Shown here one piece after another: positions 1 to 64,000 of a DNA stretch of 64,000 nt. The notes beneath the pieces are model-generated. The model did no database searches, was not told the DNA's origin, and saw nothing but the letters and a program-made list of their open reading frames with translations. The position numbers were made by a program, and so were the translations under genes. Location: the NCBI RefSeq assembly GCF_019740355.2, contig NZ_CP091819.1, positions 1,488,001 to 1,552,000 on the forward strand. Reading direction: 5' to 3'. Origin of the DNA: Paracrocinitomix mangrovi (GTDB taxonomy: Bacteria > Bacteroidota > Bacteroidia > Flavobacteriales_D > Crocinitomicaceae). Position 1 is the stretch's first letter, and each line of letters begins with the position of its first letter.

Positions 1-1364
1 TTGTAAGAATGGAAGATGGTATCCTATTGCCAAAGTACCGTCTACCAACTGAGGCTGAGTGGGAGTTTGCATACTATGGATTAGTAGGTGCTATGACAAA
101 TCCTGCTGACCCTGGAGTTATTGAAAATAGAAGAACTTATCCTTGGACTGGTCACTGGGTTAGAGCTGATGATGCAGAATTCCAAGGTGATATTAGAGCT
201 AACTTCGTAAGAGGTAGAGGTGATTACATGGGAGTTGCCGGTGCTTTAAATGATGCTGCAGATGTTACTGCTCCAGTTGATTCATACTGGCCAAATGATT
301 ACGGTCTTTACCACATGGCTGGTAACGTTTCTGAGTGGGTAATGGACGTTTATAGACCTTTATCACATGAGGATTTTGATGAATTCAGACCATTTAGAGG
401 TAACGTATTCAAAACTAAAGTTCTTGGTAATGACGGAAACATTGATGAGAAAACTAACCAAGTATTGTATGATGTTTACGGAATGAGAGAGTACTTACAC
501 GAGTATGAAAGAAAAAGATTCCAAAGAGTTTCTGCTGGAGATCACATGCCTAAACCATCTGATTCTACTGATCAGTACAAAGGTATGACAATGAATGTTA
601 AATCAAGAAACGACATTAACTATTACAATGCTCCACCTGAGCAAGTTTACTTGGTGAAAAACAAAAAGAAAGACTCTATTGAAATGTTACTATTATGGGA
701 ACTAAACAGAGTTGTAAATCAAGCTGTGGATGCTGCCAACAACCAATGGTATATGGAGGCTTCTGAGATTGTCCAAACAAATATTTTTGATGGATTGTTT
801 GATGGAGTTGACCCTAGATTTGACATTCAAGATAACTTAGGTAATGTTTATCCATTGGAAATTATCTCAGAATTGAGAACTGGAATGTCTCAGTTTGTTG
901 TTAACACTCCTGGTAAATTAAAATGGAGACAAGTTACAGCTGAAGAGAACATTAACAGATTGAACTATCAAAACTCTGACTACAGAGATTACAATGATGG
1001 TGATTTTGAGTCATCTATTTACTACGGAGGTACTACTGCTTCTTCACTAGAAAGACATGATGACAGAAAGAATAAGATCAACGAAGGAATCAGAGATGAG
1101 TCGTTAGTTATGTATCAAAATGATCATGAATTATATGACTTAACTGGTAACCAAATTAACCAAGATGCACAAGCTGCATGGCCAACTACTCTTTTATCTG
1201 ATAAGTCTAGAGTATATAAAGGTGGTTCATGGAGAGATAGAGCATTCTGGATCGTTGGTTCTAACAGAAGATTTTTAGATGAAGATCAAAACATGTCTAC
1301 TATTGGTTTCAGATGTGCCATGGATAGACTTGGATCTCCTAAAGGATTAGGAAGATACAGATAG
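1..1364 (+). CDS. gldJ: GldJ-like gliding motility lipoprotein, 3' part (5' end outside window)
   Basis: The reading frame is open from the left edge (first full codon at 3), so the N-terminus with its signal peptide and lipid cysteine is missing. About 453 codons remain of a family usually near 560. The protein has the formylglycine-generating-enzyme/SUMF1 fold used by GldJ and GldK: PTEAEWEFAYYG near the visible N-terminus, YGLYHMAGNVSEWV about 100 residues in, and the closing VYKGGSWRD and GFRCAMDR motifs. The fragment DVYRPLSHEDFDEFRPFRGN is typical of GldJ rather than GldK. GldJ is an outer-membrane lipoprotein needed for gliding and for a stable type IX secretion machine; it is not expected to be an enzyme. 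Assignment to GldJ is confident from motifs but was not checked by alignment. A strong terminator follows. Confidence 0.85.
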   Translation, partial: VRMEDGILLPKYRLPTEAEWEFAYYGLVGAMTNPADPGVIENRRTYPWTGHWVRADDAEFQGDIRANFVRGRGDYMGVAGALNDAADVTAPVDSYWPNDYGLYHMAGNVSEWVMDVYRPLSHEDFDEFRPFRGNVFKTKVLGNDGNIDEKTNQVLYDVYGMREYLHEYERKRFQRVSAGDHMPKPSDSTDQYKGMTMNVKSRNDINYYNAPPEQVYLVKNKKKDSIEMLLLWELNRVVNQAVDAANNQWYMEASEIVQTNIFDGLFDGVDPRFDIQDNLGNVYPLEIISELRTGMSQFVVNTPGKLKWRQVTAEENINRLNYQNSDYRDYNDGDFESSIYYGGTTASSLERHDDRKNKINEGIRDESLVMYQNDHELYDLTGNQINQDAQAAWPTTLLSDKSRVYKGGSWRDRAFWIVGSNRRFLDEDQNMSTIGFRCAMDRLGSPKGLGRYR

Positions 1365-1384
1365 TCATTATAAATGATAACTTT

Positions 1385-1417
1385 AAAAAAGCCTCGAATT
1401 ATTTCGGGGCTTTTTTG
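1385..1417 (+). terminator. Rho-independent terminator after gldJ
   Basis: A GCCTCG/CGGGGC stem (1391-1396 with 1405-1410, one G-T pair) is preceded by an A-run and followed by TTTTTT. It lies 20 bases after the gldJ stop. Confidence 0.85.
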
Positions 1418-1447
1418 TTTCCAATTACTCCTAATACACCGTTATAA

Positions 1448-1474
1448 TTGTCGAAAAACTAAAAAATAATTTTG
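1448..1474 (+). promoter_or_regulatory. Possible Bacteroidota-type promoter for the DUF4139 gene
   Basis: TAATTTTG at 1467-1474 matches the -7 consensus TAnnTTTG. A TTG at 1448-1450 lies 16 bases upstream, slightly closer than the usual spacing of about 19. It would give a long leader of roughly 165 bases before the start at 1646, so the link is tentative. Confidence 0.3.
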
Positions 1475-1645
1475 ATTCACTAACAATGTCGAATCTTCCA
1501 TTTTAACAATACTTTACATCAATTTGAATCAATCAACTATATGAGCAATTAAAGTAAAAAATGAACCTAATAAAATAACAGGTGTAGTCAGTTATGAAAT
1601 CCAAATTTCAATTGGTCAATAAAACGACTAATAAAAATTAAACTG

Positions 1646-3358
1646 ATGAAAAAAATAGTAATTGCCATATTCGCTTTAGGATTATTTACTAATCCTGTGA
1701 ATGCCAAAAAAGAAAAGAATATTACCTCCAATATTCAAAAAGTTACTGTATACACACAAGGTGCACAAGTACAAAGAAAAGCATCATATGCAGTTGATAA
1801 AGGAATCACAACTTTAATCATTGAAGGTGTAAGCCCTAATATTGATCCAAACAGTTTGCAAGTACAAGCAACCGGTGAAATCGTAATATTAGATTCCAAA
1901 TACCACATATTCTATCCACAACCAGATCCGGTATTAAACGCTAAAAATGCGATACCCGAAAAAATACTGAAGGAAATTGCAGCATTAGAAGATTCACTTT
2001 TTAATTTAGGATATGATATTTCTGATCTACAATACAAAATAGGTGTATTGAATTCAGAAAAGAAAATTATTGAGAATAATGGAACAATTAAAGGTGTAGG
2101 AAAAGTAAATGATTCTATCCCGCTATTGAAAGATGCCGTAAAATTCTATCACGAACAAATGATGCAAATTAACACCCAATTGCTCAAATTAGATAGAGCT
2201 AAATTCATATTGACGAAGGAGCAAAACAGAATGAATTCAAGACTTGCAGATTTAAAAAATTATAATCAAAATAACAATTTCAAACCAAATCAACCAGCAC
2301 CACCAATCCATCAAATTAAAGTAACAGTTTCTTCTGAATCATCTCAAACCGGAAGAATAAAACTGTCATATTTAGTGAGTCAAGCCGGATGGGTACCAAT
2401 GTACGATTTGCGTAGTTCAGCTGCTGCAGACAAAGTTGACCTAACCTATAAAGCACATGTATATCAAAACACAGGAGTTGATTGGGAAGGTGTTAAACTA
2501 AGCCTTTCAACCAACAATCCGTATGCGAATAAAACGAAACCATTGCTAACACCTTGGTATTTGGATTACAACAATTACAGAAGGGATCAATATCAAGCGA
2601 AAAAATCAGATACTAGAGCCGGAAATGGCTTAGGACAAGTTCCTTCAATGGAAAACAAGATGGCTGAAAGCAACGAAATGGAATTGGCATATGATGATTA
2701 TGATGCTAAAACAGCACAAAATTTCACCACAATGGTAGAACAATTGCTTTCTGTTGAATACGACATTGATTTGCCTTATGATATTATGTCAGACAATGAA
2801 AAAAATATGGTTTTGGTAAATACTAAATCCCTCAACACAGAATACATGTATTATGCTGTACCTAAATTAGATCTTTCAGTGTATATGGTTGCTAGAATTT
2901 CAGATTTAGGAGATTTAAATCTAATTCCGGGGACAGCTAATCTTTTCCATGATGGAGCATATTTAGGAAACACATGGATTGATCCAGGAATTATGGCTGA
3001 CACACTAGATTTAAGTTTAGGTAAAGATCCAAATTTAGTTGTAAAAAGAACATTACTAAAAAACGATTCTAAAGAAAGAGTAGTTGGAGACAAAGTTGTA
3101 AAAACCTTGGCTTACAAAATTCAGATTAGAAATCACAAGAACTCATCTGTGAAACTTATTGTACAGGATCAAGTTCCGATTTCTAGAAAGAAAGAAATTG
3201 AAGTTAGCATTGATGAATTAAGTCGTGGAGAATTAAATGAGATAACCGGAATCATCAATTGGAATACAAGAATCAAAAACGCTTCTACTAAAGAAATTGA
3301 TTTAAAATTTACTGTCAAATATGATAAGACAGAATATGTAAACCTAGCTATCAACTAG
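1646..3358 (+). CDS. Secreted DUF4139 domain protein (MuiA family)
   Basis: A 570-residue protein with a cleavable signal peptide (residues 1-20, ending VNA). Residues about 28-130 match the DUF4140 N-terminal domain (VTVYTQGAQVQRKASY). Residues about 100-205 are charged, with heptad-like leucines (IAALEDSLFNLGYDIS, LLKLDRAKFILTKEQ), suggesting a coiled coil. The remainder resembles DUF4139, a beta-rich domain (SYLVSQAGWVPMYDLR, then DWEGVKLSLSTNNP). Members are called mucoidy inhibitor A in annotation, but their biochemical role is unknown; location is periplasm or cell surface. The gene stands alone between terminators. The length fits the family and there are no frameshifts. The name is sure at family level only. 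Confidence 0.85.
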   Translation: MKKIVIAIFALGLFTNPVNAKKEKNITSNIQKVTVYTQGAQVQRKASYAVDKGITTLIIEGVSPNIDPNSLQVQATGEIVILDSKYHIFYPQPDPVLNAKNAIPEKILKEIAALEDSLFNLGYDISDLQYKIGVLNSEKKIIENNGTIKGVGKVNDSIPLLKDAVKFYHEQMMQINTQLLKLDRAKFILTKEQNRMNSRLADLKNYNQNNNFKPNQPAPPIHQIKVTVSSESSQTGRIKLSYLVSQAGWVPMYDLRSSAAADKVDLTYKAHVYQNTGVDWEGVKLSLSTNNPYANKTKPLLTPWYLDYNNYRRDQYQAKKSDTRAGNGLGQVPSMENKMAESNEMELAYDDYDAKTAQNFTTMVEQLLSVEYDIDLPYDIMSDNEKNMVLVNTKSLNTEYMYYAVPKLDLSVYMVARISDLGDLNLIPGTANLFHDGAYLGNTWIDPGIMADTLDLSLGKDPNLVVKRTLLKNDSKERVVGDKVVKTLAYKIQIRNHKNSSVKLIVQDQVPISRKKEIEVSIDELSRGELNEITGIINWNTRIKNASTKEIDLKFTVKYDKTEYVNLAIN

Positions 3359-3377
3359 CATTAATCAAAACAAATAA

Positions 3378-3421
3378 AATAGAGAGCCATTCTTATTCGG
3401 ATGTGCTCTCTTTTGTTTTTT
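3378..3421 (+). terminator. Terminator between convergent genes
   Basis: AGAGAGC (3381-3387) pairs perfectly with GCTCTCT (3405-3411), followed by TTTTGTTTTTT. On the minus strand the same stem is followed by ATTTTATTTG, so it may work in both directions. The stop codon of the opposite acyltransferase gene (3393-3395) lies in the loop. Confidence 0.8.
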
Positions 3422-4157
3422 CAGGAAAGGAATCAAATTTCTTGGACTGTTCAATCGCATCCATCATTTGTTCGAGAATTTGCTCTACCGGCTGATCATA
3501 ATCAATGTATAAAGGATCTTTAACACGCATTTTCAGAACGCTTCCTTTTTTACGCATTTTTAATCCTTTTTTATCAAATGCCCTTCTAAAACCGTCTATA
3601 ACAACAGGAACAACAATGGGTTTATTGTTTTTTGCAATAATTGCAGTACCTACTCTACCCTTAGCATATGGTGAAGTAGTTCCTTGAGGAAAAGTGATTA
3701 CCCACCCATCTTTTAATGCCATATCAATGTTTTTGGCATCTTGCTTGTTTCCTTTTCTTCGAACATTCTCGCCATTTGAACGCCACGTTCTTTGTATAGT
3801 TATCGCACCGGATAAGGCCAGAAGTTTCGGAATAATTCCACTACGCATTGTCTCTTCAGCAGCTATGTAATAAATGTTGTGCTTTTTAGGCCATAAAAAG
3901 CCCGGTCTACGTACTTTATTAGGTGATCCTAATAAAGAAGCATAAATTACATGAAAGAAAAAAGAAACATCCGCAAAGTAAGTTTGATGATTTGAAATTA
4001 TCAAAACATTAGATTCTGGAAGATCCCTAAACTTTTCAGCACCTTTAATATCTGTTTTATATCTTAGATTAAAACGTCCATAAATTAACAGACCAAAAAA
4101 TCTGATAATGAACTTTTTAACAAATATCCTTTGTCCAAATATGTTTTTCTTAAACAA
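3393..4157 (-). CDS. PlsC-type lysophospholipid acyltransferase
   Basis: A 254-residue protein of the 1-acylglycerol-3-phosphate acyltransferase superfamily, which transfers acyl groups to lysophospholipids at the inner membrane. Motif I is SNHQTYFAD. The histidine-aspartate spacing (five residues between) is one longer than the textbook HX4D, so the catalytic pairing should be treated with care. The later FPQGTTSPYAKGRVG corresponds to the phosphate-binding FPEGTRS motif, followed by PVVIDG. The N-terminus is basic and hydrophobic, consistent with membrane association. No ATG is available: the frame opens with TTG at 4157, two codons after an in-frame stop, so TTG is the likely start. Whether the product is true PlsC or an ornithine-lipid or other acyltransferase cannot be decided here. 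Confidence 0.8.
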   Translation of the reverse strand: MFKKNIFGQRIFVKKFIIRFFGLLIYGRFNLRYKTDIKGAEKFRDLPESNVLIISNHQTYFADVSFFFHVIYASLLGSPNKVRRPGFLWPKKHNIYYIAAEETMRSGIIPKLLALSGAITIQRTWRSNGENVRRKGNKQDAKNIDMALKDGWVITFPQGTTSPYAKGRVGTAIIAKNNKPIVVPVVIDGFRRAFDKKGLKMRKKGSVLKMRVKDPLYIDYDQPVEQILEQMMDAIEQSKKFDSFPEKTKESTSE

Positions 4158-4318
4158 CTTTTAATTGAATTTTATTTTGCGAATTTAACGAAAGCGTTTG
4201 GTTTCTACCCAACGAATATCGCATTTAGCCGTTAAATAATGTGTAAAGTTTTTAATTGAGTGAATTAATAAAATTCAGCTTTATTGCTTAACTTTATAGT
4301 ATCATTAATGAGATTACC

Positions 4319-6205
4319 ATGAAAAAATTATTTACGTTATCCGCCGCAACGGCATTCCTTTTTACCTCAGCGATAGCGCAGAACCAAGAAAACTCTGTTG
4401 AAAAAGAAGAAGTTAAAACTGAAGTAACTGCACCAACTTTCTTTGTTAAAACACCTCCTTTAAGAGAGATTTTTAAGAAAGTATCACCTATTAAAGATCC
4501 AGACACTTACTATGCAAATTGGGAAGTTAAGGACAGGAAGCACGAACAAGTAGATTGGAATGACATCTCGGATCATGGTATACCTAGTAATGGTGGACAA
4601 GATCCTGCTTTACAAAGTGTACAAGGGACTAAAGATGGATCTAACACTTTGAAAGCAAATTGGCAGGCATTATCTGGTGCCAATCCTCCTGACCCAACTG
4701 GTGCAGCAGGGATTGATCATTATGTTCAAGCGGTTAACTCAAGTTATAGAGTTTATAACAAAGATGGATCGGCTGCAAGTGGAAGTTATCCTTTGAGTTC
4801 ATTGTGGTCAGGATTTAGTAGTAAAGGAGACCCAATTGTGATGTATGATAGATATGCCGACAGATGGTTTATTTCTCAATTTCACTACTCAGGAACTATT
4901 ACACCTCAAGCCCCTTATCATGTTTTAGTGGCTGTATCTGAAACATCAGACCCTTTAGGAAGTTACTATGCTTATAGCTGGCAGACTTCTACATTTCCAG
5001 ATTATCCAAAATATTCAGTTTGGTCTAACGCTTATTTTTTGACTTTAAATACTACAGGAGCTGACTGTATTGCTTTAGAAAGAGACAAGATGTTAACAGG
5101 TGACCCTAATGCACAAATGATCTCCATGTATTTTCCATCAATGTATCAGTTCTTTAACTCAGTAGCACCAGCCTACGCCGAAGGATTATGGGCACCAGAA
5201 GGAGACGAGCCAGGATGGGCATTTGCAGTACAGGATGATTCATGGTCAGGAATTTCTGCGGATCACATTAAAATTTTAAAAATTACGCTTGATTGGGTAA
5301 CACCGGCTAACTCAGATGTTGTTATTCATCAAGAATTAAATACTGCGGCATTCAACACAGTATTTACTAACAATTGGGATGACATTACTCAACCAGGTAC
5401 ATCACAAAAATTGGATGCTGTTACAGGTATCTTTATGTACAGAGCACAGTATAGAAGATTTCCTGGCTATGATGTAATTATGTTATGTCATACAGTTGAC
5501 GTTAACAATGCTAACCGAGCAGGAGTAAGATGGTACGAGTTAAGAAAAGATGACGGATCAGATCAATGGTATGTACATCAAGAAAGTACATATGATCCAA
5601 ATGATGGAGCCAGTCGTTGGATGGGTAACATTGGGATGGATTTAAATGGAAACATAGGTATGGCTTATAGTTTTGTTGGTCCAACTGATTATCCAGGTCT
5701 AAGATATACTGGTAGATTTATTGATGATCCTATTAATACAATGACCGTAGAGGAACAAATTGCAGTTGAAGGTGGCGCATCTAAAACTTCAGGAGGAAAT
5801 AGATATGGAGATTATTCTCAAATAACAGTTGACCCAACTGATGATGCTACGTTCTGGTTTACTGGAGAATTTATTGACGCTACAGGTAGCCATAGAACAC
5901 AAATTTTCTCATTTGCAATGTGGGAAGTTACCGGAATGGAAGAAGAGGAATTTAAAACTCCTTATTTTAATTCTTACCAACCTGACCCATACCATGTAAA
6001 TGTAATGTGGAAGAATTTAAAAGATGATAAAATTGATATCACCTTATATGACATGTCAGGGAAAGTAATTGCAAAAGAAATTGATGTTGACGCAACTACA
6101 GGACAGCAAACATTTGACGTTCCTAACTCAGCTTCTGGTATTTATATCGTTGCTTTAGAAGGAGCTAATACTAAAATGTCTGATAAAATTTACTTAAGTA
6201 AATAA
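4319..6205 (+). CDS. Secreted T9SS type A cargo protein, function unknown
   Basis: A 628-residue protein with a Sec signal peptide (residues 1-20, ending AIAQ). A low-complexity Glu/Lys/Val/Thr stretch follows. The main body (about 100-540) is rich in Trp, Tyr and Gly and contains DPTGAAGIDHYVQAVNSSY, a pattern I associate with large secreted Bacteroidota proteins; a beta-propeller-like fold is plausible but unproven. The last ~75 residues form a type A C-terminal sorting domain (HVNVMWKNLKDDKIDITLYD, GKVIAKEI, ASGIYIVAL, closing SDKIYLSK), so it should be exported by T9SS and anchored or released at the surface. No catalytic motif was recognised. It is monocistronic, with a terminator directly downstream that intrudes on the start region of moaA. 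Confidence 0.8.
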   Translation: MKKLFTLSAATAFLFTSAIAQNQENSVEKEEVKTEVTAPTFFVKTPPLREIFKKVSPIKDPDTYYANWEVKDRKHEQVDWNDISDHGIPSNGGQDPALQSVQGTKDGSNTLKANWQALSGANPPDPTGAAGIDHYVQAVNSSYRVYNKDGSAASGSYPLSSLWSGFSSKGDPIVMYDRYADRWFISQFHYSGTITPQAPYHVLVAVSETSDPLGSYYAYSWQTSTFPDYPKYSVWSNAYFLTLNTTGADCIALERDKMLTGDPNAQMISMYFPSMYQFFNSVAPAYAEGLWAPEGDEPGWAFAVQDDSWSGISADHIKILKITLDWVTPANSDVVIHQELNTAAFNTVFTNNWDDITQPGTSQKLDAVTGIFMYRAQYRRFPGYDVIMLCHTVDVNNANRAGVRWYELRKDDGSDQWYVHQESTYDPNDGASRWMGNIGMDLNGNIGMAYSFVGPTDYPGLRYTGRFIDDPINTMTVEEQIAVEGGASKTSGGNRYGDYSQITVDPTDDATFWFTGEFIDATGSHRTQIFSFAMWEVTGMEEEEFKTPYFNSYQPDPYHVNVMWKNLKDDKIDITLYDMSGKVIAKEIDVDATTGQQTFDVPNSASGIYIVALEGANTKMSDKIYLSK

Positions 6206-6224
6206 ACATTGTAAGCATTAAACG

Positions 6225-6258
6225 AAGCCTTCCGTCTTTATGATGGAGGGCTTTTTTT
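6225..6258 (+). terminator. Terminator hairpin overlapping the apparent 5' end of moaA
   Basis: GCCTTCC (6227-6233) pairs with GGAGGGC (6245-6251, one G-T pair) and is followed by a run of seven T (6252-6258). The ATG codons at 6240 and 6243 fall in the loop and stem, arguing against their use as the moaA start. Confidence 0.8.
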
Positions 6259-6263
6259 GTAAG

Positions 6264-7253
6264 GTGAAGAACAAACAACTCATAGATAATTTTGGTCGAT
6301 CGCATGATTACCTACGTATTTCATTATTGGAAAGATGTAATCTGAGATGCACCTATTGTATGCCTGAAGAAGGGATTCCTCTCCGAGATAAACAATTGTT
6401 TATGAGTCAGGAAGAGTTGTTTGATATAGTAGACACATTTGTTTCTCTGGGTGTCAACAAGATCAGATTAACAGGGGGAGAACCACTTATCAAGAAAAAC
6501 TTTGCTCAAATCTTAGCTCACCTAGCTACACTTAATGTCAATTTAGCCATTACTACCAATGGAATTTTATTGGACAAATACTGGAATGAATTAAAAGACT
6601 CTGGTTTGGATACCCTTAACATTAGTCTAGACACCTTAATTGAAGAACGCTTCAATGCTATAACCAGACGATCATATTTTGAGCGTGTTTTAAATAACAT
6701 TGAGGAAGCAATAGCTAGAGGTTTTGATGTAAAAGTAAATGTGGTATTGATTAAAGGTACTAACGAAGATGAAATCTTAGATTTTATTGAATTTACCAAA
6801 AACAGAAATGTATCAGTAAGATTCATAGAATTTATGCCTTTTGATGGCAATCAATGGGATTGGAGTAAAACAGTAAGTTTTAAATACATCATTGATACAG
6901 TTTCAGAAAAATACGGTTCTGCTTTGCAAAAACTAGAAGATGGTGAAAATGCCACTGCAAGGAATTATAAAATAAAAGATTTCAAAGGTAGTTTCGGAAT
7001 CATCTCATCTGTGACAAATCCTTTTTGTGATTCGTGCAATAGACTTAGACTTACAGCTGACGGTAAAATAAAAAATTGTCTTTTTTCTTCTGAAGAAATT
7101 GATCTACTAAATGCTCATAGAAATGGACAAAATTTAGAAGACCTCATTCTTAAATCAGTTAAAAGTAAACATGCCGAAAGAGCAGGATTAAAATCATTTG
7201 ATGCAGATGATTTTTCCTCAGAAAATAGAAGCATGGTTTCTATAGGAGGTTAA
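6264..7253 (+). CDS. moaA: GTP 3',8-cyclase MoaA
   Basis: Radical SAM enzyme for the first step of molybdenum cofactor synthesis, converting GTP to (8S)-3',8-cyclo-7,8-dihydro-GTP. The N-terminal cluster motif CNLRCTYC gives C25, C29 and C32 when counted from GTG 6264, almost the E. coli spacing (C24, C28, C31). The second 4Fe-4S cluster motif is NPFCDSCNRLRLTADGKIKN followed by CLFS, and the protein ends in the conserved GG. LTGGEPL is the SAM-binding GGE motif. The frame also offers ATG at 6240, but that codon lies inside a terminator hairpin and would add eight non-homologous residues, so GTG at 6264 (329 residues) is preferred. The 3' end overlaps the opposite radical SAM gene by 4 bases. 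moaC, moaE and moeA are not in the window. Confidence 0.92.
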   Translation: MKNKQLIDNFGRSHDYLRISLLERCNLRCTYCMPEEGIPLRDKQLFMSQEELFDIVDTFVSLGVNKIRLTGGEPLIKKNFAQILAHLATLNVNLAITTNGILLDKYWNELKDSGLDTLNISLDTLIEERFNAITRRSYFERVLNNIEEAIARGFDVKVNVVLIKGTNEDEILDFIEFTKNRNVSVRFIEFMPFDGNQWDWSKTVSFKYIIDTVSEKYGSALQKLEDGENATARNYKIKDFKGSFGIISSVTNPFCDSCNRLRLTADGKIKNCLFSSEEIDLLNAHRNGQNLEDLILKSVKSKHAERAGLKSFDADDFSSENRSMVSIGG

Positions 7254-8317
7254 AATAGATTTAACTGCTGTCCTGGTCTCACAAACAAATCAGTATTAAA
7301 AGTAAATTCCGGTTTTACCATTAATTTGGACCTGTTTATTTCAAATAAGTCCTGGATCATTTTAGCCATACTCCCTTTTCCTCTCATCCTACCTCCGTCT
7401 ATTGTATTTGACAAAACTCCTCCATTAGAACTTTTAATATGATTCAATACCTTATTAGCTCTTTCCGGATAAGTCTTTTCTATCCAATCGGTAAAAATAT
7501 CACCAACTGATCCATTTAATCTTACCATAATATAATTTGCCCATTGAGCGCCTGCATCAGCTGCTTTTTTCAATATTTCAGGAATCTCATGATCATTTAA
7601 ACCGGGAATAACAGGCCCTATCATAACTTGTGTTGGAATTCCATTCTTCACTAACGCCTCTATTGTTTTGAACTTATTCTTATTAGACGAAGTTCTAGGT
7701 TCTAACTTAGCTCTCAATGATTCATCAATTGATGTGATACTGATATTCACTAAAACCAAATCATCTTTTGCCAATTCACTTAGTATATCAATATCTCTTT
7801 CAATCAGACTATTTTTTGTAATAATACCAACAGGATTTTTATACTCGTTGAGGACCTTCAATAATTTTCTTGTCAATTCAAACTTTCGCTCAGCCGGCTG
7901 ATAACAATCTGTGTTTCCTGACAGCATGATTCCTTCTACTTGCCAACTTTTTTTATCCAAAAACTTTCTTAATAATTGTTCAGCATTGGGTTTATACATT
8001 ATTACACGTTCAAAATCCAGGGCCGGTTCATAACCCCAAAATTCATGTGTTGTTCTGGCATAACAATAGGCACATCCATGCTCACATCCTTGATACGGAT
8101 TCATTGACCAATTCAAATAAATATCTTTGCTGGGCACCTTATTTACTAACGACTTTGGAAATACCTCCAAATATTTTGTCTTGACACCTTGTTCAAGTTC
8201 TTCCAGGCTAAAATCACTTAAATCATGATCAGCTTCATAATGGAACTTATTAAACTTGTTTTGAACAGTAGACTGAGCTCCTCTACCCTTTAATTTTAGT
8301 TGTTTCTTTTGATTCAT
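7250..8317 (-). CDS. PA0069-family radical SAM protein (SplB-like)
   Basis: A 355-residue protein with the radical SAM cluster motif CEHGCAYC (CX3CX2C) in the family signature NPYQGCEHGCAYCYAR. The upstream YLNWSMNPYQG and the later GNTDCYQPAE motif are typical of PA0069-type proteins, which are related to spore photoproduct lyase but lack a known reaction. The N-terminus (KLKGRGAQSTVQNKF) also matches this family, which often begins with a GRGA motif. It is convergent with moaA, overlapping by 4 bases. The start is ATG at 8317, with a TATATTTG element about 60 bases upstream. The function is unknown; a role in DNA or nucleotide repair is only suggested by its relatives. Confidence 0.85.
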   Translation of the reverse strand: MNQKKQLKLKGRGAQSTVQNKFNKFHYEADHDLSDFSLEELEQGVKTKYLEVFPKSLVNKVPSKDIYLNWSMNPYQGCEHGCAYCYARTTHEFWGYEPALDFERVIMYKPNAEQLLRKFLDKKSWQVEGIMLSGNTDCYQPAERKFELTRKLLKVLNEYKNPVGIITKNSLIERDIDILSELAKDDLVLVNISITSIDESLRAKLEPRTSSNKNKFKTIEALVKNGIPTQVMIGPVIPGLNDHEIPEILKKAADAGAQWANYIMVRLNGSVGDIFTDWIEKTYPERANKVLNHIKSSNGGVLSNTIDGGRMRGKGSMAKMIQDLFEINRSKLMVKPEFTFNTDLFVRPGQQLNLF

Positions 8318-8373
8318 AAGATCTATAATGCACTTCTACCGCATTGATCTTTACAACTACCAAATTGTGATTA

Positions 8374-8381
8374 CAAATATA
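8374..8381 (-). promoter_or_regulatory. -7 promoter element for the PA0069-type gene
   Basis: On the minus strand this reads TATATTTG, a full match to TAnnTTTG, about 57 bases upstream of the ATG. No clear TTG was seen at the -33 position. Confidence 0.4.
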
Positions 8382-8447
8382 TTACATTATCACCTTGAAT
8401 AAAAATTAATTTAAAGACCTTAAAACCAGATTTACTCTTTATTTTTA

Positions 8448-9008
8448 ATGAGAATGAATGATTTTGGTGTCATCTTACTTGCCGGAGGTAAAAGCAGCAG
8501 AATGGGAGAAGACAAGGGTTTAATGAGCTTGTTTGGAAAACCCATGGCTGAATATGTACTTGAAAAAGTAAATGAGTTAACGAACAATGTTATCATTATT
8601 ACTGAAAACTCAAATTATTCTCAATTTGGTTATCCCATTTACAAAGATTTAATTAAAAATTGTGGTCCCTTAGGAGGTATTTACACTGGTTTAATGAAAT
8701 CAGAACATGACCTCAATTTGATTGTAAGTTGTGACATTCCTTATGTTAAAAGTGGGCTCATCAAATTTTTGTATTATCAAACAGAAGATTTTGAAGTAAC
8801 TGTGCCCATGTACAACGATAGAATTCATCCCTTAATCGGATTCTACAAAAAATCATGCATTGAAAAAATTAAATACAATTTGGATGAGGAAAAATATAAA
8901 GTAGCTGATGTATTTAAATATTGCAAGACCAATGTAGTTGATACAGATGAATTTGACGAGATTGTATTTAAAAATGTCAATTCTAAAAAGGATATTCAGC
9001 CGTTTTAG
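8448..9008 (+). CDS. mobA: Molybdenum cofactor guanylyltransferase MobA
   Basis: A 186-residue nucleotidyltransferase that attaches GMP to molybdopterin to form the guanine dinucleotide cofactor. The N-terminal GTP-binding motif LLAGGKSSRMGEDKG is diagnostic, and GPLGGIYTGL and the metal-binding SCDIPYV follow in the expected order and spacing. It is a cytosolic enzyme, and the length is normal. It lies one gene away from moaA, the intervening radical SAM gene being on the other strand, so the two Mo-cofactor genes are not co-transcribed. An alternative ATG two codons downstream (8454) is possible and would leave the protein intact. Confidence 0.9.
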   Translation: MRMNDFGVILLAGGKSSRMGEDKGLMSLFGKPMAEYVLEKVNELTNNVIIITENSNYSQFGYPIYKDLIKNCGPLGGIYTGLMKSEHDLNLIVSCDIPYVKSGLIKFLYYQTEDFEVTVPMYNDRIHPLIGFYKKSCIEKIKYNLDEEKYKVADVFKYCKTNVVDTDEFDEIVFKNVNSKKDIQPF

Positions 9009-9028
9009 AATTTGGATTGTAACAATTA

Positions 9029-9064
9029 TTTGATTTAAAAATTAGGTTGATATTCTCATCTTTG
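9029..9064 (+). promoter_or_regulatory. Possible promoter of the ATP-grasp/QEGLA pair
   Basis: TTTG at 9029-9032 is followed after 24 bases by CATCTTTG at 9057-9064, a 7-of-8 match to the -7 consensus. The position, 36 bases before the ATG at 9100, is suitable. Confidence 0.4.
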
Positions 9065-9099
9065 CGTAATTTTCGGAATTATTAAAATAGAAATAGGAA

Positions 9100-10131
9100 A
9101 TGAACATTTGTTTTATCATGTACCCGTGGGAGAATGTTGATCCCGATAAAGACTCAACATTAAGAATTATTCATGAGTGTATAAAGCGAAAACACAGGGT
9201 TGTAGTAGCAACGCCTGCTGGTTTAACCATGCGTAATAGTGTGACAAACGTATTTGGAAAAGTTTTGACAGCTCCCTCACCATTTCCGGGAACTATTCCT
9301 GCATTTTATAAAAAAGTAAAACTAAAAGACAGAATGTTGCCTTTGGCAGGATTTGATGTTGTGTTTATGCGTGCTAACCCACCTTTGGACATCATGATGC
9401 TAAATTTTCTTGACTCTGTTAGACAAGATGTTTTCATCCTAAATGACATCCAAGGACTAAGGGAAGCCAACAACAAATTATATACGGCAAGTTTGTACGA
9501 CCCAACAAATGACATAATTCCTATCACACATGTTTCTAAAAACAAAGAGTTTCTTAAAAAGACCATTTTAGAATCAAAACAAGACAAAATGATCATGAAG
9601 CCTTTAGATGGTATGGGCGGACGTGGAGTTATTGTTATTGAAAAAGATGCTGTTCAGAATATAAATTCACTATTAGATTTTTACATTTCAACTGGTGATG
9701 GAAACTCAAACTATGTGATTTTACAAGAATATATTGAAGGAGCAGAAAATGGAGACGTTCGTGTCTTGATGCTTAATGGTGAACCAATTGGTGCCATGAA
9801 AAGAATTCCTGCAGCTGATGATCATAGATCAAATTTCTCAGCAGGAGGAAGTGTTAAAAGACATGCTTTGACAAAAAGAGAAAAAGATTTATGTAAGTAT
9901 ATCGGACCTAAACTTGTTGAAGATGGACTTTATTTTGTTGGTCTTGACATTATCAACGGAAAACTAATTGAGGTAAATGTTTGCAGTCCCGGTGGAATTG
10001 TAAATATCAACAAACTACACAAAGTAAAACTACAATCAAAAGTAGTAGACTTCTTAGAAAACGTAGTCAAATACAAATCAATAGCACAACAAAGAAAATC
10101 AGAGTTTAGAGAAACAGTTCAAAATGCATAA
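9100..10131 (+). CDS. Glutathione synthetase (GshB)-like ATP-grasp ligase
   Basis: A 343-residue ATP-grasp ligase. The N-terminal pre-ATP-grasp domain has NICFIMYPWENVDPDKDST, the order seen in GshB, and MRANPPLDIMM parallels the GshB RKDPPFD segment. KPLDGMGGRGVIVIEKD is the ATP-binding loop, and YFVGLDII with LIEVNVCSPGGI carries the C-terminal Mg/ATP residues. GshB joins glycine to gamma-glutamylcysteine, but the window has no gshA. The next gene overlaps by 8 bases and encodes a predicted peptidase/amidohydrolase, so the ligase may instead act on a dedicated peptide or amino-acid conjugate. That substrate is inference. I recall the ligase, FGase and QEGLA trio being neighbours in proteobacteria too. 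Confidence 0.8.
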   Translation: MNICFIMYPWENVDPDKDSTLRIIHECIKRKHRVVVATPAGLTMRNSVTNVFGKVLTAPSPFPGTIPAFYKKVKLKDRMLPLAGFDVVFMRANPPLDIMMLNFLDSVRQDVFILNDIQGLREANNKLYTASLYDPTNDIIPITHVSKNKEFLKKTILESKQDKMIMKPLDGMGGRGVIVIEKDAVQNINSLLDFYISTGDGNSNYVILQEYIEGAENGDVRVLMLNGEPIGAMKRIPAADDHRSNFSAGGSVKRHALTKREKDLCKYIGPKLVEDGLYFVGLDIINGKLIEVNVCSPGGIVNINKLHKVKLQSKVVDFLENVVKYKSIAQQRKSEFRETVQNA

Positions 10132-12118
10132 GTATTCTATTGAACAAATTATTCAAAAGATTGAAAAGGGACATTCTTTTGAAGCTGAAGACACAGATGG
10201 ATCACTTTACATAAAGATTACAGAGTACGTGCCTTATGTTTGTACAGCTATTCATGACGGACATAACTTTAGAAGTGAATTACTTGACAATATTATCCAC
10301 TCAGATTATGAACGCTGGTATGAAGAAGATCCCAAGACACTAGATTTTATATCGTCTTTTCCTATTGTTATTGCAGGGAAAGATTCAAGATTTGAATATG
10401 ATTTGAACAGACCCCCTGAAACTGCAGTATACAAAGATGCTTGGGGAAAACCAGTCTGGAAAAAACCTTTGACAGAAAGAGAAAGAGAGACAAGCCTTTC
10501 TAAACACACTAATTTTTATCGTGTAATTCACGCACTTGTCACTAAACTTGAAAAGTTATTCAAAGCCAGTGTAGTTTACGACATTCATTCTTACAACTAC
10601 AAAAGACATAAAAGACAAGTACCTGTTTTCAATATAGGAACAGCAAATATTAATAGAAGAAAATATGCTGTTGTTAAAAATGATTTTCTTAAAGGATTAG
10701 CTTCAATTGAGATTCCTCATGTTAAAAACATCACTGCAGAAAATGATGTATTTCAGGGAAATGGATATCTGCTTAAATACGTAACTGAACATTTTGACAA
10801 CACTTTAGTTTTAGCGACTGAGGTAAGCAAAGTGTATTGTGATGAGGAAACAGGAGAATATTTTTCGCAAGTAATAGACTCAATACGTGAAGGGTTTAAA
10901 AGAGTAATTCTTGAAAACGCACTTTTGTTCACTAAAAAACATTCTAATTTGAAGGTAAAAAACTCTAATCTTTTACTTTCTTCTGAATTGGATGAAGCCA
11001 TTTTAAAAGTGGATAAAATGTTGTACAAATTGGTAAGGAATTTTGAGGTTTTAAAATTCGTCAACCCAATCAACATTGAAGCTGAAAAGAAAAAATTCAT
11101 TAAAAGCAAAGGGCTTTACAAACCACAATTTAAATACAAGCACCTCAACCTAAACCCGTTTTTAATGAAGCGTAAGTTGATGAACTTACCGGTTGAGCAA
11201 ATCCAGGATGTCAATATTCAAAACCTCTACAAAGGAGTTATAAATGCTTACTGTGATAAAATTGAGTTAATCGCATCAATTGGAACTGAAAATTTCCTTT
11301 ATAATTCACTTAGATATTTTGGTGAGCCCACAAAGAAAGATATAGCCAACGCACAATTCATTCTGCATTTTAATCATAACGCAGAGCTTAATCAACCCAT
11401 GATGAATGACACTGAAGCTTTATCGGTGCTTAAAAAAGAACTTAAATCTTACGAGTTTGAATGTAAAATAAAGCTATCAGATAAACTGGCTGCCAAAGCA
11501 ATGGTGGTAAACTCTGAGAAGACGCTTTATTTGAAAAAAGGAGGAAGGTTTACTGAAAAAGAAATACACTCTTTAGTTCATCATGAAATTGGTGTTCACA
11601 TGGTAACCACCATGAATGCAGATAGTCAACCCATTAAATTATTTTCAATGGGAATGCCTGTAAACACTAAAACTCAAGAGGGCTTGGCTATCATGAGTGA
11701 ATATTATTCAAATACGCTCACGGTAAAGAGATTAAAAGAGCTTTCACTAAGAGTTGTAGGTATATCATCAATGATTCATGAACATGATTTTAATGCTACG
11801 GCCAATATGTTGGTAAATGAATATGGTATGAGTTTAGAATCAGCCTTTTATTTAACAACAAGAATATTTAGAGGAGGTGGATTTACCAAAGATTACCTTT
11901 ATTTAAGCGGATTAAAAGAAGTTTCTACTTTAATGAAATCTGATGAGGGATATGAGGATTTAATGGTTGGTAAAACACATCACAACTATTTGGGATTAAT
12001 CAATGAAATGATTGATAGAAAATTGATTATTCCTCCTAGATATAGTAATCCGGCATATCAACACAACCTCAATGATAATCCTTTGATTGATTACATCATT
12101 GAGAATATTCAAGAGTAG
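10124..12118 (+). CDS. N-formylglutamate amidohydrolase-like / QEGLA (DUF1704) metallopeptidase fusion
   Basis: A 664-residue two-domain protein. Residues about 30-275 resemble N-formylglutamate amidohydrolases: HDGHNF, DPKTLDF, FEYDLNRPPE, DIHSYN and FNIGTANINR occur in the family's order. Residues about 300-660 are the 'flavohemoglobin expression-modulating QEGLA motif' domain (DUF1704), related to the eukaryotic tubulin carboxypeptidase MATCAP. HEIGVH at 487-492 is the HEXXXH zinc motif, and QEGLA at 518-522 supplies the downstream glutamate. No signal peptide is seen, so it is probably cytosolic. The start lies 8 bases inside the ATP-grasp gene, implying coupled translation. In other bacteria the two domains are often separate neighbouring genes. 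The zinc sites look intact, the substrate is unknown, and the family name does not prove a role with flavohemoglobin. Confidence 0.82.
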   Translation: MHKYSIEQIIQKIEKGHSFEAEDTDGSLYIKITEYVPYVCTAIHDGHNFRSELLDNIIHSDYERWYEEDPKTLDFISSFPIVIAGKDSRFEYDLNRPPETAVYKDAWGKPVWKKPLTERERETSLSKHTNFYRVIHALVTKLEKLFKASVVYDIHSYNYKRHKRQVPVFNIGTANINRRKYAVVKNDFLKGLASIEIPHVKNITAENDVFQGNGYLLKYVTEHFDNTLVLATEVSKVYCDEETGEYFSQVIDSIREGFKRVILENALLFTKKHSNLKVKNSNLLLSSELDEAILKVDKMLYKLVRNFEVLKFVNPINIEAEKKKFIKSKGLYKPQFKYKHLNLNPFLMKRKLMNLPVEQIQDVNIQNLYKGVINAYCDKIELIASIGTENFLYNSLRYFGEPTKKDIANAQFILHFNHNAELNQPMMNDTEALSVLKKELKSYEFECKIKLSDKLAAKAMVVNSEKTLYLKKGGRFTEKEIHSLVHHEIGVHMVTTMNADSQPIKLFSMGMPVNTKTQEGLAIMSEYYSNTLTVKRLKELSLRVVGISSMIHEHDFNATANMLVNEYGMSLESAFYLTTRIFRGGGFTKDYLYLSGLKEVSTLMKSDEGYEDLMVGKTHHNYLGLINEMIDRKLIIPPRYSNPAYQHNLNDNPLIDYIIENIQE

Positions 12119-12120
12119 AA

Positions 12121-13107
12121 CTACATTCTACCCATCATTTTTTTAATCTTATCATTGGCAAAAGCTCCTTGATAAGCCAAACTTATTTCAAACCCTCCTC
12201 TACCACTTGTGTATGTGTTTAGTGTTGAAATATTAATGTCGTATGTCATGTTTAAATGCCATCCATGATACCTCATTCCAATACCGGTAACTGCAGCATC
12301 ACCTACCCTTATTCCTAACAACAATCTCAAATCAAAATCATCATCAAAATTATATTTGGTAGTGGTCATCAATAAAAACTCAGATGCAGCCTTTTGGTAC
12401 ATGTACAAAAACGCAGGTTTCAATGAGAATTCATCATTAAATGCTATTTCAGATCCAAAATTAGCTTTCCAAATCATTGGCATTGGTTCTGTTTCACCTA
12501 TGAATGTTTGATTTGGTAAAGTAATATGCCCCAATGAAAATCCAATGTATGGACGTAGTTGTTTTCCTAAAAATTGATAATAAACACCCCAGGCTCCATC
12601 TAATCTATAAATACTACTTGAGCCTATATTTTCCCCATTACTTAAAGAATTATCAAATCCTCCGCTAGTAGATGAATACTGCTCATCAAAAAATAAGTTG
12701 TTTACCTGAAAACTCTTATTGAAAAATCCCAGCTGTAGTCCTGTTGTTAACTTGTGATCAGATTTTGGATCAATAACATTATACGAGGTAGAGACCATAA
12801 AATTAAAAGTCCTGAATGTTGGAGCTCCAGCCTGGTTATTTATTATATAACCTCCTATCCCCCATCTTTCTTTTAATCTTGCATCATAAGACGCATAAAT
12901 TGACGAGAAAGGTTTTGTTGAAATTTGTCCCCATTGTGATCTATAGAGTGTGGCTGCTCTCCAATCTGCATCCTCCGTAATATCCTGACCCGTTAAAGCC
13001 GGATTTAAATAAAGCGAAGATTGTTCAAATTGGCTGTTATGAAAATCCTGAGCTGAAACATTTACAGACAGTACTATTGTGCTTATAATTACCGTTAATT
13101 TTTTCAT
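12121..13107 (-). CDS. PorP/SprF family outer-membrane protein
   Basis: A 328-residue protein with signal peptide (residues 1-19, ending VSAQ). The family signature QDFHNSQFEQSSLYLNPALTG comes directly after it in two overlapping parts, followed by many short amphipathic beta strands. PorP/SprF proteins are outer-membrane beta-barrels that hold T9SS type B cargo such as SprB at the surface. The gene lies 9 bases downstream of the giant adhesin gene on the same strand, the standard adhesin-anchor pairing, so it very probably anchors that protein. It is convergent with the QEGLA gene, with only two bases between the stops. Confidence 0.9.
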   Translation of the reverse strand: MKKLTVIISTIVLSVNVSAQDFHNSQFEQSSLYLNPALTGQDITEDADWRAATLYRSQWGQISTKPFSSIYASYDARLKERWGIGGYIINNQAGAPTFRTFNFMVSTSYNVIDPKSDHKLTTGLQLGFFNKSFQVNNLFFDEQYSSTSGGFDNSLSNGENIGSSSIYRLDGAWGVYYQFLGKQLRPYIGFSLGHITLPNQTFIGETEPMPMIWKANFGSEIAFNDEFSLKPAFLYMYQKAASEFLLMTTTKYNFDDDFDLRLLLGIRVGDAAVTGIGMRYHGWHLNMTYDINISTLNTYTSGRGGFEISLAYQGAFANDKIKKMMGRM

Positions 13108-13116
13108 TTTCTTTCC

Positions 13117-16100
13117 TTATTTAATAATTGAAAAATCACCGGTTACTGAATACTCAAAACCGTCTGTTGTTACACCTTCAAAAACATATATATACACCCC
13201 AACTGGTTGCAATTGTCCTTTATAATATCCATCCCAGCCGTCTGAAGGATCAGTTGTCCTAAAAAGTTCGTTACCCCATTCATTGTAAATTCTAAGTTCA
13301 AATTGATCAAATGGCCCACCTCTTACATATAACACATCATTATGTCCATCATTATTTGGAGTAAAGGCATTTGGTATTGCGGGTTCATTTGAGTTGGCAT
13401 TAGGATCAATTACCTCAATTATCATTTGAGCTGTATCCGTACAACCAGAGGTATCGGAGACGGTCAATATAACAGTATAACTACCAGGATCCGGATATGT
13501 GTAAATTGTATCCTGACCGTTATATGTTCCAGTCATGTCTCCAAAATCCCAATCCCAACTATCTGCATTTAAAGATGAATCTGTAAAAGTTACTACACTA
13601 TCCATAAAAGGAGAAGTATTGTCCACAGTAAAGTCGGCAACCGGTAAAGGATCTAGAACAATATCAAATACTGATTGATCAGTACATCCATCTGAATTAA
13701 CTACATCCACGGTCAATGTATATGTGCTATCAGGTAAATAGTTATTGAAAACTGTAGTAGCATTAGTTGAATCAAAAGTACCATCACCTAAATCCCAATA
13801 TATCTGATCAATTGCAGAACCAGTAGATGTTGCATTAAACGTTAACAATGATTGATCACAGTAAAAATTATAATCAACGCTTAAATCTATATTAGGCAAG
13901 ACAGACACCAGTAGTGAATCCGTTGAAACACCACAAGAAGTTGTCAGATTTAAATAAACATAAATTGGTCCTAATGTATCACTTAAGGCAGGCGAATATG
14001 ATGTAGGGTTTCCGGTTGAACTTCCAATTGTTCCAGCACCATTAGTTGTCCAACTTATTCCTCCTGTAGAAACATTTCCAAATAACAAAACTAATCCTCC
14101 GGCGCAAGCGGTTGCGTCATTTCCTGCATCTACAGTTGGTAAGTCAAGAAAATAAACGTTGATTGAATCAGATTCAGCCAAACATGAGCCATTATTTGAA
14201 GATGTCAATATAAATAATAACTGCCCTCCGGATGTATCTGCAATACTAGGCTGATAGTTTGTAGAAGGTGAAAGGTTGTCAGGGATAAAAGTACCGGTTC
14301 CATTCGTTGTCCAAAATCCTCCTGAACCACCACCTGATACTGTACCACTCAGAGAAAAGAAATTATCGCTTAAGCAAATATTTAAGTCAGGTCCAGCATT
14401 AACACTAGGTGCTGGTGTTATAGTTATTAGTAAAGTATCTTCAATAAAAGGACAGGATTGCATATTTGCTGCATTTAAATACAGCTCAACATTTCCGTTA
14501 GTTTCATCAGTATTTCCCGGAATATAAATTGCATTCAAATCGTTTGTATCCGGTAGAAACAATCCATCTCCAGCTGTTGTCCATATTCCTGCTCCACTTG
14601 TAACAGTTCCAACCAGGTTTATAGAATCATTATTAGCACATACCACAACATCAGCTCCTGCATTGACATTTGGATTTGGAGTAAAAAATACCGTAATAGT
14701 ATCAGCATCTCCTCCACAAGGTCCTGTATCTGATGTCAAAATCAAATCCACATTACCTGCGGTTATGTCTGCACTACTAGCCACATATGTAGTCACCAAA
14801 TTCGTATCTACAAAAATCCCAGTACCCAAACTAGTCCAGTCACCATCAACATTTCCAGTAATAATTCCATTCAATGAAACTGCATTTCCGGCACAAATAA
14901 TTTTATTTCCACCTGCATCCGCTTGAGGAGTTGTTTCGAGATTTATAGTAATTACTTCTCCAAATGGCAAACAACTCCCTACATTGGTTGGAGTTAATGT
15001 TAAATTGAATACTCCACTCACTATATCATTGGGCCCTGGAGTATATATTGCATTTAAATCGTTTACCGACGGTGAAAAGATTCCATCTCCTGAAGTAGAC
15101 CATACTCCAGTAGAAGTTGCACCGCTAATTGATCCATTTAATTGAAGGGTTAATTGATCGCAAATTGTTGTATCACTTCCAGCGTCAACAATTGGTCCTA
15201 CACTAAAACTTACAACAGCATCATCTGAAACTGTTACACATGCGTTAGTTGAAGTCAAAGTTAAAGTAACTGAACCTGCAATTGTATCTGCAGCAGAAGG
15301 AACATAGATTGCATTTAGCTGAGTATTACTACCAAAAAATTGTCCACTACCAGAGGTAGACCAAATTCCTGTTCCTGCACCTCCGGTTACATTTCCTCCT
15401 AATGGAACGGGATTATTTGCACAGTAAGACAAGTCTGATCCTGCAGTTACGACAGGAATATCTGTTAGAGTTATCATAATGGTATCAATGTCTGGCGAAC
15501 AACCTCCATTTCCTGTAGAAGTCAAATACAAGAAAAACTGACCATTCGTACTGTCTTGAACAGAAATATTGTAAACAGCATTTAAATCTGTGTTATTAGG
15601 AGTAAAGTTTCCTGTACCTGAAGTACTCCAAACACCAGTTGTTGTAACTCCACTGACATTTCCTGACAAATTCACTTGATTATCAGTTAAACATAAAATT
15701 TGATCTATGCCTGCATCCACAACCGGACCTGGGTCAATGGTAATTATTATCTGATCAGAATTACTGCATGACCCCGTTGCAGATAAATCAAGGGATACGG
15801 TTCCATTTACTATATCATTAGATCCAGGTACATATAATGCATTTAAATCAGTATTGTTTGGTATAAAGATTCCATCACCACTTGAAGTCCAAATACCCGT
15901 GGTAGTAGAACCTGAAATAACACCTGATAAATTTGCTGAATCACTACTACAAATAGAAAAATCCAATCCGGCATTTACTGTAGGTTGCGAAGTAATTGAC
16001 AATAAAATTGAATCAACTACCGCATTACAATTTCCATTAGCCGTAGTAGTTAAATATAGTGTTACAAAACCTGCAGTCTCATCTGCTGCACTAGGAGTAT

Positions 16101-19100
16101 ATATTGCATTTAAATCTGTGTTGTTAGGATTAAAATTACCAGTTCCAGATGATGTCCATTGCCCTGTTGAACTTCCTCCGCCAACAATACCATCCAAAGG
16201 CAAAGTTTCTCCAATACATATTGTAGTATCCAATCCTGCATTTGAAGTAGGTGAAGGCGTAAGATTTATGATTAAAGTATCTTGTTCACTATTACATGTT
16301 CCATTATCAGTAGAAGTCAATAAAATTACAATTGAACTCAATAATGTATCAGCTCCAGACAAAGTATACGTGGTATTCAAATCTGTGTCAGATGGAGAAA
16401 AACTTCCACTACCGAAAGTGGACCAGATACCTTGCGACGCTCCAGCCGAAATAGTTCCATTTAAGTTTACAACTCCATTGTTAGCGCAAATATTTTGAAC
16501 AACACCTGCACTAACTTGCGGAGCAGGCGTAAAACTCACCAATAAATTGTCAGTCACCACCGGACAATTTCCATTATTTGTAGAGGACAATGTCAAAATA
16601 ACTGAACCATTTGCTGTGTCAGCTGCACTTGGCAAATAATTTGCAGACAAATTTGTACTCGTTGGGCTAAAAGAACCTGAACCACTAGAACTCCAAATTC
16701 CAGAAGTTGTAAATCCTATTACAGATCCATTTAAAGGAACTTCTAAATTGGCGCAGATTGTCGTATCAACTCCAGCATTCACAATTGGTTCAGTTGTTAT
16801 CAATACACTCATAGAATCTATATCTGCCTGACAACTTCCATTATTAGTTGAAGTCAAAATTAAAAATACATTTCCCGCAGTTACATCTGCAGCACTTGGG
16901 GTATATGTAGCATTAAGATCTGTATTTGAAGGTAAAAATGTTCCCGATCCTGAGGATGACCAGATCCCAGTTGAAGAACCTCCTGTTACATTTCCGCTTA
17001 AAACCACATCCGGATTTGACTGACATACAATTTGATCAGTACCTGCATTTGCAAAAGCTGCCGGAGTAATTGTGACAGTTTTTTGGTCGAACTCAGGAAA
17101 GCAAGACCCATTTGCAGTTGAAGTCAACGTTAGTATTACTGTACCATTATTTAGGTCATTTGTTCCTAAATTGTAAGTTGCATTGAGATTAGTATTAGAT
17201 GGTAAAAACATACCATCACCAGATGTTGACCAAATTCCTGTTGTAGATCCTCCAGTAACACTTCCTGACAATAAAATTGACCCATCTGTTGCACATATTG
17301 AAGTATCATTACCTGCCAGCACATAAGGAATTGGAGAAAAAGTTAGCACAACATCATCTGCATCAGCAGTACAACCATTATTAAATGTAGAAGTCAAAGT
17401 AAACGTAAGTGTACCCGCCGTTGTATCGGCTGAAGTTGGAGTGTAAATGGCATTTAATGTTGAATCATTAGGAGAAAAAGTTCCACTCCCAGAAGTAGTC
17501 CAGACACCAGTTCCCGAACCTCCTAAAACAGATCCATTTAATTGTACAACATTGTTTGCACATGATGAAAAATCTGATCCTGCATTGGCATTTGGGGCTG
17601 GTACATAAGTGATCACCATTTGATCATTCATAATTATACAACCATTTGTAGATGTCAATGTAAGCGTAACTGACCCTGCTGTTGTATCCGCATTTGACGG
17701 AATGTAATCCGCATTAAGATCAGTATCAGAAGGTGAAAAAGTTCCCGATCCAGAAGTTGACCAGATTCCGGTGGAACCACCATCTGTAACTGAGCCACTT
17801 AATGAGGTTGTAGCATTATCAACGCAAACCAACTGATCAGGTCCTGCATTTACTGTAGGAGCCGGAATAATGGTTATAATCATATCTTCACTTACAGTTT
17901 GACATCCATTGGTTGAAGTAAGTGTCAACGTAACTGTTCCTGCCAAAAAATCAGCAGTTCCAGGTGAATACGTTCCAGTAAGATCTGACGAATCAGGAGT
18001 AAAAAATCCTGTTCCAGCAGAAGACCAATAACCAGTTGTTGTTCCACCTGTAATTGAACCAACCAAATTAGCAGGTGTACCAACACAAACAGATTGATCT
18101 GGACCGGCATCCACTACAGGTAACAACTCAATTGTTACAATCATTTGATCAGTAACATCTGTACATCCAAAAGTATTTGATGATGTAAGTGTTAAAGTAA
18201 CTGTACCTGCTGTAATATCAGCAGCACTTGGTGTATATACTGCATTCAAATCTGAAGCTGAAGGCGAAAAAGCACCTGTTCCACTGCTACTCCAGACTCC
18301 TGTTGATGTACCTCCACTCACCGATCCGGAAAGATTTACATCTGCTCCTTCACAAATTGTTTGATCAACACCTGCATCTACAACAAAAGCAGGCACATCT
18401 GTCACTTGAATTGTATCTAAACCTCCGGGACATCCAGTAGAATCTGTTACAATTATGGAGTAAGTACCAGCAGAGACATTTATAGTAGAACTTGTTGCAG
18501 TAGTACTCCATAAGAAATTATAAGGCGGAGCTCCACCACTTGCATTCACAACAATATTAGTAGATCCTCCCTGACAGGTATATGAAGGATCAGGAATAAT
18601 ACTAGCAGTAATACTGTCATTAAGATATACGACAACGGTATCAGAACCAACACCTACTGTACAAGCAGAAGGGATACCAGAGGCAACATATACAACAGAA
18701 TCAGGAAATCCAACTTGAGGTGTAATAGTTACCGTATCACAAGCATTTGTACAATTTAAATATGAATCAAAATCTCCAGGTAATCCAGGAGAAATAGAGG
18801 TCCAATTAATAGAAGATTCCGTTAATCCACTTATTGAAATGTCTTTGGAACAATTGAGGTTTAGACTAACATCAGGTGAAGCGGACACTGCTTCAGAAGT
18901 AGTAATTGAATATGTTGGTGAATCTCCACCTGTTTTACAAAACGAAATACAAAAAGAATTCATTCCATTTATACACTCTGTAGCACCGAGTAAAATTGGA
19001 GTACCACAATTAATTTGATAAGTTGTTCCGCCTGGAGGTGCTGGACTTTGCACATCAAAAACCAGTTGATTTGCATTTGGGTGAGTTATTACTTCAAATT

Positions 19101-19302
19101 TGATACAAGCATCAGCACCTGACGCTCCACAACAATATCCATTTCTGGCACTTGAAACGGTCCAAGTTGTATCAGGATTTGAAGATAAATCGACAGTAAA
19201 ACTAGTGGTACCCAAGTCGCATGGAATGCATTGCGCATTAACATTAGTGCTAATACTAAAGACAAGAAATAGTAGAAAATTATATATGTATTTTTTTTTC
19301 AT
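13117..19302 (-). CDS. Giant repeat adhesin, T9SS type B (SprB-like)
   Basis: A 2061-residue surface protein. After a signal peptide (residues 1-23, ending VNAQ) comes a Cys-rich N-terminal region (about 24-220), one SprB-type repeat (about 230-300, GGAPPYNFLWS...SAGTYSIIVTDSTGC), and 17 degenerate Ig-like modules of 83-92 residues (about 300-1800). Each module runs NAGxDxxIC...LxGxVxGG...GIWSTSGSGTF...TDLNAxYxPSAAD...GxVxLTLTST. Most modules have one cysteine early and one late, suggesting a disulfide per unit. Two PKD-like domains follow (WDLGDGTF, WDWDFGD). The end is the gliding-motility-associated type B sorting domain (IPNAFTPNNDGHNDVLYV). It should be exported by T9SS and work as an adhesin or gliding filament. 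A PorP/SprF gene lies directly downstream. Confidence 0.9.
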   Translation of the reverse strand: MKKKYIYNFLLFLVFSISTNVNAQCIPCDLGTTSFTVDLSSNPDTTWTVSSARNGYCCGASGADACIKFEVITHPNANQLVFDVQSPAPPGGTTYQINCGTPILLGATECINGMNSFCISFCKTGGDSPTYSITTSEAVSASPDVSLNLNCSKDISISGLTESSINWTSISPGLPGDFDSYLNCTNACDTVTITPQVGFPDSVVYVASGIPSACTVGVGSDTVVVYLNDSITASIIPDPSYTCQGGSTNIVVNASGGAPPYNFLWSTTATSSTINVSAGTYSIIVTDSTGCPGGLDTIQVTDVPAFVVDAGVDQTICEGADVNLSGSVSGGTSTGVWSSSGTGAFSPSASDLNAVYTPSAADITAGTVTLTLTSSNTFGCTDVTDQMIVTIELLPVVDAGPDQSVCVGTPANLVGSITGGTTTGYWSSAGTGFFTPDSSDLTGTYSPGTADFLAGTVTLTLTSTNGCQTVSEDMIITIIPAPTVNAGPDQLVCVDNATTSLSGSVTDGGSTGIWSTSGSGTFSPSDTDLNADYIPSNADTTAGSVTLTLTSTNGCIIMNDQMVITYVPAPNANAGSDFSSCANNVVQLNGSVLGGSGTGVWTTSGSGTFSPNDSTLNAIYTPTSADTTAGTLTFTLTSTFNNGCTADADDVVLTFSPIPYVLAGNDTSICATDGSILLSGSVTGGSTTGIWSTSGDGMFLPSNTNLNATYNLGTNDLNNGTVILTLTSTANGSCFPEFDQKTVTITPAAFANAGTDQIVCQSNPDVVLSGNVTGGSSTGIWSSSGSGTFLPSNTDLNATYTPSAADVTAGNVFLILTSTNNGSCQADIDSMSVLITTEPIVNAGVDTTICANLEVPLNGSVIGFTTSGIWSSSGSGSFSPTSTNLSANYLPSAADTANGSVILTLSSTNNGNCPVVTDNLLVSFTPAPQVSAGVVQNICANNGVVNLNGTISAGASQGIWSTFGSGSFSPSDTDLNTTYTLSGADTLLSSIVILLTSTDNGTCNSEQDTLIINLTPSPTSNAGLDTTICIGETLPLDGIVGGGSSTGQWTSSGTGNFNPNNTDLNAIYTPSAADETAGFVTLYLTTTANGNCNAVVDSILLSITSQPTVNAGLDFSICSSDSANLSGVISGSTTTGIWTSSGDGIFIPNNTDLNALYVPGSNDIVNGTVSLDLSATGSCSNSDQIIITIDPGPVVDAGIDQILCLTDNQVNLSGNVSGVTTTGVWSTSGTGNFTPNNTDLNAVYNISVQDSTNGQFFLYLTSTGNGGCSPDIDTIMITLTDIPVVTAGSDLSYCANNPVPLGGNVTGGAGTGIWSTSGSGQFFGSNTQLNAIYVPSAADTIAGSVTLTLTSTNACVTVSDDAVVSFSVGPIVDAGSDTTICDQLTLQLNGSISGATSTGVWSTSGDGIFSPSVNDLNAIYTPGPNDIVSGVFNLTLTPTNVGSCLPFGEVITINLETTPQADAGGNKIICAGNAVSLNGIITGNVDGDWTSLGTGIFVDTNLVTTYVASSADITAGNVDLILTSDTGPCGGDADTITVFFTPNPNVNAGADVVVCANNDSINLVGTVTSGAGIWTTAGDGLFLPDTNDLNAIYIPGNTDETNGNVELYLNAANMQSCPFIEDTLLITITPAPSVNAGPDLNICLSDNFFSLSGTVSGGGSGGFWTTNGTGTFIPDNLSPSTNYQPSIADTSGGQLLFILTSSNNGSCLAESDSINVYFLDLPTVDAGNDATACAGGLVLLFGNVSTGGISWTTNGAGTIGSSTGNPTSYSPALSDTLGPIYVYLNLTTSCGVSTDSLLVSVLPNIDLSVDYNFYCDQSLLTFNATSTGSAIDQIYWDLGDGTFDSTNATTVFNNYLPDSTYTLTVDVVNSDGCTDQSVFDIVLDPLPVADFTVDNTSPFMDSVVTFTDSSLNADSWDWDFGDMTGTYNGQDTIYTYPDPGSYTVILTVSDTSGCTDTAQMIIEVIDPNANSNEPAIPNAFTPNNDGHNDVLYVRGGPFDQFELRIYNEWGNELFRTTDPSDGWDGYYKGQLQPVGVYIYVFEGVTTDGFEYSVTGDFSIIK
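13897..18400 (-). repeat. Array of 17 degenerate ~265-bp repeats encoding Ig-like modules
   Basis: Seventeen consecutive in-frame units of about 250-275 bases can be counted from the recurrent NAGxD...LxGxV...TDLNA...LTLTST pattern. At DNA level short identical blocks recur, such as GCATTTAAATC (plus strand) near 14531, 15051, 15581, 15839 and 16108. The units are not identical, so this is an old array. The boundaries are approximate. Confidence 0.85.
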
Positions 19303-19620
19303 CTATATAAATTGAAGTAAGGCAATCAAAACAGTGTCATGAAAACTCTGCAATTGAGACATTTAATTTAGGTAAAAATCAGTGACCCAACAATCAATGG
19401 ATAATATTAAAACAAAATTTATCCTTTCTTAAAGGAGATACAAATACACTTAAAAGGTTGTTAAAAATGGAGATTAAATAAACATTTGCTAAATATTACT
19501 TTTTTTTAGGTTCGATTTGGGTTGATTTTTAACCAGTTGCAATTATTTGAAAAATATTTGCATTTTTCTTTTTGTTATAATGAAAAAGTGATTTATATTT
19601 GCACCCCGCATTTGAAATGA
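19303..19620. other. Intergenic region between adhesin and tRNA-Val
   Basis: This 318-base gene-free stretch holds the tRNA-Val promoter at its right end. TCCTTT-ctt-AAAGGA at 19422-19436 is a short perfect inverted repeat. I found no full TAnnTTTG match on the minus strand for the adhesin gene, so its promoter is unplaced. No small gene with convincing coding features was seen. Confidence 0.5.
19571..19601 (+). promoter_or_regulatory. Promoter of tRNA-Val
   Basis: TTTG at 19571-19574 is followed by a 19-base spacer and TATATTTG at 19594-19601, the full Bacteroidota -33/-7 consensus at ideal spacing. Transcription would begin about 13 bases before the mature tRNA. Confidence 0.75.
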
Positions 19621-19695
19621 GGGCGATTAGCTCAGCTGGTTCAGAGCACCTGCCTTACAAGCAGGGGGTCACTGGTTCGAATCCAGTATCGCCCA
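19621..19695 (+). tRNA. tRNA-Val (anticodon TAC)
   Basis: The acceptor stem GGGCGAT (19621-19627) pairs with ATCGCCC (19688-19694), with A at 19695 as discriminator. The anticodon stem CCTGC/GCAGG encloses the loop CTTACAA with anticodon TAC, which reads valine codons. The T-arm TGGTTCGAATCCA is canonical. CCA is not encoded. A promoter lies just upstream and a terminator just downstream, so it is a single-tRNA unit. Confidence 0.95.
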
Positions 19696-19701
19696 CGAAT
19701 G

Positions 19702-19734
19702 AAAAGCCGGATACATTTGTATCTGGCTTTTTTG
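19702..19734 (+). terminator. Terminator of tRNA-Val
   Basis: GCCGGATAC (19706-19714) pairs with GTATCTGGC (19719-19727, one G-T pair) across an ATTT loop, followed by TTTTTT. It starts within 12 bases of the tRNA end. Confidence 0.85.
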
Positions 19735-19799
19735 CTTTCATAAATACTGCCAATTTTTTTATCCTACATTTTATCTGACATTCAACTCCTTGCCCACTC

Positions 19800-19846
19800 T
19801 TTGTGACATGTATCACAAACCTTGAAACTATAATGTTTTACCTTTC
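19800..19846 (+). promoter_or_regulatory. Crp/Fnr-type operator and class II promoter of the porin/USP genes
   Basis: TTTGTGACATGTATCACAAA at 19800-19819 is a near-perfect palindrome carrying the TGTGA-N6-TCACA core recognised by Crp/Fnr-family regulators. TACCTTTC at 19839-19846 matches the -7 consensus at 7 of 8 positions and predicts a start near 19852, which puts the operator centre at about -42. That is the classic position for an activator contacting polymerase. No -33 TTG is correctly placed, which agrees with activator dependence. The regulator itself is not in the window. Confidence 0.6.
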
Positions 19847-19868
19847 GGGTTGACCAATTTAATCCTTG

Positions 19869-21314
19869 ATGAACAAGGTACTTATAACACTCATCTTTGT
19901 ACTTCCATTTGGTGTCTTAGGGCAGGAATGTAAAGCCGAACATGATCCGGAACGTAAAGTTGTGGACACTACTGTTACCAATGTAAAAGAATATTTCCTG
20001 CATGGACATGTCAACGGGCACATCAGAAACTACTTTATGTCTACTATCAACAAAGGAAGTTTATCTGATCATTACGCAAATGCTATTGGTGGGTCAATTG
20101 GTTATTCAACCGCCTCATGGAAAGGAATTCACTTTGGTGTAAAAGGAATATTTACTTACAATCTATTTTCATCAGTTTTGGATGGTTCAGATTCTACTAT
20201 TCAAGTAGCAGGCTGGGAGCAAGAATTATTTGATGTTACCAGACCCTCTAAAAAAAATGACCTTGATAGATTAGAAGAACTTTATATTGCTTATGACAAC
20301 AAGCATCTAGGATTAAAACTAGGTAAAATAGATATTGATCAGGGTCCTCTTTTGAAAAGAAGGGATACCAGAATGAAACCATATGTTTATAAAGGATTTT
20401 GGTCAGCCATTCACCTCAATAAAAGAAATAAGAATGTTCATGATGCACATTTTGAACCAAAGAAAACATTTCACCTTTACAATGGATTTATTACCGGAGT
20501 ATCACCCAGAGGAATGACGGAATGGTATTCACTTAATGAAGCAATTGGTTTAAGTTATAATGGTCAGCTCAATGATACTGTTCACTACGAATATCATGAA
20601 AAGTCAGGAACCAAAGGACTTTTGGTAAATGGATTTTGCACCACAATTCATGAGAAGTTAAAGCTACAGGCATGGAACTACTATTTACATAAAGTTTATA
20701 ACACAACCTGGCTGCAAGCTGATGTGCGATTTAAAAAGTTTGGAGCCGGTTTACAATATGTATTTCAGGTAAGTGATCCCCATCAAAACACTTTGGCAGA
20801 TTTTGAAAGATATTTTGACCCTGAACATAAGTCAAACACACTTGCCGCTCAGATATATTACAACATTAATGATCGTTTTAGAATTAAACTGGCTCACTTA
20901 ACTTCATTAGGATCTGGAAGATTCTCTTACCCTCGCGAGTTATCAAGAGACGATTTTTATACGTCTATTTCCAGATCCAGATTTGATGGACATGGTGAAG
21001 CAAATGTAAGTTTGTTGGAAGTGACTTATCAACCAATTAAAAAACATCCAAAATCTTTGACATTAGTTGGTCAGGTTCAAATTGCTAATAATGCCCATCA
21101 TGAAGATTATCACGTGAACAAATATGAAATGCCAGATTTTGCACAGTTTAATCTAATGGCAAAATATAATTTTACCGGTAAATTTAAAGGTGTACACCTA
21201 AACTTTCTTTATGTAAACAGGTATTCAGATTTACCTTTATCAATGGGATATGATCATCAATATTACCGTACCAATCTTCATCATTTTAACCTAGTATTGG
21301 ATGTTGAGTTTTAA
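19869..21314 (+). CDS. Outer-membrane porin, OprD-like
   Basis: A 481-residue protein with signal peptide (MNKVLITLIFVLPFGVLGQ). The early segment YFLHGHVNGHIRNYFM with SIGYSTASWKGIHFGVKGIF is characteristic of OprD-like porins of Bacteroidota, which are 18-stranded outer-membrane beta-barrels for small-molecule uptake. Alternating hydrophobic/polar strands continue to the C-terminus, which ends FNLVLDVEF with the terminal aromatic residue typical of outer-membrane proteins. ATG at 19869 was chosen over an in-frame TTG one codon upstream. It lies behind a Crp/Fnr-type promoter, and the universal stress gene follows 135 bases later, so both may be induced together under energy or oxygen limitation (inference). 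The substrate is unknown. Confidence 0.75.
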   Translation: MNKVLITLIFVLPFGVLGQECKAEHDPERKVVDTTVTNVKEYFLHGHVNGHIRNYFMSTINKGSLSDHYANAIGGSIGYSTASWKGIHFGVKGIFTYNLFSSVLDGSDSTIQVAGWEQELFDVTRPSKKNDLDRLEELYIAYDNKHLGLKLGKIDIDQGPLLKRRDTRMKPYVYKGFWSAIHLNKRNKNVHDAHFEPKKTFHLYNGFITGVSPRGMTEWYSLNEAIGLSYNGQLNDTVHYEYHEKSGTKGLLVNGFCTTIHEKLKLQAWNYYLHKVYNTTWLQADVRFKKFGAGLQYVFQVSDPHQNTLADFERYFDPEHKSNTLAAQIYYNINDRFRIKLAHLTSLGSGRFSYPRELSRDDFYTSISRSRFDGHGEANVSLLEVTYQPIKKHPKSLTLVGQVQIANNAHHEDYHVNKYEMPDFAQFNLMAKYNFTGKFKGVHLNFLYVNRYSDLPLSMGYDHQYYRTNLHHFNLVLDVEF

Positions 21315-21449
21315 AAAACCAACTTCTATTTAATATTTCATGCTCCTAAGGTGGACTTAAGAACCAATTATCAATTTCATTTTTTATTTTTCTTCTTTGG
21401 TTGAAGTTTAACAAATTGTTGCTATTTTCAAACCAATCAACCTATTGAT

Positions 21450-22277
21450 ATGATCAAAGTTATTATTACTACAAATTTCACCGAAAGTGCAAGAAACGCT
21501 ATGGTTTATGCAGCTAATCTATTCGGAGTGGAAAACACACAATATTATATCATGAATACTTTCATTGATATGCCTACCAGAAATGACGGATTATTATCTG
21601 TTGAGCAAATCAGTGATAGAAGAGAAAATAAAAGACTGAAAGAAGAAGTTGAATTTTTAAAGAATCAATTTCCAAATCAGAATATTGTTGTTAAATCAAA
21701 ATCAGTTTACGGACAATTGGTACCGGCAATCAACAGCCTTGTAAAAGAAATTGCAGCACAATATGTTGTGATTGGAAACAAGAGTAAATATGATTTTGAT
21801 GCTGGAATGTTGCGCGCAAAGACATATGAAATGATTGGTAAGATTGAATGTCCAGTTTTGGCCGTACCTGAAAACAGACCATGGTTTCCGGGTGAAGGTG
21901 GACTTATTTTTGCCAGTGATTTACAGACAATCAAAAAGCCTGATCATTTAGAACCTTTGGTAAGAATTGCAAACCAGCATCAGGTTCCTGTTATGGTGAT
22001 TAATATCAAGAAACCCGAAACAGCAGCAAGTGCAGAAGAAGAAAAAGCTGACACACAGCTTTCACATATTTTTGGATCTACCAAACATGAAATGCACAAG
22101 CTTGAAGATGCAGATGTTTTAAACGGCATCAATAAGTTTGTGGAATCGCACGGAAATAGCTTATTGGTGTTATTGGCCAGAAAACAAAACTTGTTTCAAA
22201 GGTTAACACAACAATCTGTAACACAAAAAATGTCAAAATTGGCTAATCTGCCATTGCTGATTTTACATGATTATTAA
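21450..22277 (+). CDS. Universal stress protein, tandem UspA domains
   Basis: A 275-residue cytosolic protein made of two Usp-like halves (about 1-145 and 150-275), the usual arrangement in Bacteroidota. The first half begins KVIITTNFTESARNAMVYAA, the typical Usp opening strand and helix, and ends with CPVLAVPE. The second half is more divergent and ends LPLLILHDY. The ATP-binding G-2x-G-9x-G-S/T motif is not clear, so nucleotide binding is uncertain. Such proteins support survival under starvation or low oxygen. The upstream porin gene has a Crp/Fnr-type promoter, and no terminator was seen between the two, so co-expression is plausible. Confidence 0.85.
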   Translation: MIKVIITTNFTESARNAMVYAANLFGVENTQYYIMNTFIDMPTRNDGLLSVEQISDRRENKRLKEEVEFLKNQFPNQNIVVKSKSVYGQLVPAINSLVKEIAAQYVVIGNKSKYDFDAGMLRAKTYEMIGKIECPVLAVPENRPWFPGEGGLIFASDLQTIKKPDHLEPLVRIANQHQVPVMVINIKKPETAASAEEEKADTQLSHIFGSTKHEMHKLEDADVLNGINKFVESHGNSLLVLLARKQNLFQRLTQQSVTQKMSKLANLPLLILHDY

Positions 22278-22283
22278 TTGATA

Positions 22284-24659
22284 TTATTCAACATCAATTA
22301 TTACTCTTCTGTTTTGAGCGTGATCCTCTTCAGAGCAGTTTTCACCACAAGCATTAAATAGCTTACTTTCTCCGTAAGATGTGACAGCTATGCGGTCTGC
22401 TGATATCCCGTTTTTAATGAGGTATTCTTTTATTCTATTTCCTCTACGTTCAGACAACCATTGATTGTAGATTTCTGTTGAACGCGCATCTGCATAGGCA
22501 TATATTTTTACTGATTTTCCTGAATTGGATTTCAGGTTGGCAATAATTCCATCTAATGAACGATAATCTTCAGATTTAGGATAAGATGAGTTTAAATCAA
22601 AGAAAATTGTAGCATCTCCTGTTATTGAAACAACAGAAACATTATTGTGATTATTATTGACATGGTTTTCTACCGGATCTAATTCAAAATTGCCATCATT
22701 TTCTTCCAATTGATTCAGGTTATTTCCTGCTACATTATCAAGCTGTCTATATTCAAAAAATCCTCCTTTTCCCCTATACATACTTGCCAATACATTTCCA
22801 TACCTGTCTTCTACCAAAAGGTTAAACTCATCCAAATCAAATCTGTTGTCGCTTTCATCTATTTTATACAAATAAGATTGATCAGGATCTAATTGAGTGA
22901 ATATAAACTGACCTTTAGCGTTTGTATAAGTACTATCTAACAAAATCCCATCTTCTGAATAGATATAAACCTTTAACCCTTCACCAAACTCTCCTTCCAA
23001 TTTTTTGTACTGAAAATTACCCGTTACAGTCATTGTTTTTAAATCAAATACATCTTCATTTTCTGCTAATAATTCCAAGTTATTTTGATATTCAGGGCGA
23101 ATCTTTTTATATACAAACTGACCATTTTCATTGTTCTTGAGTTGAGCAACAACATTTCCTTCTTTATCAAAAATCAACAATATTAAATCTTCATTCTGAT
23201 CTCGTACGGTAAGTACGTAATTGGAATCCAAAGACAAATTTCTGAATTCAAAATTCCCTCTCTTATCTGTATACTGTTCAAATGCTAAATCGCCATCTTC
23301 TGTCATTAACATCACTTGCATACTATCGGGATATTCACCCGGAATGTTTTCATAAACAAACTGTCCTGAAACGTTCCCTCGGTTTAATTCAAAATCTGAC
23401 ATGTCCTCAGGGATAAGACTTAAGGTTCCTGCTTTTTCCATATCTATTTTTTTGTATTGGAAAGATCCTTCTCTATCTCTTATCAACTCGGCTACAGGGT
23501 TACCATCTTTATCATAAACTATTAGTTCTAAATCTTCTTCTGATAGGATTTTGACCGTATAATGCTCATAAGGTAAATTTCTAAATTTAAATTCTCCTTT
23601 ATCATCTGTTAATTGTTCAATAATTAAGTCATCATCTTTGTATAATTGCACCTTTAAATCGTTGGCATCAAGATTTAATTTTCTGTATCTGAACTTACCT
23701 GCAAATTCATTAGAAACAGTAACTATTCGTTCAACTTTAAGGTATTTGATATCATCATTTCCGGCTGTAGCAGCAACACTGTACATTCCTTGTGTTTGAT
23801 CTGGAGAAACAAAAAGCCCTAAATCATCACCTGAAGTATTAAGTGCTTCTAAATTCTCAACTTCCTTATTATAATTTAAAATCTTCCAGTACAAATCCAG
23901 CCCTCCTTTTCCTCCTTCTCTATCTGATGAAAAGAAAAGATCATGATGACTAATGAACGGAAACATTTCATTTGATTCAGTATTTACTACCTCAATATTT
24001 TCCGGAGTTCCCCATGATCCATTTATTAATTTAACCTTATAAATATCTTTCCCTCCTTTTCCACCAGACACGTCTGAAGCATAATAAAGGGTATTAGTTG
24101 TTGGATCCCAAGATGGGTGGCCAAATGAAAAATTAGGATCACAGAAAGGAAGCAATTTTTGATCAGTCCATTTACCATCCTTCATCACTGCCATGTGCAG
24201 TTGGGGCTTTCGAATCTCCTTTTTCTTCTTAATAAAAGCAATTGTTTGGGTAAAGAACACTGTATCACCAGTTATCGTAAAACACAAAGGACCTGTGTGA
24301 TTGTTATTGGACAAATCTGAAGAAAACAATTTTACATCTTTATAAACCGCTGTATCACCAAATCCATGTTTGATATCCGCCTTGAATAAATTCAAATAAC
24401 CGGTAGATTTCCAGTTATTTTCACCTAATAATACCAAGTCTGATTCACGTCCTGAAGTAAATACCAATTGATCATTATAAATAACAGGACAAAAGTCTGC
24501 AAACTTAGAGTTCAGGCCTTTTACTTCAAAAATTTCAAAGCTGTAAGACACCTCTTCTACTTTATATGTTTGGGCGAAAGATTGATTGAAAGCAAACAAA
24601 AGAAAAAGAGCAATCATCTTTTTGAATCCAGCTTTATGTAGGGGGGGAAAAGATGTCAT
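22284..24659 (-). CDS. PorE-like envelope protein: PD40 propeller, CRD-like repeats, OmpA domain
   Basis: A 791-residue protein. The start at 24659 follows the upstream PorP/SprF stop by one base; an earlier in-frame ATG (24710) lies inside that gene. The signal peptide ends FNQSFAQ. Residues about 30-310 contain WD40-like/PD40 segments (TSGRESDL, YYASDVSGGKGGKDIYKV, FFSSDREGGKGGLDLYW). Three ~100-residue tandem repeats follow (GxFxY...GxFxFxxL...DxxGNxVAxL), like carboxypeptidase-regulatory domains. The last ~115 residues are an OmpA peptidoglycan-binding domain (YADARSTEIYNQWLSERRG, SYGESK, NRRVIIDVE). The domain set resembles PorE, which tethers T9SS to peptidoglycan. It is the third gene of an adhesin-PorP/SprF-OmpA operon. 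A C7 tract lies in the signal-peptide region. Confidence 0.85.
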   Translation of the reverse strand: MTSFPPLHKAGFKKMIALFLLFAFNQSFAQTYKVEEVSYSFEIFEVKGLNSKFADFCPVIYNDQLVFTSGRESDLVLLGENNWKSTGYLNLFKADIKHGFGDTAVYKDVKLFSSDLSNNNHTGPLCFTITGDTVFFTQTIAFIKKKKEIRKPQLHMAVMKDGKWTDQKLLPFCDPNFSFGHPSWDPTTNTLYYASDVSGGKGGKDIYKVKLINGSWGTPENIEVVNTESNEMFPFISHHDLFFSSDREGGKGGLDLYWKILNYNKEVENLEALNTSGDDLGLFVSPDQTQGMYSVAATAGNDDIKYLKVERIVTVSNEFAGKFRYRKLNLDANDLKVQLYKDDDLIIEQLTDDKGEFKFRNLPYEHYTVKILSEEDLELIVYDKDGNPVAELIRDREGSFQYKKIDMEKAGTLSLIPEDMSDFELNRGNVSGQFVYENIPGEYPDSMQVMLMTEDGDLAFEQYTDKRGNFEFRNLSLDSNYVLTVRDQNEDLILLIFDKEGNVVAQLKNNENGQFVYKKIRPEYQNNLELLAENEDVFDLKTMTVTGNFQYKKLEGEFGEGLKVYIYSEDGILLDSTYTNAKGQFIFTQLDPDQSYLYKIDESDNRFDLDEFNLLVEDRYGNVLASMYRGKGGFFEYRQLDNVAGNNLNQLEENDGNFELDPVENHVNNNHNNVSVVSITGDATIFFDLNSSYPKSEDYRSLDGIIANLKSNSGKSVKIYAYADARSTEIYNQWLSERRGNRIKEYLIKNGISADRIAVTSYGESKLFNACGENCSEEDHAQNRRVIIDVE

Positions 24660-24660
24660 C

Positions 24661-25587
24661 TTATAGATATCTTGGAGATAAGTTATTGTCTTTTTTAGGT
24701 GCAAAATCAAATCCTATAAAGAATTCATGTGAACCTGCGTTATACTTTCTTAATTCAGTTAATGAAAGGTCAAATGAATAACCTAACCTCAAATAATCTG
24801 TAACGTTAAACTCTGTCACCAATACAATACTGTTTAATTTTCTTAAGGATGCTCCTATCCACCAAATCTTTTTGATCAAGGCTGAAATATTGGCATCAAA
24901 TGAAAAAGGAGCACCTTCGGCATATCTTAACATTACAGAAGGCTTAAGCACAAACCCGCTTTTAATTTCGAACACACCTCCACCCATTAACATGTAATGT
25001 CTATCCAGATAAAGTTCTGTATTAGTTGGATATCCGTCATAATTAAAAGTATGTTTGGTTAGATGATTTACAGACAAACCCGCATAAAACCTATTGGTAT
25101 AATAATAGGCTCCAAAATCAAAAGATGGAACCAAAGCACTTTCTTTTCCGCTTACATTATAAATATCAGCCTGGTTGTCAAAATCCAATTTGCTTCTGTC
25201 TAAAGTTGAATTAAAAACACCTCCTCTCAAGGCAAAAGAAAGCTGTCCTGTAGATAATTGAAGGTGATAACCTGCCGTTAATGCTCCCCAAAAATTCCTA
25301 CTTGGCCCAATCACATCATGAGCCATATTCACTCCCCAAGCTAGTTTTGTTGCACCTGCTTTTGAATGAACAGATAAGGTTTGTGTATTAGGTGCTCCTT
25401 GCATTCCGAGCCATTGTGATCTATGAACCAACACAGAGGATATCGATCTTCTAGAACCAGCATACGCCGGATTAACAGCAAATGGATTAAACATATACTG
25501 ACTGAACAAAGCATCTTGCTGTCCAAAACTCAAGTGAGTTGAAAGCATCAACATCCCTAACAACGTTATGTTCTTGAGTTTCATCAT
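24661..25587 (-). CDS. PorP/SprF family outer-membrane protein (second copy)
   Basis: A 308-residue beta-barrel protein. ATG at 25587 overlaps the upstream adhesin stop as ATGA, so it was preferred to an ATG six codons earlier. The signal peptide ends HLSFGQQ. DALFSQYMFNPFAVNPAYAG is the highly conserved PorP/SprF opening, followed by the family's HRSQWLGMQGAP. It should anchor the type B adhesin encoded directly upstream. The OmpA/PorE-like gene follows after one base, so all three are one transcript with coupled translation. It differs clearly in sequence from the copy at 12121-13107, consistent with each copy serving its own adhesin. Confidence 0.92.
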   Translation of the reverse strand: MMKLKNITLLGMLMLSTHLSFGQQDALFSQYMFNPFAVNPAYAGSRRSISSVLVHRSQWLGMQGAPNTQTLSVHSKAGATKLAWGVNMAHDVIGPSRNFWGALTAGYHLQLSTGQLSFALRGGVFNSTLDRSKLDFDNQADIYNVSGKESALVPSFDFGAYYYTNRFYAGLSVNHLTKHTFNYDGYPTNTELYLDRHYMLMGGGVFEIKSGFVLKPSVMLRYAEGAPFSFDANISALIKKIWWIGASLRKLNSIVLVTEFNVTDYLRLGYSFDLSLTELRKYNAGSHEFFIGFDFAPKKDNNLSPRYL

Positions 25588-28124
25588 TTCATTAGTTGAA
25601 GCCAACCTGTTTCAGTTGGTCCATCAGTAAATGTTATTGTATAAAAATATGTTCCTGAAGGCGCTTCTGAACCATTCAATAATGTGCCTTGCCAACGAAC
25701 CAAATCGTTGTCATAGCCTAATTCATCAAATACAATATCGCCCCAACGATTATAAATCACCACTTGATTATCAGGGAAAGACTCAATTCCTATAATTTTC
25801 CAGAACTCATTTAAACCATCATTATTAGGAGTAAAAGTGTTGATCGCTTCAATTGTACAATTTGGATCATTACTTACCGAAACTAAAACAGAATCTGTAA
25901 ACTGGCAACCACCAGAAGTAGTAATGTCTACAAAGTAATAAGCTGTAGTATCAACAGGAAAAGTAATATCAGCTGAATTTTGATTTGTAATTCCTGGACC
26001 ATTCCAAACATAATCAACTCCGCCGGTTGCATTTAGTGTTACTGAAAACCCTTGACATTGCGTTGCATCACTTCCTGCATCAACCGAAGAACCATCATCC
26101 AAGGTTAGATTTATATATAGTGTATCCTTGCATCCGACACTAGAAAAACCTATTACTTCCACAACAACATCTGCTGCAGGCGTGATTGTATAAGAATTAG
26201 TAAATGATCCACCTGCATCCCAGTTATAAGCTGAACAGCCAGAAGCTGTTAATGTTACTGCATCTCCATTACAAAAAGTTTGATCTGGGGATGCAGTTAA
26301 TGGTGGCGCAGGTGAAACTGTAACGATCATTTGATCAGTGCTAGTACAACCTGCTAAACTTGTTCCTGTTACAGTGTATACGTTTGTTCCGACAGGTGGC
26401 ACAAAAGGCACACCATCTGTTATACCTGTATCCCAAGTATAAGTGTTGGCACCTGCACCATTTAGAGTTACTGCAACTCCTTCGCAAACAGATTGATCAA
26501 CCCCTGCACTGGTATTTGGAATAGAATCTACCAAAACAATTACTGTATCATTGGCAGGACAAAATCCCGCACCTGCACCAGTAACTACATAATAATTTGT
26601 TCCTAAAGGTGGAGTAAAGGCTACTCCATCTATTACACCTAAATTCCATGTATAAGCTGATGCAGAACCTGAAGCTGTTAGTGTTACCATTTGACCATCA
26701 CATACTGCTTGATCAGCACCGCCATCAACCGTTACAACAGGTAAGACTTCAATATTAATATCATCCGTATTTACACATCCATTTGCATCAGTTCCGGTAA
26801 CTGTATAACTATTTGAACCTAAAGTAGGTGTAAAAGGCGTACCATCTGTTACTCCACCTGTCCAAACGTAAGATACTCCGCCTGTTCCATTTAAAGTATA
26901 TGAATTTCCGTCACAGATAGTATCATCTGCTCCGGCATAAATGGTTGGTAAATTATACCATGTAACTACAACATTATCTGTAGCTGTACATCCAGTACCA
27001 CTGGTTCCTGTAACCGTATAAGTATAAACACCGGGTAAAGAAGTAAATGGAACTCCATCTCCAAAACCGGAATCCCACGTATAAGAAACCGCATTACCGG
27101 TTCCCGTTAATGTAACCTGATCTCCATCACACAAAGACTGGTCTGCTCCTGCACTAACAATTGGTGCCGGATCCACAGTAATTGTAATTGAATCAGATGC
27201 CGAACAAACTCCACTTGTTGCAGTTAAAAAATACTCAGTTGTCACAGTTGGAGAGGCAGTAATATTCAAAGCTGTTGAAGAAGACAATCCTGTTGAAGGC
27301 GTCCACAAATAAGTAGAGGCATTAGAAACTGTAGCATTAATTGTGTGACTAGCTCCCTCACATATTGTAACATCCGGAGTTGCTTCTACTGTAATTGCCG
27401 GTGGATCAGCCAAGATAAATGTATCAGGGCAGGTAAAACAGTTATTAGCATCATACATCTGAACATAATAAGTTCCTGCACTTAAACCTGAAATTGTTTG
27501 TGTTGTTCCTGAAGGCATCCATTGAAATGTATATGGAGGAGTTGCACTCCCAACCGTAGCAGTCAAAGATCCATCAGATCCTCCAGCACAAGAAATGGGA
27601 CTAACAACAGAAATGGTTGCTGTAGGGGTTGTAGCAGATGAAATCCAAATCTCATAGTTCATATCTGCATTTCCTCCATTTACTGAACCACCGCTGTTGG
27701 TATATGATCCTCCTGGATAAATGCTGTTAAAATCGTATAAAATTGGCATTGAGCCTTGAATTCTGAAAGTATATTGAAAACCAGCAGTTAGATTTGGTTC
27801 TTGCCCACAGTTTAAGATAAATTCATAAGTTGGTGCAGTACCTGTTCCGCTCACATCATGATTTGCAGAGTACAAAAGTGCACCTCCTACTCCAACGCCT
27901 TGATAAATACTTAAGGTGTATGTTCCTGAAAAACCACCATTTCCCTTGATATTTAAATTGGTTAAAATTCCACTTGTACCACAACTGAATGATTGTTGGT
28001 GATCTGAATCAGAGGTCCCGTTAGTATGGTTCCAATAACTATCATCCATGTATGATGGACATTGCGCATAAACTTCATTAAAAAGCAATGCAATAAAAGG
28101 CAATATGAACAATAGCTTTTTCAC
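25584..28124 (-). CDS. T9SS type B surface adhesin with Ig-like repeats
   Basis: An 846-residue secreted protein, start GTG at 28124, with signal peptide (MKKLLFILPFIALLFNEVYA). An N-terminal Cys-containing domain of about 150 residues is followed by one SprB-type repeat (about 175-245, SGLSAGTYYVQMYDANNC). Seven Ig-like modules of about 70 residues follow (GADQxxCDGxxVTLTxxG...YTW...GVPFxP...YTVTGT...GC), and then the type B sorting domain (INTFTPNNDGLNEFWKI, IYNRWGDIVFD, TYFYTITFTDG). T9SS should export it and the adjacent PorP/SprF should hold it. It heads a three-gene operon. The repeat family differs from the 17-repeat adhesin but is clearly related. The ligand is unknown. Confidence 0.88.
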   Translation of the reverse strand: MKKLLFILPFIALLFNEVYAQCPSYMDDSYWNHTNGTSDSDHQQSFSCGTSGILTNLNIKGNGGFSGTYTLSIYQGVGVGGALLYSANHDVSGTGTAPTYEFILNCGQEPNLTAGFQYTFRIQGSMPILYDFNSIYPGGSYTNSGGSVNGGNADMNYEIWISSATTPTATISVVSPISCAGGSDGSLTATVGSATPPYTFQWMPSGTTQTISGLSAGTYYVQMYDANNCFTCPDTFILADPPAITVEATPDVTICEGASHTINATVSNASTYLWTPSTGLSSSTALNITASPTVTTEYFLTATSGVCSASDSITITVDPAPIVSAGADQSLCDGDQVTLTGTGNAVSYTWDSGFGDGVPFTSLPGVYTYTVTGTSGTGCTATDNVVVTWYNLPTIYAGADDTICDGNSYTLNGTGGVSYVWTGGVTDGTPFTPTLGSNSYTVTGTDANGCVNTDDINIEVLPVVTVDGGADQAVCDGQMVTLTASGSASAYTWNLGVIDGVAFTPPLGTNYYVVTGAGAGFCPANDTVIVLVDSIPNTSAGVDQSVCEGVAVTLNGAGANTYTWDTGITDGVPFVPPVGTNVYTVTGTSLAGCTSTDQMIVTVSPAPPLTASPDQTFCNGDAVTLTASGCSAYNWDAGGSFTNSYTITPAADVVVEVIGFSSVGCKDTLYINLTLDDGSSVDAGSDATQCQGFSVTLNATGGVDYVWNGPGITNQNSADITFPVDTTAYYFVDITTSGGCQFTDSVLVSVSNDPNCTIEAINTFTPNNDGLNEFWKIIGIESFPDNQVVIYNRWGDIVFDELGYDNDLVRWQGTLLNGSEAPSGTYFYTITFTDGPTETGWLQLMK

Positions 28125-28210
28125 CTGAATAGTGCGAATTTAATCATTTTAGGTATGTATTTCAAAACGAACACCATACACTATACGTTGGGTAGATTAA
28201 AAAAGATGCT

Positions 28211-29431
28211 TTAGTTTTGATTTTCAAGCACATCAGCCAATAAGAAGAAGCTACCAAAAATCAGGATTACATCTTTAGAATCGGCATCCCTTTTTGCGGT
28301 TGACATAGCCAATTTTACTTTTTTAAAACAAGTATGTTTCAATCCAAACTTTAAAGCTTCTTGTTCTAATTTTTCAATTTTTGCTGATCTAAGTGAATTA
28401 AACTCGGTAAAAAAATAAGTAGCGTTTTTGGGAAGCAGAGGAAATATTGCTGATAAATCTTTATCCGAAGAAGTACCATAAACAATTATCAATTTTTCGA
28501 AATTCAGATTTTCCAATTCTCCAATTAAATTTTTAATGCCATCTGCATTATGCGCGGCATCTATTATGATTCGAGGATTTGAACTAATCAATTGAAACCT
28601 CCCAGTAAAAGCTGTTAACTCACTAACATTTAATAACGAATTTTTGGAAATTTCGTCATCCACCGGAAATACATCATTCAAAACTTCAACAGCTTTCCAT
28701 GCAGTTGCAAGATTCTTTTTTTGATAGGAAGCAATCAAGTCACTTTTCAGCAGAACATCTGAAGCGTAAAACAAAGTAGATTTTCGTTGTTTTGCTATTT
28801 CTTCAAAAACTAAGGTAGTTTCAAGCTGCTTTTCACCAATTACTACCGGTCTATTTTCTTTTATTATGCCGGCTTTTTCATAGGCGATTTTCTCTAAAGT
28901 ATCCCCTAAGAATTGAGTATGCTCCAAACTTATATTGGTTATAACAGATAATTCAGGAACCAATACATTTGTAGCATCCAATCTTCCTCCCAAACCGGTT
29001 TCTACTATGGCAACATCTACTTCATATTGTTTAAAAGCCTCAAAAGCCATAGCCGTGGTTATTTCAAAAAAAGAGCTATCCAGTTTTTGAATATCCGTTT
29101 TATAAGCATCTAAAAAATCTAGTACAAATTGCTCTGAAACAGGGACACCATTAATTTTTATTCGCTCTCTAAAATCAAGAATATGCGGAGAAGTAAAGAT
29201 TCCCACTTTGTAACCATTAGCTTGATAGATAGCCGCTAAAACATGAGATACAGAACCTTTTCCGTTTGAACCGGCAATATGGATAGAACGAAAAAACTCT
29301 TGCGGATTTTGCATTGACCGCAAGAGTTTTAAAATATTGTCAAGACCAGGTTTATAAGCTGATCCACCTTGTTTTTGATAATTTGGAATCTGTGTAAAAA
29401 GCCATTCAATGGCTTGATCATACTTACTCAA
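28211..29431 (-). CDS. folC: Folylpolyglutamate synthase / dihydrofolate synthase FolC
   Basis: A 406-residue ATP-dependent ligase that adds glutamate to dihydropteroate and to folates in the cytosol. The P-loop HIAGSNGKGSVSH is near residue 50, followed by the Mur-ligase-family FTSPHILDFRERIKING, VETGLGGRLDATN, TNISLEHTQFLGDT and the C-terminal DAAHNADG motif. The length is normal. The start is TTG at 29431, four bases after the tonB stop; no nearby in-frame ATG exists. It is the last gene of the exbB-exbD-tonB-folC run, so its expression is probably tied to the Ton genes, although there is no obvious functional link. Confidence 0.92.
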   Translation of the reverse strand: MSKYDQAIEWLFTQIPNYQKQGGSAYKPGLDNILKLLRSMQNPQEFFRSIHIAGSNGKGSVSHVLAAIYQANGYKVGIFTSPHILDFRERIKINGVPVSEQFVLDFLDAYKTDIQKLDSSFFEITTAMAFEAFKQYEVDVAIVETGLGGRLDATNVLVPELSVITNISLEHTQFLGDTLEKIAYEKAGIIKENRPVVIGEKQLETTLVFEEIAKQRKSTLFYASDVLLKSDLIASYQKKNLATAWKAVEVLNDVFPVDDEISKNSLLNVSELTAFTGRFQLISSNPRIIIDAAHNADGIKNLIGELENLNFEKLIIVYGTSSDKDLSAIFPLLPKNATYFFTEFNSLRSAKIEKLEQEALKFGLKHTCFKKVKLAMSTAKRDADSKDVILIFGSFFLLADVLENQN

Positions 29432-29435
29432 TTCA

Positions 29436-30188
29436 CTATGATTTAATGAAAGTAAATGTCATGATTCCTACCATTTCAATAGCAGCACCAGGTTTCTTTT
29501 CATACTTAGATGTTTTGGCTGCATTTTCTGCCAAACGCTTTAAGTATTCAGAACCTGTAGTTGACTTACTTTGAACGTATTCAGTTCTTACCACATTTCC
29601 ATTAGAATCAACATAAATTCTCAAAGCAATGGTTCCTTCTTCCTGAACGTTTGTATCATAGATAGGATTCTTAATTCTTTTTCTGTTAGGATTAGCTGTC
29701 CCTCCTCCAGGAGTATTACCTTGTCCATCACCCCCTACACCATCTCCATCTCCAAAAGAATTACCACTTCCATTTCCACTATTACTTCCATTACCAGAAT
29801 TAAATGTAAATGTATTGTCTACTTGTGGTGTTTGCTCTTGAGTAGCATTTGAGTTATTATTGTTTCCATTGCTACTTGTCACTTGAACAGGAGATTCATC
29901 CTGAGTTTCGTGATCCATAGATGGCTCTTCAACATTTTCAGGAACAGGTACCGGATTAGGATTCATGTCATTGCTTGAACTTCCTCCTTCAGGTTGTGAA
30001 CCTAAATCCAGGTCGATATCTTCCATTAATATTTCTACTTTCTTTTCTTGTAATGGCGGATCCGGTTGTTCAAATCCCACTAATAGAAAAAATAGTATTA
30101 GTAACATTATGAAGACCAAAGCAGCATACAAGGCTCTTCTGTGATCCTCTTCTCTTAACGCTTCCTTCGCTTGTTTGATCGTATTCAT
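29436..30188 (-). CDS. TonB-family energy transducer
   Basis: A 250-residue inner-membrane protein. A cytosolic N-terminus of about 18 residues precedes one transmembrane helix (about 20-40, LYAALVFIMLLILFFLLVGF). A long periplasmic linker (about 45-165), unusually rich in Asn, Gly and Ser rather than Pro, follows. The C-terminal TonB-like domain (about 170-250) contains EGTIALRIYVDSNGNVVRTE and AENAAKTSKYEKKPGA. It carries proton-motive energy from ExbB/ExbD to outer-membrane transporters. It lies 79 bases after exbD and 4 bases before folC. No TonB-dependent receptor is encoded in the window, so the partner is unknown. Confidence 0.88.
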   Translation of the reverse strand: MNTIKQAKEALREEDHRRALYAALVFIMLLILFFLLVGFEQPDPPLQEKKVEILMEDIDLDLGSQPEGGSSSNDMNPNPVPVPENVEEPSMDHETQDESPVQVTSSNGNNNNSNATQEQTPQVDNTFTFNSGNGSNSGNGSGNSFGDGDGVGGDGQGNTPGGGTANPNRKRIKNPIYDTNVQEEGTIALRIYVDSNGNVVRTEYVQSKSTTGSEYLKRLAENAAKTSKYEKKPGAAIEMVGIMTFTFIKS

Positions 30189-30267
30189 CTGTTTGTGTTT
30201 TATGGTTAGTATGTAATTTACCTCAATATATATGCCATTTAATAAGCCTGAGGCAAAAAGTCAATTA

Positions 30268-30672
30268 CTAACCTCCGGGCTCATATGCTAATACGGGTTT
30301 CCAATCTCTTTGTTTCGCCAGAGCGATAATATTAAAGACTGCTTCGTAATTAGCTATCCTGTCACCTGACACTTTTAAAGTTTTATCTGTTTGTTCGTCC
30401 ATTTTGGAATCCAAAATCGGAACAATTTCTTCAAAAGTATATTCTTCTTCAGACCCTTCTATGTAGTATAGGCTATTTGGAGTAACCCCTACAACTACGG
30501 AAGGATTTAAAGAACTTGGAGGCAGATCACTTTTTTTAGGTAAGTCAACCGGTACATTTGGCTGAACCTTAGTGGCCATGATGATGAAAAATATCAACAA
30601 CAGGAACACAAGGTCAGTCATGGATGACATTCCCCCCTCTGCTTTTACTTTATTTCTTCTTCCTAAATCCAT
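30268..30672 (-). CDS. exbD: ExbD/TolR biopolymer transport protein
   Basis: A 134-residue protein with one N-terminal transmembrane helix (about 17-37, MTDLVFLLLIFFIIM). The aspartate in SMTDLVFLLLIFF is the conserved proton-pathway residue of ExbD/TolR. The periplasmic part (about 45-134) includes PVDLPKKSDLPPSS. It forms the stator-like channel with ExbB and drives TonB. It begins 4 bases after exbB and is followed by tonB. Only one exbD is present, whereas many Bacteroidota loci carry two. Confidence 0.9.
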   Translation of the reverse strand: MDLGRRNKVKAEGGMSSMTDLVFLLLIFFIIMATKVQPNVPVDLPKKSDLPPSSLNPSVVVGVTPNSLYYIEGSEEEYTFEEIVPILDSKMDEQTDKTLKVSGDRIANYEAVFNIIALAKQRDWKPVLAYEPGG

Positions 30673-30676
30673 ACAA

Positions 30677-31417
30677 CTACTTTCCTGGTTCGTTCAATAA
30701 ATCCAAAAATTCAATAGACGCATTTTCCATGCTATGGATTACTTTATCGATTTTAGCCACCAAATAATTGTACGTCATGTACGCCATAATTCCAACTACC
30801 AAACCGGCAACTGTAGTTACCATGGCTTCCATAATACCTCCAGAGATAGTAGATAAATCAAAATTTTGCTGAAACTTCATTGCCTGGAACACTCTAATCA
30901 TACCCAATGTAGTTCCTAAGAACCCAATCATTGGAGCTGCACCAGATGCTGTGGCTAAGAAACTCATTCTTTTTTCCAAATGATAGATTTCCAGTTTGCC
31001 CACATTTTCTATGGAGCTTACGATATCTCTCATTGGTTTACCAATTCTGGAAATTCCTTTTTCTACCATTCTGGCAGCAGGATTATCAGTTTGCGCACAT
31101 AAATCTCTAGCCTGATCAATTTTACCATCTAACAAGTAGTCTTTCACTCTTACCATGAAATCTTTTTCTTCTTTCAAAGATTTATTAATTGATAAAAATC
31201 GCTCAACAAAAATGTAAACACTAACAATTGAAAGCGCCAACAAGGCGATCATCACAATAAGGTTAGTAATACTCACCTCTCCGGTTATAGGATCAACACC
31301 TACGATCAAATCCCAAACCTTAACCGTCTTAGTCATTTCAGTAACTCCACCGGTTTCTTGAGCAGTATTTAAGCTATCTAATCCGGTTGTTTGCAATAAA
31401 AGGGGCAAAAAAGTCAT
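30677..31417 (-). CDS. exbB: ExbB/TolQ/MotA-family proton channel
   Basis: A 246-residue inner-membrane protein. The N-terminus (about 1-50) is a short extracytoplasmic segment, followed by TM1 (about 50-72, LIVMIALLALSIVSVYIFVE), a cytosolic loop, and TM2 and TM3 in the MotA/TolQ/ExbB domain (SFLATASGAAPMIGFLGTTL, AMVTTVAGLVVGIMAYMTYN). The conserved GFLGTVxGMI-like motif reads GFLGTTLGMIRVF. With ExbD it uses the proton gradient to energise TonB. It is the first gene of the exbB-exbD-tonB-folC run. A perfect inverted repeat lies 84 bases upstream of the start. Confidence 0.9.
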   Translation of the reverse strand: MTFLPLLLQTTGLDSLNTAQETGGVTEMTKTVKVWDLIVGVDPITGEVSITNLIVMIALLALSIVSVYIFVERFLSINKSLKEEKDFMVRVKDYLLDGKIDQARDLCAQTDNPAARMVEKGISRIGKPMRDIVSSIENVGKLEIYHLEKRMSFLATASGAAPMIGFLGTTLGMIRVFQAMKFQQNFDLSTISGGIMEAMVTTVAGLVVGIMAYMTYNYLVAKIDKVIHSMENASIEFLDLLNEPGK

Positions 31418-31500
31418 AATTTGGTTGTTGTTTATTGTTTTTTAGAATGTTACCACCTGGGTAATTTCACTTCTTAATTTTATTAACGTCCTTTAAATTC

Positions 31501-31523
31501 AATTGTTACACACGTTAACAATT
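31501..31523. promoter_or_regulatory. Perfect inverted repeat upstream of exbB (possible operator)
   Basis: AATTGTTA (31501-31508) and TAACAATT (31516-31523) form perfect 8-base arms around a 7-base spacer. It lies between the nhaD stop and the exbB start. There is no T-run after it on either strand, so an operator is more likely than a terminator, but no regulator can be named. Confidence 0.35.
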
Positions 31524-31647
31524 CTTTCACAAATATCACCAAATGCACAGCAATGGTAATATTAAAGCGAAAATTACACATTAATTGAAAGCTTGAACTG
31601 CTCTCAACAAGAAGTTATTAACTATGATTTTTGTATTGCGCTAAATA

Positions 31648-33144
31648 CTAGTGAAACATCAACCAGTATACAGCAGCACCTGAAGCGTATCCTATTATAG
31701 CGTAAAGACTGATCTTTTTAAGATACCAACCAAAGCTGATTTTCTCTAATCCCATAACGGCTACACCGGCAGCAGAACCAATAATTAATGCAGATCCTCC
31801 TGTACCAGCACAGTACGCCAAGAATTGCCAGAATTTACCGTCAATAGCAAAATCTCCAACATCTGCAATCGGGTACATACCCTGAGCTGCAGCTACCAAT
31901 GGAACGTTATCAACTATTGCAGACAACAATCCTATTGACACGTTAATAGTATAGATGTTTCCATCCATTTTATCGTTCAAGAAACCGGCAACTTCATTTA
32001 AGTGACCTACTTCTTGTAAAGCTGCAACAGCCATCAAAATCCCCAAGAAAAATAATACTGAAGCTGTATCTACCTTTTGTAAAACAGAGATTACTGATAA
32101 ATTTCTTTTTAACTCAGAAGATTTACGACCGTGCATCACTTCTGTTACAGCCCATAAAACCCCTAAACTCAACATCATCCCAGTAAATGGAGGTAAATGA
32201 GTCATGGTTTTGAATACAGGCACAAATAGTAATCCGGCCAATCCTAAGAAAAACACAAATGTTTTTTCAAAATTCGTTACTTCTACTTCAGCATGTCCGT
32301 GTGCAGAAACAGGATTAGATTTGTCTGGACGTTGAACCTGTCCTTTAACAAAAATTGAAGCCAGAATCAAAGGAACAATTAAAGCAGTTAAAGATGGAAT
32401 AATTAAGTTAGTAATAATCACATCTGTATGAGGCAACTGACCATTATTCCATAACATTGTTGTTGTTACGTCTCCAATTGGTGACCAGGCACCTCCGGCA
32501 TTTGCTGCAATAATAATGAACCCTCCAAACAACCAACGAGTCTCTTTTGAGTCAATTAATTTTCGAATTACGGAAATCATTACAATGGATGTTGTTAAGT
32601 TATCCAATGCAGCAGACATAAAGAATGTCAATAAACAAATCACCCAAAGTAATTTCACCTTAGATGTTGTTGAAATTCTGTCAGTGATGACGGAGAACCC
32701 TTCATGAGCATCAATTAACTCAACAATGGTCATTGCTCCCAATAAGAAGAATAGAATTCCGGCAATCTCAAACAAGTGATGCGTTAAACCATGCTCTACA
32801 TACTCATGCACATGATGAGAAGTATGATGAGGATCTTTAGTAGTCATCTCCATGTCATAGTTACCATGGTTCAAAATCTCATCTCTTTCTTTAATTACTT
32901 CATGATTTGCAAACTCAGCAAAGCTTGGATTGTGTGCTTGGATTGTTGTATCTCTAGATACATCAACAATAGATTGTCCTTCTTGAACACCTAAATGTTG
33001 TTCAGGCCACAATGCATACATCCCCCAGCAAATCATTCCTATCAACAAGGCTGAAGCTGCTTTATCTACTTTAATATTATGTTCAAGGGCAATTGCCGCA
33101 TATCCTACGACAAAAATTATAACCATTACAAATTCCAATCCCAT
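31648..33144 (-). CDS. nhaD: Na+/H+ antiporter NhaD
   Basis: A 498-residue inner-membrane protein with about a dozen hydrophobic segments. A polar, His-rich insert (about 95-125, KDPHHTSHHVHEYVEHG) lies after the first two helices. FFMSAALDNLTTSIVMISV, AANAGGAWSPIGDVTTTMLW and IVDNVPLVAAAQGMY are the NhaD/ArsB-family core motifs, including the conserved asparagine/aspartate positions. It exports sodium in exchange for protons, which suits a marine or brackish habitat. It starts 13 bases after the amino-acid dehydrogenase stop, so the two are probably one transcript. Confidence 0.9.
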   Translation of the reverse strand: MGLEFVMVIIFVVGYAAIALEHNIKVDKAASALLIGMICWGMYALWPEQHLGVQEGQSIVDVSRDTTIQAHNPSFAEFANHEVIKERDEILNHGNYDMEMTTKDPHHTSHHVHEYVEHGLTHHLFEIAGILFFLLGAMTIVELIDAHEGFSVITDRISTTSKVKLLWVICLLTFFMSAALDNLTTSIVMISVIRKLIDSKETRWLFGGFIIIAANAGGAWSPIGDVTTTMLWNNGQLPHTDVIITNLIIPSLTALIVPLILASIFVKGQVQRPDKSNPVSAHGHAEVEVTNFEKTFVFFLGLAGLLFVPVFKTMTHLPPFTGMMLSLGVLWAVTEVMHGRKSSELKRNLSVISVLQKVDTASVLFFLGILMAVAALQEVGHLNEVAGFLNDKMDGNIYTINVSIGLLSAIVDNVPLVAAAQGMYPIADVGDFAIDGKFWQFLAYCAGTGGSALIIGSAAGVAVMGLEKISFGWYLKKISLYAIIGYASGAAVYWLMFH

Positions 33145-33157
33145 AGTTTTATTGAGT

Positions 33158-34387
33158 TTAAACCAGTTTGTTAAGTGCTATTTCAAAAGCTGTCTTAGCA
33201 ATTTTAGTTTTATTGTTATTTTTTTGATGTGTATCAACCATTGCTTTTTTAATGGTTTCTGATGTATCATTAAAGATTCCTTTGTCTGACAATTCTTCCA
33301 AGTCGTTGCTCATTAAATAAGCAAAAACTCTAGCCATTCCGCAATTTGAAATAAAATCAGGAATTACAGCAATGTGCTCATCTGTATAATCAGCAATAGG
33401 TCCAAAGAAAATTTCTTTATCCGCAAACGGAACATTAGCCCCTGCAGAAATTACTTCCATACCGTTTGCAATCATTCTATCTACTTGATCTTTTGTAATT
33501 AATCTTGAGGCAGCACAAGGAATAAAAATCTCTGCTTTGATATCCCAAATTTTGGCGTTTACTTCATCAAAAGACATCATGTCAGGCGCATTTAATGCGT
33601 TTCCATCTTTATTCAAGAATAATTCTCTGATCTCTTCTAAAGTAAATCCTTCTTCTTTGATCAACCCTCCAACTCTATCAATGATTCCAACAATTTTAGC
33701 TCCTTGTTGCGCCAGGTAATAAGCTCCGGCTGAACCAACATTTCCCCATCCTTGAACGATCACTCTTTTTCCTTCAACACTTCCTCCCCAGATATCATAA
33801 TAATGTTTCACTGACTCAGCAACACCGTATCCTGTAATCATATCAGCTACAACATACTTTCTTGAAACCGAAGGTGAGAAACTCTCATCTTCTATCACCT
33901 TTAGTACTCCTTGTCTTAACTGACCAATTCGGTGAATTTTTTGCGCTTCTCTTGGCTGAAAATGTCCATTAAACACTCCTTCTTGAGGATGCCAAACACC
34001 ACAATCTTCAGTTATAGGAATTACTTCGTGAATTTCATCTACATTTAAATCACCACCAGTTCCGTAGTAATGTTTTAAAAGTGGAGTTACTGCGGCGTAC
34101 CATCTTTGTAACACACCTTTTTTTCTTGGATCACTTGGATCGAAATTAATTCCGGATTTAGCACCACCAATTTGAGGACCCGCAACAGTAAACTTTACCT
34201 CCATGGTTTTTGCTAAAGACTCAACCTCTCTCTTGTCTAAGCCTACTCTCATTCTGGTACCACCACCAGCAGCACCTCCTCTTAATGAATTAATAACTAC
34301 CCATCCCTCTGCCTCAGTTTCCGCATCTTTCCATTCGAAAACTATTTCGGGACGTTTGTTCTCAAATTTTTCAAGAAGTTTGATCAT
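33158..34387 (-). CDS. Glu/Leu/Phe/Val dehydrogenase family enzyme
   Basis: A 409-residue cytosolic NAD(P)-dependent amino-acid dehydrogenase. The N-terminal dimerisation/catalytic domain has GGAAGGGTRMR and AGPQIGGAKSGINFDP, where the lysine is the catalytic residue of this superfamily. The C-terminal Rossmann domain has VQGWGNVGSAGAYYLAQQGA. Its length is closer to glutamate dehydrogenase (~420) than to leucine dehydrogenase (~360), but the substrate cannot be fixed from sequence reading. It interconverts an amino acid and its 2-oxo acid with ammonia. A minus-strand TAATTTTG at 34396-34403 would start transcription only a few bases before the ATG. nhaD follows 13 bases downstream. Confidence 0.88.
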   Translation of the reverse strand: MIKLLEKFENKRPEIVFEWKDAETEAEGWVVINSLRGGAAGGGTRMRVGLDKREVESLAKTMEVKFTVAGPQIGGAKSGINFDPSDPRKKGVLQRWYAAVTPLLKHYYGTGGDLNVDEIHEVIPITEDCGVWHPQEGVFNGHFQPREAQKIHRIGQLRQGVLKVIEDESFSPSVSRKYVVADMITGYGVAESVKHYYDIWGGSVEGKRVIVQGWGNVGSAGAYYLAQQGAKIVGIIDRVGGLIKEEGFTLEEIRELFLNKDGNALNAPDMMSFDEVNAKIWDIKAEIFIPCAASRLITKDQVDRMIANGMEVISAGANVPFADKEIFFGPIADYTDEHIAVIPDFISNCGMARVFAYLMSNDLEELSDKGIFNDTSETIKKAMVDTHQKNNNKTKIAKTAFEIALNKLV

Positions 34388-34455
34388 TTTGCATCCAAAA
34401 TTAATTGGGCAAAAATAGTAAAGATTTTAACTTCTGAAACCTTCTATGAATTCCA

Positions 34456-35541
34456 CTATGATTTATTCGACGGATAAAAACGAAATCCCCCTATTGAATC
34501 TTTTTCAGCTCCGGTTACCGAACTAAGCGTATTGATTTGATTATTAATATTTAAAAAACCTAAAAAGGCAAAAATCAAAGCCTCTTTAAAGTCCAAAATT
34601 TCCTTTTCAGCAATAATAATTTTTGAAGTGGTTTTTAACTGAATAGCCTCAACCAATGTTTTATTTAACGCTCCACCTCCACTAATCAAGCAATTTGATA
34701 TATTTTCTTTATTGAGTAATGCAGCAATCTGATAAGCTTCATGCTCTATGACTGTTTTCAATAAACTTTTTGGATCACTTTGCGCATATTTTTGAAGAAT
34801 GGGATAAAAAAACTGATTCATCCATTCATACCCTAGTGATTTAGGAGGAGCTTTACGATAAAACTTCAAATCATTAAGTTCATTCAATAAATCTTCAATA
34901 ATAACTCCTTGAGCAGCCATTTCACCATCTTTATCATAGGCAGTATTGAAATACTCTACCATCAATTGATTCAGTGGCAAATTTGCCGGGCATATGTCAA
35001 AAGCTATTCTCTCATTATTTTTTTCAAATGAAATATTAGCAATCCCTCCCAGGTTGAGACATGACTCATATTCCCCAAAAAGCAATCTATCTCCTATTGG
35101 AACAAGCGGAGCTCCTTGTCCACCTAATTGCACATCTTTAATTCTAAAATTGTTTATTGTTAGCAGACCAGTTATATCAGCAATTAACTGCCCCTCTCCA
35201 ATTTGAGTAGTGATACCTTTCTCCGGCTCATGAAAAATTGTTTGGCCATGTGAAGCAATTAAATCCACTTTTCCTGACAATCTATTTTCAAGTATAAAAT
35301 CATTTACTGAATGCCCTGAAAATTTCCCAAACTCTTGATCTAGAATTGTCAGCTCAGTTTCACTCATCTGAAAAGCCGACTTCAATTTTTTGTACCAAAC
35401 ATCATTGTAAGGATAGGTTTTAGTTGCAAGAATTTCAAATTCATATTGTTGTTTAGATTTTTTAAATTCTACGCAACAGACATCAAGACCATCCAGAGAA
35501 GTACCTGACATCAAACCAATTGCAATGCTGGAATCTTGCAT
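34456..35541 (-). CDS. anmK: Anhydro-N-acetylmuramic acid kinase AnmK
   Basis: A 361-residue cytosolic kinase of the ASKHA fold that cleaves and phosphorylates 1,6-anhydroMurNAc to MurNAc-6-phosphate in cell-wall recycling. The N-terminal IGLMSGTSLDGLDVC is diagnostic, followed by SHGQTIFHEP, LNLGGIANIS, FDICPANLPLNQLM and the late SGGGALNKTL. The length is normal. No murQ or other recycling gene is nearby. It is divergent from the acyl-CoA dehydrogenase gene. Confidence 0.93.
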   Translation of the reverse strand: MQDSSIAIGLMSGTSLDGLDVCCVEFKKSKQQYEFEILATKTYPYNDVWYKKLKSAFQMSETELTILDQEFGKFSGHSVNDFILENRLSGKVDLIASHGQTIFHEPEKGITTQIGEGQLIADITGLLTINNFRIKDVQLGGQGAPLVPIGDRLLFGEYESCLNLGGIANISFEKNNERIAFDICPANLPLNQLMVEYFNTAYDKDGEMAAQGVIIEDLLNELNDLKFYRKAPPKSLGYEWMNQFFYPILQKYAQSDPKSLLKTVIEHEAYQIAALLNKENISNCLISGGGALNKTLVEAIQLKTTSKIIIAEKEILDFKEALIFAFLGFLNINNQINTLSSVTGAEKDSIGGFRFYPSNKS

Positions 35542-35596
35542 CTATATTTAAGTAGTTTTAAAGATTGGAATTTGAAGTAGCAATTTATAAATTTTA

Positions 35597-35630
35597 TTGG
35601 CTGAACTATAGCAATAAATGGTTAAATTTG
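35597..35630 (+). promoter_or_regulatory. Promoter of the acyl-CoA dehydrogenase gene
   Basis: TAAATTTG at 35623-35630 is a full -7 match. TTG at 35597-35599 lies 23 bases upstream, at the long end of normal spacing. The ATG follows 50 bases downstream. Confidence 0.5.
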
Positions 35631-35679
35631 CTCGACCTGAAAATTTGGTCACGGTACCTAAACCCTGAAAATATTAGAA

Positions 35680-36822
35680 ATGGATTTTAAGTTTACTGAA
35701 GAACAATTAGCTGTAAAAGACGCCGCAAGAGACTTTGCGCAAAACGTATTAAAACCTGGTGTAATTGAAAGAGATATTCACGCCAAATTTCCGGCTGAAG
35801 AAATCAAGCAATTAGGTCAATTAGGTTTTTTCGGAATGATGGTTGATCCTAAATATGGAGGAGGCGGTATGGATACTGTTTCTTACGTTTTAGCTATGGA
35901 AGAAATTTCTAAAGTTGATGCCTCTACTTCAGTTTGTATGTCAGTAAACAATTCATTGTACAATTGGGGAATAGAAAGATTTGGAACTGAAGAACAAAAA
36001 GAAAGTTACTTAAGACCTGTTGCAGAAGGACAAGCAATTGGAGCTTTTTGTTTATCAGAGCCAGAAGCAGGGTCTGATGCTACTTCGCAAAGAACCACTG
36101 CTGAAGATAAAGGAGATTACTATTTATTAAACGGAACGAAAAACTGGATCACTAATGGTAGTTCAGCTTCATTCTATTTAGTAATGTGTCAAACAGATAA
36201 AGAAAAAGGTCATAGAGGAATCAACTGTTTGATAGTTGAAAAAGGAATGGAAGGATTCATTGTTGGAGAGAAAGAAGATAAAATGGGTATCAGAGGATCT
36301 GACACACATACTTTGATCTTTAATGATGTAAAAGTTCCCAAGAAAAATAGAATTGGAGAAGAAGGTTTCGGATTTAAATTTGCTATGCAAGTTTTAGGAG
36401 GAGGAAGAATTGGAATTGCTTCTCAAGCCTTAGGAATAGCATCTGGCGCTTTAGAATTGGCTATTCAATATTCAAAAGAGCGTCAAACTTTCGGAAAAGA
36501 AATTCACAAGCATCAAGCTATAGCGTTTAAATTAGCAGACATGGCTACTCAAGTAGAGGCTGCAAGATTAATGACATTGAAGGCTGCTCACATGAAAGAT
36601 CAAGGTCTTGAGTTTACAGCACAAGCTTCAATGGCAAAATTATTTGCTTCTCAAATTGCTCAATCTGTAACTACTGAAGCCGTTCAAATTCACGGTGGAT
36701 ATGGTTATGTTAGAGAATACCATGTTGAAAGACTAATGAGAGATGCTAAGATTACTCAGATTTACGAGGGTACATCAGAAATCCAGAAGATTGTTATCTC
36801 AAGAGAGATTTTAAAAGACTAA
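35680..36822 (+). CDS. Acyl-CoA dehydrogenase
   Basis: A 380-residue FAD enzyme that oxidises acyl-CoA to 2-enoyl-CoA. The N-terminal helical domain (FTEEQLAVKDAARDFAQ) is followed by the FAD/substrate signature GAFCLSEPEAGSDATSQ, GTKNWITNG, and the C-terminal domain with RQTFGKEI, QIHGGYGYVREY and YEGTSEIQK. The glutamate of YEGT is the catalytic base in short- and medium-chain enzymes, so a short-chain (butyryl-type) substrate is plausible. The length is normal for the family. A diheme lipoprotein gene starts two bases after the stop, an unexpected partner for a cytosolic flavoenzyme. Confidence 0.92.
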   Translation: MDFKFTEEQLAVKDAARDFAQNVLKPGVIERDIHAKFPAEEIKQLGQLGFFGMMVDPKYGGGGMDTVSYVLAMEEISKVDASTSVCMSVNNSLYNWGIERFGTEEQKESYLRPVAEGQAIGAFCLSEPEAGSDATSQRTTAEDKGDYYLLNGTKNWITNGSSASFYLVMCQTDKEKGHRGINCLIVEKGMEGFIVGEKEDKMGIRGSDTHTLIFNDVKVPKKNRIGEEGFGFKFAMQVLGGGRIGIASQALGIASGALELAIQYSKERQTFGKEIHKHQAIAFKLADMATQVEAARLMTLKAAHMKDQGLEFTAQASMAKLFASQIAQSVTTEAVQIHGGYGYVREYHVERLMRDAKITQIYEGTSEIQKIVISREILKD

Positions 36823-36824
36823 AA

Positions 36825-37256
36825 GTGAAACTTCCTTTTTTGCACGGAGTAGTTTTAGGGATTTTAACCCTATTCTTTTCATGCGAAAAAGAATATAGCA
36901 AGTTTTCTAAATCAGAAAGCCATAATACCGGTATGGATTGCATGACATGTCACTCTAGCGGAGAAGAAAAATTTTACACTGCAGGATCTGTTTATGACTC
37001 ATCATTTACAAATCCAATGTTAAATAGTGTCATAAAACTCTATACAGAACCCGCAGAAGGAGGAAAACTTAAGGGAACCATAGAAGTTGATGCACTTGGA
37101 AATTTTTATTCCAATGAACGGATAAAATACACTAACGGAATCTACCCTACTATTGTAGGACCAAGCGGAATAAAAAAACACATGACAACCCCCACAGTTA
37201 CCGGCGCTTGTAATAGTTGTCATGGAAATACAGAATCACCAATCTGGATAGAATAG
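36825..37256 (+). CDS. Small diheme c-type lipoprotein
   Basis: A 143-residue exported protein, GTG start, two bases after the acyl-CoA dehydrogenase stop. The signal peptide ends LTLFFSC, a lipobox, so the mature cysteine should be lipidated. Two CXXCH heme motifs are seen, CMTCH (about residue 40) and CNSCH (near the C-terminus). Between them lies a beta-rich stretch (SVIKLYTEPAEGGKLKGTIE...LGNFYSN) resembling a small carboxypeptidase-regulatory or transthyretin-like domain. I recognise no named family. A surface or periplasmic electron-transfer or heme protein is the reasonable inference. Confidence 0.75.
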   Translation: MKLPFLHGVVLGILTLFFSCEKEYSKFSKSESHNTGMDCMTCHSSGEEKFYTAGSVYDSSFTNPMLNSVIKLYTEPAEGGKLKGTIEVDALGNFYSNERIKYTNGIYPTIVGPSGIKKHMTTPTVTGACNSCHGNTESPIWIE

Positions 37257-37300
37257 TGTAATTGTAATAAATTGCCTTTTTTAACGTCTTAGATTGTGAT

Positions 37301-37891
37301 ATGCGAATTGTCGTATTCATATCTTTTTTGCTATTGACCGGAATTTCATATTCACAGTCATTAAAATCTACTTTTAAAATCAATCAATTAAATGGTGAAG
37401 TTCATTTGAGTTTAACCATACATTCTGGGAATACCTGTAATGGCTTGACTATTTATCGTTCAAAAGACAGTCTGAATTTTGAATCAATTGGTGTTATTGA
37501 TGGTTATTGTGGAAGTCTTACAGAATCTATCACCTATAACTTTACTGATGAAAACCCAATTGTTAACCAGGTGAGTTATTACAGATTTGAATTGATGGGA
37601 CTAGAATCTTCAGAAATCAAATCCATCAAGGTAATTGATTTAGAAGGGAAAAACTTTAAGATTTGGCCAAATCCAATTTCTGACACAGCCACAATATACT
37701 TTAACAATGATCTCCAAAAAGAAATTGCTTTTAACGTATATGATTTAAGTGGAAAGTTAGTGTACAGTTTAAATACATCCTCAAGTGAAATCCCAATTGA
37801 TACTTCAGAATTTGTCAATGGAACATTCATTTTCGTAATAAGAGATGAAGACAAGGAAGTGGCAAAAGGAAAATTTATCGTTCAAAAATAA
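37301..37891 (+). CDS. Small T9SS type A cargo protein
   Basis: A 196-residue secreted protein with signal peptide (residues 1-18, ending SYSQ). Residues about 20-110 resemble a fibronectin type III-like domain (NGLTIYRSKDSLNFESIG, QVSYYRFELMG), as often placed before sorting domains. The last ~80 residues are a type A C-terminal sorting domain (FKIWPNPISDTATIYF, YDLSGKLVYS, GTFIFVIRD, KGKFIVQK). No catalytic motif was found. It lies 44 bases after the diheme lipoprotein gene and may share its transcript. Small proteins made only of FnIII plus sorting domain have no assigned function. Confidence 0.8.
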   Translation: MRIVVFISFLLLTGISYSQSLKSTFKINQLNGEVHLSLTIHSGNTCNGLTIYRSKDSLNFESIGVIDGYCGSLTESITYNFTDENPIVNQVSYYRFELMGLESSEIKSIKVIDLEGKNFKIWPNPISDTATIYFNNDLQKEIAFNVYDLSGKLVYSLNTSSSEIPIDTSEFVNGTFIFVIRDEDKEVAKGKFIVQK

Positions 37892-37920
37892 AAACGCCCC
37901 TGCTCAAAAGAACAGAGGCG
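37884..37920 (-). terminator. Terminator of the SH3/Agenet-like lipoprotein gene
   Basis: CGCCCCTG (37895-37902) and CAGAGGCG (37913-37920) form a stem with one mismatch. On the minus strand it is followed by TTTTTATTTTT. It lies 22 bases beyond the minus-strand stop and may also slow convergent transcription. Confidence 0.65.
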
Positions 37921-37942
37921 CAAGTAAATACACGGTTTAATT

Positions 37943-38860
37943 TTATTCTACAGATAATCCAGTAGCAACATCTCCAAAAGGAATAACCATTGGGTCATCA
38001 CTATATGGATCTTCACACCAAACTCTTCCCATTGCAGCATCAACCTTAACCACTTTAGTGTTAACGAATGATCCTACCCAAGGAGCTTGAACAGCATCAC
38101 CTGCTTTTACGTTTGGTTTAACTGGAACCGGTGTACAATCAGCTTTAGGATATACAGCCATTTTTCCAGCAAATCCAATTGTTAAAACTTTATCTCCGCT
38201 AACAGCAATAACTGTTGCAGCCTTAACTTTACCATCAGCTTTAGCAGCAACTGTAGTTCCAGGAGCCCAAGTAGATGTAAGAACGTGGAAAGTTCCAGCT
38301 TCAATTTGCTCAGTCATTTGACCAAAACCAACTCCTTCAGAGTTTTGAGCAGGATTATCCCAATCAATATCAATATAGTTTACAACCGGAGCAGCAGGAT
38401 CTGAATCATCAGTTACAATTGCTCTTTTCATTCCTGAACCTGATTGCCACCAAGTCAACAAGATGTCTCCTTTTTTAGCAGTTTGATTAGGTTTAATCGG
38501 AACGATCATATAGTTAGGAATCTCCACTCCTTTATCTCCCATAAAATCAACTTTACTGTACTGGTCACCAGGCTCAGCTAAAGTTTGTTTGTAAAAAATA
38601 AATGTTGTGTTTTCAGCACCATCTTTTGTAGCATCTTCTTGCCAGTTTTTTGAAGGTGATAAAACGATATCTCCTGCCGCAGCATTCAATTTATCTTTTG
38701 GAAAATCAGGAAAAGGGTCGATAGCTCCACTTTCTACTACTTCTTCAGTAGTTTCTTCTGTAGTGTTATCATCATTTGTAGTTTCCTCTGTTGCTTCTTC
38801 GTTTCCTCCACAAGAGAAAAGGAATAATCCTATACCAAGGATGAAATAATTTTTCTTCAT
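37943..38860 (-). CDS. Lipoprotein with three SH3/Agenet-like repeats
   Basis: A 305-residue lipoprotein; the signal peptide ends LFLFSCGG. ATG at 38860 (MKKNYFIL) was preferred to 38902, because a TAACTTTG promoter element at 38900-38907 predicts transcription starting downstream of that earlier ATG. After an acidic Thr/Glu-rich spacer (about 20-50) come at least three ~60-residue modules with the pattern GDxVxAxW...AxVxxV...VxVxxxD: KKGDILLTWWQSGSGMKRAI, GTTVAAKADGKVKAATVIAV and KAGDAVQAPWVGSFVNTKVV. This looks like small SH3/Tudor/Agenet-type beta barrels, but that is my pattern reading, not a database hit. The function is unknown. Confidence 0.65.
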   Translation of the reverse strand: MKKNYFILGIGLFLFSCGGNEEATEETTNDDNTTEETTEEVVESGAIDPFPDFPKDKLNAAAGDIVLSPSKNWQEDATKDGAENTTFIFYKQTLAEPGDQYSKVDFMGDKGVEIPNYMIVPIKPNQTAKKGDILLTWWQSGSGMKRAIVTDDSDPAAPVVNYIDIDWDNPAQNSEGVGFGQMTEQIEAGTFHVLTSTWAPGTTVAAKADGKVKAATVIAVSGDKVLTIGFAGKMAVYPKADCTPVPVKPNVKAGDAVQAPWVGSFVNTKVVKVDAAMGRVWCEDPYSDDPMVIPFGDVATGLSVE

Positions 38861-38899
38861 AGGGTTTATCTTAATTAAAATTTTAGACGACGAATTTAA

Positions 38900-38907
38900 C
38901 AAAGTTA
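38900..38907 (-). promoter_or_regulatory. -7 promoter element of the lipoprotein gene
   Basis: The minus strand reads TAACTTTG, a full TAnnTTTG match, giving a start near 38894 and a leader of about 34 bases before ATG 38860. No -33 TTG is evident. Confidence 0.4.
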
Positions 38908-38943
38908 TCTGATTCTGTTAAGCTTTCGTCTATTTTTTTAAGC

Positions 38944-40224
38944 CTACAAATACTGAATAAGATTCTCTAATTTAATGCCTCTTGAACCTTTTAATAGGAT
39001 GGAGAAATTGTTTATTGACGATAAATCTTCATTATCTAATAAATCAATGAAATTGGAATACTTAGGAAAGTTGGAATTTGTTTTTTGAAATTCTTTGCCA
39101 ACAAGAATCGCTTTCAAACCAAGGTCATTCAATAAATCAACTATTTTTTGATGCTCTACATTGCTAATTTCACCTAGTTCCAACATATCTCCAACAATGG
39201 CCAATTTACTTTCTGCTGTAATCTCAGCAAAACTTTGGATTGCGGCTTTCATTGAAGTAGCATTAGCATTGTAACAATCAACTATTAAAGTATTTCTATC
39301 AGATTTTTGAATTTGTGATCGATTATTTGAAGGCTGATAATTTGACAATGCCTCATTTATTGCAGCAGGTTGTACACCAAAGTAATCACCTATACAAACA
39401 GCTGCTAAAAAATTAGTGAAATTATATCTCCCTGTCAGCTTTGTTTCTATTATCTCAGAATGATAAGTTGAGTTGTTCCATTTAAATGAAACAAATGGAT
39501 TCATTTCAACTAATTCACCTTGAATATTAGCCGATTCTTCACCATAAGTAACAAGAGGGGCCTTGGGCAAATGTGATTTTAAGGTTTCATCATCTGCATT
39601 ACAGAAAATAACGCCTTGTACTTTTTCCATCCAACGGTACATGGCAGTTTTTGTTTGGATTACGCCTTCAAGCGAACCAAAACCTTCAATATGAGCAGCA
39701 CCGACATTTGTAATTATTCCATGATTAGGTTCTGCAATTTCAACAAGTTCTTGAATATCCCCGGGTTTATTTGCACCCATTTCAATAACAGCAAAGTCAT
39801 GTTGACTATTAAGTTTTAACAAAGTAAAAGGCACACCTAAATGGTTGTTTAGATTACCTTCTGTAATTAAAACATTGTATTTCTTTTTCAAAACAGCTCC
39901 AATCAACTCCTTGCTTGTAGTTTTACCATTACTACCAGTTATTCCAAGTATAGGAATATCGAACTGTTTCCTATGAAAATTAGCTAGTTTTTGTAGTGTT
40001 TCAAGAACATCATCCACCAAAAATATTTGATCCGAAGTTTTGTACTCAGCTTCATCTACTATTGCATAACTACAACCTTCATCAATTGCTTTTTGAGCAT
40101 ATTCATTACCATTAAAATTAGCACCTTTTAGTGCGAAGAAAATAGTATTAGGCTCCAGATTTCTTGTATCGGTGCAGACACCCTTGGAGGTTACAAACAA
40201 TTCATGCAGATGACTGATATTCAT
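38944..40224 (-). CDS. murF: UDP-MurNAc-tripeptide--D-Ala-D-Ala ligase MurF
   Basis: A 426-residue cytosolic Mur ligase that adds D-alanyl-D-alanine to the UDP-MurNAc-tripeptide in peptidoglycan synthesis. The N-terminal domain has DTRNLEPNTIFFALKG. The P-loop is GITGSNGKTTSKELI, and NLNNHLGVPFTLL, EMGANKPGDI, TNVGAAHIEGFGS and the C-terminal DCYNANATSMKAAI and GDMLELG follow in family order. In several Flavobacteria murF sits beside gldJ, but here they are about 37 kb apart. It lies 83 bases upstream of the lipoprotein gene and downstream of pgk on the same strand. Confidence 0.94.
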   Translation of the reverse strand: MNISHLHELFVTSKGVCTDTRNLEPNTIFFALKGANFNGNEYAQKAIDEGCSYAIVDEAEYKTSDQIFLVDDVLETLQKLANFHRKQFDIPILGITGSNGKTTSKELIGAVLKKKYNVLITEGNLNNHLGVPFTLLKLNSQHDFAVIEMGANKPGDIQELVEIAEPNHGIITNVGAAHIEGFGSLEGVIQTKTAMYRWMEKVQGVIFCNADDETLKSHLPKAPLVTYGEESANIQGELVEMNPFVSFKWNNSTYHSEIIETKLTGRYNFTNFLAAVCIGDYFGVQPAAINEALSNYQPSNNRSQIQKSDRNTLIVDCYNANATSMKAAIQSFAEITAESKLAIVGDMLELGEISNVEHQKIVDLLNDLGLKAILVGKEFQKTNSNFPKYSNFIDLLDNEDLSSINNFSILLKGSRGIKLENLIQYL

Positions 40225-40311
40225 GTTGCCAAAAATAGGACAATATGAGGTTAAATCATCACCTTTGAAAAGAGATATTTACAATGTTAAAAGTTGAAAA
40301 CTTTGTTTGAA

Positions 40312-41508
40312 TCAATCGTTTATAATAGCTGCAATACCAGGTAATGTAACGCCTTCAAGATACTCTAACATAGCACCACCACCAGTTGATACATGACTTA
40401 CCTGATCTGCCAAATGAAATTGATTTACTGCGGCAACAGAATCACCTCCACCAACTAAAGAAAAGGCACCATTTTTAGTAGCTTTTGCCACAGCTAAGGC
40501 TATCTCCTTGGTTCCGTTTTGAAATTTTTCTAATTCAAAAACTCCCATTGGTCCATTCCACAATATCAATTTAGAATCAAGTACACACTGTTTGAAAGCT
40601 TTAATTGAATCTTCAGCAATATCTAATCCCATCCAACCATCAGGTATTTGATCAATTTTTACAGATTTAGTATTGGCCTCATTGGAAAACTCATCTGCTA
40701 TAATAGTATCAGTTGGAATCAACAAATTAACTCCTTTCTCCTTTGCTGCTGACATGATTTCTCTTGCCGTTTCCAAGAAGTCTTCTTCTACCAAAGAATT
40801 ACCAATTTGACCTCCTTGTGCCTTGATAAAAGTATAAGCCATTCCTCCACCAACAATCAAGTTATCTACTTTATTCATCAACTCAGTGATAATTGATATT
40901 TTGGATGAAACTTTTGCACCACCTACAATTGCGGTTAAAGGTTTTTGATTTGATTTCAACACTTTATCTACACTCTCAATTTCTTTCTCAATTAGATATC
41001 CAAACATTTTGTCGTTTGGAAAAAACTGAGCAATTACTGCAGTTGATGCGTGTGCTCTATGTGCAGTTCCAAATGCATCATTGATATACACATCTCCGTG
41101 TTGAGCTAATTTTTTAGCCATTTCAACATCACCTTTCTTTTCTCCTTCATGGAATCTCAAATTTTCAAGCAACAATACTTCTCCAGGTTTTAAATTAGCT
41201 GACATTTCAAAAGCCTTAGCACTAATACAGTCAGTTGCAAACTGAATTGACTGCCCCAGATTCTCTTCCACTTTTGAAATGATATTTTTCAATGAAAACT
41301 TGTCTTCAGGAATGTTTTTTGGACGCCCTAAATGAGACATCAAGACAACACTTCCTCCTGACTCCAACACCTTTTTTATAGTAGGGATAGCAGCCTTGAT
41401 TCTTGTATCGTCAGTTACTTCAAGCGTTTCTTTGTTCAATGGAACATTAAAATCTACTCTAATTAAAGCTCTTTTTCCAGCAAAGTTGTAAGAAGAAATG
41501 TTTTTCAT
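40312..41508 (-). CDS. pgk: Phosphoglycerate kinase
   Basis: A 398-residue glycolytic enzyme catalysing 1,3-bisphosphoglycerate + ADP to 3-phosphoglycerate + [71 protein letters not shown] and GGGDSVAAV are all present. The reading frame extends upstream to 41568, but ATG 41508 gives the normal ~398-residue length, and a TATATTTG promoter element at 41533-41540 lies inside the extension, so that part would not be transcribed. Confidence 0.96.
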
Positions 41509-41532
41509 GTCGTTACTTAAAATTTGAGCCCG

Positions 41533-41540
41533 CAAATATA
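41533..41540 (-). promoter_or_regulatory. -7 promoter element of pgk
   Basis: The minus strand reads TATATTTG, a full consensus match. Transcription would start near 41527, about 19 bases before ATG 41508. No TTG at the expected -33 distance was seen. Confidence 0.5.
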
Positions 41541-41575
41541 ATCCAGTTTCAGATTCTGGATATGACATCTGTCAA

Positions 41576-41998
41576 TTATTCTTCATTTTCGGCTAATTGT
41601 TTCCAATATGCCCTCCACCGAAAAGTCACTCTTTTATCACCATTAAAAATCAAACCCAAGTTTCTTCTATCCAGCCCGATTTTTCTAGCAAAACAAATTG
41701 CACAACTGTAAACAGTATCAGACTTTAGAGGTTGATAAGGATAGGAACATATTATATGCGGATCATTGGTAAAGGAACGCGTAACTATAGTCAATGAATC
41801 AACTACATCAACTGTGAAGTAAATTGTTAATCTTCCAGGCATTTTACCGGCCTTGAAACTAATAGTATCCATATTAATCTCAATCATTTGATTAGGTTCT
41901 ACCAATTCAAAATGTAAAGTATCCGGATATGCCCAAACTTTTAATTGAGCAGAAGCTTTTAAACTAATACCAAAAAATAGAAATATCACCCAGCGCAT
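41576..41998 (-). CDS. Small secreted protein, unknown
   Basis: A 140-residue protein with signal peptide (residues 1-18, ending ASAQ). The mature part is beta-rich (LHFELVEPNQMIEINMDTIS, GRLTIYFTVDVVDSLTI), suggesting one Ig-like or C2-like sandwich, and contains a CAICFARK segment with two cysteines. The C-terminus is basic with three tryptophans or tyrosines (FRWRAYWKQL). I do not recognise a family. It lies between the DUF5777/cytochrome pair and pgk on the same strand, with 69 bases to the former. Confidence 0.6.
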   Translation of the reverse strand: MRWVIFLFFGISLKASAQLKVWAYPDTLHFELVEPNQMIEINMDTISFKAGKMPGRLTIYFTVDVVDSLTIVTRSFTNDPHIICSYPYQPLKSDTVYSCAICFARKIGLDRRNLGLIFNGDKRVTFRWRAYWKQLAENEE

Positions 41999-42067
41999 TT
42001 CGCCAAGTTAAAAACTAGATGCAGCTTAAATTAAACTTTAACAGATTCCTAACAAAGCAATATTGAA

Positions 42068-42916
42068 TCACAACTGGAATCTTCTATTAAAGAAGAATCC
42101 AAACCTAAATTGGCCGTCCAACCAATTGGAAGTTGTAAGCGGAATGAACAAATTCTCATTCATTGCTTTAGCATTTGAAAAATGTAATGAAAAGGTATGT
42201 CCTCCCGTTAAAATTTCAAAACCAAAACTCAATGGATCTTGAGCAGGGATTGATGATGGACGATTAAATACATGACTGTATTCGCATAAAACCGCTAGCG
42301 TTTTAGTAAATCTAAATCTAGCCGAAGTTCCGGCAAAATATAAACCATTCACATCTCCAAAAGCCACTAAATTTCTATGATTATATCCCAAATTAATTTG
42401 CCAGGTAAATCTGTCACCAAACTTTCTGGTAATTAATAGCTGATTTGTAAAAATGAAACGATTGATAAATCTTGGATAAGATGTTACAGATGTAGAATCA
42501 GGTGCTTTTTTTGCATACGGCAAAGCAATTGAACTTACAAAAGCCATTGAAATAGGCATCTTAGACGTTTTTTGTTCTAAAATTTTATACTTCACATAAC
42601 CATCTACCACTTGCGTTCTAATCCCAACACCTTTTGATCTACCTAAACCAACATCCAGATTACCTAATATTCCGTATTCAAAAGCTAACCGAACATCAGC
42701 CAAATTATCAAATCCAAAAAAGTTGCTGATTCCACCAGATTCCCCTGCAAGATCACCAAATTTATGTGCAACGATAAATTCTAAATTATTTCGTTCAATA
42801 CATTCAGTACTGTGATTATTGATTACCCTGGTTCCGGCAAATGATTCATAAACTTTATCCTGACCAAAAGATTTTACTGCAGAAAAAGCAATAAGGAGTA
42901 GTAGTATTTTTTTCAT
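42068..42916 (-). CDS. DUF5777-family beta-barrel protein
   Basis: A 282-residue predicted outer-membrane protein with signal peptide (residues 1-18, ending KSFGQ). The mature start FAGTRVINNHSTECIERNNL and HKFGDLAGESGGISNFFGFD are the DUF5777 signature, followed by alternating strands and the C-terminal FRFGFFFNRRFQL. The family is Bacteroidota-specific, lacks a proven role, and often sits next to cytochrome c or YceI-type genes. The start overlaps the cytochrome c stop by 4 bases (ATGA type), so the two are co-translated and probably act together in the envelope. Confidence 0.85.
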   Translation of the reverse strand: MKKILLLLIAFSAVKSFGQDKVYESFAGTRVINNHSTECIERNNLEFIVAHKFGDLAGESGGISNFFGFDNLADVRLAFEYGILGNLDVGLGRSKGVGIRTQVVDGYVKYKILEQKTSKMPISMAFVSSIALPYAKKAPDSTSVTSYPRFINRFIFTNQLLITRKFGDRFTWQINLGYNHRNLVAFGDVNGLYFAGTSARFRFTKTLAVLCEYSHVFNRPSSIPAQDPLSFGFEILTGGHTFSLHFSNAKAMNENLFIPLTTSNWLDGQFRFGFFFNRRFQL

Positions 42917-43959
42917 TCTTTAGCTTTTGTTTCGATAAAATAGATCAAATCCAACATCTGTTTATCGCTCATATTTTCAAAAGTATATTGTGGCATGTAT
43001 TGCTTTCTACCACTAATTGAATAAGTTCCGTATCTAGTTATGTGAGAAATTGAAAAACTGTTATACTTCTCTTTTTTCGCCGCTAAAAATTTAAAAGATA
43101 GTTTATCCATCCCTAAATCAAAATTGGTAATTCCTTTGCCATAAGCGTGACAATGTAAACAACCTCCCTCATATATATACTTACCACTTTCAAAATTGGG
43201 TTGATAATCCGGAATAACAGGAATTTTTGAAGTTCCAAAATGTGCATCATTGTATGTGTTATACTTTGATTTCAGCAACTTGACACCATCCTTTTTATTC
43301 TTTTCATTTAAAGCAGATAGTTGATTTAATTCTTGAGAAGTAAAAACCAAATCAGAGATTTTTAACTCTAGTGTTTTATAATAGTGAATTATGCATCTTA
43401 TTTCCCAAAACTCAAGCTCTCTCCCTTGCGAACACTGAGTGGCACACAATTGAATGGCATTGTAAAGTGTATCTCTGGTATTCTTCACCAAATCGCCATA
43501 CTTTTTATCATAATCCCCATTGTACCAATGTTCTTTGTTATACATACTATAAAATGTAGAACCTGGTAAAAAAGGCACCTTATTTTTCATGCTATATTTT
43601 AATACTCTGTCGGGAGATTCATCCGCAGGATCATCCGTCTCAAGTACGATATTATGACAATCAGTGCAAACAAAATATTTTGAAATGCGATCAATTGAAC
43701 CATCTTCCAACTCACCATACTTGATTAGACGTTCTCCAATTTTTGCAGAATCAGGATCAATTTTTTCTAAATAATGTACAGGTTTTTGATCACCGAGTTC
43801 AATTAAGGCTTTTTGAACTGTCCAATTACTGAAATCTTCCTGTTGTAAATTTTTGCTGTGCGAGTAAGCCGAATATTCTCCGGATGAGGCATTAACAAAG
43901 GATAAAACACCTACCCCTACACTTAAAAGCACGACAAGTAGTAATAATCTCTTTAGCAT
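42913..43959 (-). CDS. Diheme cytochrome c
   Basis: A 348-residue exported protein with an N-terminal hydrophobic segment (about 5-22, LLLLVVLLSVGVGVLSFV) serving as signal peptide or anchor. Two CXXCH motifs bind heme: CTDCHNIVLE near residue 95 and CLHCHAYGKG near residue 275. The second is in a class I cytochrome c fold, with MPQYTFENMSDKQMLDLIYF supplying the likely axial methionine. A Cys pair (CATQC) in the middle is not a heme motif. It is a periplasmic electron carrier. It is coupled to the DUF5777 barrel gene and divergent from recG, with 41 bases between them. The partner oxidase or dehydrogenase is not in the window. Confidence 0.85.
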   Translation of the reverse strand: MLKRLLLLVVLLSVGVGVLSFVNASSGEYSAYSHSKNLQQEDFSNWTVQKALIELGDQKPVHYLEKIDPDSAKIGERLIKYGELEDGSIDRISKYFVCTDCHNIVLETDDPADESPDRVLKYSMKNKVPFLPGSTFYSMYNKEHWYNGDYDKKYGDLVKNTRDTLYNAIQLCATQCSQGRELEFWEIRCIIHYYKTLELKISDLVFTSQELNQLSALNEKNKKDGVKLLKSKYNTYNDAHFGTSKIPVIPDYQPNFESGKYIYEGGCLHCHAYGKGITNFDLGMDKLSFKFLAAKKEKYNSFSISHITRYGTYSISGRKQYMPQYTFENMSDKQMLDLIYFIETKAKE

Positions 43960-43962
43960 TTT

Positions 43963-43970
43963 TAACTTTG
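43963..43970 (+). promoter_or_regulatory. -7 promoter element of recG
   Basis: TAACTTTG is a full consensus match, 30 bases before the recG ATG, inside the 41-base divergent spacer. No -33 TTG was seen. Confidence 0.4.
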
Positions 43971-44000
43971 AAAGAAGAAAGATAGGAATTATTTGTTCGA

Positions 44001-46100
44001 ATGAAAAATGTATTATCCACTCCCATTGTCTACCTAAAAGGTGTTGGCCCTAAAAGGGGTGAGATTTTACAGAAAGAAGCAAACATTCACACCTACAGAG
44101 ATCTACTGAATTATTTTCCTTTTAGATATATAGATAAGTCGGCTTATCATAAAGTATCTGATATTCCTTTTCAAGAAGGTGCTGTTCAATTAAAAGGACA
44201 AATTATTGGATACAAAGAAGTAAAACAAGGAAGAACAAAAAGGTTAGAAGTTAGATTTGAAGATGAAACGGGCATTATAGAACTTATCTGGTTTAAAGGT
44301 GGAAAGTGGATCATTCCCAAACTTGAAAAAGGAGGATGGGCAAAGGTTTATGGAAAGGCAAAAAAGTATGGTGCAAAATTCAATATTGCGCATCCAGAAA
44401 TTGAATTTTTAAATGGTCCAAACGAAGACAGTCTTGGTTTGCAAGCTGTTTATCATTCAGGAGAAAAATTACAAAATCTGGGATTTACGTCAAAAGGTTT
44501 TGAAAGAATAGTAGCCCAATTATTACCTGCCTTAAAAAACCAAATCCACGAGTTTTTACCTGACTGGTTAATGGCTGATTTGAATTTAATGAGCAGAGAG
44601 CAAGCTTACTTTGAAATTCATCAACCCAGCTCCTATGAAATGGCTCAAAAAGCACAGGTTCGTCTTAAGTTTGAGGAACTTTTCATACTTCAAATGGAAT
44701 TGCTGTTTAGAAAGGAAATCACCAAGAAAAAAATTAAGGGATTGAAATTGGAAACAGTTGGTGCCCATTTCAATGAATTTTACAAAGAACATTTACCATT
44801 TGATTTAACCGGAGCTCAAAAAAGGGTGATCAAAGAAATAAGATCAGATATTGGTTCCGGAATTCACATGAACAGATTATTGCAAGGAGATGTTGGTAGT
44901 GGAAAAACATTGGTTGCATTAATGGTAATGCTGATAGCTATAGATAACGGTTACCAGGCTTGCATGATGGCTCCGACTGAAATTTTGGCCAATCAACATT
45001 ATAATACCATTTGTGAATTCCTCGCAAAAATGGATTTAAAAGTTGCTTTGCTTACCGGATCAACCAAAAAAGCAGATCGTAAAATATTACATGAACAATT
45101 GCGAGCCGGTGAGATCAATATTCTAGTGGGAACTCATGCATTATTAGAAGATGTTGTGATGTACAAAGATTTAGGCATTGCAATTATTGATGAGCAGCAT
45201 AGATTTGGTGTAGCGCAAAGGTCAAAGCTTTGGAAGAAAAACTTATTACCTCCTCACATTTTGGTGATGACCGCCACTCCTATCCCAAGAACTTTAGCTT
45301 TAACTTTTTATGGGGATTTGGACATTTCAGTGATTGATGAAATGCCTCCAGGTAGAAAAGAAATACAAACATCTCACAGATTTGAATCTGCCAGACTAAA
45401 TGTTTTCCAATTTTTAGAAAATGAAATAACTAAAGGCAGACAGGTTTATATCGTATATCCATTAATTCAAGAATCTGAAAAGTTGGACTATGAAAACTTA
45501 ATGGATGGATATGAAGCTATTACTAAGCGTTTTCCTTTGCCAAAATACAAAGTGAGCATAGTTCACGGCAAAATGAAACCTGAAGACAAGGATTACGAGA
45601 TGAAGATGTTTTCAGAAGGAAAAACCAATATAATGGTGGCGACAACAGTAATTGAGGTTGGTGTGAATGTTCCTAACGCATCTGTTATGGTAATTGAAAG
45701 TGCGCAAAAATTTGGATTGTCCCAGCTGCATCAGTTGAGAGGCCGAGTTGGAAGAGGTGCAGATCAATCATACTGCATTTTAATGACCAATCATAAATTG
45801 GGAGAAGATGCAAAAAAGCGACTAATGACCATGGTTGAAACAAATGATGGTTTTAAAATTTCAGAGGTAGATTTAAAATTGAGAGGTCCGGGAGATATTA
45901 TGGGTACCCAGCAAAGTGGCTTGTTAAATCTTAAATTATCTGACCTGTCCAGAGACGCTCAAATAGTTAAATTAGCCCGAATCAAAGCAGAAGAATTGAT
46001 AGAAAGAGATCCCAACCTCAGTGAAAAAGGGCATCAAAAAATTGCTCAGGTTTTGCGAAAAGTATTGAAAGAAAAACCAAACTGGAGCCGTATTTCATAA
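44001..46100 (+). CDS. recG: ATP-dependent DNA helicase RecG
   Basis: A 699-residue superfamily 2 helicase that remodels stalled forks and branched DNA. The N-terminal wedge/OB domain includes YLKGVGPKRGEILQKEA and LIWFKGGKW. Helicase motifs: I QGDVGSGKTLVALM, Ia MAPTEILANQHY, II DEQHRFG (the RecG DEQH box), III MTATPIPRTLALT, V TTVIEVGVNVPNA and VI QLHQLRGRVGRG. The length is normal and no domain is missing. Confidence 0.96.
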   Translation: MKNVLSTPIVYLKGVGPKRGEILQKEANIHTYRDLLNYFPFRYIDKSAYHKVSDIPFQEGAVQLKGQIIGYKEVKQGRTKRLEVRFEDETGIIELIWFKGGKWIIPKLEKGGWAKVYGKAKKYGAKFNIAHPEIEFLNGPNEDSLGLQAVYHSGEKLQNLGFTSKGFERIVAQLLPALKNQIHEFLPDWLMADLNLMSREQAYFEIHQPSSYEMAQKAQVRLKFEELFILQMELLFRKEITKKKIKGLKLETVGAHFNEFYKEHLPFDLTGAQKRVIKEIRSDIGSGIHMNRLLQGDVGSGKTLVALMVMLIAIDNGYQACMMAPTEILANQHYNTICEFLAKMDLKVALLTGSTKKADRKILHEQLRAGEINILVGTHALLEDVVMYKDLGIAIIDEQHRFGVAQRSKLWKKNLLPPHILVMTATPIPRTLALTFYGDLDISVIDEMPPGRKEIQTSHRFESARLNVFQFLENEITKGRQVYIVYPLIQESEKLDYENLMDGYEAITKRFPLPKYKVSIVHGKMKPEDKDYEMKMFSEGKTNIMVATTVIEVGVNVPNASVMVIESAQKFGLSQLHQLRGRVGRGADQSYCILMTNHKLGEDAKKRLMTMVETNDGFKISEVDLKLRGPGDIMGTQQSGLLNLKLSDLSRDAQIVKLARIKAEELIERDPNLSEKGHQKIAQVLRKVLKEKPNWSRIS

Positions 46101-46186
46101 AACACAATACTTTGCAAGTGTTGAAAACTAAATTTTTATTGGGAGTTGAAATTTTGTAAATTATAGATGAACCAAATCTATAAGTT

Positions 46187-46528
46187 ATGAAAGGAATCAC
46201 AAACAGAGTACTAGCAATTTCCCTATTTTTCATTACTTCAACAACTTTTGGACAAGTCTCAGGAGATTTAAAAAGAGACAATAGAAAAGTAACGAAGAAT
46301 ATAAAATATACTGTATCTTACAGCAAACCGGGAAAGATGATCTTCAGCATAGTTGTTGACCGAAACGGAAATGTAATCACTTGTTTAATAGATGAGCATA
46401 AAAGCACCATACGACAAGGCCCTATTATGCTAAAGTCAAGGGATATGATTAAAAACGGTTTAAAATTTGAAGCCGGGAATTATCCGCCGAATCATCACGG
46501 TTATGTAGAAATAAATACGACACAATGA
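46187..46528 (+). CDS. Secreted TonB C-terminal-domain-like mini-protein (copy 1)
   Basis: A 113-residue protein with signal peptide (residues 1-24, ending TFGQ). The mature ~90 residues contain GKMIFSIVVDRNGNVITCLI followed by KSTIRQ and KNGLKFEAG. These align with the C-terminal domain of the TonB protein in this window (IYVDSNGNVVRTE, KST, KYEK). There is no transmembrane helix and no proline linker, so it cannot be a normal TonB. Its 3' end overlaps the next gene as ATGA, and that gene encodes a paralogue. The function is unknown. It might compete for or sense TonB-box partners, but that is speculation. Confidence 0.7.
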   Translation: MKGITNRVLAISLFFITSTTFGQVSGDLKRDNRKVTKNIKYTVSYSKPGKMIFSIVVDRNGNVITCLIDEHKSTIRQGPIMLKSRDMIKNGLKFEAGNYPPNHHGYVEINTTQ

Positions 46529-46905
46529 TAAAAACTGCTTTAATTGCGTTTAGCTTTTTAACCTCTTGCCTTCTATATGGTCAGGTTTATGGCGACATTT
46601 TCATGGATAAAAGAAAAATAGAAAAGGATATTAGTTATACTGTCCCCTATTCTACTCCAGGAAAATTAGTATTTGACATTGCAGTTGACATTGACGGTAA
46701 AATAACATCCTGCGTACTTGATGAGTCAAAAAGTACCATTAAGAAAACAGGTGTAATGATGCGTGCAAAAAATATCATCATGCAAGAGTTGAAATTTGAG
46801 CAAGGATATCAATGGCCAAAATTCCATAGAGGTTCTGTTCAAATTAACACTGTTCAAGGCACAGAGCAAAAAGAAAACAATCAATTTGCTCCACCACCTA
46901 ATTAA
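46525..46905 (+). CDS. Secreted TonB C-terminal-domain-like mini-protein (copy 2)
   Basis: A 126-residue paralogue of the preceding gene, overlapping it by 4 bases. The signal peptide ends SCLLYGQ. The mature part shares the layout GD...DxRKxxKxIxYTVxYSxPGKxxFxIxVDxxGxxxxCxxDExKSTI...LKFExG with copy 1, including one conserved cysteine. It has a longer polar tail (TEQKENNQFAPPPN). The two arose by tandem duplication and have diverged. A strong bidirectional terminator follows. Confidence 0.7.
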   Translation: MIKTALIAFSFLTSCLLYGQVYGDIFMDKRKIEKDISYTVPYSTPGKLVFDIAVDIDGKITSCVLDESKSTIKKTGVMMRAKNIIMQELKFEQGYQWPKFHRGSVQINTVQGTEQKENNQFAPPPN

Positions 46906-46922
46906 ATTTTAATTAATACAAT

Positions 46923-46953
46923 AAAAAAAGCCTCTCCAAATGGAGAGGCTTTT
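46923..46953. terminator. Bidirectional terminator
   Basis: GCCTCTCC (46930-46937) pairs perfectly with GGAGAGGC (46942-46949) around AAAT. AAAAAAA lies on the left and TTTT on the right, so it ends transcription from both converging units. Confidence 0.85.
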
Positions 46954-46958
46954 CAATT

Positions 46959-47597
46959 TTATTCATCCGGAAAAAATTCATCCGGATCTTCAGAATGGTA
47001 ATATATTTTAACCTGAGCAGTATCTCTCAAGAAGTCAATTTTACCAATTGATATTTTATTGATCTGTAATCCTGTTCTTTCTTCCAAATCAGCCTTTAAT
47101 TCCTCCCTTTTCTCTGGACGGATTAAATCTATCTTCTCATAAATTACTGTGCGAGTATTTTCGTGACTTTGCAGAAAGACATACTCCAATAAATAAACAA
47201 ATAGCACGGTTGCACCATTAATAAAGAACAACTCTGCATAACTAATTTGTTTACCGGCTAAGGCATTTACTACAGATAAACCAATTACTACAAAGAGATA
47301 AGTCATCTCCTTAATCCGCACCGTTGTAGTACGATACCTGATTATCCCAAAAATGGCAAACAATCCTAGCCCCATTCCTGTTCCAATCTCCAACTTTTTT
47401 AATCCAAAACAGATCATAAAAGCAATGATTGAGATCATGTAATAAGTAAATAAATGATCTTTACGTTGCGTTTTACGATAATAGATATATCTAATTAATA
47501 AGGTTGCAAAAACTAAATTGATTGCAAATTTGATGATCAACTTATAAAAGTCGTCATCCATCAATTTAATCTCATATAACATTTGCGTTTCTTCCAT
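46959..47597 (-). CDS. DUF4956 membrane protein
   Basis: A 212-residue integral membrane protein. About four or five hydrophobic helices lie in residues 18-145 (INLVFATLLIRYIYY, MISIIAFMICFGL, MGLGLFAIFGIIRYRT, YLFVVIGLSVVNALAG, FFINGATVLFVYLLEYVFL). A cytosolic tail (about 150-212) follows. GLFAIFGIIRYRTTTVRIKE is the DUF4956 signature. The start lies two bases after the stop of the VTC-domain gene. DUF4956 proteins are repeatedly found next to VTC-domain proteins, and the pair may form a membrane polyphosphate-related complex, though the activity of bacterial pairs is not settled. Confidence 0.88.
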   Translation of the reverse strand: MEETQMLYEIKLMDDDFYKLIIKFAINLVFATLLIRYIYYRKTQRKDHLFTYYMISIIAFMICFGLKKLEIGTGMGLGLFAIFGIIRYRTTTVRIKEMTYLFVVIGLSVVNALAGKQISYAELFFINGATVLFVYLLEYVFLQSHENTRTVIYEKIDLIRPEKREELKADLEERTGLQINKISIGKIDFLRDTAQVKIYYHSEDPDEFFPDE

Positions 47598-47599
47598 AT

Positions 47600-48355
47600 T
47601 TAATCAAGTTTATCTATTAAAAGTTTCTTCTCTTTGAAGTTGTTATACTTCAATTGATCATTCAAAGTTATAGCTCCAAAACAATATTTACTAAATCCAT
47701 TAGGACGAATAATGTTTTTCTTCATCAATTTGTAAAACAAACTATCTGTGCTAAAACGTTCTTGCTTCAATTCAGCTATTACAACATTTTCAAATTTCAC
47801 TACTTCATCTTTAGTTTCGTAGCTCAAATTTAAATCTATTGTCAGCCGTTCTTTATCTGTTTTACTCACCAGTGTCATTCGGTCAAAGGTGTTAAACAAC
47901 TTATGCTCCAAGCCTACTTCCTTTTCCAAAACTGCCTGGATAAATTCCTTTGATCCTGCAGACAATTCATCCTCAAAATCACCAATTTTAATACGCTTTT
48001 TAACGGTTCTCCCTTTAAATTTTCTTTTGATTTCCAAATAGTATATACCGGATTCAACGTATTTTCTGATTCTCACTTTAAACCTATTTCCTCTTCCGTT
48101 ATGGTGATCCAGGTAAAAATTAAAATCTGAAGTATCAAAATATTGCGTTTTATACGCGCTCAATTTGGTTCCTTCTACTTCAAGCGCCCAATAAGCTTTA
48201 GCCAGTTCAGGTAAAATTTCGTTTAACGTACTTCTGCTTAAAACAAATTTAGTATCCACCCTGTTCATGAGTTCAAAGTCTGCCATTTGGTCCAGGTAAA
48301 TTGGATCAAACAGTTGGAGTAGCTCCTTTTCTTTGTACAGCTTTTCTTCACTCAT
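47600..48355 (-). CDS. VTC-domain (polyphosphate polymerase-like) protein
   Basis: A 251-residue cytosolic protein matching the VTC catalytic domain of yeast polyphosphate polymerase, a tunnel fold lined with basic residues. RVDTKFVL, YFDTSDFNFYLDHHNGRGNR, KVRIRKY, YYLEIKRKFKGRTVKKRI, LTIDLNLSY and IAELKQERFS supply the alternating Lys/Arg and Glu positions of the tunnel. ATG 48355 was preferred to a TTG two codons upstream. It is followed directly by the DUF4956 membrane protein. Synthesis of polyphosphate or another polyanion is inferred from the fold. Confidence 0.85.
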   Translation of the reverse strand: MSEEKLYKEKELLQLFDPIYLDQMADFELMNRVDTKFVLSRSTLNEILPELAKAYWALEVEGTKLSAYKTQYFDTSDFNFYLDHHNGRGNRFKVRIRKYVESGIYYLEIKRKFKGRTVKKRIKIGDFEDELSAGSKEFIQAVLEKEVGLEHKLFNTFDRMTLVSKTDKERLTIDLNLSYETKDEVVKFENVVIAELKQERFSTDSLFYKLMKKNIIRPNGFSKYCFGAITLNDQLKYNNFKEKKLLIDKLD

Positions 48356-48466
48356 ATTCAAAACGACAAGTAGTTAACAATGCCTTAACACAAATATATA
48401 CGACAATTAGGTACAAAACGTGAAAGTGTGGTAAGCATTTTTTGTTTGCCGTGATTAAATGATTAA

Positions 48467-48500
48467 TTGTTTCAATATTGACAATAAATACGTAGGTTTG
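48467..48500 (+). promoter_or_regulatory. Promoter of cytidine deaminase
   Basis: TAGGTTTG at 48493-48500 is a full -7 match, with TTG at 48467-48469, 23 bases upstream. The cdd ATG follows 30 bases downstream. Confidence 0.5.
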
Positions 48501-48529
48501 AGCATTAAAGATTCACTACTTACTTTAAG

Positions 48530-49003
48530 ATGCAAGAAAAAAAGATTGTCGTTCGTTTTCAAGAAACAAATCAGATAGATCAATTTAATGAAGAAATACA
48601 AACGTTAATTTCTCAAACCAAAGCTTTTTCTGCCAATGCCTATGCTCCTTATTCTAACTTCAAAGTTAGTGCAGGATTAGTATTAGATAACGGTGAAATT
48701 ATTAAAGGAACCAACGTTGAAAATGCTTCTTATCCTGTATCCATTTGTGCAGAACGAACCTTACTTTCACACGCAGTTAGTAACTACCCAAACAATGTCA
48801 TCAAAACCATGGCTGTGTATGTAGATAAAGCCATTGGATCACCTGTTTCACCTTGTGGTGTTTGCAGACAGACATTATTGGAAATAGAATTGAAACAAAA
48901 AAGTCCTATTCAGCTAATTCTAGTCAGTAAAGAGGGAGTGTATTGGATTTTTGACAGTGCAAAAGATTTACTTCCGGTTTATTTTGACGGAGAAGCACTT
49001 TAA
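48530..49003 (+). CDS. cdd: Cytidine deaminase
   Basis: A 157-residue zinc enzyme of pyrimidine salvage that converts (deoxy)cytidine to (deoxy)uridine. The substrate motif YAPYSNFKVSAGLV and NVENASYPVSICAERTLL (zinc ligand Cys and catalytic Glu in CAE) are followed by SPCGVCRQTLLE, which supplies the other two zinc cysteines. The length is slightly above the usual ~130-135 because of an N-terminal extension of about 25 residues. It is a single gene, convergent with the DUF4919 gene, with adjacent stops. Confidence 0.93.
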   Translation: MQEKKIVVRFQETNQIDQFNEEIQTLISQTKAFSANAYAPYSNFKVSAGLVLDNGEIIKGTNVENASYPVSICAERTLLSHAVSNYPNNVIKTMAVYVDKAIGSPVSPCGVCRQTLLEIELKQKSPIQLILVSKEGVYWIFDSAKDLLPVYFDGEAL

Positions 49004-49720
49004 TTATTCTTCATCCGGTTCAGGTAAATCAACATCTTTGTACGACTTTGATAAACTCAACAAAGGCATTCGGACATTAAAATAAAGTCTTTTGATTTTT
49101 TTCGTTCCTTTTAATTTCTTCTGGTCTTTTTTTGAGAAATAAAGTACATCACAATCATCAATTAAATCATGTCCTTTTACTCTCAATCCCAAATCACCGG
49201 CTATATAATATTCATGATCCACCGAGGTAACAACCAAGGCAGATTCTAAACTTTCGCCGTCACCACTGTAATAAATAACATCTAAAAATGAGTAGTAATG
49301 TTTGGCATAGAACCTCTTTTCTTCATCTCTACCTGTCTTTAAACATGAGACAGATAATTTAAAAAGTACTTCTAAATCTACCGGATAATACTTAATTATT
49401 TGCTTACCTAATTTAATGGCATTATCGTAGTGATGTTCTTTGTACTCCTCAAGAAATTCCTTTTTTGTATTACTAGTTCCATAAGGATAATAGTATTCTT
49501 GAAAAACTGTACCATAATACAAATGATAATAATCTTGATGTGAAAAAGTAGTATCACCCTCCCTTAGGCGGTTAATCAACTTTGGATAATAATAATCTGA
49601 CGTAGAATCTGTAATGTTATCTTTTACTATATCAAAATTAACTTTTGATACAGACTGAGCCCAAAGGCCGGTAGATAGCAATAACATACAGCATACAAGT
49701 AAGGTCTTGTTTGCGCGCAT
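49004..49720 (-). CDS. DUF4919 domain secreted protein
   Basis: A 238-residue protein with signal peptide (residues 1-21, ending LWAQ). The body is helical and aromatic-rich (DYYHLYYGTVFQEYYYPYGT, HYDNAIKLGKQIIKYYPVDL), with a TPR-like central part. YYIAGDLGLRVKGHDLID and the closing YFNVRMPLLSLSKSY match the DUF4919 family of Bacteroidota, which has no known function. It is a stand-alone gene. The C-terminus is acidic (DLPEPDEE). Confidence 0.8.
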   Translation of the reverse strand: MRANKTLLVCCMLLLSTGLWAQSVSKVNFDIVKDNITDSTSDYYYPKLINRLREGDTTFSHQDYYHLYYGTVFQEYYYPYGTSNTKKEFLEEYKEHHYDNAIKLGKQIIKYYPVDLEVLFKLSVSCLKTGRDEEKRFYAKHYYSFLDVIYYSGDGESLESALVVTSVDHEYYIAGDLGLRVKGHDLIDDCDVLYFSKKDQKKLKGTKKIKRLYFNVRMPLLSLSKSYKDVDLPEPDEE

Positions 49721-49909
49721 CTTTGTTTTGGTTAGTTTTGGTGGTACACAAGGTACGATTATATAAGGATGATTTATAATTTGGTAACAAGATATTGCAC
49801 AGTGTTCTTTAACACCTTAATTATCAAGTAAAAAAACAGGAGTAAAATATTGGGAACAAAAACATGAGAACTCAAGTATAATTAGCACTCCTTTTAATTG
49901 AATTATAAA

Positions 49910-49917
49910 TATATTTG
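49910..49917 (+). promoter_or_regulatory. -7 promoter element of the pdhA-pdhC operon
   Basis: TATATTTG is a full consensus match, with a predicted start near 49923 and the ATG at 49944. The nearest TTG (49898-49900) is only 9 bases away, too close for a normal -33. Confidence 0.45.
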
Positions 49918-49943
49918 TCCATTGAAAATAAGTAGAGGAAACT

Positions 49944-51017
49944 ATGGCGACTAAATCTTCAACTAGCAGTAAAGCTAAAAAAACAACTAAAGTTACTAAG
50001 AGCACAAGAAAAACTACTGGTGCTAAATTCTCAAAAGAGACATACATCAAGTGGTACACTGATATGTTGCTGATTAGAAAATTTGAGGAAAAAATTTCTC
50101 AATTATACATTCAGCAAAAGTTTGGTGGATTCTTGCACTTATACATTGGCCAGGAAGCTATCGCAGTAGGAACAGTATCTGCTTGTAAAGAAGGAGACAA
50201 ACACATCACTGCTTACAGAGATCACGGTCATCCAATCGCCATGGGAACAGACCCAAGAATTTTAGCTGCTGAGCTTTATGGTAAAGTTACCGGATGCTCT
50301 AAAGGTAAAGGTGGATCAATGCACTTTTTTGATGTTGAAAAAGGATTTATGGGAGGTCACGGAATCGTTGGAGCACAAATTCCTATGGGTGCCGGACTCG
50401 CATTTGCAGAAAAATATAAAGGGACAGACAATGTTTGTTTCTGTTCTTTTGGTGACGGAGCTGCCAGACAAGGAGCTTTGCATGAAACATTTAACATGGC
50501 AATGACTTGGAAGTTACCAGTAATTTTCATCATTGAGAATAACAATTATGCCATGGGTACATCAGTTGAACGTACAACAAACGTAACTGACATGTCTAAA
50601 ATGGGTCTGTCTTACGAAATGCCATCAATGATAGTTGATGGAATGAGTCCTGAATCAGTTCATGAAGCAATTGAGGAAGCAGCTGCGCGAGCAAGAAGAG
50701 GTGATGGACCAACATTGTTAGATATTAGAACTTATAGATATAAAGGTCACTCAATGTCAGATCCTCAAAAGTATAGAACAAAAGAAGAGGTTGCAGAGTG
50801 GCAAGAAAAAGATCCAATTGAACATTGCTTAAGAATGATCAAGGACAACAAATGGTTGACTGATAAAAAATTAGAAGAGATTGAAGAGTGGGTTAAGAAT
50901 GAAGTAGCAGAGTCAATCAAATTTGCTGAGGAGTCTCCGCTTCCGGATGCAGAAGAATTGTACAAAGACGTTTATAAACAAGAAGATTATCCGTACATCA
51001 AAGAATTCTTGGCTTAA
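49944..51017 (+). CDS. pdhA: Pyruvate dehydrogenase E1 component, alpha subunit
   Basis: A 357-residue thiamine-diphosphate enzyme subunit that decarboxylates pyruvate and passes the acetyl group to E2. LLIRKFEEKISQLY, GGFLHLYIGQEAIAVG, AYRDHGHP, GKGGSMHFF and the ThDP motif GDGAARQGALHE through ENNNYAMGT are present, as is YRYKGHSMSDP, the regulatory loop. Unusually it opens with about 28 residues made almost only of Lys, Thr, Ser and Ala (MATKSSTSSKAKKTTKV onward). The predicted transcription start precedes this ATG, so the tail should be made. The E2 gene follows 56 bases later. The beta subunit and E3 are not in the window. Confidence 0.93.
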   Translation: MATKSSTSSKAKKTTKVTKSTRKTTGAKFSKETYIKWYTDMLLIRKFEEKISQLYIQQKFGGFLHLYIGQEAIAVGTVSACKEGDKHITAYRDHGHPIAMGTDPRILAAELYGKVTGCSKGKGGSMHFFDVEKGFMGGHGIVGAQIPMGAGLAFAEKYKGTDNVCFCSFGDGAARQGALHETFNMAMTWKLPVIFIIENNNYAMGTSVERTTNVTDMSKMGLSYEMPSMIVDGMSPESVHEAIEEAAARARRGDGPTLLDIRTYRYKGHSMSDPQKYRTKEEVAEWQEKDPIEHCLRMIKDNKWLTDKKLEEIEEWVKNEVAESIKFAEESPLPDAEELYKDVYKQEDYPYIKEFLA

Positions 51018-51073
51018 GAAAAAATTAATTGATTAAAAAAGATTGGTAAAAACCATCAACAAAGAAAAATAAT

Positions 51074-52354
51074 ATGGCTGAAATCGTAAGAATGCCCAAA
51101 TTATCAGATACAATGACAGAAGGTGTTGTTGCTGAGTGGCATAAAAAAGTAGGAGATAAAGTTTCTGAAGGAGATTTATTAGCTGACATTGAAACCGACA
51201 AAGCGACCATGGAATTTGAGTCGTTTTACGAAGGTGTGCTTTTACACATTGGTGTTGATAAAGGAGGTACTGCCCCTGTAAATGCCATTTTAGCGGTGAT
51301 CGGAGAAAAAGGAGAAAACATTGATGCCTTGTTGAAAGATGCAGGAAATGCTGCTCCGGCTCAAGAAAAAGCTGAAGAAGTAAAAGAAGAAGCTCCTGTA
51401 GTTGAAAGTAAACCAGACCCAACTCCAGTTCAAACAGAAGTAGCACCTGTTCAAGTTGCAGCTGTTGCTACAAGCACTAACGGAAGTGCAAATGGAGGAA
51501 GAATATTTGCTTCACCTTTAGCTAAAAAAATGGCTGAAGAAAAAGGAATTAATCTGGCAAACGTTGTTGGTTCTGGAGAAAATCAAAGAATTGTAAAAAG
51601 AGATATTGAAAACTATCAGCCATCAGCAGGTGGTGCAGCAGCAACTTATATTCCTGCTGCAGCTGTAGGAACTGAATCTTACACTGATGTTCCTAATTCT
51701 CAAATGAGAAAAGCGATTGCAAAAGCACTTTCTGCTTCTAAATTCTCTGCGCCTCACTTCTACTTGAAAATGGAAGTTGATATGGACAATGCAATTGCAG
51801 CAAGAAAAGCAATCAATGAGCAAGAAGGAGTTAAAATCTCATTCAACGATATGGTTGTTAAAGCAGTTGCAGCTGCGCTAAGAAGACACCCTAAAGTAAA
51901 TGCAGACTGGATGGGAGATTATATCCGTTATAATGATCACATTCATGTTGGTGTAGCAGTAGCAGTTGAAGATGGTTTAGTTGTACCTGTTGTTAAGTTC
52001 ACAGACACTAAAGGTATTGCTCAAATTGGAGCCGAGATTAAAGACTTAGCAGGTAGAGCAAGAGAGAAAAAGATTCAACCAGAAGAAATGCAAGGAGGAA
52101 CTTTTGCAGTTTCAAACCTTGGAATGTATGGTATTGAGGATTTTACGTCAATTATCAATCCACCAAACGGATGTATCTTATCAGTAGGACAAATCAAATC
52201 AACTCCGGTTGTAAAAAATGGAGAGATTGTTCCTGGTAATGTAATGAAACTAAGCTTATCATGTGACCATAGAGTTGTTGACGGTGCGGTTGGTTCAGAA
52301 TTCTTAAGAACATTAAAAGAATTGCTTGAAAACCCAGTTAGAATGCTGGTTTAA
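51074..52354 (+). CDS. pdhC: Pyruvate dehydrogenase E2, dihydrolipoamide acetyltransferase
   Basis: A 426-residue protein that carries the lipoyl arm and transfers acetyl to CoA. One lipoyl domain (residues about 1-77) has the lipoylated lysine in ETDKATMEFE. An Ala/Pro/Glu-rich linker (about 90-135) follows, then a peripheral subunit-binding domain (about 140-175, FASPLAKKMAEEKGINLANV) and a catalytic domain (about 195-426) with SFNDMVVKAVAAALRRHP and the active-site HRVVDGAVG. One lipoyl domain is fewer than some relatives have. It pairs with the upstream E1-alpha gene. The oxo-acid specificity is assumed to be pyruvate, from overall similarity. Confidence 0.92.
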   Translation: MAEIVRMPKLSDTMTEGVVAEWHKKVGDKVSEGDLLADIETDKATMEFESFYEGVLLHIGVDKGGTAPVNAILAVIGEKGENIDALLKDAGNAAPAQEKAEEVKEEAPVVESKPDPTPVQTEVAPVQVAAVATSTNGSANGGRIFASPLAKKMAEEKGINLANVVGSGENQRIVKRDIENYQPSAGGAAATYIPAAAVGTESYTDVPNSQMRKAIAKALSASKFSAPHFYLKMEVDMDNAIAARKAINEQEGVKISFNDMVVKAVAAALRRHPKVNADWMGDYIRYNDHIHVGVAVAVEDGLVVPVVKFTDTKGIAQIGAEIKDLAGRAREKKIQPEEMQGGTFAVSNLGMYGIEDFTSIINPPNGCILSVGQIKSTPVVKNGEIVPGNVMKLSLSCDHRVVDGAVGSEFLRTLKELLENPVRMLV

Positions 52355-52360
52355 AAATTA

Positions 52361-52393
52361 AAAAAAGCTCCTTGATACAAGGAGCTTTTTTTT
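52361..52393. terminator. Bidirectional terminator after pdhC
   Basis: AAGCTCCTTG (52365-52374) pairs with CAAGGAGCTT (52378-52387), flanked by A-runs on the left and T-runs on the right. The stop of the opposite small-protein gene begins at its edge. Confidence 0.88.
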
Positions 52394-52850
52394 AGATCTT
52401 TTTAACTTTCCCATTTTCGGGATATTTAAATTGTGTCGTATCGGATGGCTCAATTTGAGTAGGCGTATATAACTGCTCCATTTGTTGCTTATATTGTTCA
52501 AGCAATTCATCAAAATTAAAAAACTGCGGTTGGAACAAACTATCCGTTAATCCAAACTGTTGAAACAAGCTACTTATATCCAAAGAATCTGTTCCAAAGT
52601 TGAAAAACTGCATGTGAGAATCACCAAAACCATCAAAATTGAAATCCATCACTTCATTATCTTGTGATGAATCCCTTTGAAAATATGTTGAGTCATAGTT
52701 TATAACATTACCGTTATCATCCAACTCCTTGGTGATTGTCCAACCTTTGGTTATACCATTTTCAGTTGTTTGTTTTCTTTCTACAATTGTGTTTTGAGCT
52801 ATTGTCTCTACTCCAAATACCAGCAACACAAACAGCAATACTATTTTCAT
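52392..52850 (-). CDS. Small secreted protein, unknown
   Basis: A 152-residue protein with signal peptide (residues 1-18, ending TIAQ). The mature part is acidic and Phe/Gln/Asp-rich (VMDFNFDGFGDSHMQFFNFG, SLFQQFGLTDSLFQPQFFNF), with a helical stretch FDELLEQYKQQMEQLY. I recognise no family. It is the last gene of a close minus-strand set: the 57-residue gene upstream is 5 bases away. A terminator at its 3' end closes the unit. Confidence 0.6.
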   Translation of the reverse strand: MKIVLLFVLLVFGVETIAQNTIVERKQTTENGITKGWTITKELDDNGNVINYDSTYFQRDSSQDNEVMDFNFDGFGDSHMQFFNFGTDSLDISSLFQQFGLTDSLFQPQFFNFDELLEQYKQQMEQLYTPTQIEPSDTTQFKYPENGKVKKI

Positions 52851-52855
52851 TATAA

Positions 52856-53029
52856 TTAATTTAAATTTGAGCCATACCTTTGAAATATCCAGTGATTTAG
52901 ATCTACTCTTTCCTTATCTGTCAACAATTTTACAGCCTTCTGATATTCTTTCCAAAACAACTGCTGATCAAATTTGACCTTTGATAATATTTCTTTGTAA
53001 AAATTAAGATAGCTTTTCTTGATCTCCAT
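52856..53029 (-). CDS. Small 57-residue basic protein, unknown
   Basis: An open frame of 57 codons begins with ATG at 53029 and ends with TAA at 52856-52858. It starts MEIKKSYLNFYKEILSKV and continues FDQQLFWKEYQKAVKLL, giving a clear amphipathic helical pattern rich in Lys, Phe and Leu, and ends with a Trp-containing helix (VDLNHWIFQRYG). It fills the space between two neighbours with gaps of 5 and 20 bases, as expected for a real gene in an operon. I recall similar short helical proteins in Bacteroidota, but the function is unknown. There is no signal peptide, so it is probably cytosolic. Confidence 0.6.
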   Translation of the reverse strand: MEIKKSYLNFYKEILSKVKFDQQLFWKEYQKAVKLLTDKERVDLNHWIFQRYGSNLN

Positions 53030-53049
53030 AAAAAGTTAATTTTAATTAA

Positions 53050-53406
53050 TTACTCCTTATTTATATCTTTCTCAAGCTTTTTAACTGCTTGCTTATCTAT
53101 TCCAAACTGATAAAGTAGCTCGTTATTACTCATTATGTTACTCTTTAATTTAGGATTTTTTTGAACTACTTCATAAACATCTAAAATAGATCTTGCCCTT
53201 GACATTTCATCAACCAATTCTTGCTCTTTTATTTGCCTTACTTGGGGAGTAAGTTGCTGCCTTTTTAAAACTTCTTTAGACAGTTCAATCTGCTCAACTT
53301 GATTTGCTTTTTCTACTTTTTTGTTGATGTATTCATTTTTTTGAAACTGGGCATTTGCAAAAGAGACTGCTCCTACAAATGCTAATAAAACCGTAACTTT
53401 ATTCAT
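53050..53406 (-). CDS. Small secreted helical protein, unknown
   Basis: A 118-residue protein with signal peptide (residues 1-19, ending ANAQ). The mature part is highly charged and almost entirely helical (INKKVEKANQVEQIELSKEV, QVRQIKEQELVDEMSRARSI), with heptad-like spacing suggesting a coiled coil. No cysteine is present in the mature chain. It lies between the Hsp20-like gene and the 57-residue gene. The family is not recognised; a periplasmic scaffold or chaperone-like role would be a guess. Confidence 0.6.
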   Translation of the reverse strand: MNKVTVLLAFVGAVSFANAQFQKNEYINKKVEKANQVEQIELSKEVLKRQQLTPQVRQIKEQELVDEMSRARSILDVYEVVQKNPKLKSNIMSNNELLYQFGIDKQAVKKLEKDINKE

Positions 53407-53435
53407 AACATCAGATTTTATAGGATTAATAATTA

Positions 53436-53759
53436 CTACCAGTAAATTTTTACTTGATCGGGTTCAATTTTTGTCTTCACTCTTTTAACAGAAACGCCGT
53501 TTGGAAGAAACAAATACCTGTCGAAGCCATAGGTATTGTGCATTTTCCATGACTCAAACCTGTCAGCTTCTTCAATATAAATTCGCCGTTCAGCCTCAAT
53601 AACTAAAATTCCTTCATCCGGATCACAAATAATTTGATCCTCTTTGATTCCTGCAATTGGCACAGCAATTGGTTCTCTGCTATTCGAATTATTTGAGTTC
53701 AGAAATTGACTCAACTTTCCTTTTAGATTTTTCCAAATTCTACTAAACTTCTTTTTCAT
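53436..53759 (-). CDS. Degenerate Hsp20/alpha-crystallin-like protein
   Basis: A 107-residue protein from ATG 53759 (MKKKFSRIWKN); the frame also allows a start ten codons earlier. A basic helical N-terminus (1-30) precedes a stretch whose order resembles a small heat shock protein: PIAVPIAGIKEDQI like the VDLPGVKKEDI strand, DEGILVIEAERR like DNGVLTISAER, and YGFDRYLFLPNGVSVKRVKT like FRRSFRLPEGVDVDKIKA. It ends KIEPDQVKIYW, with no C-terminal IXI motif, so oligomer assembly may differ. It leads the four-gene small-protein unit. The similarity is by eye and needs a profile search. Confidence 0.6.
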   Translation of the reverse strand: MKKKFSRIWKNLKGKLSQFLNSNNSNSREPIAVPIAGIKEDQIICDPDEGILVIEAERRIYIEEADRFESWKMHNTYGFDRYLFLPNGVSVKRVKTKIEPDQVKIYW

Positions 53760-53915
53760 AACAAATTGTTTTATCGTTTGACAATACAAATCGCTATAAA
53801 GCTCAACTCAATACAATTTTGAATATCTCAAAGAGACGATATAAAATTAAAACAAGAAATAATTTTTGTCAAGACCTGAAATGAGGACAAATCTGATTTT
53901 TAGTTTTTTTAACAA

Positions 53916-54413
53916 TCAAATTAGATGAAAGACTTTGGTAAGCACCAATTTCTTTCCATAAAAAAGTTCGAATTTCCAGTCACCTTTTACAATTTCATAC
54001 TCCTTTTCAATTGAATATGTACTGAAATATCTGGTGTGCGTTTCTAGCCAAATTTTGGTTTTAACAGAAGAAAACTCTTTTCCTTTTTCATTTACTATTG
54101 GCTTAGGAAAAGTCCAAATTGCTTTGAATGGCACCTCTGTGTAAACTGAACTAAATGCAACATACTCCACACCAAATCTGGTTCCAATTGCTGCTTTAAT
54201 AGTATCTGTACTTTCATTCAATCTGATAAAATCTGCATTGAATTTATAACCTGAAGGTGATTTCGAAGATTTTTTCCTGTTAGTTTCCAATAGATGACAA
54301 ACCCCTGCATTCATGGTTTTTACTCTTAACCTGACAGGTTTATCAGACACACTCATGGTTGTAGAACATGAGAATAAAAACAAAGGAAACATTAAAAAAA
54401 TCAATCGCTTCAT
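53916..54413 (-). CDS. DUF3859-like lipoprotein
   Basis: A 165-residue lipoprotein. The signal peptide ends LFLFSC, a clear lipobox, after a basic N-terminus. The mature part is beta-rich. AAIGTRFGVEYVAFSS and KAIWTFPKPIVNEKGKEF match the DUF3859 pattern (GtrFGi...vxwxfP), followed by KEYEIVKGDWKFELFYGKK. The function is unknown. It is separated by about 155 bases from the small-protein unit and by 19 bases from the upstream OmpA gene, so it may be read with the latter. Confidence 0.72.
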   Translation of the reverse strand: MKRLIFLMFPLFLFSCSTTMSVSDKPVRLRVKTMNAGVCHLLETNRKKSSKSPSGYKFNADFIRLNESTDTIKAAIGTRFGVEYVAFSSVYTEVPFKAIWTFPKPIVNEKGKEFSSVKTKIWLETHTRYFSTYSIEKEYEIVKGDWKFELFYGKKLVLTKVFHLI

Positions 54414-54432
54414 CTATATAAAGTTAGCGAAA

Positions 54433-55110
54433 TTATTCCAGTTTTCTGACTTCAGTCCTCCTGTTTTGAGCTCTTCCTTCATCCGTTTCATTATCAGCAA
54501 TTGGTTTACTCTCTCCATATCCTTTCGCCACTAATCTATCTGCTGTAATACCGTGATCAATTAAATATTGCCTTACTGCTTGAGCCCTATTTTCACTCAG
54601 AGTGTAATTGTCTTTATCTGATCCAATTGCATCCGTATGGCCACCAATTTCATATTTACCATCCGTTTCATAATTGAGAAAATCCACCAACCTATCAAGT
54701 ATATCATAAGAGCTTGCTTGAATTTCAGCCGAATTGTATTCAAAGTGAAGATCTTCTAAGGTAAATACTTTCCTTTCTTCAAATAGCACATGAATTCTGA
54801 CCCTATTGTAGATTTTTCGTCCGCTTAATTCAGGAATATCAATGAGACGCTCTTTTTTTAATTCCCCACTTTGAAATAATTTAATTTGATACTTTCCCGG
54901 ATGCATGTTTAACACAAACCTGCCTTCTTGATTGGTTGTTCCGCCAAACATAAATACTCCAGTGGTATCATATAATTTAACCTCAGCATTTGCCAATCCC
55001 TCATCATTAAAATTAGATACAAAAATTTGGGCGTCAAATTTTTCCTGAGCTTGTAATGGTAATGGCATTACAAATAGTACCATCAGTAGTCCTGCTAAAT
55101 TCTTCATCAT
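54433..55110 (-). CDS. OmpA-family envelope protein with CRD-like domain
   Basis: A 225-residue protein from ATG 55110 (the frame also opens at GTG 55128). The signal peptide ends PLQAQ. Residues about 28-105 form a carboxypeptidase-regulatory-like domain (NEGLANAEVKLYDTTGVF in part, GRFVLNMHPGKYQIKLF). The last ~115 residues are an OmpA/Pal-type peptidoglycan-binding domain: YEIGGHTDAIGSDKDNYTLS, NRAQAVRQYL, GYGESKP and AQNRRTEVR. It should attach outer membrane or periplasmic structures to the cell wall. The lipoprotein gene follows 19 bases downstream. Confidence 0.87.
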   Translation of the reverse strand: MMKNLAGLLMVLFVMPLPLQAQEKFDAQIFVSNFNDEGLANAEVKLYDTTGVFMFGGTTNQEGRFVLNMHPGKYQIKLFQSGELKKERLIDIPELSGRKIYNRVRIHVLFEERKVFTLEDLHFEYNSAEIQASSYDILDRLVDFLNYETDGKYEIGGHTDAIGSDKDNYTLSENRAQAVRQYLIDHGITADRLVAKGYGESKPIADNETDEGRAQNRRTEVRKLE

Positions 55111-55161
55111 AAGTTTTTTAAAATTCACTTATTGATGTTCTTTTTGTAAAAATGTAACCAC

Positions 55162-55192
55162 AAAAAAAGGGCTGAAGTTTTCTCCAGCCCTT
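55162..55192 (-). terminator. Terminator of fabD
   Basis: AAGGGCTG (55167-55174) pairs with CAGCCCTT (55185-55192). On the minus strand the stem is followed by TTTTTTTG. It lies 22 bases beyond the fabD stop. Confidence 0.85.
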
Positions 55193-55213
55193 GTAATATT
55201 ATCAAATACTTAA

Positions 55214-56107
55214 TTAAGCAGTTTCTAAAGCTGCGCTTTCTGTAGGGAAAGCACGGTCTACTTTTTTAAACAATCCTTGAAGCACTTTACCAGGTCCAAC
55301 TTCTGTAACAGAAGAGGCTCCATCAGCAATCATTTGATTCATGGTTTGAGTCCATCTAACAGGAGCTGTTAATTGGGCTACTAGATTCTTTTTAATTTCA
55401 TTCGGATCTGTAACCGCTGAAGCAGTAACATTTTGATAAACCGGACAAGCTGGTTGATTGAAAGTTGTTGCTTCAATTGCGGCAGCCAATTCAGCTCTGG
55501 CAGGCTCCATTAAAGGTGAGTGAAATGCTCCACCAACAGGCAATTTTAGAGCTCGTTTTGCCCCTGCCTCTGTTAATTTTTCACAAGCTGCATCAACTGC
55601 AGGAACTGCTCCTGAAATCACTAACTGACCAGGACAGTTGTAATTTGCTGCAACCACAATTCCGTCAATTGAAGCGCAAACTTCTTCTACAACATTATCT
55701 TCTAAACCTAAAATTGCAGCCATAGTTGACGGCTCAGCTTCACAAGCTTTTTGCATAGCTAATGCTCGTTGTGAAACCAATTTTAAACCATCTTCAAAAT
55801 TCAAAGTACCATTCGCAACTAATGCAGACAACTCCCCTAAAGAATGTCCTGCAACCATATCTGGCTTAAAATCATCTCCCAAAACTTTGGCTAAAATTAC
55901 CGAGTGTAAAAAGATAGCCGGTTGAGTTACTTTGGTTTGCTTCAAATCTTCATCAGTTCCATTAAACATTACATCAGTAATTCTAAAACCTAGAATATCG
56001 TTAGCTTTTTCAAAAAGATCTTTCGCCAATGGAGAATTGTCGTACAAATCTTTTCCCATTCCTACAAACTGAGCTCCCTGTCCGGGAAAAACATATGCTT
56101 TACTCAT
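55214..56107 (-). CDS. fabD: Malonyl-CoA:ACP transacylase FabD
   Basis: A 297-residue cytosolic enzyme that loads malonyl onto acyl carrier protein for fatty acid synthesis. AYVFPGQGAQFVGMGKDLY opens the protein. GHSLGE holds the catalytic serine (S89) next to H88, QRALAMQKACE carries the malonate-binding arginine, and GGAFHSPLM holds the second catalytic histidine. The length is normal. It is not beside other fab genes here and forms a single-gene unit with its own terminator. Confidence 0.95.
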   Translation of the reverse strand: MSKAYVFPGQGAQFVGMGKDLYDNSPLAKDLFEKANDILGFRITDVMFNGTDEDLKQTKVTQPAIFLHSVILAKVLGDDFKPDMVAGHSLGELSALVANGTLNFEDGLKLVSQRALAMQKACEAEPSTMAAILGLEDNVVEEVCASIDGIVVAANYNCPGQLVISGAVPAVDAACEKLTEAGAKRALKLPVGGAFHSPLMEPARAELAAAIEATTFNQPACPVYQNVTASAVTDPNEIKKNLVAQLTAPVRWTQTMNQMIADGASSVTEVGPGKVLQGLFKKVDRAFPTESAALETA

Positions 56108-56200
56108 ATTTCAAATTTATATCGCAGTGTAAAATCACACTACTTTATTTATAATGAATTTCAGATTAATGGGTCAAATTTAAGTAATTATCTGACAACG

Positions 56201-56236
56201 CTAAAAACAAAACCTCCCATCAAATTGACAGGAGGT
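56201..56236 (-). terminator. Terminator of the acidic T9SS protein gene
   Basis: AACCTCC (56210-56216) pairs with GGAGGTT (56230-56236). On the minus strand TTGTTTTT follows. It lies about 47 bases past the stop of the upstream minus-strand gene. Confidence 0.7.
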
Positions 56237-56282
56237 TGCTATGAAAAAATATAACTACTATTTAGTTATTTTGCTTACAAGC

Positions 56283-57338
56283 TTATTCTACAATTAGTTT
56301 CTCTAAAATCTTATTTGATCCATGTTCTAATTGAACAATATAAACTCCTTTTGACCAGTCTTCTACGTTTATATCCTTATTAAAATGACCAGAGAAATTT
56401 CCCAAATCCATTTCCATTATTACCGTTCCTTTTATATCTGAGATCATAATTGTGGTAGGTGCTTTGTCTTCAAAATTGAATTGAAGTTTGGTTGTTGTAT
56501 TTGCGGGATTTGGATACATTTTAAATGTTCCTATCTCCTCATTTTCTAGAGCATTGGCAGTTTTATTTCCATTTTCATCTGCCACACTTACAATTAACAA
56601 AGTAAAATCTTCAGATTCATCTCCCCAAACAGCTACTTCCATGTGATGATTTGGTCCTTCAATTTCCTTAAAGTAAGTGGCTCCATCTGCATCTATCTCT
56701 TTCCACTCCATTTCTCCATCCATTTCTTCAAACTCTTTATCTAAAACAATCATTTTATGCATCATATGTGGATGTGCCGAATCACCTTCTGTCATTTCCA
56801 TTGCCGCCTGAATTAAACTGTCAATATTGATAGATTCCAATACAGTCTGTACTTCAATTTGCACGTCTTCTTCAATTTCATCACCATTTTGAGTTCTCAC
56901 TATTCGCTTTTCAATTTTAATCTCGTGTGGTTCCCCTTCTTTGAATTCAATTTGTTCACCTTCAGTAGATTCTTCATTGATTTCAACAAATATCATTTTA
57001 CCATCACCTTCATTTATCTCTTCCATGTGAATATGATCTTCCCCTAATTCATCATGAAACATTGTAAATTCATTAGGTTTAAAATTGCTCATATCAATAA
57101 TACTCACATTGGCATCATTTGAAAATCCAAGATCGTTTAAATAATCTTGTGGAGCATAAGTTGAATTTGCAGCAATTAAAGTGTCATATTGCATCATTTC
57201 TCCATCAACCATTCTTACTACCTCATATTTTTTCATTTTAGGTGATTTAGGATCCTCATCAGCTGTAAAAGAATAAACCATTGCAGTGATACCTAGCACT
57301 CCTACTCCGGCTAATAATGTTGTTTTTAAATTTTTCAT
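56283..57338 (-). CDS. Acidic T9SS type A protein, probable two-component target
   Basis: A 351-residue secreted protein from ATG 57338 (MKNLKTTLLAGVGVLGITAM); the frame opens nine codons earlier. Hydrophobic residues 5-23 form the signal peptide. The mature chain is strikingly acidic, rich in Glu, Asp, Met and His (HDELGEDHIHMEEINEGDG, HPHMMHKMIVLDKEFEEMDG), and has no recognised catalytic motif. The last ~75 residues form a type A sorting domain (FKMYPNPANTTTKLQFNF, KGVYIVQLEHG, KLIVE). It is divergent from a histidine kinase/response regulator pair. A promoter with a -7 box but no -33 box, preceded by phased direct repeats, suggests activation by that regulator. Metal or cation binding is a guess from composition. 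Confidence 0.75.
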   Translation of the reverse strand: MKNLKTTLLAGVGVLGITAMVYSFTADEDPKSPKMKKYEVVRMVDGEMMQYDTLIAANSTYAPQDYLNDLGFSNDANVSIIDMSNFKPNEFTMFHDELGEDHIHMEEINEGDGKMIFVEINEESTEGEQIEFKEGEPHEIKIEKRIVRTQNGDEIEEDVQIEVQTVLESINIDSLIQAAMEMTEGDSAHPHMMHKMIVLDKEFEEMDGEMEWKEIDADGATYFKEIEGPNHHMEVAVWGDESEDFTLLIVSVADENGNKTANALENEEIGTFKMYPNPANTTTKLQFNFEDKAPTTIMISDIKGTVIMEMDLGNFSGHFNKDINVEDWSKGVYIVQLEHGSNKILEKLIVE

Positions 57339-57379
57339 CTTTCTATTTTTTAGTTTGTATTTCACATTTGATTTTGAGT

Positions 57380-57448
57380 CAAAATTATGGTGATTGCATA
57401 GGCTTTGAGGTTAAAGGAAAGTAAAAGGCAGGTTAAAAAAGGTTAAAG
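57380..57448 (-). promoter_or_regulatory. Promoter with four phased direct repeats (probable response-regulator operator)
   Basis: On the minus strand CTTTAACC (57448-57441), TTTTAACC (57438-57431), CTTTTACT (57427-57420) and CTTTAACC (57416-57409) repeat at 10, 11 and 11 bases, one helical turn each. The -7 box TAATTTTG (57387-57380) follows 21 bases later, with no TTG at -33. This is the layout of promoters activated by OmpR-family regulators. The repeats also lie immediately before the kinase gene, so autoregulation is possible. Confidence 0.6.
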
Positions 57449-57486
57449 TTTTGGCGCAGTCTTTTCCTCACTGTACTTTTGAATCA

Positions 57487-58983
57487 ATGCAAAAAAGGAT
57501 TATTCCCATATTGATTTTGTTGATGTGCCTTGCCCTTGCGGGGATTGTTTACGTACAATATCGTTGGATTGACAAAGCTGTAACTGAAAAACAAGCATTA
57601 ATTGACAACAATGTTTACCAGGCAGTTAACAACATTGAACAGCAGCTAACGGATTATAGAGCTATGGCTTTTATTGGCGACACTATTTTTAATGACATTG
57701 GTTCTCCATTTATTCATAGTTCAGCCGGCTCTGAAATGGAGCAAATAATTTACAGATCTCAATCTGACACTGCTGTAAACATTGAAGTGAAAGTAATGTC
57801 ATCTAGTGATTCAGATAAATGGGATAAAGATGAACAAGTTTTTCAACACAGGTTTGAAAGTCATTTTATATCTGAAGATGATAGTTTAGAATTGGAAGGT
57901 ATTGAAGAAGGACTGGTTCAGGTAGAGTCTTTATTGAGCAGGATTAAATTAGAATTTCTTTCTGAACATGATGTGAGGCTTGATAGCGCACATGTTCAGG
58001 AATTATTGATAGAGGAATTTGAATTAAAAGGTCTTGGTGAGGTTAACAATTGGGGAATTTGGGACAATGAAAAGGCGGAGTATGTTATTTATCCTAAAAA
58101 TGCGCATACAACAGATTATGACATTCCAATGTTCACTACAGATGTCTTAGAACCGGGGAGATATGATCTACAAATCACTTTAAATAAATCTGATCTTATT
58201 TGGAAAGAAATTTGGCCAATGATTTTACTTTCCATATTATTCATTGCCATCATTACAATTGTTTTTGCGTACAGTATCAGATTAGTAATCAAACACAAAA
58301 AGATTTCGCAGATTAAGTCAGACTTCATCAATAATATGACGCATGAATTTAAAACACCATTGGCGTCTATTTCTTTGGCTGCTGATTCACTCATTCATCC
58401 AAACACGGAGCTTACAAAAGAAAACCTTGAAAAATATGTAGCCATCATCCAAAGTGAAAAGCACAAACTAAACAATCAAGTTGAAAGAATTTTGGAAGTA
58501 GCCGCATTAAGCAAAGATGCCCTTGACATACCTTTAGAACTGGTCAACATTATGGATATTATGACCAAAGCAATCAAACAATTTGATTTACAGATTGAAG
58601 GCAACAAAGTAGAAATAGACACTTCCAAACTAACTGATTTTACAGTAAAAGCAAATGCATTTCATCTAGAAAAAGTCTTTGTCAATCTGATTGAAAATGC
58701 CATCAAATATTCTGAAGGAAAAGCAAAAATTGCAATTATTTCAGATCCAAAAAATCTTTCAGTATCTATTAGTGATCAGGGTATAGGAATGGACCAGAAA
58801 CAATTGTCTAAGGTATTTGACAACTTTTATAGAGCCCAAACAGGTGACTTGCACAATACTAAAGGATTTGGACTTGGATTGAGCTATGCAAAGCTGGTTA
58901 TTGAAAAAATGGGCGGAACCATTGAACTAAGCAGTAAAGTTGGAAGTGGAACCAAGGCATCATTAAAATTTAACCCTTCATGA
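57487..58983 (+). CDS. Membrane sensor histidine kinase
   Basis: A 498-residue kinase from ATG 57487 (MQKRIIPILILL); the frame opens at TTG 57451 but the earlier residues look non-native. TM1 is about residues 5-25, a periplasmic sensor region about 26-240 of unknown fold, and TM2 about 241-263 (PMILLSILFIAIITIVFAY). Then come HisKA with the phospho-acceptor H286 in NNMTHEFKTPLASISLA, and HATPase_c with NLIENAIKYS (N box), SDQGIGMD (G1) and GFGLGLSYAKLV (G2). No HAMP domain is obvious. It overlaps the response regulator gene by 4 bases. The signal is unknown. Confidence 0.92.
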   Translation: MQKRIIPILILLMCLALAGIVYVQYRWIDKAVTEKQALIDNNVYQAVNNIEQQLTDYRAMAFIGDTIFNDIGSPFIHSSAGSEMEQIIYRSQSDTAVNIEVKVMSSSDSDKWDKDEQVFQHRFESHFISEDDSLELEGIEEGLVQVESLLSRIKLEFLSEHDVRLDSAHVQELLIEEFELKGLGEVNNWGIWDNEKAEYVIYPKNAHTTDYDIPMFTTDVLEPGRYDLQITLNKSDLIWKEIWPMILLSILFIAIITIVFAYSIRLVIKHKKISQIKSDFINNMTHEFKTPLASISLAADSLIHPNTELTKENLEKYVAIIQSEKHKLNNQVERILEVAALSKDALDIPLELVNIMDIMTKAIKQFDLQIEGNKVEIDTSKLTDFTVKANAFHLEKVFVNLIENAIKYSEGKAKIAIISDPKNLSVSISDQGIGMDQKQLSKVFDNFYRAQTGDLHNTKGFGLGLSYAKLVIEKMGGTIELSSKVGSGTKASLKFNPS

Positions 58984-59669
58984 AAAAGAGAATTCTATTA
59001 GCAGAAGACGAAGAAAATTTTGGTTCTCTTTTAAAGAACTATTTGGAGCTTAGTCAATATGATGTTACATGGGCGAAAAATGGAACAGAGGCCTACTCTA
59101 TTTTTATGCAAAATGACTTTGACTTATGCATTTTGGATGTGATGATGCCGCATATGGATGGATTTACTTTGGGTGAAAAAATTGCTGCAAAAAAAGATGT
59201 TCCATTTTTTTATCTAACCGCTAAAAATCAAAAGGAAGATTTGGTGAAGGGTTATCAAATAGGTGCAGATGATTATTTGACAAAACCTTTTGATACCGAA
59301 GTACTTCTGTTAAAAATCAAAGCATTAATTAATCGAACCAATACGGATAATTTGATGCCGGAAACTAAGGAGAGTTATCAATTTGGAACTTACATATTTA
59401 ATCCAAGCAGCAGGATGCTGCAACATGTCAATGGGGATAAGAAGCTATCACCAAAAGAAGCCTTATTGCTTGAATTGCTTTGTAGATATCAGGGAAAAAT
59501 TATGCCTAGAGACATAGCTTTAGATACTATTTGGAAACAAAATGATTACTTCACTAAAAGATCAATGGATGTTTACATTGGTAAATTGAGAAAATATCTC
59601 GTCCATGATTCCAGTATTAAAATTGAAACTTTTCATCAGATGGGCTTTCAGTTAATGGTTGAAGTGTAG
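58980..59669 (+). CDS. OmpR/PhoB-family response regulator
   Basis: A 229-residue transcription factor. The receiver domain (1-120) has the acidic pair EDEE, phospho-acceptor D53 in CILDVMMPHMDG, a conserved Thr in FYLTAKN and Lys in YLTKPFD. The winged-helix DNA-binding domain (about 130-228) has LSPKEALLLELLCRYQGKIM and SMDVYIGKLRKYL. The start overlaps the kinase stop (ATGA). OmpR-type regulators bind direct repeats spaced about 10-11 bases, which is exactly what precedes this operon and the divergent acidic-protein gene. Confidence 0.94.
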   Translation: MKKRILLAEDEENFGSLLKNYLELSQYDVTWAKNGTEAYSIFMQNDFDLCILDVMMPHMDGFTLGEKIAAKKDVPFFYLTAKNQKEDLVKGYQIGADDYLTKPFDTEVLLLKIKALINRTNTDNLMPETKESYQFGTYIFNPSSRMLQHVNGDKKLSPKEALLLELLCRYQGKIMPRDIALDTIWKQNDYFTKRSMDVYIGKLRKYLVHDSSIKIETFHQMGFQLMVEV

Positions 59670-59671
59670 TG

Positions 59672-60391
59672 TTATTCGCCATCTATTCCTTTCCATAAAT
59701 CATAGAAATAATCCAAAGTAAACATATGCACCCAATCTTTCCGATTAAAATCTTTAGCCGGTTGAACATTAGTTAACTCCCCTTTTTTATAGGTCAAAAC
59801 CAAATCGGGTTCAACTGATTCATTTTGCTTTTCACTTTTAAATAAATCCGGAATGTAAATTTTCCAAATTCCCTCTCTTTTAGAATTTTTAAACTGACCT
59901 TCCAGAACATTGTGATTAGATTGTTTAACAGAAAAGGCTCCTTTTTTATCTGACAATTGTCTTAGGATTTGTCTCTCACTTTCATAATGATTTGATTCTT
60001 TAGATATCGTATGAGTACACATATCTATATTATACCTGCTTTGGTCATTATATAAGTAAAAAATAAAAGTTGAACCTAGTTTAGGTTCCCAGCCACAGGA
60101 GGATCTTATCTCAAAACTAAAAACACTATCCTTTGCTGTAAGATCACCTTTATAAACCTCAAGAATTGTTACCTTATATTCTGCATTTAAAGAAACAATG
60201 GGCGGAGGTGGAATTTCTGTTGAATCGTAAGATTTCTGAATCGGTTGATGCACCTTTTCAATTTTTACTTCTACTATGTCTTTATATGAATCATACAATG
60301 CCAAACTAAAAGTCTGAAAATACTCACATGTACAAGCAAATGAGAGTTTTGAGATAATTAAAATTGATAGGGTCAAATAAACTTTAACCAT
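59672..60391 (-). CDS. Secreted TIMP/NTR-like protein with MORN-like tail
   Basis: A 239-residue protein from ATG 60391; five further codons exist upstream. A signal peptide (about 1-19, LSILIISKLSFA) is followed directly by CTCEYFQTFSL, so the mature protein would begin Cys-Thr-Cys, as in tissue inhibitors of metalloproteinases. The next ~120 residues fit an NTR/OB-like barrel: DIVEVKIEKVHQ, YKVTILEVYKGDL, SSCGWEPKLGSTFIFYLY and CTHT, with cysteines placed as in NTR domains. Residues about 155-200 contain LEGQFKNSKREGIWKIY, a MORN/YwqK-like repeat. The role is unknown. An SFAC lipobox is possible but poor. It is convergent with the response regulator gene. Confidence 0.68.
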   Translation of the reverse strand: MVKVYLTLSILIISKLSFACTCEYFQTFSLALYDSYKDIVEVKIEKVHQPIQKSYDSTEIPPPPIVSLNAEYKVTILEVYKGDLTAKDSVFSFEIRSSCGWEPKLGSTFIFYLYNDQSRYNIDMCTHTISKESNHYESERQILRQLSDKKGAFSVKQSNHNVLEGQFKNSKREGIWKIYIPDLFKSEKQNESVEPDLVLTYKKGELTNVQPAKDFNRKDWVHMFTLDYFYDLWKGIDGE

Positions 60392-60418
60392 ACTGGAATA
60401 AAGCATTAAAGGGTTGAA

Positions 60419-61243
60419 TTAATCCTTTTTGAATTTTTCTTTCATTTCTTCTTGCCAAGACTTTTTAACTTCATTACTGTCACCATCAGTACTTCCTTTA
60501 AGGTCGGCAGCAAGCATACTCACCTTCATATCTCCGGCAATGATTACTTCATCAGATTCTTCCGTTTCTTTTAGATTTTTCCCTCCTAGTGGATCCCAAT
60601 CCTTAGAGATAGATTTAACCTTGAGTTTTTGATTTTTATAATCGTCTTGAATTGGCTCTGTTGGCGTAATAAGATACTTTTTACCCTTGTGATTAAAATC
60701 AGGCATATAATAAGGCTTTCCACGCTTTCTTGACCACCAGGCAGATTCATAAGGAGTTGGTGAAACCCCTAAAACTATCAATATATAGATACCATTAAAA
60801 ATGACGCAAAGTATTTTATCTACCGTTGAATGCTTTCCAAAACTATCACAAACCTCAATAAACATAATGATCATGAAAAAAAGCAAAGGTAAAGCAGCTA
60901 CCCCCATAATAGCCAAGGGAACCATGGCATCTTTTAATGAACCGGGACCTGCTATCCATCCAGCATCCGGATCATGATGAGGAAAAAGGGCATCAAGTGA
61001 AGGCCAAAATGCAATAGCTGCTCCTAACATTATTAATCCCGGAATAATTAAAAACAAAGCATGTTTTGCCGGACGACCAACTACTTTTATAAAAACTACA
61101 ACGTTCCATACCGGAACTAAAGCTGATATTGCAGGTTGACCTGCTTTGGCATATAATGACATCTGAGATAACAAACCAATAACTGCCAAAAAAGCTAATC
61201 CTATGTAGATTCCGGTTGATATTCCTTGCAAAAATTCAATCAT
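60419..61243 (-). CDS. DUF5684 membrane protein
   Basis: A 274-residue protein with about four transmembrane helices in residues 5-165 (IYIGLAFLAVIGLLSQ, HALFLIIPGLIMLGAAIAFW, AIMGVAALPLLFFMIIMFIE, ILCVIFNGIYILIVLGV). YAKAGQPAISALVPVWNVVV matches the DUF5684 signature, which resembles a membrane segment found near signal peptidase genes. A long charged cytosolic tail (about 180-274) is rich in Lys, Glu, Asp and Ser and ends WQEEMKEKFKKD. The function is unknown. It lies 27 bases upstream of the TIMP-like gene on the same strand and may be co-transcribed. Confidence 0.75.
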   Translation of the reverse strand: MIEFLQGISTGIYIGLAFLAVIGLLSQMSLYAKAGQPAISALVPVWNVVVFIKVVGRPAKHALFLIIPGLIMLGAAIAFWPSLDALFPHHDPDAGWIAGPGSLKDAMVPLAIMGVAALPLLFFMIIMFIEVCDSFGKHSTVDKILCVIFNGIYILIVLGVSPTPYESAWWSRKRGKPYYMPDFNHKGKKYLITPTEPIQDDYKNQKLKVKSISKDWDPLGGKNLKETEESDEVIIAGDMKVSMLAADLKGSTDGDSNEVKKSWQEEMKEKFKKD

Positions 61244-61439
61244 AGTTACGAGATAATTTGATTTTTCAATGTACGTAAAAAAATTGAATCATAGCATGTT
61301 AAACCATTTAGACGGAATTATTGCATCCTTTGTAAGATTGTCAATTACGCCTTTAAAAAATTCTTATATTTAACTCAAACAATAACCTTTCCGAACCGCT
61401 TCTGATATAAGATTCTGCTCGGATCAAATCTTTCAATTT

Positions 61440-62384
61440 ATGAACGACCAAAGCATGATAGTAATTTATAGTATCGCAGGTGCTATACTGTTATTATTGA
61501 TTATTAAATCTATTATTCTAGTAGATGAGAAAACAGTTTATGTAATTCAACGTTTAGGAAAATTCAAACGAATGGCCAATGCCGGTTTTGGATTGATCAT
61601 ACCATTTATCGATCGAAAAGCAGGTGTTTTAAATCTTAGAATTCAGCAATTAGATGTAGATGTTGAAACAAAAACACATGATGACGTATTCGTACATGTT
61701 AGAGTTTCAGTACAATACCAGGTAATGTCAAGCAAATTGCACGAAGCCTTTTATGCATTGGACAATGCAAAACATCAAATTGCTTCATATGTATATGATG
61801 ATGTAAGAGCAGAGGTACCTAAAATGGAATTGGATGACGTATTTGCTAAGAAAGAAGATATCGCGGTAGCTGTAAGACATAACCTTGGTGAGTCAATGGA
61901 TGATTATGGATACTTAATTATCAAGGCACTTGTAACTGATATTGACCCTGATTCACATGTAAAAGAATCAATGAACAGAATTAATGCGGCTAAAAGAGAT
62001 AAAGAAGCGACTATGGAAGAAGCTGAAGCAGCTAAAATTAGAATTGTAAAAGCTGCAGAAGCAGATGCTGAATCTAAAAGATTATCCGGTGAAGGTATCG
62101 CTCAACAAAGACTTGAAATCGTTAGAGGTTTTAAAGAGTCTGTTGAAGATTTTCAAAAATCACTTAAAAACATTACACATGAGGAAGTTATGCAGTTTGT
62201 ATTGATGACGCAGTACTTTGATACTTTAAACAGCATTGGATCAAATGGTAAAAATTCTGCTGTATTGATTCCTCATACCCCTTCGGCAATGGCAGATTTC
62301 CAACAACAAATTATCAAAGGAACGTTGGTTGGTAACTCTTTAAAAGAGTCTATTGAAGACGCTAAAGGAAAAGACATTGGATAA
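61440..62384 (+). CDS. SPFH/stomatin-like membrane protein
   Basis: A 314-residue protein. One N-terminal transmembrane helix (about 7-26, IVIYSIAGAILLLLIIKSII) is followed by the SPFH/band 7 domain (about 27-190): EKTVYVIQRLGKFKRMANAG, GLIIPFIDRKAGVLNLRIQQ, DVFVHVRVSVQYQV and ALVTDIDPDSHVKESMNRIN. An Ala/Glu/Lys-rich coiled coil (about 185-225, AAKRDKEATMEEAEAAKIRI) follows. Such proteins oligomerise into membrane microdomain cages and often regulate proteases or protect the membrane. The small membrane-protein gene starts three bases later, so the two probably act together. Confidence 0.9.
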   Translation: MNDQSMIVIYSIAGAILLLLIIKSIILVDEKTVYVIQRLGKFKRMANAGFGLIIPFIDRKAGVLNLRIQQLDVDVETKTHDDVFVHVRVSVQYQVMSSKLHEAFYALDNAKHQIASYVYDDVRAEVPKMELDDVFAKKEDIAVAVRHNLGESMDDYGYLIIKALVTDIDPDSHVKESMNRINAAKRDKEATMEEAEAAKIRIVKAAEADAESKRLSGEGIAQQRLEIVRGFKESVEDFQKSLKNITHEEVMQFVLMTQYFDTLNSIGSNGKNSAVLIPHTPSAMADFQQQIIKGTLVGNSLKESIEDAKGKDIG

Positions 62385-62387
62385 ACA

Positions 62388-62807
62388 ATGCTAAAAACAG
62401 CTTTTTTATTGAGCTTGACAATTGTTCTAGTCTACTTAGGATTAGAATTGGCAAGTTCATTAACAGATATTCCCCGTTCAGAAATTTTTTCATGGACGGG
62501 GATTATATTTTTAGCTTATCTGGTTGAAAAAAGCTTGAAGTATATTTTAATGCTTCCGTTCAAGGCATATTTTAAAGATGTTCAAAGACATGCACTGGCA
62601 AAAACAGTTCAGGAAACAGGCATCACACTCTCATACATATCGGTTTGGCTGGCAGTTGGATTTACTCCTATCAACGGAATTGTTCAGGGGAAAGAAATTG
62701 ATCATTTGATAACAAATCCAATATTTATAAAAATTGCGCTTGTTTTGTTTTTTGCTACAATTGTATTCTCACTTTTATGGTTACTGTCATTAAAAATTCA
62801 AAAATAA
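62388..62807 (+). CDS. Small integral membrane protein, unknown
   Basis: A 139-residue protein with about four hydrophobic segments (about 4-24 AFLLSLTIVLVYLGLELA, 35-58, 82-97 ISVWLAVGF, 112-135 IKIALVLFFATIVFSLLWLL). No catalytic or metal motif was found and no family was recognised. It starts three bases after the SPFH gene and its 3' end overlaps the nuclease-family gene by 31 bases, so all three are co-transcribed. A partner of the SPFH cage, in the way NfeD-like proteins partner stomatins, is possible, but no NfeD signature is visible. Confidence 0.65.
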   Translation: MLKTAFLLSLTIVLVYLGLELASSLTDIPRSEIFSWTGIIFLAYLVEKSLKYILMLPFKAYFKDVQRHALAKTVQETGITLSYISVWLAVGFTPINGIVQGKEIDHLITNPIFIKIALVLFFATIVFSLLWLLSLKIQK

Positions 62808-63829
62808 TATTGCTTTTGGCTGTTGCCTTTTGGCAAAACTTCTCGTGGGGACAAAATCCACAAGAAACCAAATCCGGATTGAGAATAATGTTCTACAATG
62901 TTGAGAACCTTTTTCATCCCTCTGATGACAGTTTAAAAAATGATGAAGAATTTACACCGGAAGGAACAAGATTTTGGTCGTACAAACGATACAAGGACAA
63001 ACTAAACAAAATAGGCAAAACCGTTTTAGCAGTTGGTGAATGGGAACCACCTGCCGTGATAGGACTTTGTGAAATAGAAAACATTCAATGTCTAAATGAT
63101 CTGGTTTACAATTCTCCTTTGAAGAAATTTGGATATAAGATCATTCATCAAGAAAGCGGTGACCGAAGAGGAATTGATGTTGCCATGTTATACAGAGAAG
63201 ACTACTTTAAACCTGTTTCATTTCACCCATTTGTTTTGAAATTTGGAGAAGATAGCAGACCAACAAGAGACATCTTATATGTTAAGGGTACAACACATCA
63301 TAAAGACACTTTGCACTTATTTGTTAATCACTGGCCTTCAAGATATGGAGGGCAACTAGCTACTGCTCCCAAAAGAGAAGAAGCCGCAAGAGTACTGCGT
63401 TCAAAGTATGATTCAATCATGACTGTTAATCCAAATGCTTCAATTATCGCTATGGGAGATTTTAACGATCATCCAGATGATATAAGTATGCATGAAGTTC
63501 TAAAAGCTCAAAAAGACACTACAACTTTATCCAAGGAAGACCTAATTAATACGGTTTGGCAATATGAGTTCAAAAAAGGAACCCATAAGTATGATCACGA
63601 GTGGGGAATTCTGGACCAATTTGTAATAACACAAGCCTTGTTGAAAGGAAAAAACGGTCTTAAATCAGGACTTGAAAACAGTCATATTTTTGATGCAGAC
63701 TTTTTATTAGAAGAAGAAAAAGACGGTGTTGGAAAAATCACCAACAGAACATACATAGGATTTAAATACCATGGAGGTTATTCAGACCACTTACCTATCT
63801 TCATAGATGTATTGTTCGTTAGGCAGTAA
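62777..63829 (+). CDS. Secreted endonuclease/exonuclease/phosphatase-family protein
   Basis: A 350-residue protein with signal peptide (about 1-25, IILLLAVAFWQNFSWGQ). The EEP fold motifs are in order: LRIMFYNVENLF (Asn), VIGLCEIEN (metal-binding Glu), GDRRGIDVAMLYR, LFVNHWPSR (catalytic His), IIAMGDFNDHPDD (Asp/Asn) and the final YSDHLPIFID (Asp-His). It should be a Mg-dependent phosphoesterase acting outside the inner membrane. The substrate could be DNA, a phospholipid or an inositol phosphate and cannot be told from sequence reading. It overlaps the upstream membrane-protein gene by 31 bases. Confidence 0.85.
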   Translation: MVTVIKNSKIILLLAVAFWQNFSWGQNPQETKSGLRIMFYNVENLFHPSDDSLKNDEEFTPEGTRFWSYKRYKDKLNKIGKTVLAVGEWEPPAVIGLCEIENIQCLNDLVYNSPLKKFGYKIIHQESGDRRGIDVAMLYREDYFKPVSFHPFVLKFGEDSRPTRDILYVKGTTHHKDTLHLFVNHWPSRYGGQLATAPKREEAARVLRSKYDSIMTVNPNASIIAMGDFNDHPDDISMHEVLKAQKDTTTLSKEDLINTVWQYEFKKGTHKYDHEWGILDQFVITQALLKGKNGLKSGLENSHIFDADFLLEEEKDGVGKITNRTYIGFKYHGGYSDHLPIFIDVLFVRQ

Positions 63830-64000
63830 CAACATCCCATTGGGATGCAATCTTTTTAAAATTCCGTTTACCCTCACATTGGCAACAAAATAAGGGCTAT
63901 CAGCTTCCCAAATTTCTTCATACCTACATTTCAAAACCAATTGCTTTCTGAAATAAAGACCTTTTTTATCATTTTTGGTAAGTACTATAAAATCTGTAGA
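63791..64000 (-). CDS. WG-repeat-like protein, C-terminal fragment (runs off right edge)
   Basis: An open frame of 69 codons runs from the right edge on the minus strand and ends at 63791-63793. The translation (STDFIVLTKNDKKGLYFRK, VLKCRYEEIWEADSPYFVAN, then NGILKRLHPNGMLLLPNEQ) resembles WG repeats (KKGL...Y..I...f.v...G). The last 39 bases overlap the 3' end of the nuclease-family gene. Only the C-terminus is visible, so length, start and function are unknown. Confidence 0.55.
   Translation of the reverse strand, partial: STDFIVLTKNDKKGLYFRKQLVLKCRYEEIWEADSPYFVANVRVNGILKRLHPNGMLLLPNEQYIYEDR

Follow-up and report, generated by a model that had tools for sequence, protein, structure and literature searches.

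A GshB-fold ligase encoded with an FGase-MATCAP fusion in Paracrocinitomix mangrovi: a candidate writer-eraser module

In Paracrocinitomix mangrovi a non-housekeeping ATP-grasp ligase of the GshB fold is genetically coupled to a protein that combines two metallohydrolase domains, both with conserved active-site motifs. The best explanation, to which we give slightly less than an even chance (about 0.45), is that the pair forms a dedicated writer-eraser module in which the ligase would add amino acids and the double hydrolase would take them off. The gene pair is widespread, but it carries a glutathione-synthesis annotation: the products of this conserved two-gene module are automatically misnamed 'glutathione synthetase' and 'flavohemoglobin expression-modulating QEGLA motif protein', and genomes may be credited with glutathione synthesis that they do not possess. 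No description of a ligase-FGase-MATCAP module was found among the matches listed in a literature search, whose scope did not take in Iyer et al. 2009 (amidoligases), a possible mention.

The window analysed, a 64,000-nucleotide stretch of the P. mangrovi genome, has two plus-strand ORFs at positions 9100-12118. The first (9100-10131, 343 aa) encodes the ligase and the second (10124-12118, 664 aa) the fusion protein; as called, they overlap by 8 bases (10124-10131). The fusion matches the FGase family PF05013 over aa 37-225 (10232-10798; 51.1 bits, cut-off 28.9), a domain with an M14-like fold, and the MATCAP family PF08014 over aa 323-661 (11090-12106; 312.7 bits, cut-off 27). It also scores above the QEGLA model TIGR02421 (354.1 bits, cut-off 338.65) and falls far below the HutG deformylase model TIGR02017 (16.7, cut-off 278.75). 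Structure comparison of the predicted fusion model gave a Z score of 26.3 with human MATCAP 7z5g (rmsd 2.7 over 293 residues) and of 24.7 with the FGase 2q7s.

The residues expected at both active sites are retained. In the FGase domain these lie in the motifs HDGH (aa 44-47, 10253-10264), DLNR (aa 93-96, 10400-10411) and DIHSYN (aa 153-158, 10580-10597), all on the plus strand; H44, G46, D93, L94, N95, D153 and H155 are invariant in 38/38 aligned fusions, and H47 in 10/10. The MATCAP domain has the metal-site motif HEXXXH (aa 487-492, 11582-11599, plus strand) and the motif QEGLA (aa 518-522, 11675-11689, plus strand), in which H487, E488, H492, Q518, E519, G520 and A522 are likewise invariant in all 38 fusions; HEXXXH and the glutamate of (Q/E)EG are invariant also in all ten sequences of a smaller alignment. 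E519 is presumed to be the third metal ligand, from the role given to the EEG glutamate of a human MATCAP-family enzyme in the available portion of PMC10499314. An earlier note had described this locus as a GshB-like ligase overlapping by 8 bases a 664-residue FGase-DUF1704 fusion with HEXXXH and QEGLA at these residues. The ORFs and the Pfam and NCBIfam profiles bear out that description; the presumed metal ligands are conserved, and the three domains co-occur widely.

The ligase matches PF02955 (3.3e-55), PF02951 and, at 437.6 bits against a cut-off of 408, the NCBIfam model NF009110/PRK12458. It is above the looser GshB model PRK05246 (284.6 vs 272), below the GshB equivalog TIGR01380 (237.8 vs a cut-off of 299.05) and below the RimK model TIGR00768 (89.1 vs 143.4). 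Fold comparisons gave Z 33.5 with E. coli-type GshB (1gsa, 30% identity) and Z 25.5 with RimK. Two types of ligase, A and B, occur among the related systems, and that of P. mangrovi is of type A. When 72 operon ligases were compared with 19 true GshB proteins (19 of 20 fetched sequences, L126 having been removed by a motif filter), 45 positions proved to be conserved alike in both groups, and 26 to differ between the groups while reaching 90% conservation or more in each, several of these being conservative changes. One distinctive residue is G298, in the loop NVCSPGG (aa 293-299, 9976-9996, plus strand), which is present in 72/72 A-type and 8/8 B-type ligases and is T in all 19 true GshB proteins compared. 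In another motif, RSNFSAGG (aa 243-250, 9826-9849, plus strand), R243, N245 and G249 are invariant in 34/34.

The coupling of ligase and fusion is well supported. The arrangement is beyond chance, since 73 of 80 related MATCAP loci have the ligase gene upstream on the same strand; of the 71 loci in which both ORFs were called, 57 show an overlap when the first possible start is taken. A single ORF encodes both FGase and MATCAP in 67 of the 80 loci; the two occupy different frames in one locus and lie next to each other as separate ORFs in 11, and in the remaining one MATCAP is alone. Among 247 Bacteroidota genomes, MATCAP was found within a few kb in 14/14 of those with a ligase-subfamily match of at least 396 bits, and among 321 genomes of Gammaproteobacteria it was near the ligase in 15 of 17 ligase genomes. 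A frame of 914 aa in locus L030 had the appearance of a MATCAP-ligase fusion; it was rejected because its N-terminal part comes from misreading a high-GC stretch and MATCAP is in another frame. There is also a second version of the system, sometimes adjoining the first, that consists of a B-type ligase, a separate FGase and a MATCAP protein whose N-terminus is a degenerate FGase that has lost its catalytic motifs (hhalign 95.7%, E 9.5e-9). In these type II loci the FGase-MATCAP link has outlived FGase catalysis. The proposal of the earlier note that the two fused hydrolases have a common substrate is supported.

What might the pair act on? Genes for RimK-family proteins give one lead. Five of 118 loci (L052, L057, L079, L138 and L149) have one within about 2.1 kb, and in genome G432 such a gene is 88 bp from a stand-alone MATCAP gene, making six RimK-linked partial or complete modules within 3 kb. 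The module is complete only in L052 and L057, which are from the same genus; L079 is without the ligase, L138 without MATCAP and FGase, and L149 and G432 have stand-alone MATCAPs. The RimK relative in L057 is above the RimK-family cut-off and below that for S6 ligases (168.9 vs 331). Bearing on an osmotic role, 8 of 118 loci have an MscS-type gene no more than about 3 kb away (four of these genes Pfam-confirmed), a raw count without a background rate; the RimK and MscS neighbours alike concern a minority of loci and were noticed post hoc. An ectAB pair adjoins the fusion in L072 and another is near the lone ligase of L138.

Stand-alone MATCAPs, defined as frames that lack the length of the fusion in genomes with no ligase match, give a second lead; all 12 fetched loci of this kind were without FGase or ligase, and P. 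mangrovi itself has a second, stand-alone MATCAP gene elsewhere in its genome. Among the matches listed for Gammaproteobacteria, RimK is present in 30/31 genomes with a stand-alone MATCAP vs 104/273 without MATCAP, raw counts that ignore kinship and leave out G307 (a broken gene) and G385 (a frame as long as the fusion, with no ligase match). RimK is dispensable for the module, being found, among the matches listed, in only 4/15 Gammaproteobacteria with fusion and ligase. A RimK excess is seen in Bacteroidota too (13/15 vs 68/232), but we do not take it as main support because it shrinks to 10/12 vs 33/49 within the class of P. mangrovi. Expression data from Photobacterium damselae, as far as the accessible sections of PMC10308900 give them, agree in direction: in 1% vs 3% NaCl, RimK was up 52.2-fold, RS17020 ('GshB') 38.4-fold and RS17025 (QEGLA) 27.5-fold. 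From its number, next to that of the QEGLA gene, we infer that RS17020 is the operon ligase and not true GshB.

In the writer-eraser explanation, the ligase would activate a carboxylate as an acyl-phosphate and join to it an amino acid, most probably an acidic one such as glutamate, at the end of a peptide, a protein tail or a glutamyl oligomer; we infer both the added residue and the acceptor. The FGase-MATCAP protein would be a double exo-hydrolase acting on amides with a free-carboxylate leaving group, and would remove the residues that the ligase adds. In the way that RimK and RimB act on ribosomal protein S6, the two together would determine how long a reversible tail becomes or at what level it is kept, and the module may act in osmotic or glutamate adaptation alongside RimK. 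Both the RimK links and the reported deglutamylase activity of human MATCAP-family enzymes raise the likelihood of a glutamyl or peptide conjugate, the product suggested by the earlier note. A broader version can be framed by analogy. In the eukaryotic tubulin-tail code the writers are ATP-grasp TTL enzymes and the erasers are MATCAP and M14-type enzymes. Bacterial MATCAPs might then be general tail-trimming carboxypeptidases, each with an ATP-grasp partner (RimK for the stand-alone QEGLA proteins, GshB-like ligases A or B for the FGase-MATCAP fusions), and so a bacterial counterpart of that code, answering to osmotic state via reversible glutamyl tails or oligomers; this generalization is speculative, and we consider it doubtful.

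The annotation itself implies ordinary glutathione metabolism, with the ligase as GshB and the fusion degrading glutathione or formylglutamate. The GshB fold, the 30% identity to the E. coli enzyme and the PRK05246 score would suit this, but the failure against TIGR01380 and the 26 differing positions do not, nor does the genomic evidence. As the earlier note had observed, there is no gshA near the operon, and none is recognised in the complete 4.37 Mb P. mangrovi genome: PF04107 had no match there, and PF04262 had one sub-cut-off match of 39 residues with internal stops. In the Bacteroidota sample, 6 of the 15 genomes with MATCAP have GCS2-family proteins, that of P. mangrovi not being among them. 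Furthermore, in 24 of 27 gammaproteobacterial hosts a ligase of the operon kind is found alongside a true GshB, the second, lower-scoring matches having been taken by score as the operon ligases (in one genome, G259, that match is outside the fetched locus L072, which is itself without a ligase). Since gshA is unrecognised here and these hosts have both kinds of ligase, we conclude that this is not a glutathione operon; a housekeeping GshB was accordingly rejected, and glutathione metabolism is a very improbable account. The same data, with the 73/80 coupling, favor a coupled make-and-trim pair over general glutathione synthesis, as the earlier note had argued. Quite unlikely, too, is co-transcription without shared function, the MATCAP-FGase protein being a protease or regulator and the ligase acting on an unrelated substrate. 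Either part can indeed occur alone, since no ligase was seen in 7 of the 80 MATCAP loci (one of which begins at a contig end) and no MATCAP was found in 2 of the 17 gammaproteobacterial ligase genomes (G472 and G490), but this has to be set against the mostly overlapping same-strand arrangement and the near-perfect co-occurrence in two phyla.

Two further possibilities keep the make-and-trim logic and change the substrate. The substrates of characterised FGases are small N-acyl amino acids, and the ligase could accordingly make an N-acyl or thiol dipeptide (NAAG-like or glutathione-like) from imported Glu or Asp that the fusion recycles, the substrate being a metabolite and not a protein tail. 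Several neighbors fit such a pathway: a dicarboxylate-symporter-family gene (PF00375, GltP-like, below the GltP cut-off) located ahead of the ligase in 10 flavobacterial loci (10/80 clear), a rhodanese-family gene between ligase and FGase in 8/80 loci, an AstE/AspA-like deacylase that adjoins ligase B in L031 (a locus in which FGase was not detected) and is present in L138 also, and the ectAB genes near L072 and L138. The symporter and rhodanese neighbors were, however, observed only in Flavobacteriaceae-type loci, no symporter is beside the P. mangrovi operon, and MATCAP relatives act on protein tails, according to the portion of PMC10499314 cited above. We regard a small-molecule pathway as possible, though on balance unlikely. 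Less probable still is polyamine conjugation, in which the ligase would attach a polyamine to a glutamyl or peptidyl group, to be released again by the hydrolases. Polyamine biosynthesis genes do occur in 8/80 loci from several lineages, and the low-salt P. damselae data include an 11.1-fold rise in the agmatinase SpeB (PMC10308900, in part), but no such genes are in 18 other loci, the P. mangrovi window included. Moreover, a polyamine is no carboxylate leaving group, and hydrolases of the MATCAP and M14 types would be expected to require one.

If the writer-eraser explanation is true, bacterial MATCAP proteins acquire a functional context, a link between ATP-grasp ligases, metallocarboxypeptidases and osmotic or glutamate homeostasis becomes directly testable, and there is a hint of where the tubulin-tail-trimming enzymes may have originated.

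From E. coli-type GshB the ligase differs, despite the common fold, in the change from SPT to SPG among other positions, in the lack of a recognised gshA and in coexisting elsewhere with the true enzyme. The FGase domain has the fold and the conserved HxGH, DLNR and DxH motifs of N-formylglutamate amidohydrolase (HutG), but scores far below the HutG model and is fused to MATCAP. The QEGLA protein behind the NCBI flavohemoglobin name is, we presume, PA3697. In the available part of PMC8070244, PA3697 is cited as a regulator of fhp. Similar in logic are RimK-RimB, which carries out S6 polyglutamylation, and the RloA-RloC operon, where an ATP-grasp protein is likewise encoded with a hydrolase, and RimK-family genes are near some of the present modules. 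RimB, which is retropepsin-like, removes the glutamates that RimK adds, and the two also occur as a hybrid RimB-RimK protein (PMC11957791, in part); under hypo-osmotic stress Rlo proteases are required, as stated in excerpts of PMC12239564. The present ligase, however, belongs to a GshB-fold subfamily and not to RimK, and the candidate erasers are metallohydrolases (PF05013 and PF08014) in place of an aspartic peptidase (PF05618). The eukaryotic MATCAP/TMCP tubulin carboxypeptidases share with the fusion a common fold and the core HEIGxH, EGLA and KD..YL, and human members of the family also shorten polyglutamate chains (PMC10499314, in the part available). They differ in that identity is about 20% and in that the present module is bacterial, FGase-fused and ligase-coupled; tubulin is not an expected substrate, but in bacteria the module may correspond to the enzymes that write and erase tubulin tails.

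In the window, the ligase gene (9100-10131, + strand, 343 aa) and the gene for the fused FGase-MATCAP protein (10124-12118, + strand, 664 aa) overlap by 8 bases. The earlier note had described such a ligase overlapping a two-domain protein, and the open reading frames together with the Pfam and NCBIfam matches bear this out. The ligase has the prokaryotic glutathione-synthetase fold and belongs to the NF009110/PRK12458 subfamily (437.6 bits vs a cut-off of 408); it passes the looser PRK05246 model (284.6 vs 272) and falls below the TIGR01380 GshB equivalog cut-off (237.8 vs 299.05). In the fusion, residues 37-225 match the FGase profile PF05013 and residues 323-661 the MATCAP profile PF08014, and the TIGR02421 cut-off is exceeded. 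HEXXXH lies at residues 487-492 and QEGLA at 518-522, where the note had put them; all 38 aligned fusions keep H487, E488, H492, Q518, E519, G520 and A522 unchanged, together with the FGase residues H44, G46, D93-N95, D153 and H155. An AlphaFold2 model of the fusion (mean pLDDT 93.1, pTM 0.91) matched human MATCAP (7z5g; Z 26.3, 2.7 Å, 293 residues) and the FGase 2q7s (Z 24.7, 2.3 Å, 236 residues) in VIA-align, followed by a DUF885 protein (Z 17.0), pancreatic-type carboxypeptidases (Z 12.8 at most) and M32-type carboxypeptidases (about Z 12). HEIGxH, EGLA and the KD..YL core also line up with human MATCAP in a profile search. For the ligase, the model (pLDDT 88.2) gave Z 33.5 with GshB (1gsa), 25.5 with RimK and 23.6 with ArgX.

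Upstream (6240-9008) lie genes for MoaA, a PA0069-family radical SAM protein (- strand) and a MobA-like protein, the last on the ligase strand and ending 91 bases before it. On the - strand at 12121-19302 a PorP/SprF family protein adjoins a 2061-aa protein in which, judged by eye, similar repeats recur many times; it may be a protein of type IX secretion or of the gliding surface.

Scanning named genomes with a MATCAP alignment turned up 592 or more relatives, and the 80 best loci were retained. Going by record title, most of the 80 belong to Bacteroidota or Gammaproteobacteria, while Verrucomicrobiales, Desulfocapsa and Spirochaetia have one record each. The ligase (tblastn, >200 bits) was found in 73 of the 80, including the Verrucomicrobiales record L064, and is upstream on the same strand in all 73. 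It was not detected at that threshold in L049, L059, L072, L078, L079, L086 and L095; L086, the Spirochaetia record, starts at a contig end. FGase and MATCAP share one ORF in 67 of the 80 loci, occupy two frames in L084 and are neighbouring, unfused genes in 11; L095 has MATCAP only. MATCAP was present in 15 of 247 evenly sampled Bacteroidota genomes, and 14 had a ligase-subfamily match of at least 396 bits, with MATCAP within a few kb in all 14; among 321 Gammaproteobacteria 48 had MATCAP and 17 the ligase, beside MATCAP in 15. According to excerpts of PMC3091676, the Vibrio vulnificus genes VV2_1203 (COG3930) and VV2_1204 ("glutathione synthetase") are consecutive in a list of clade-2-specific genes. 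The module is real, conserved and misnamed, and its coupling is strong: we put at roughly 0.85 the probability that ligase and hydrolases have a common product. In the genome G307 of the gammaproteobacterial sample (C45:2571-3666) the MATCAP gene is interrupted by several stops. A different GshB-like ligase (27-28% identity) lies near a ~1800-aa protein in L034 and L035, the former also having a GCS2 protein and a DNase II-like protein.

Is the ligase simply a glutathione synthase, as its fold and common annotation would have it? The window's genome is a single contig of 4,365,762 bases, in which no GCS2-type gshA was found and the E. coli-type model gave only one 39-residue match, below cut-off and with stops inside. 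Six of the 15 MATCAP-bearing Bacteroidota have GCS2 proteins; PF04262 had no match in these 15 at E 0.001. Of 34 named host genomes searched, 27 had a true GshB above cut-off; these 27 are all of gammaproteobacterial genera, and 24 of them also show a lower hit at 224-248 bits, where the operon ligase scores; the other seven, of Bacteroidota genera, have a match in that range only. When 72 operon ligases were compared with 19 true GshBs from such hosts, 45 conserved positions were common to both (including R91, K126, K167, R235, D283, E291 and N293) and 26 were at least 90% conserved within each group but differed between them, several conservatively. One of the 26 changes turns the SPT of true GshB into SPG, the glycine being present in all 72 A-type and all 8 B-type enzymes. 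Judged by sequence, the operon ligase is very unlikely to be a housekeeping glutathione synthase. The earlier proposal that the pair does not serve general glutathione synthesis is supported by the lack of a recognisable gshA, the TIGR01380 score below cut-off and the coexistence of true GshB in other hosts.

The amides hydrolysed by M14-fold enzymes and FGases have a leaving part with a free carboxylate, and residues of this sort are what RimK- and TTL-like ATP-grasp ligases attach. Human enzymes of the MATCAP family take off C-terminal residues and trim polyglutamate chains (excerpts of PMC10499314). These family activities make it plausible that the ligase would act as writer and FGase plus MATCAP as double eraser. 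No description of the module was found in the literature searched, whose coverage excluded Iyer et al. 2009.

Two arrangements occur. Type I, that of the window, runs ligase A - FGase - MATCAP; type II runs FGase - (N-terminal domain + MATCAP) - ligase B, and profile comparison (95.7%, E 9.5e-9) identifies its N-terminal domain as a degenerate FGase, from which the FGase catalytic motifs are absent. HxGH is lost also from the fused FGase of the ligase-less Marinobacterium locus L049, so that FGase-MATCAP contact would appear important even where the FGase is not catalytic. Ligases A and B occur together in L023 and L024, and tandem ligases in L139 and L140, which suggests related successive reactions. 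The window's genome has a second, stand-alone MATCAP gene (399 aa; G000 C1:2067481-2068563, L002 and L036), with neither ligase nor FGase beside it.

Several lineages have polyamine biosynthesis genes, named from sequence reading, near the operon (8 of 80 loci: L043, L045, L054, L068, L072, L075, L076, L093; none in 18 others); these and further neighbours, a dicarboxylate-symporter-family and a rhodanese-family gene, hint at other functions. In 16 of the 80 loci (L060, L073-L077, L080, L083, L089, L090, L099, L103, L104, L108, L110, L112) a small gene resembling maoP, likewise named from sequence reading, is grouped upstream of ligase A. Of 15 C-terminal tails of its product that were compared, 10 are acidic (at least 5 D/E among the final 15 residues), including those of Photobacterium; Thalassotalea tails are not acidic. 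This tail is a possible substrate.

The preferred reading is of an acidic tail that may serve in osmotic adaptation. In Photobacterium damselae at 1% vs 3% NaCl, RimK rose 52.2-fold, RS17020 ("GshB") 38.4-fold and RS17025 (QEGLA) 27.5-fold, according to excerpts of PMC10308900. A RimK-family gene lies within ~2.1 kb of the core in 5 of 118 loci (L052, L057, L079, L138, L149); NCBIfam calls those of L079 and L138 S6-glutamate ligases (464 and 446 bits vs 331) and that of L057 RimK family only. By raw count, MscS-type genes lie within ~3 kb in 8 of 118 (L049, L057, L065, L079, L080, L083, L090, L138; Pfam-confirmed in L065, L079, L080 and L138). In L138 the genes for the ligase, a CorA-like protein, an MscS channel, RimK and an AstE/AspA-like deacylase are closely packed in one row, and beyond it come a divergent MarR-like gene and ectA-ectB (CorA and MarR named from sequence reading); in the ligase-less L072 (Photobacterium sp. 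SKA34) ectA and ectB (7229-9059) directly precede the fusion. The module is complete only in L052 and L057 among the five: L079 has no ligase, L138 no MATCAP or FGase, and L149 is a stand-alone MATCAP. Among the matches listed for the gammaproteobacterial sample, RimK lies within 3 kb in G309, G432 (88 bp) and G490, of which only G432 is new because G309 is L149 and G490 is L138; about 0.08 would arise by chance with 38 focal genomes having RimK, but two of the three cases were known before the test. Among the matches listed, RimK occurs in 30 of 31 Gammaproteobacteria with stand-alone MATCAP, 104 of 273 without MATCAP and 4 of 15 with fusion plus ligase, a contrast put to Fisher tests uncorrected for relatedness. 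The RimK excess in Bacteroidota shrinks within the window's class. A RimK homologue elsewhere in the window's genome scores 269 bits, under the 331 cut-off. RimK and osmotic neighbours are a minority, noticed post hoc and mostly beside incomplete modules, which weighs against the osmotic reading; the recount of which RimK-linked loci are complete moved our estimate for the acidic-tail and osmotic reading together from even to slightly below even.

As to the broader writer-eraser reading, the known bacterial analogue is RimK-RimB, in which glutamates added to RpsF are removed by RimB (excerpts of PMC11957791 and PMC12239564). The module as proposed would likewise combine a ligase with an eraser, and we rate it as belonging with the known ligase-plus-eraser systems, as a variant of them.
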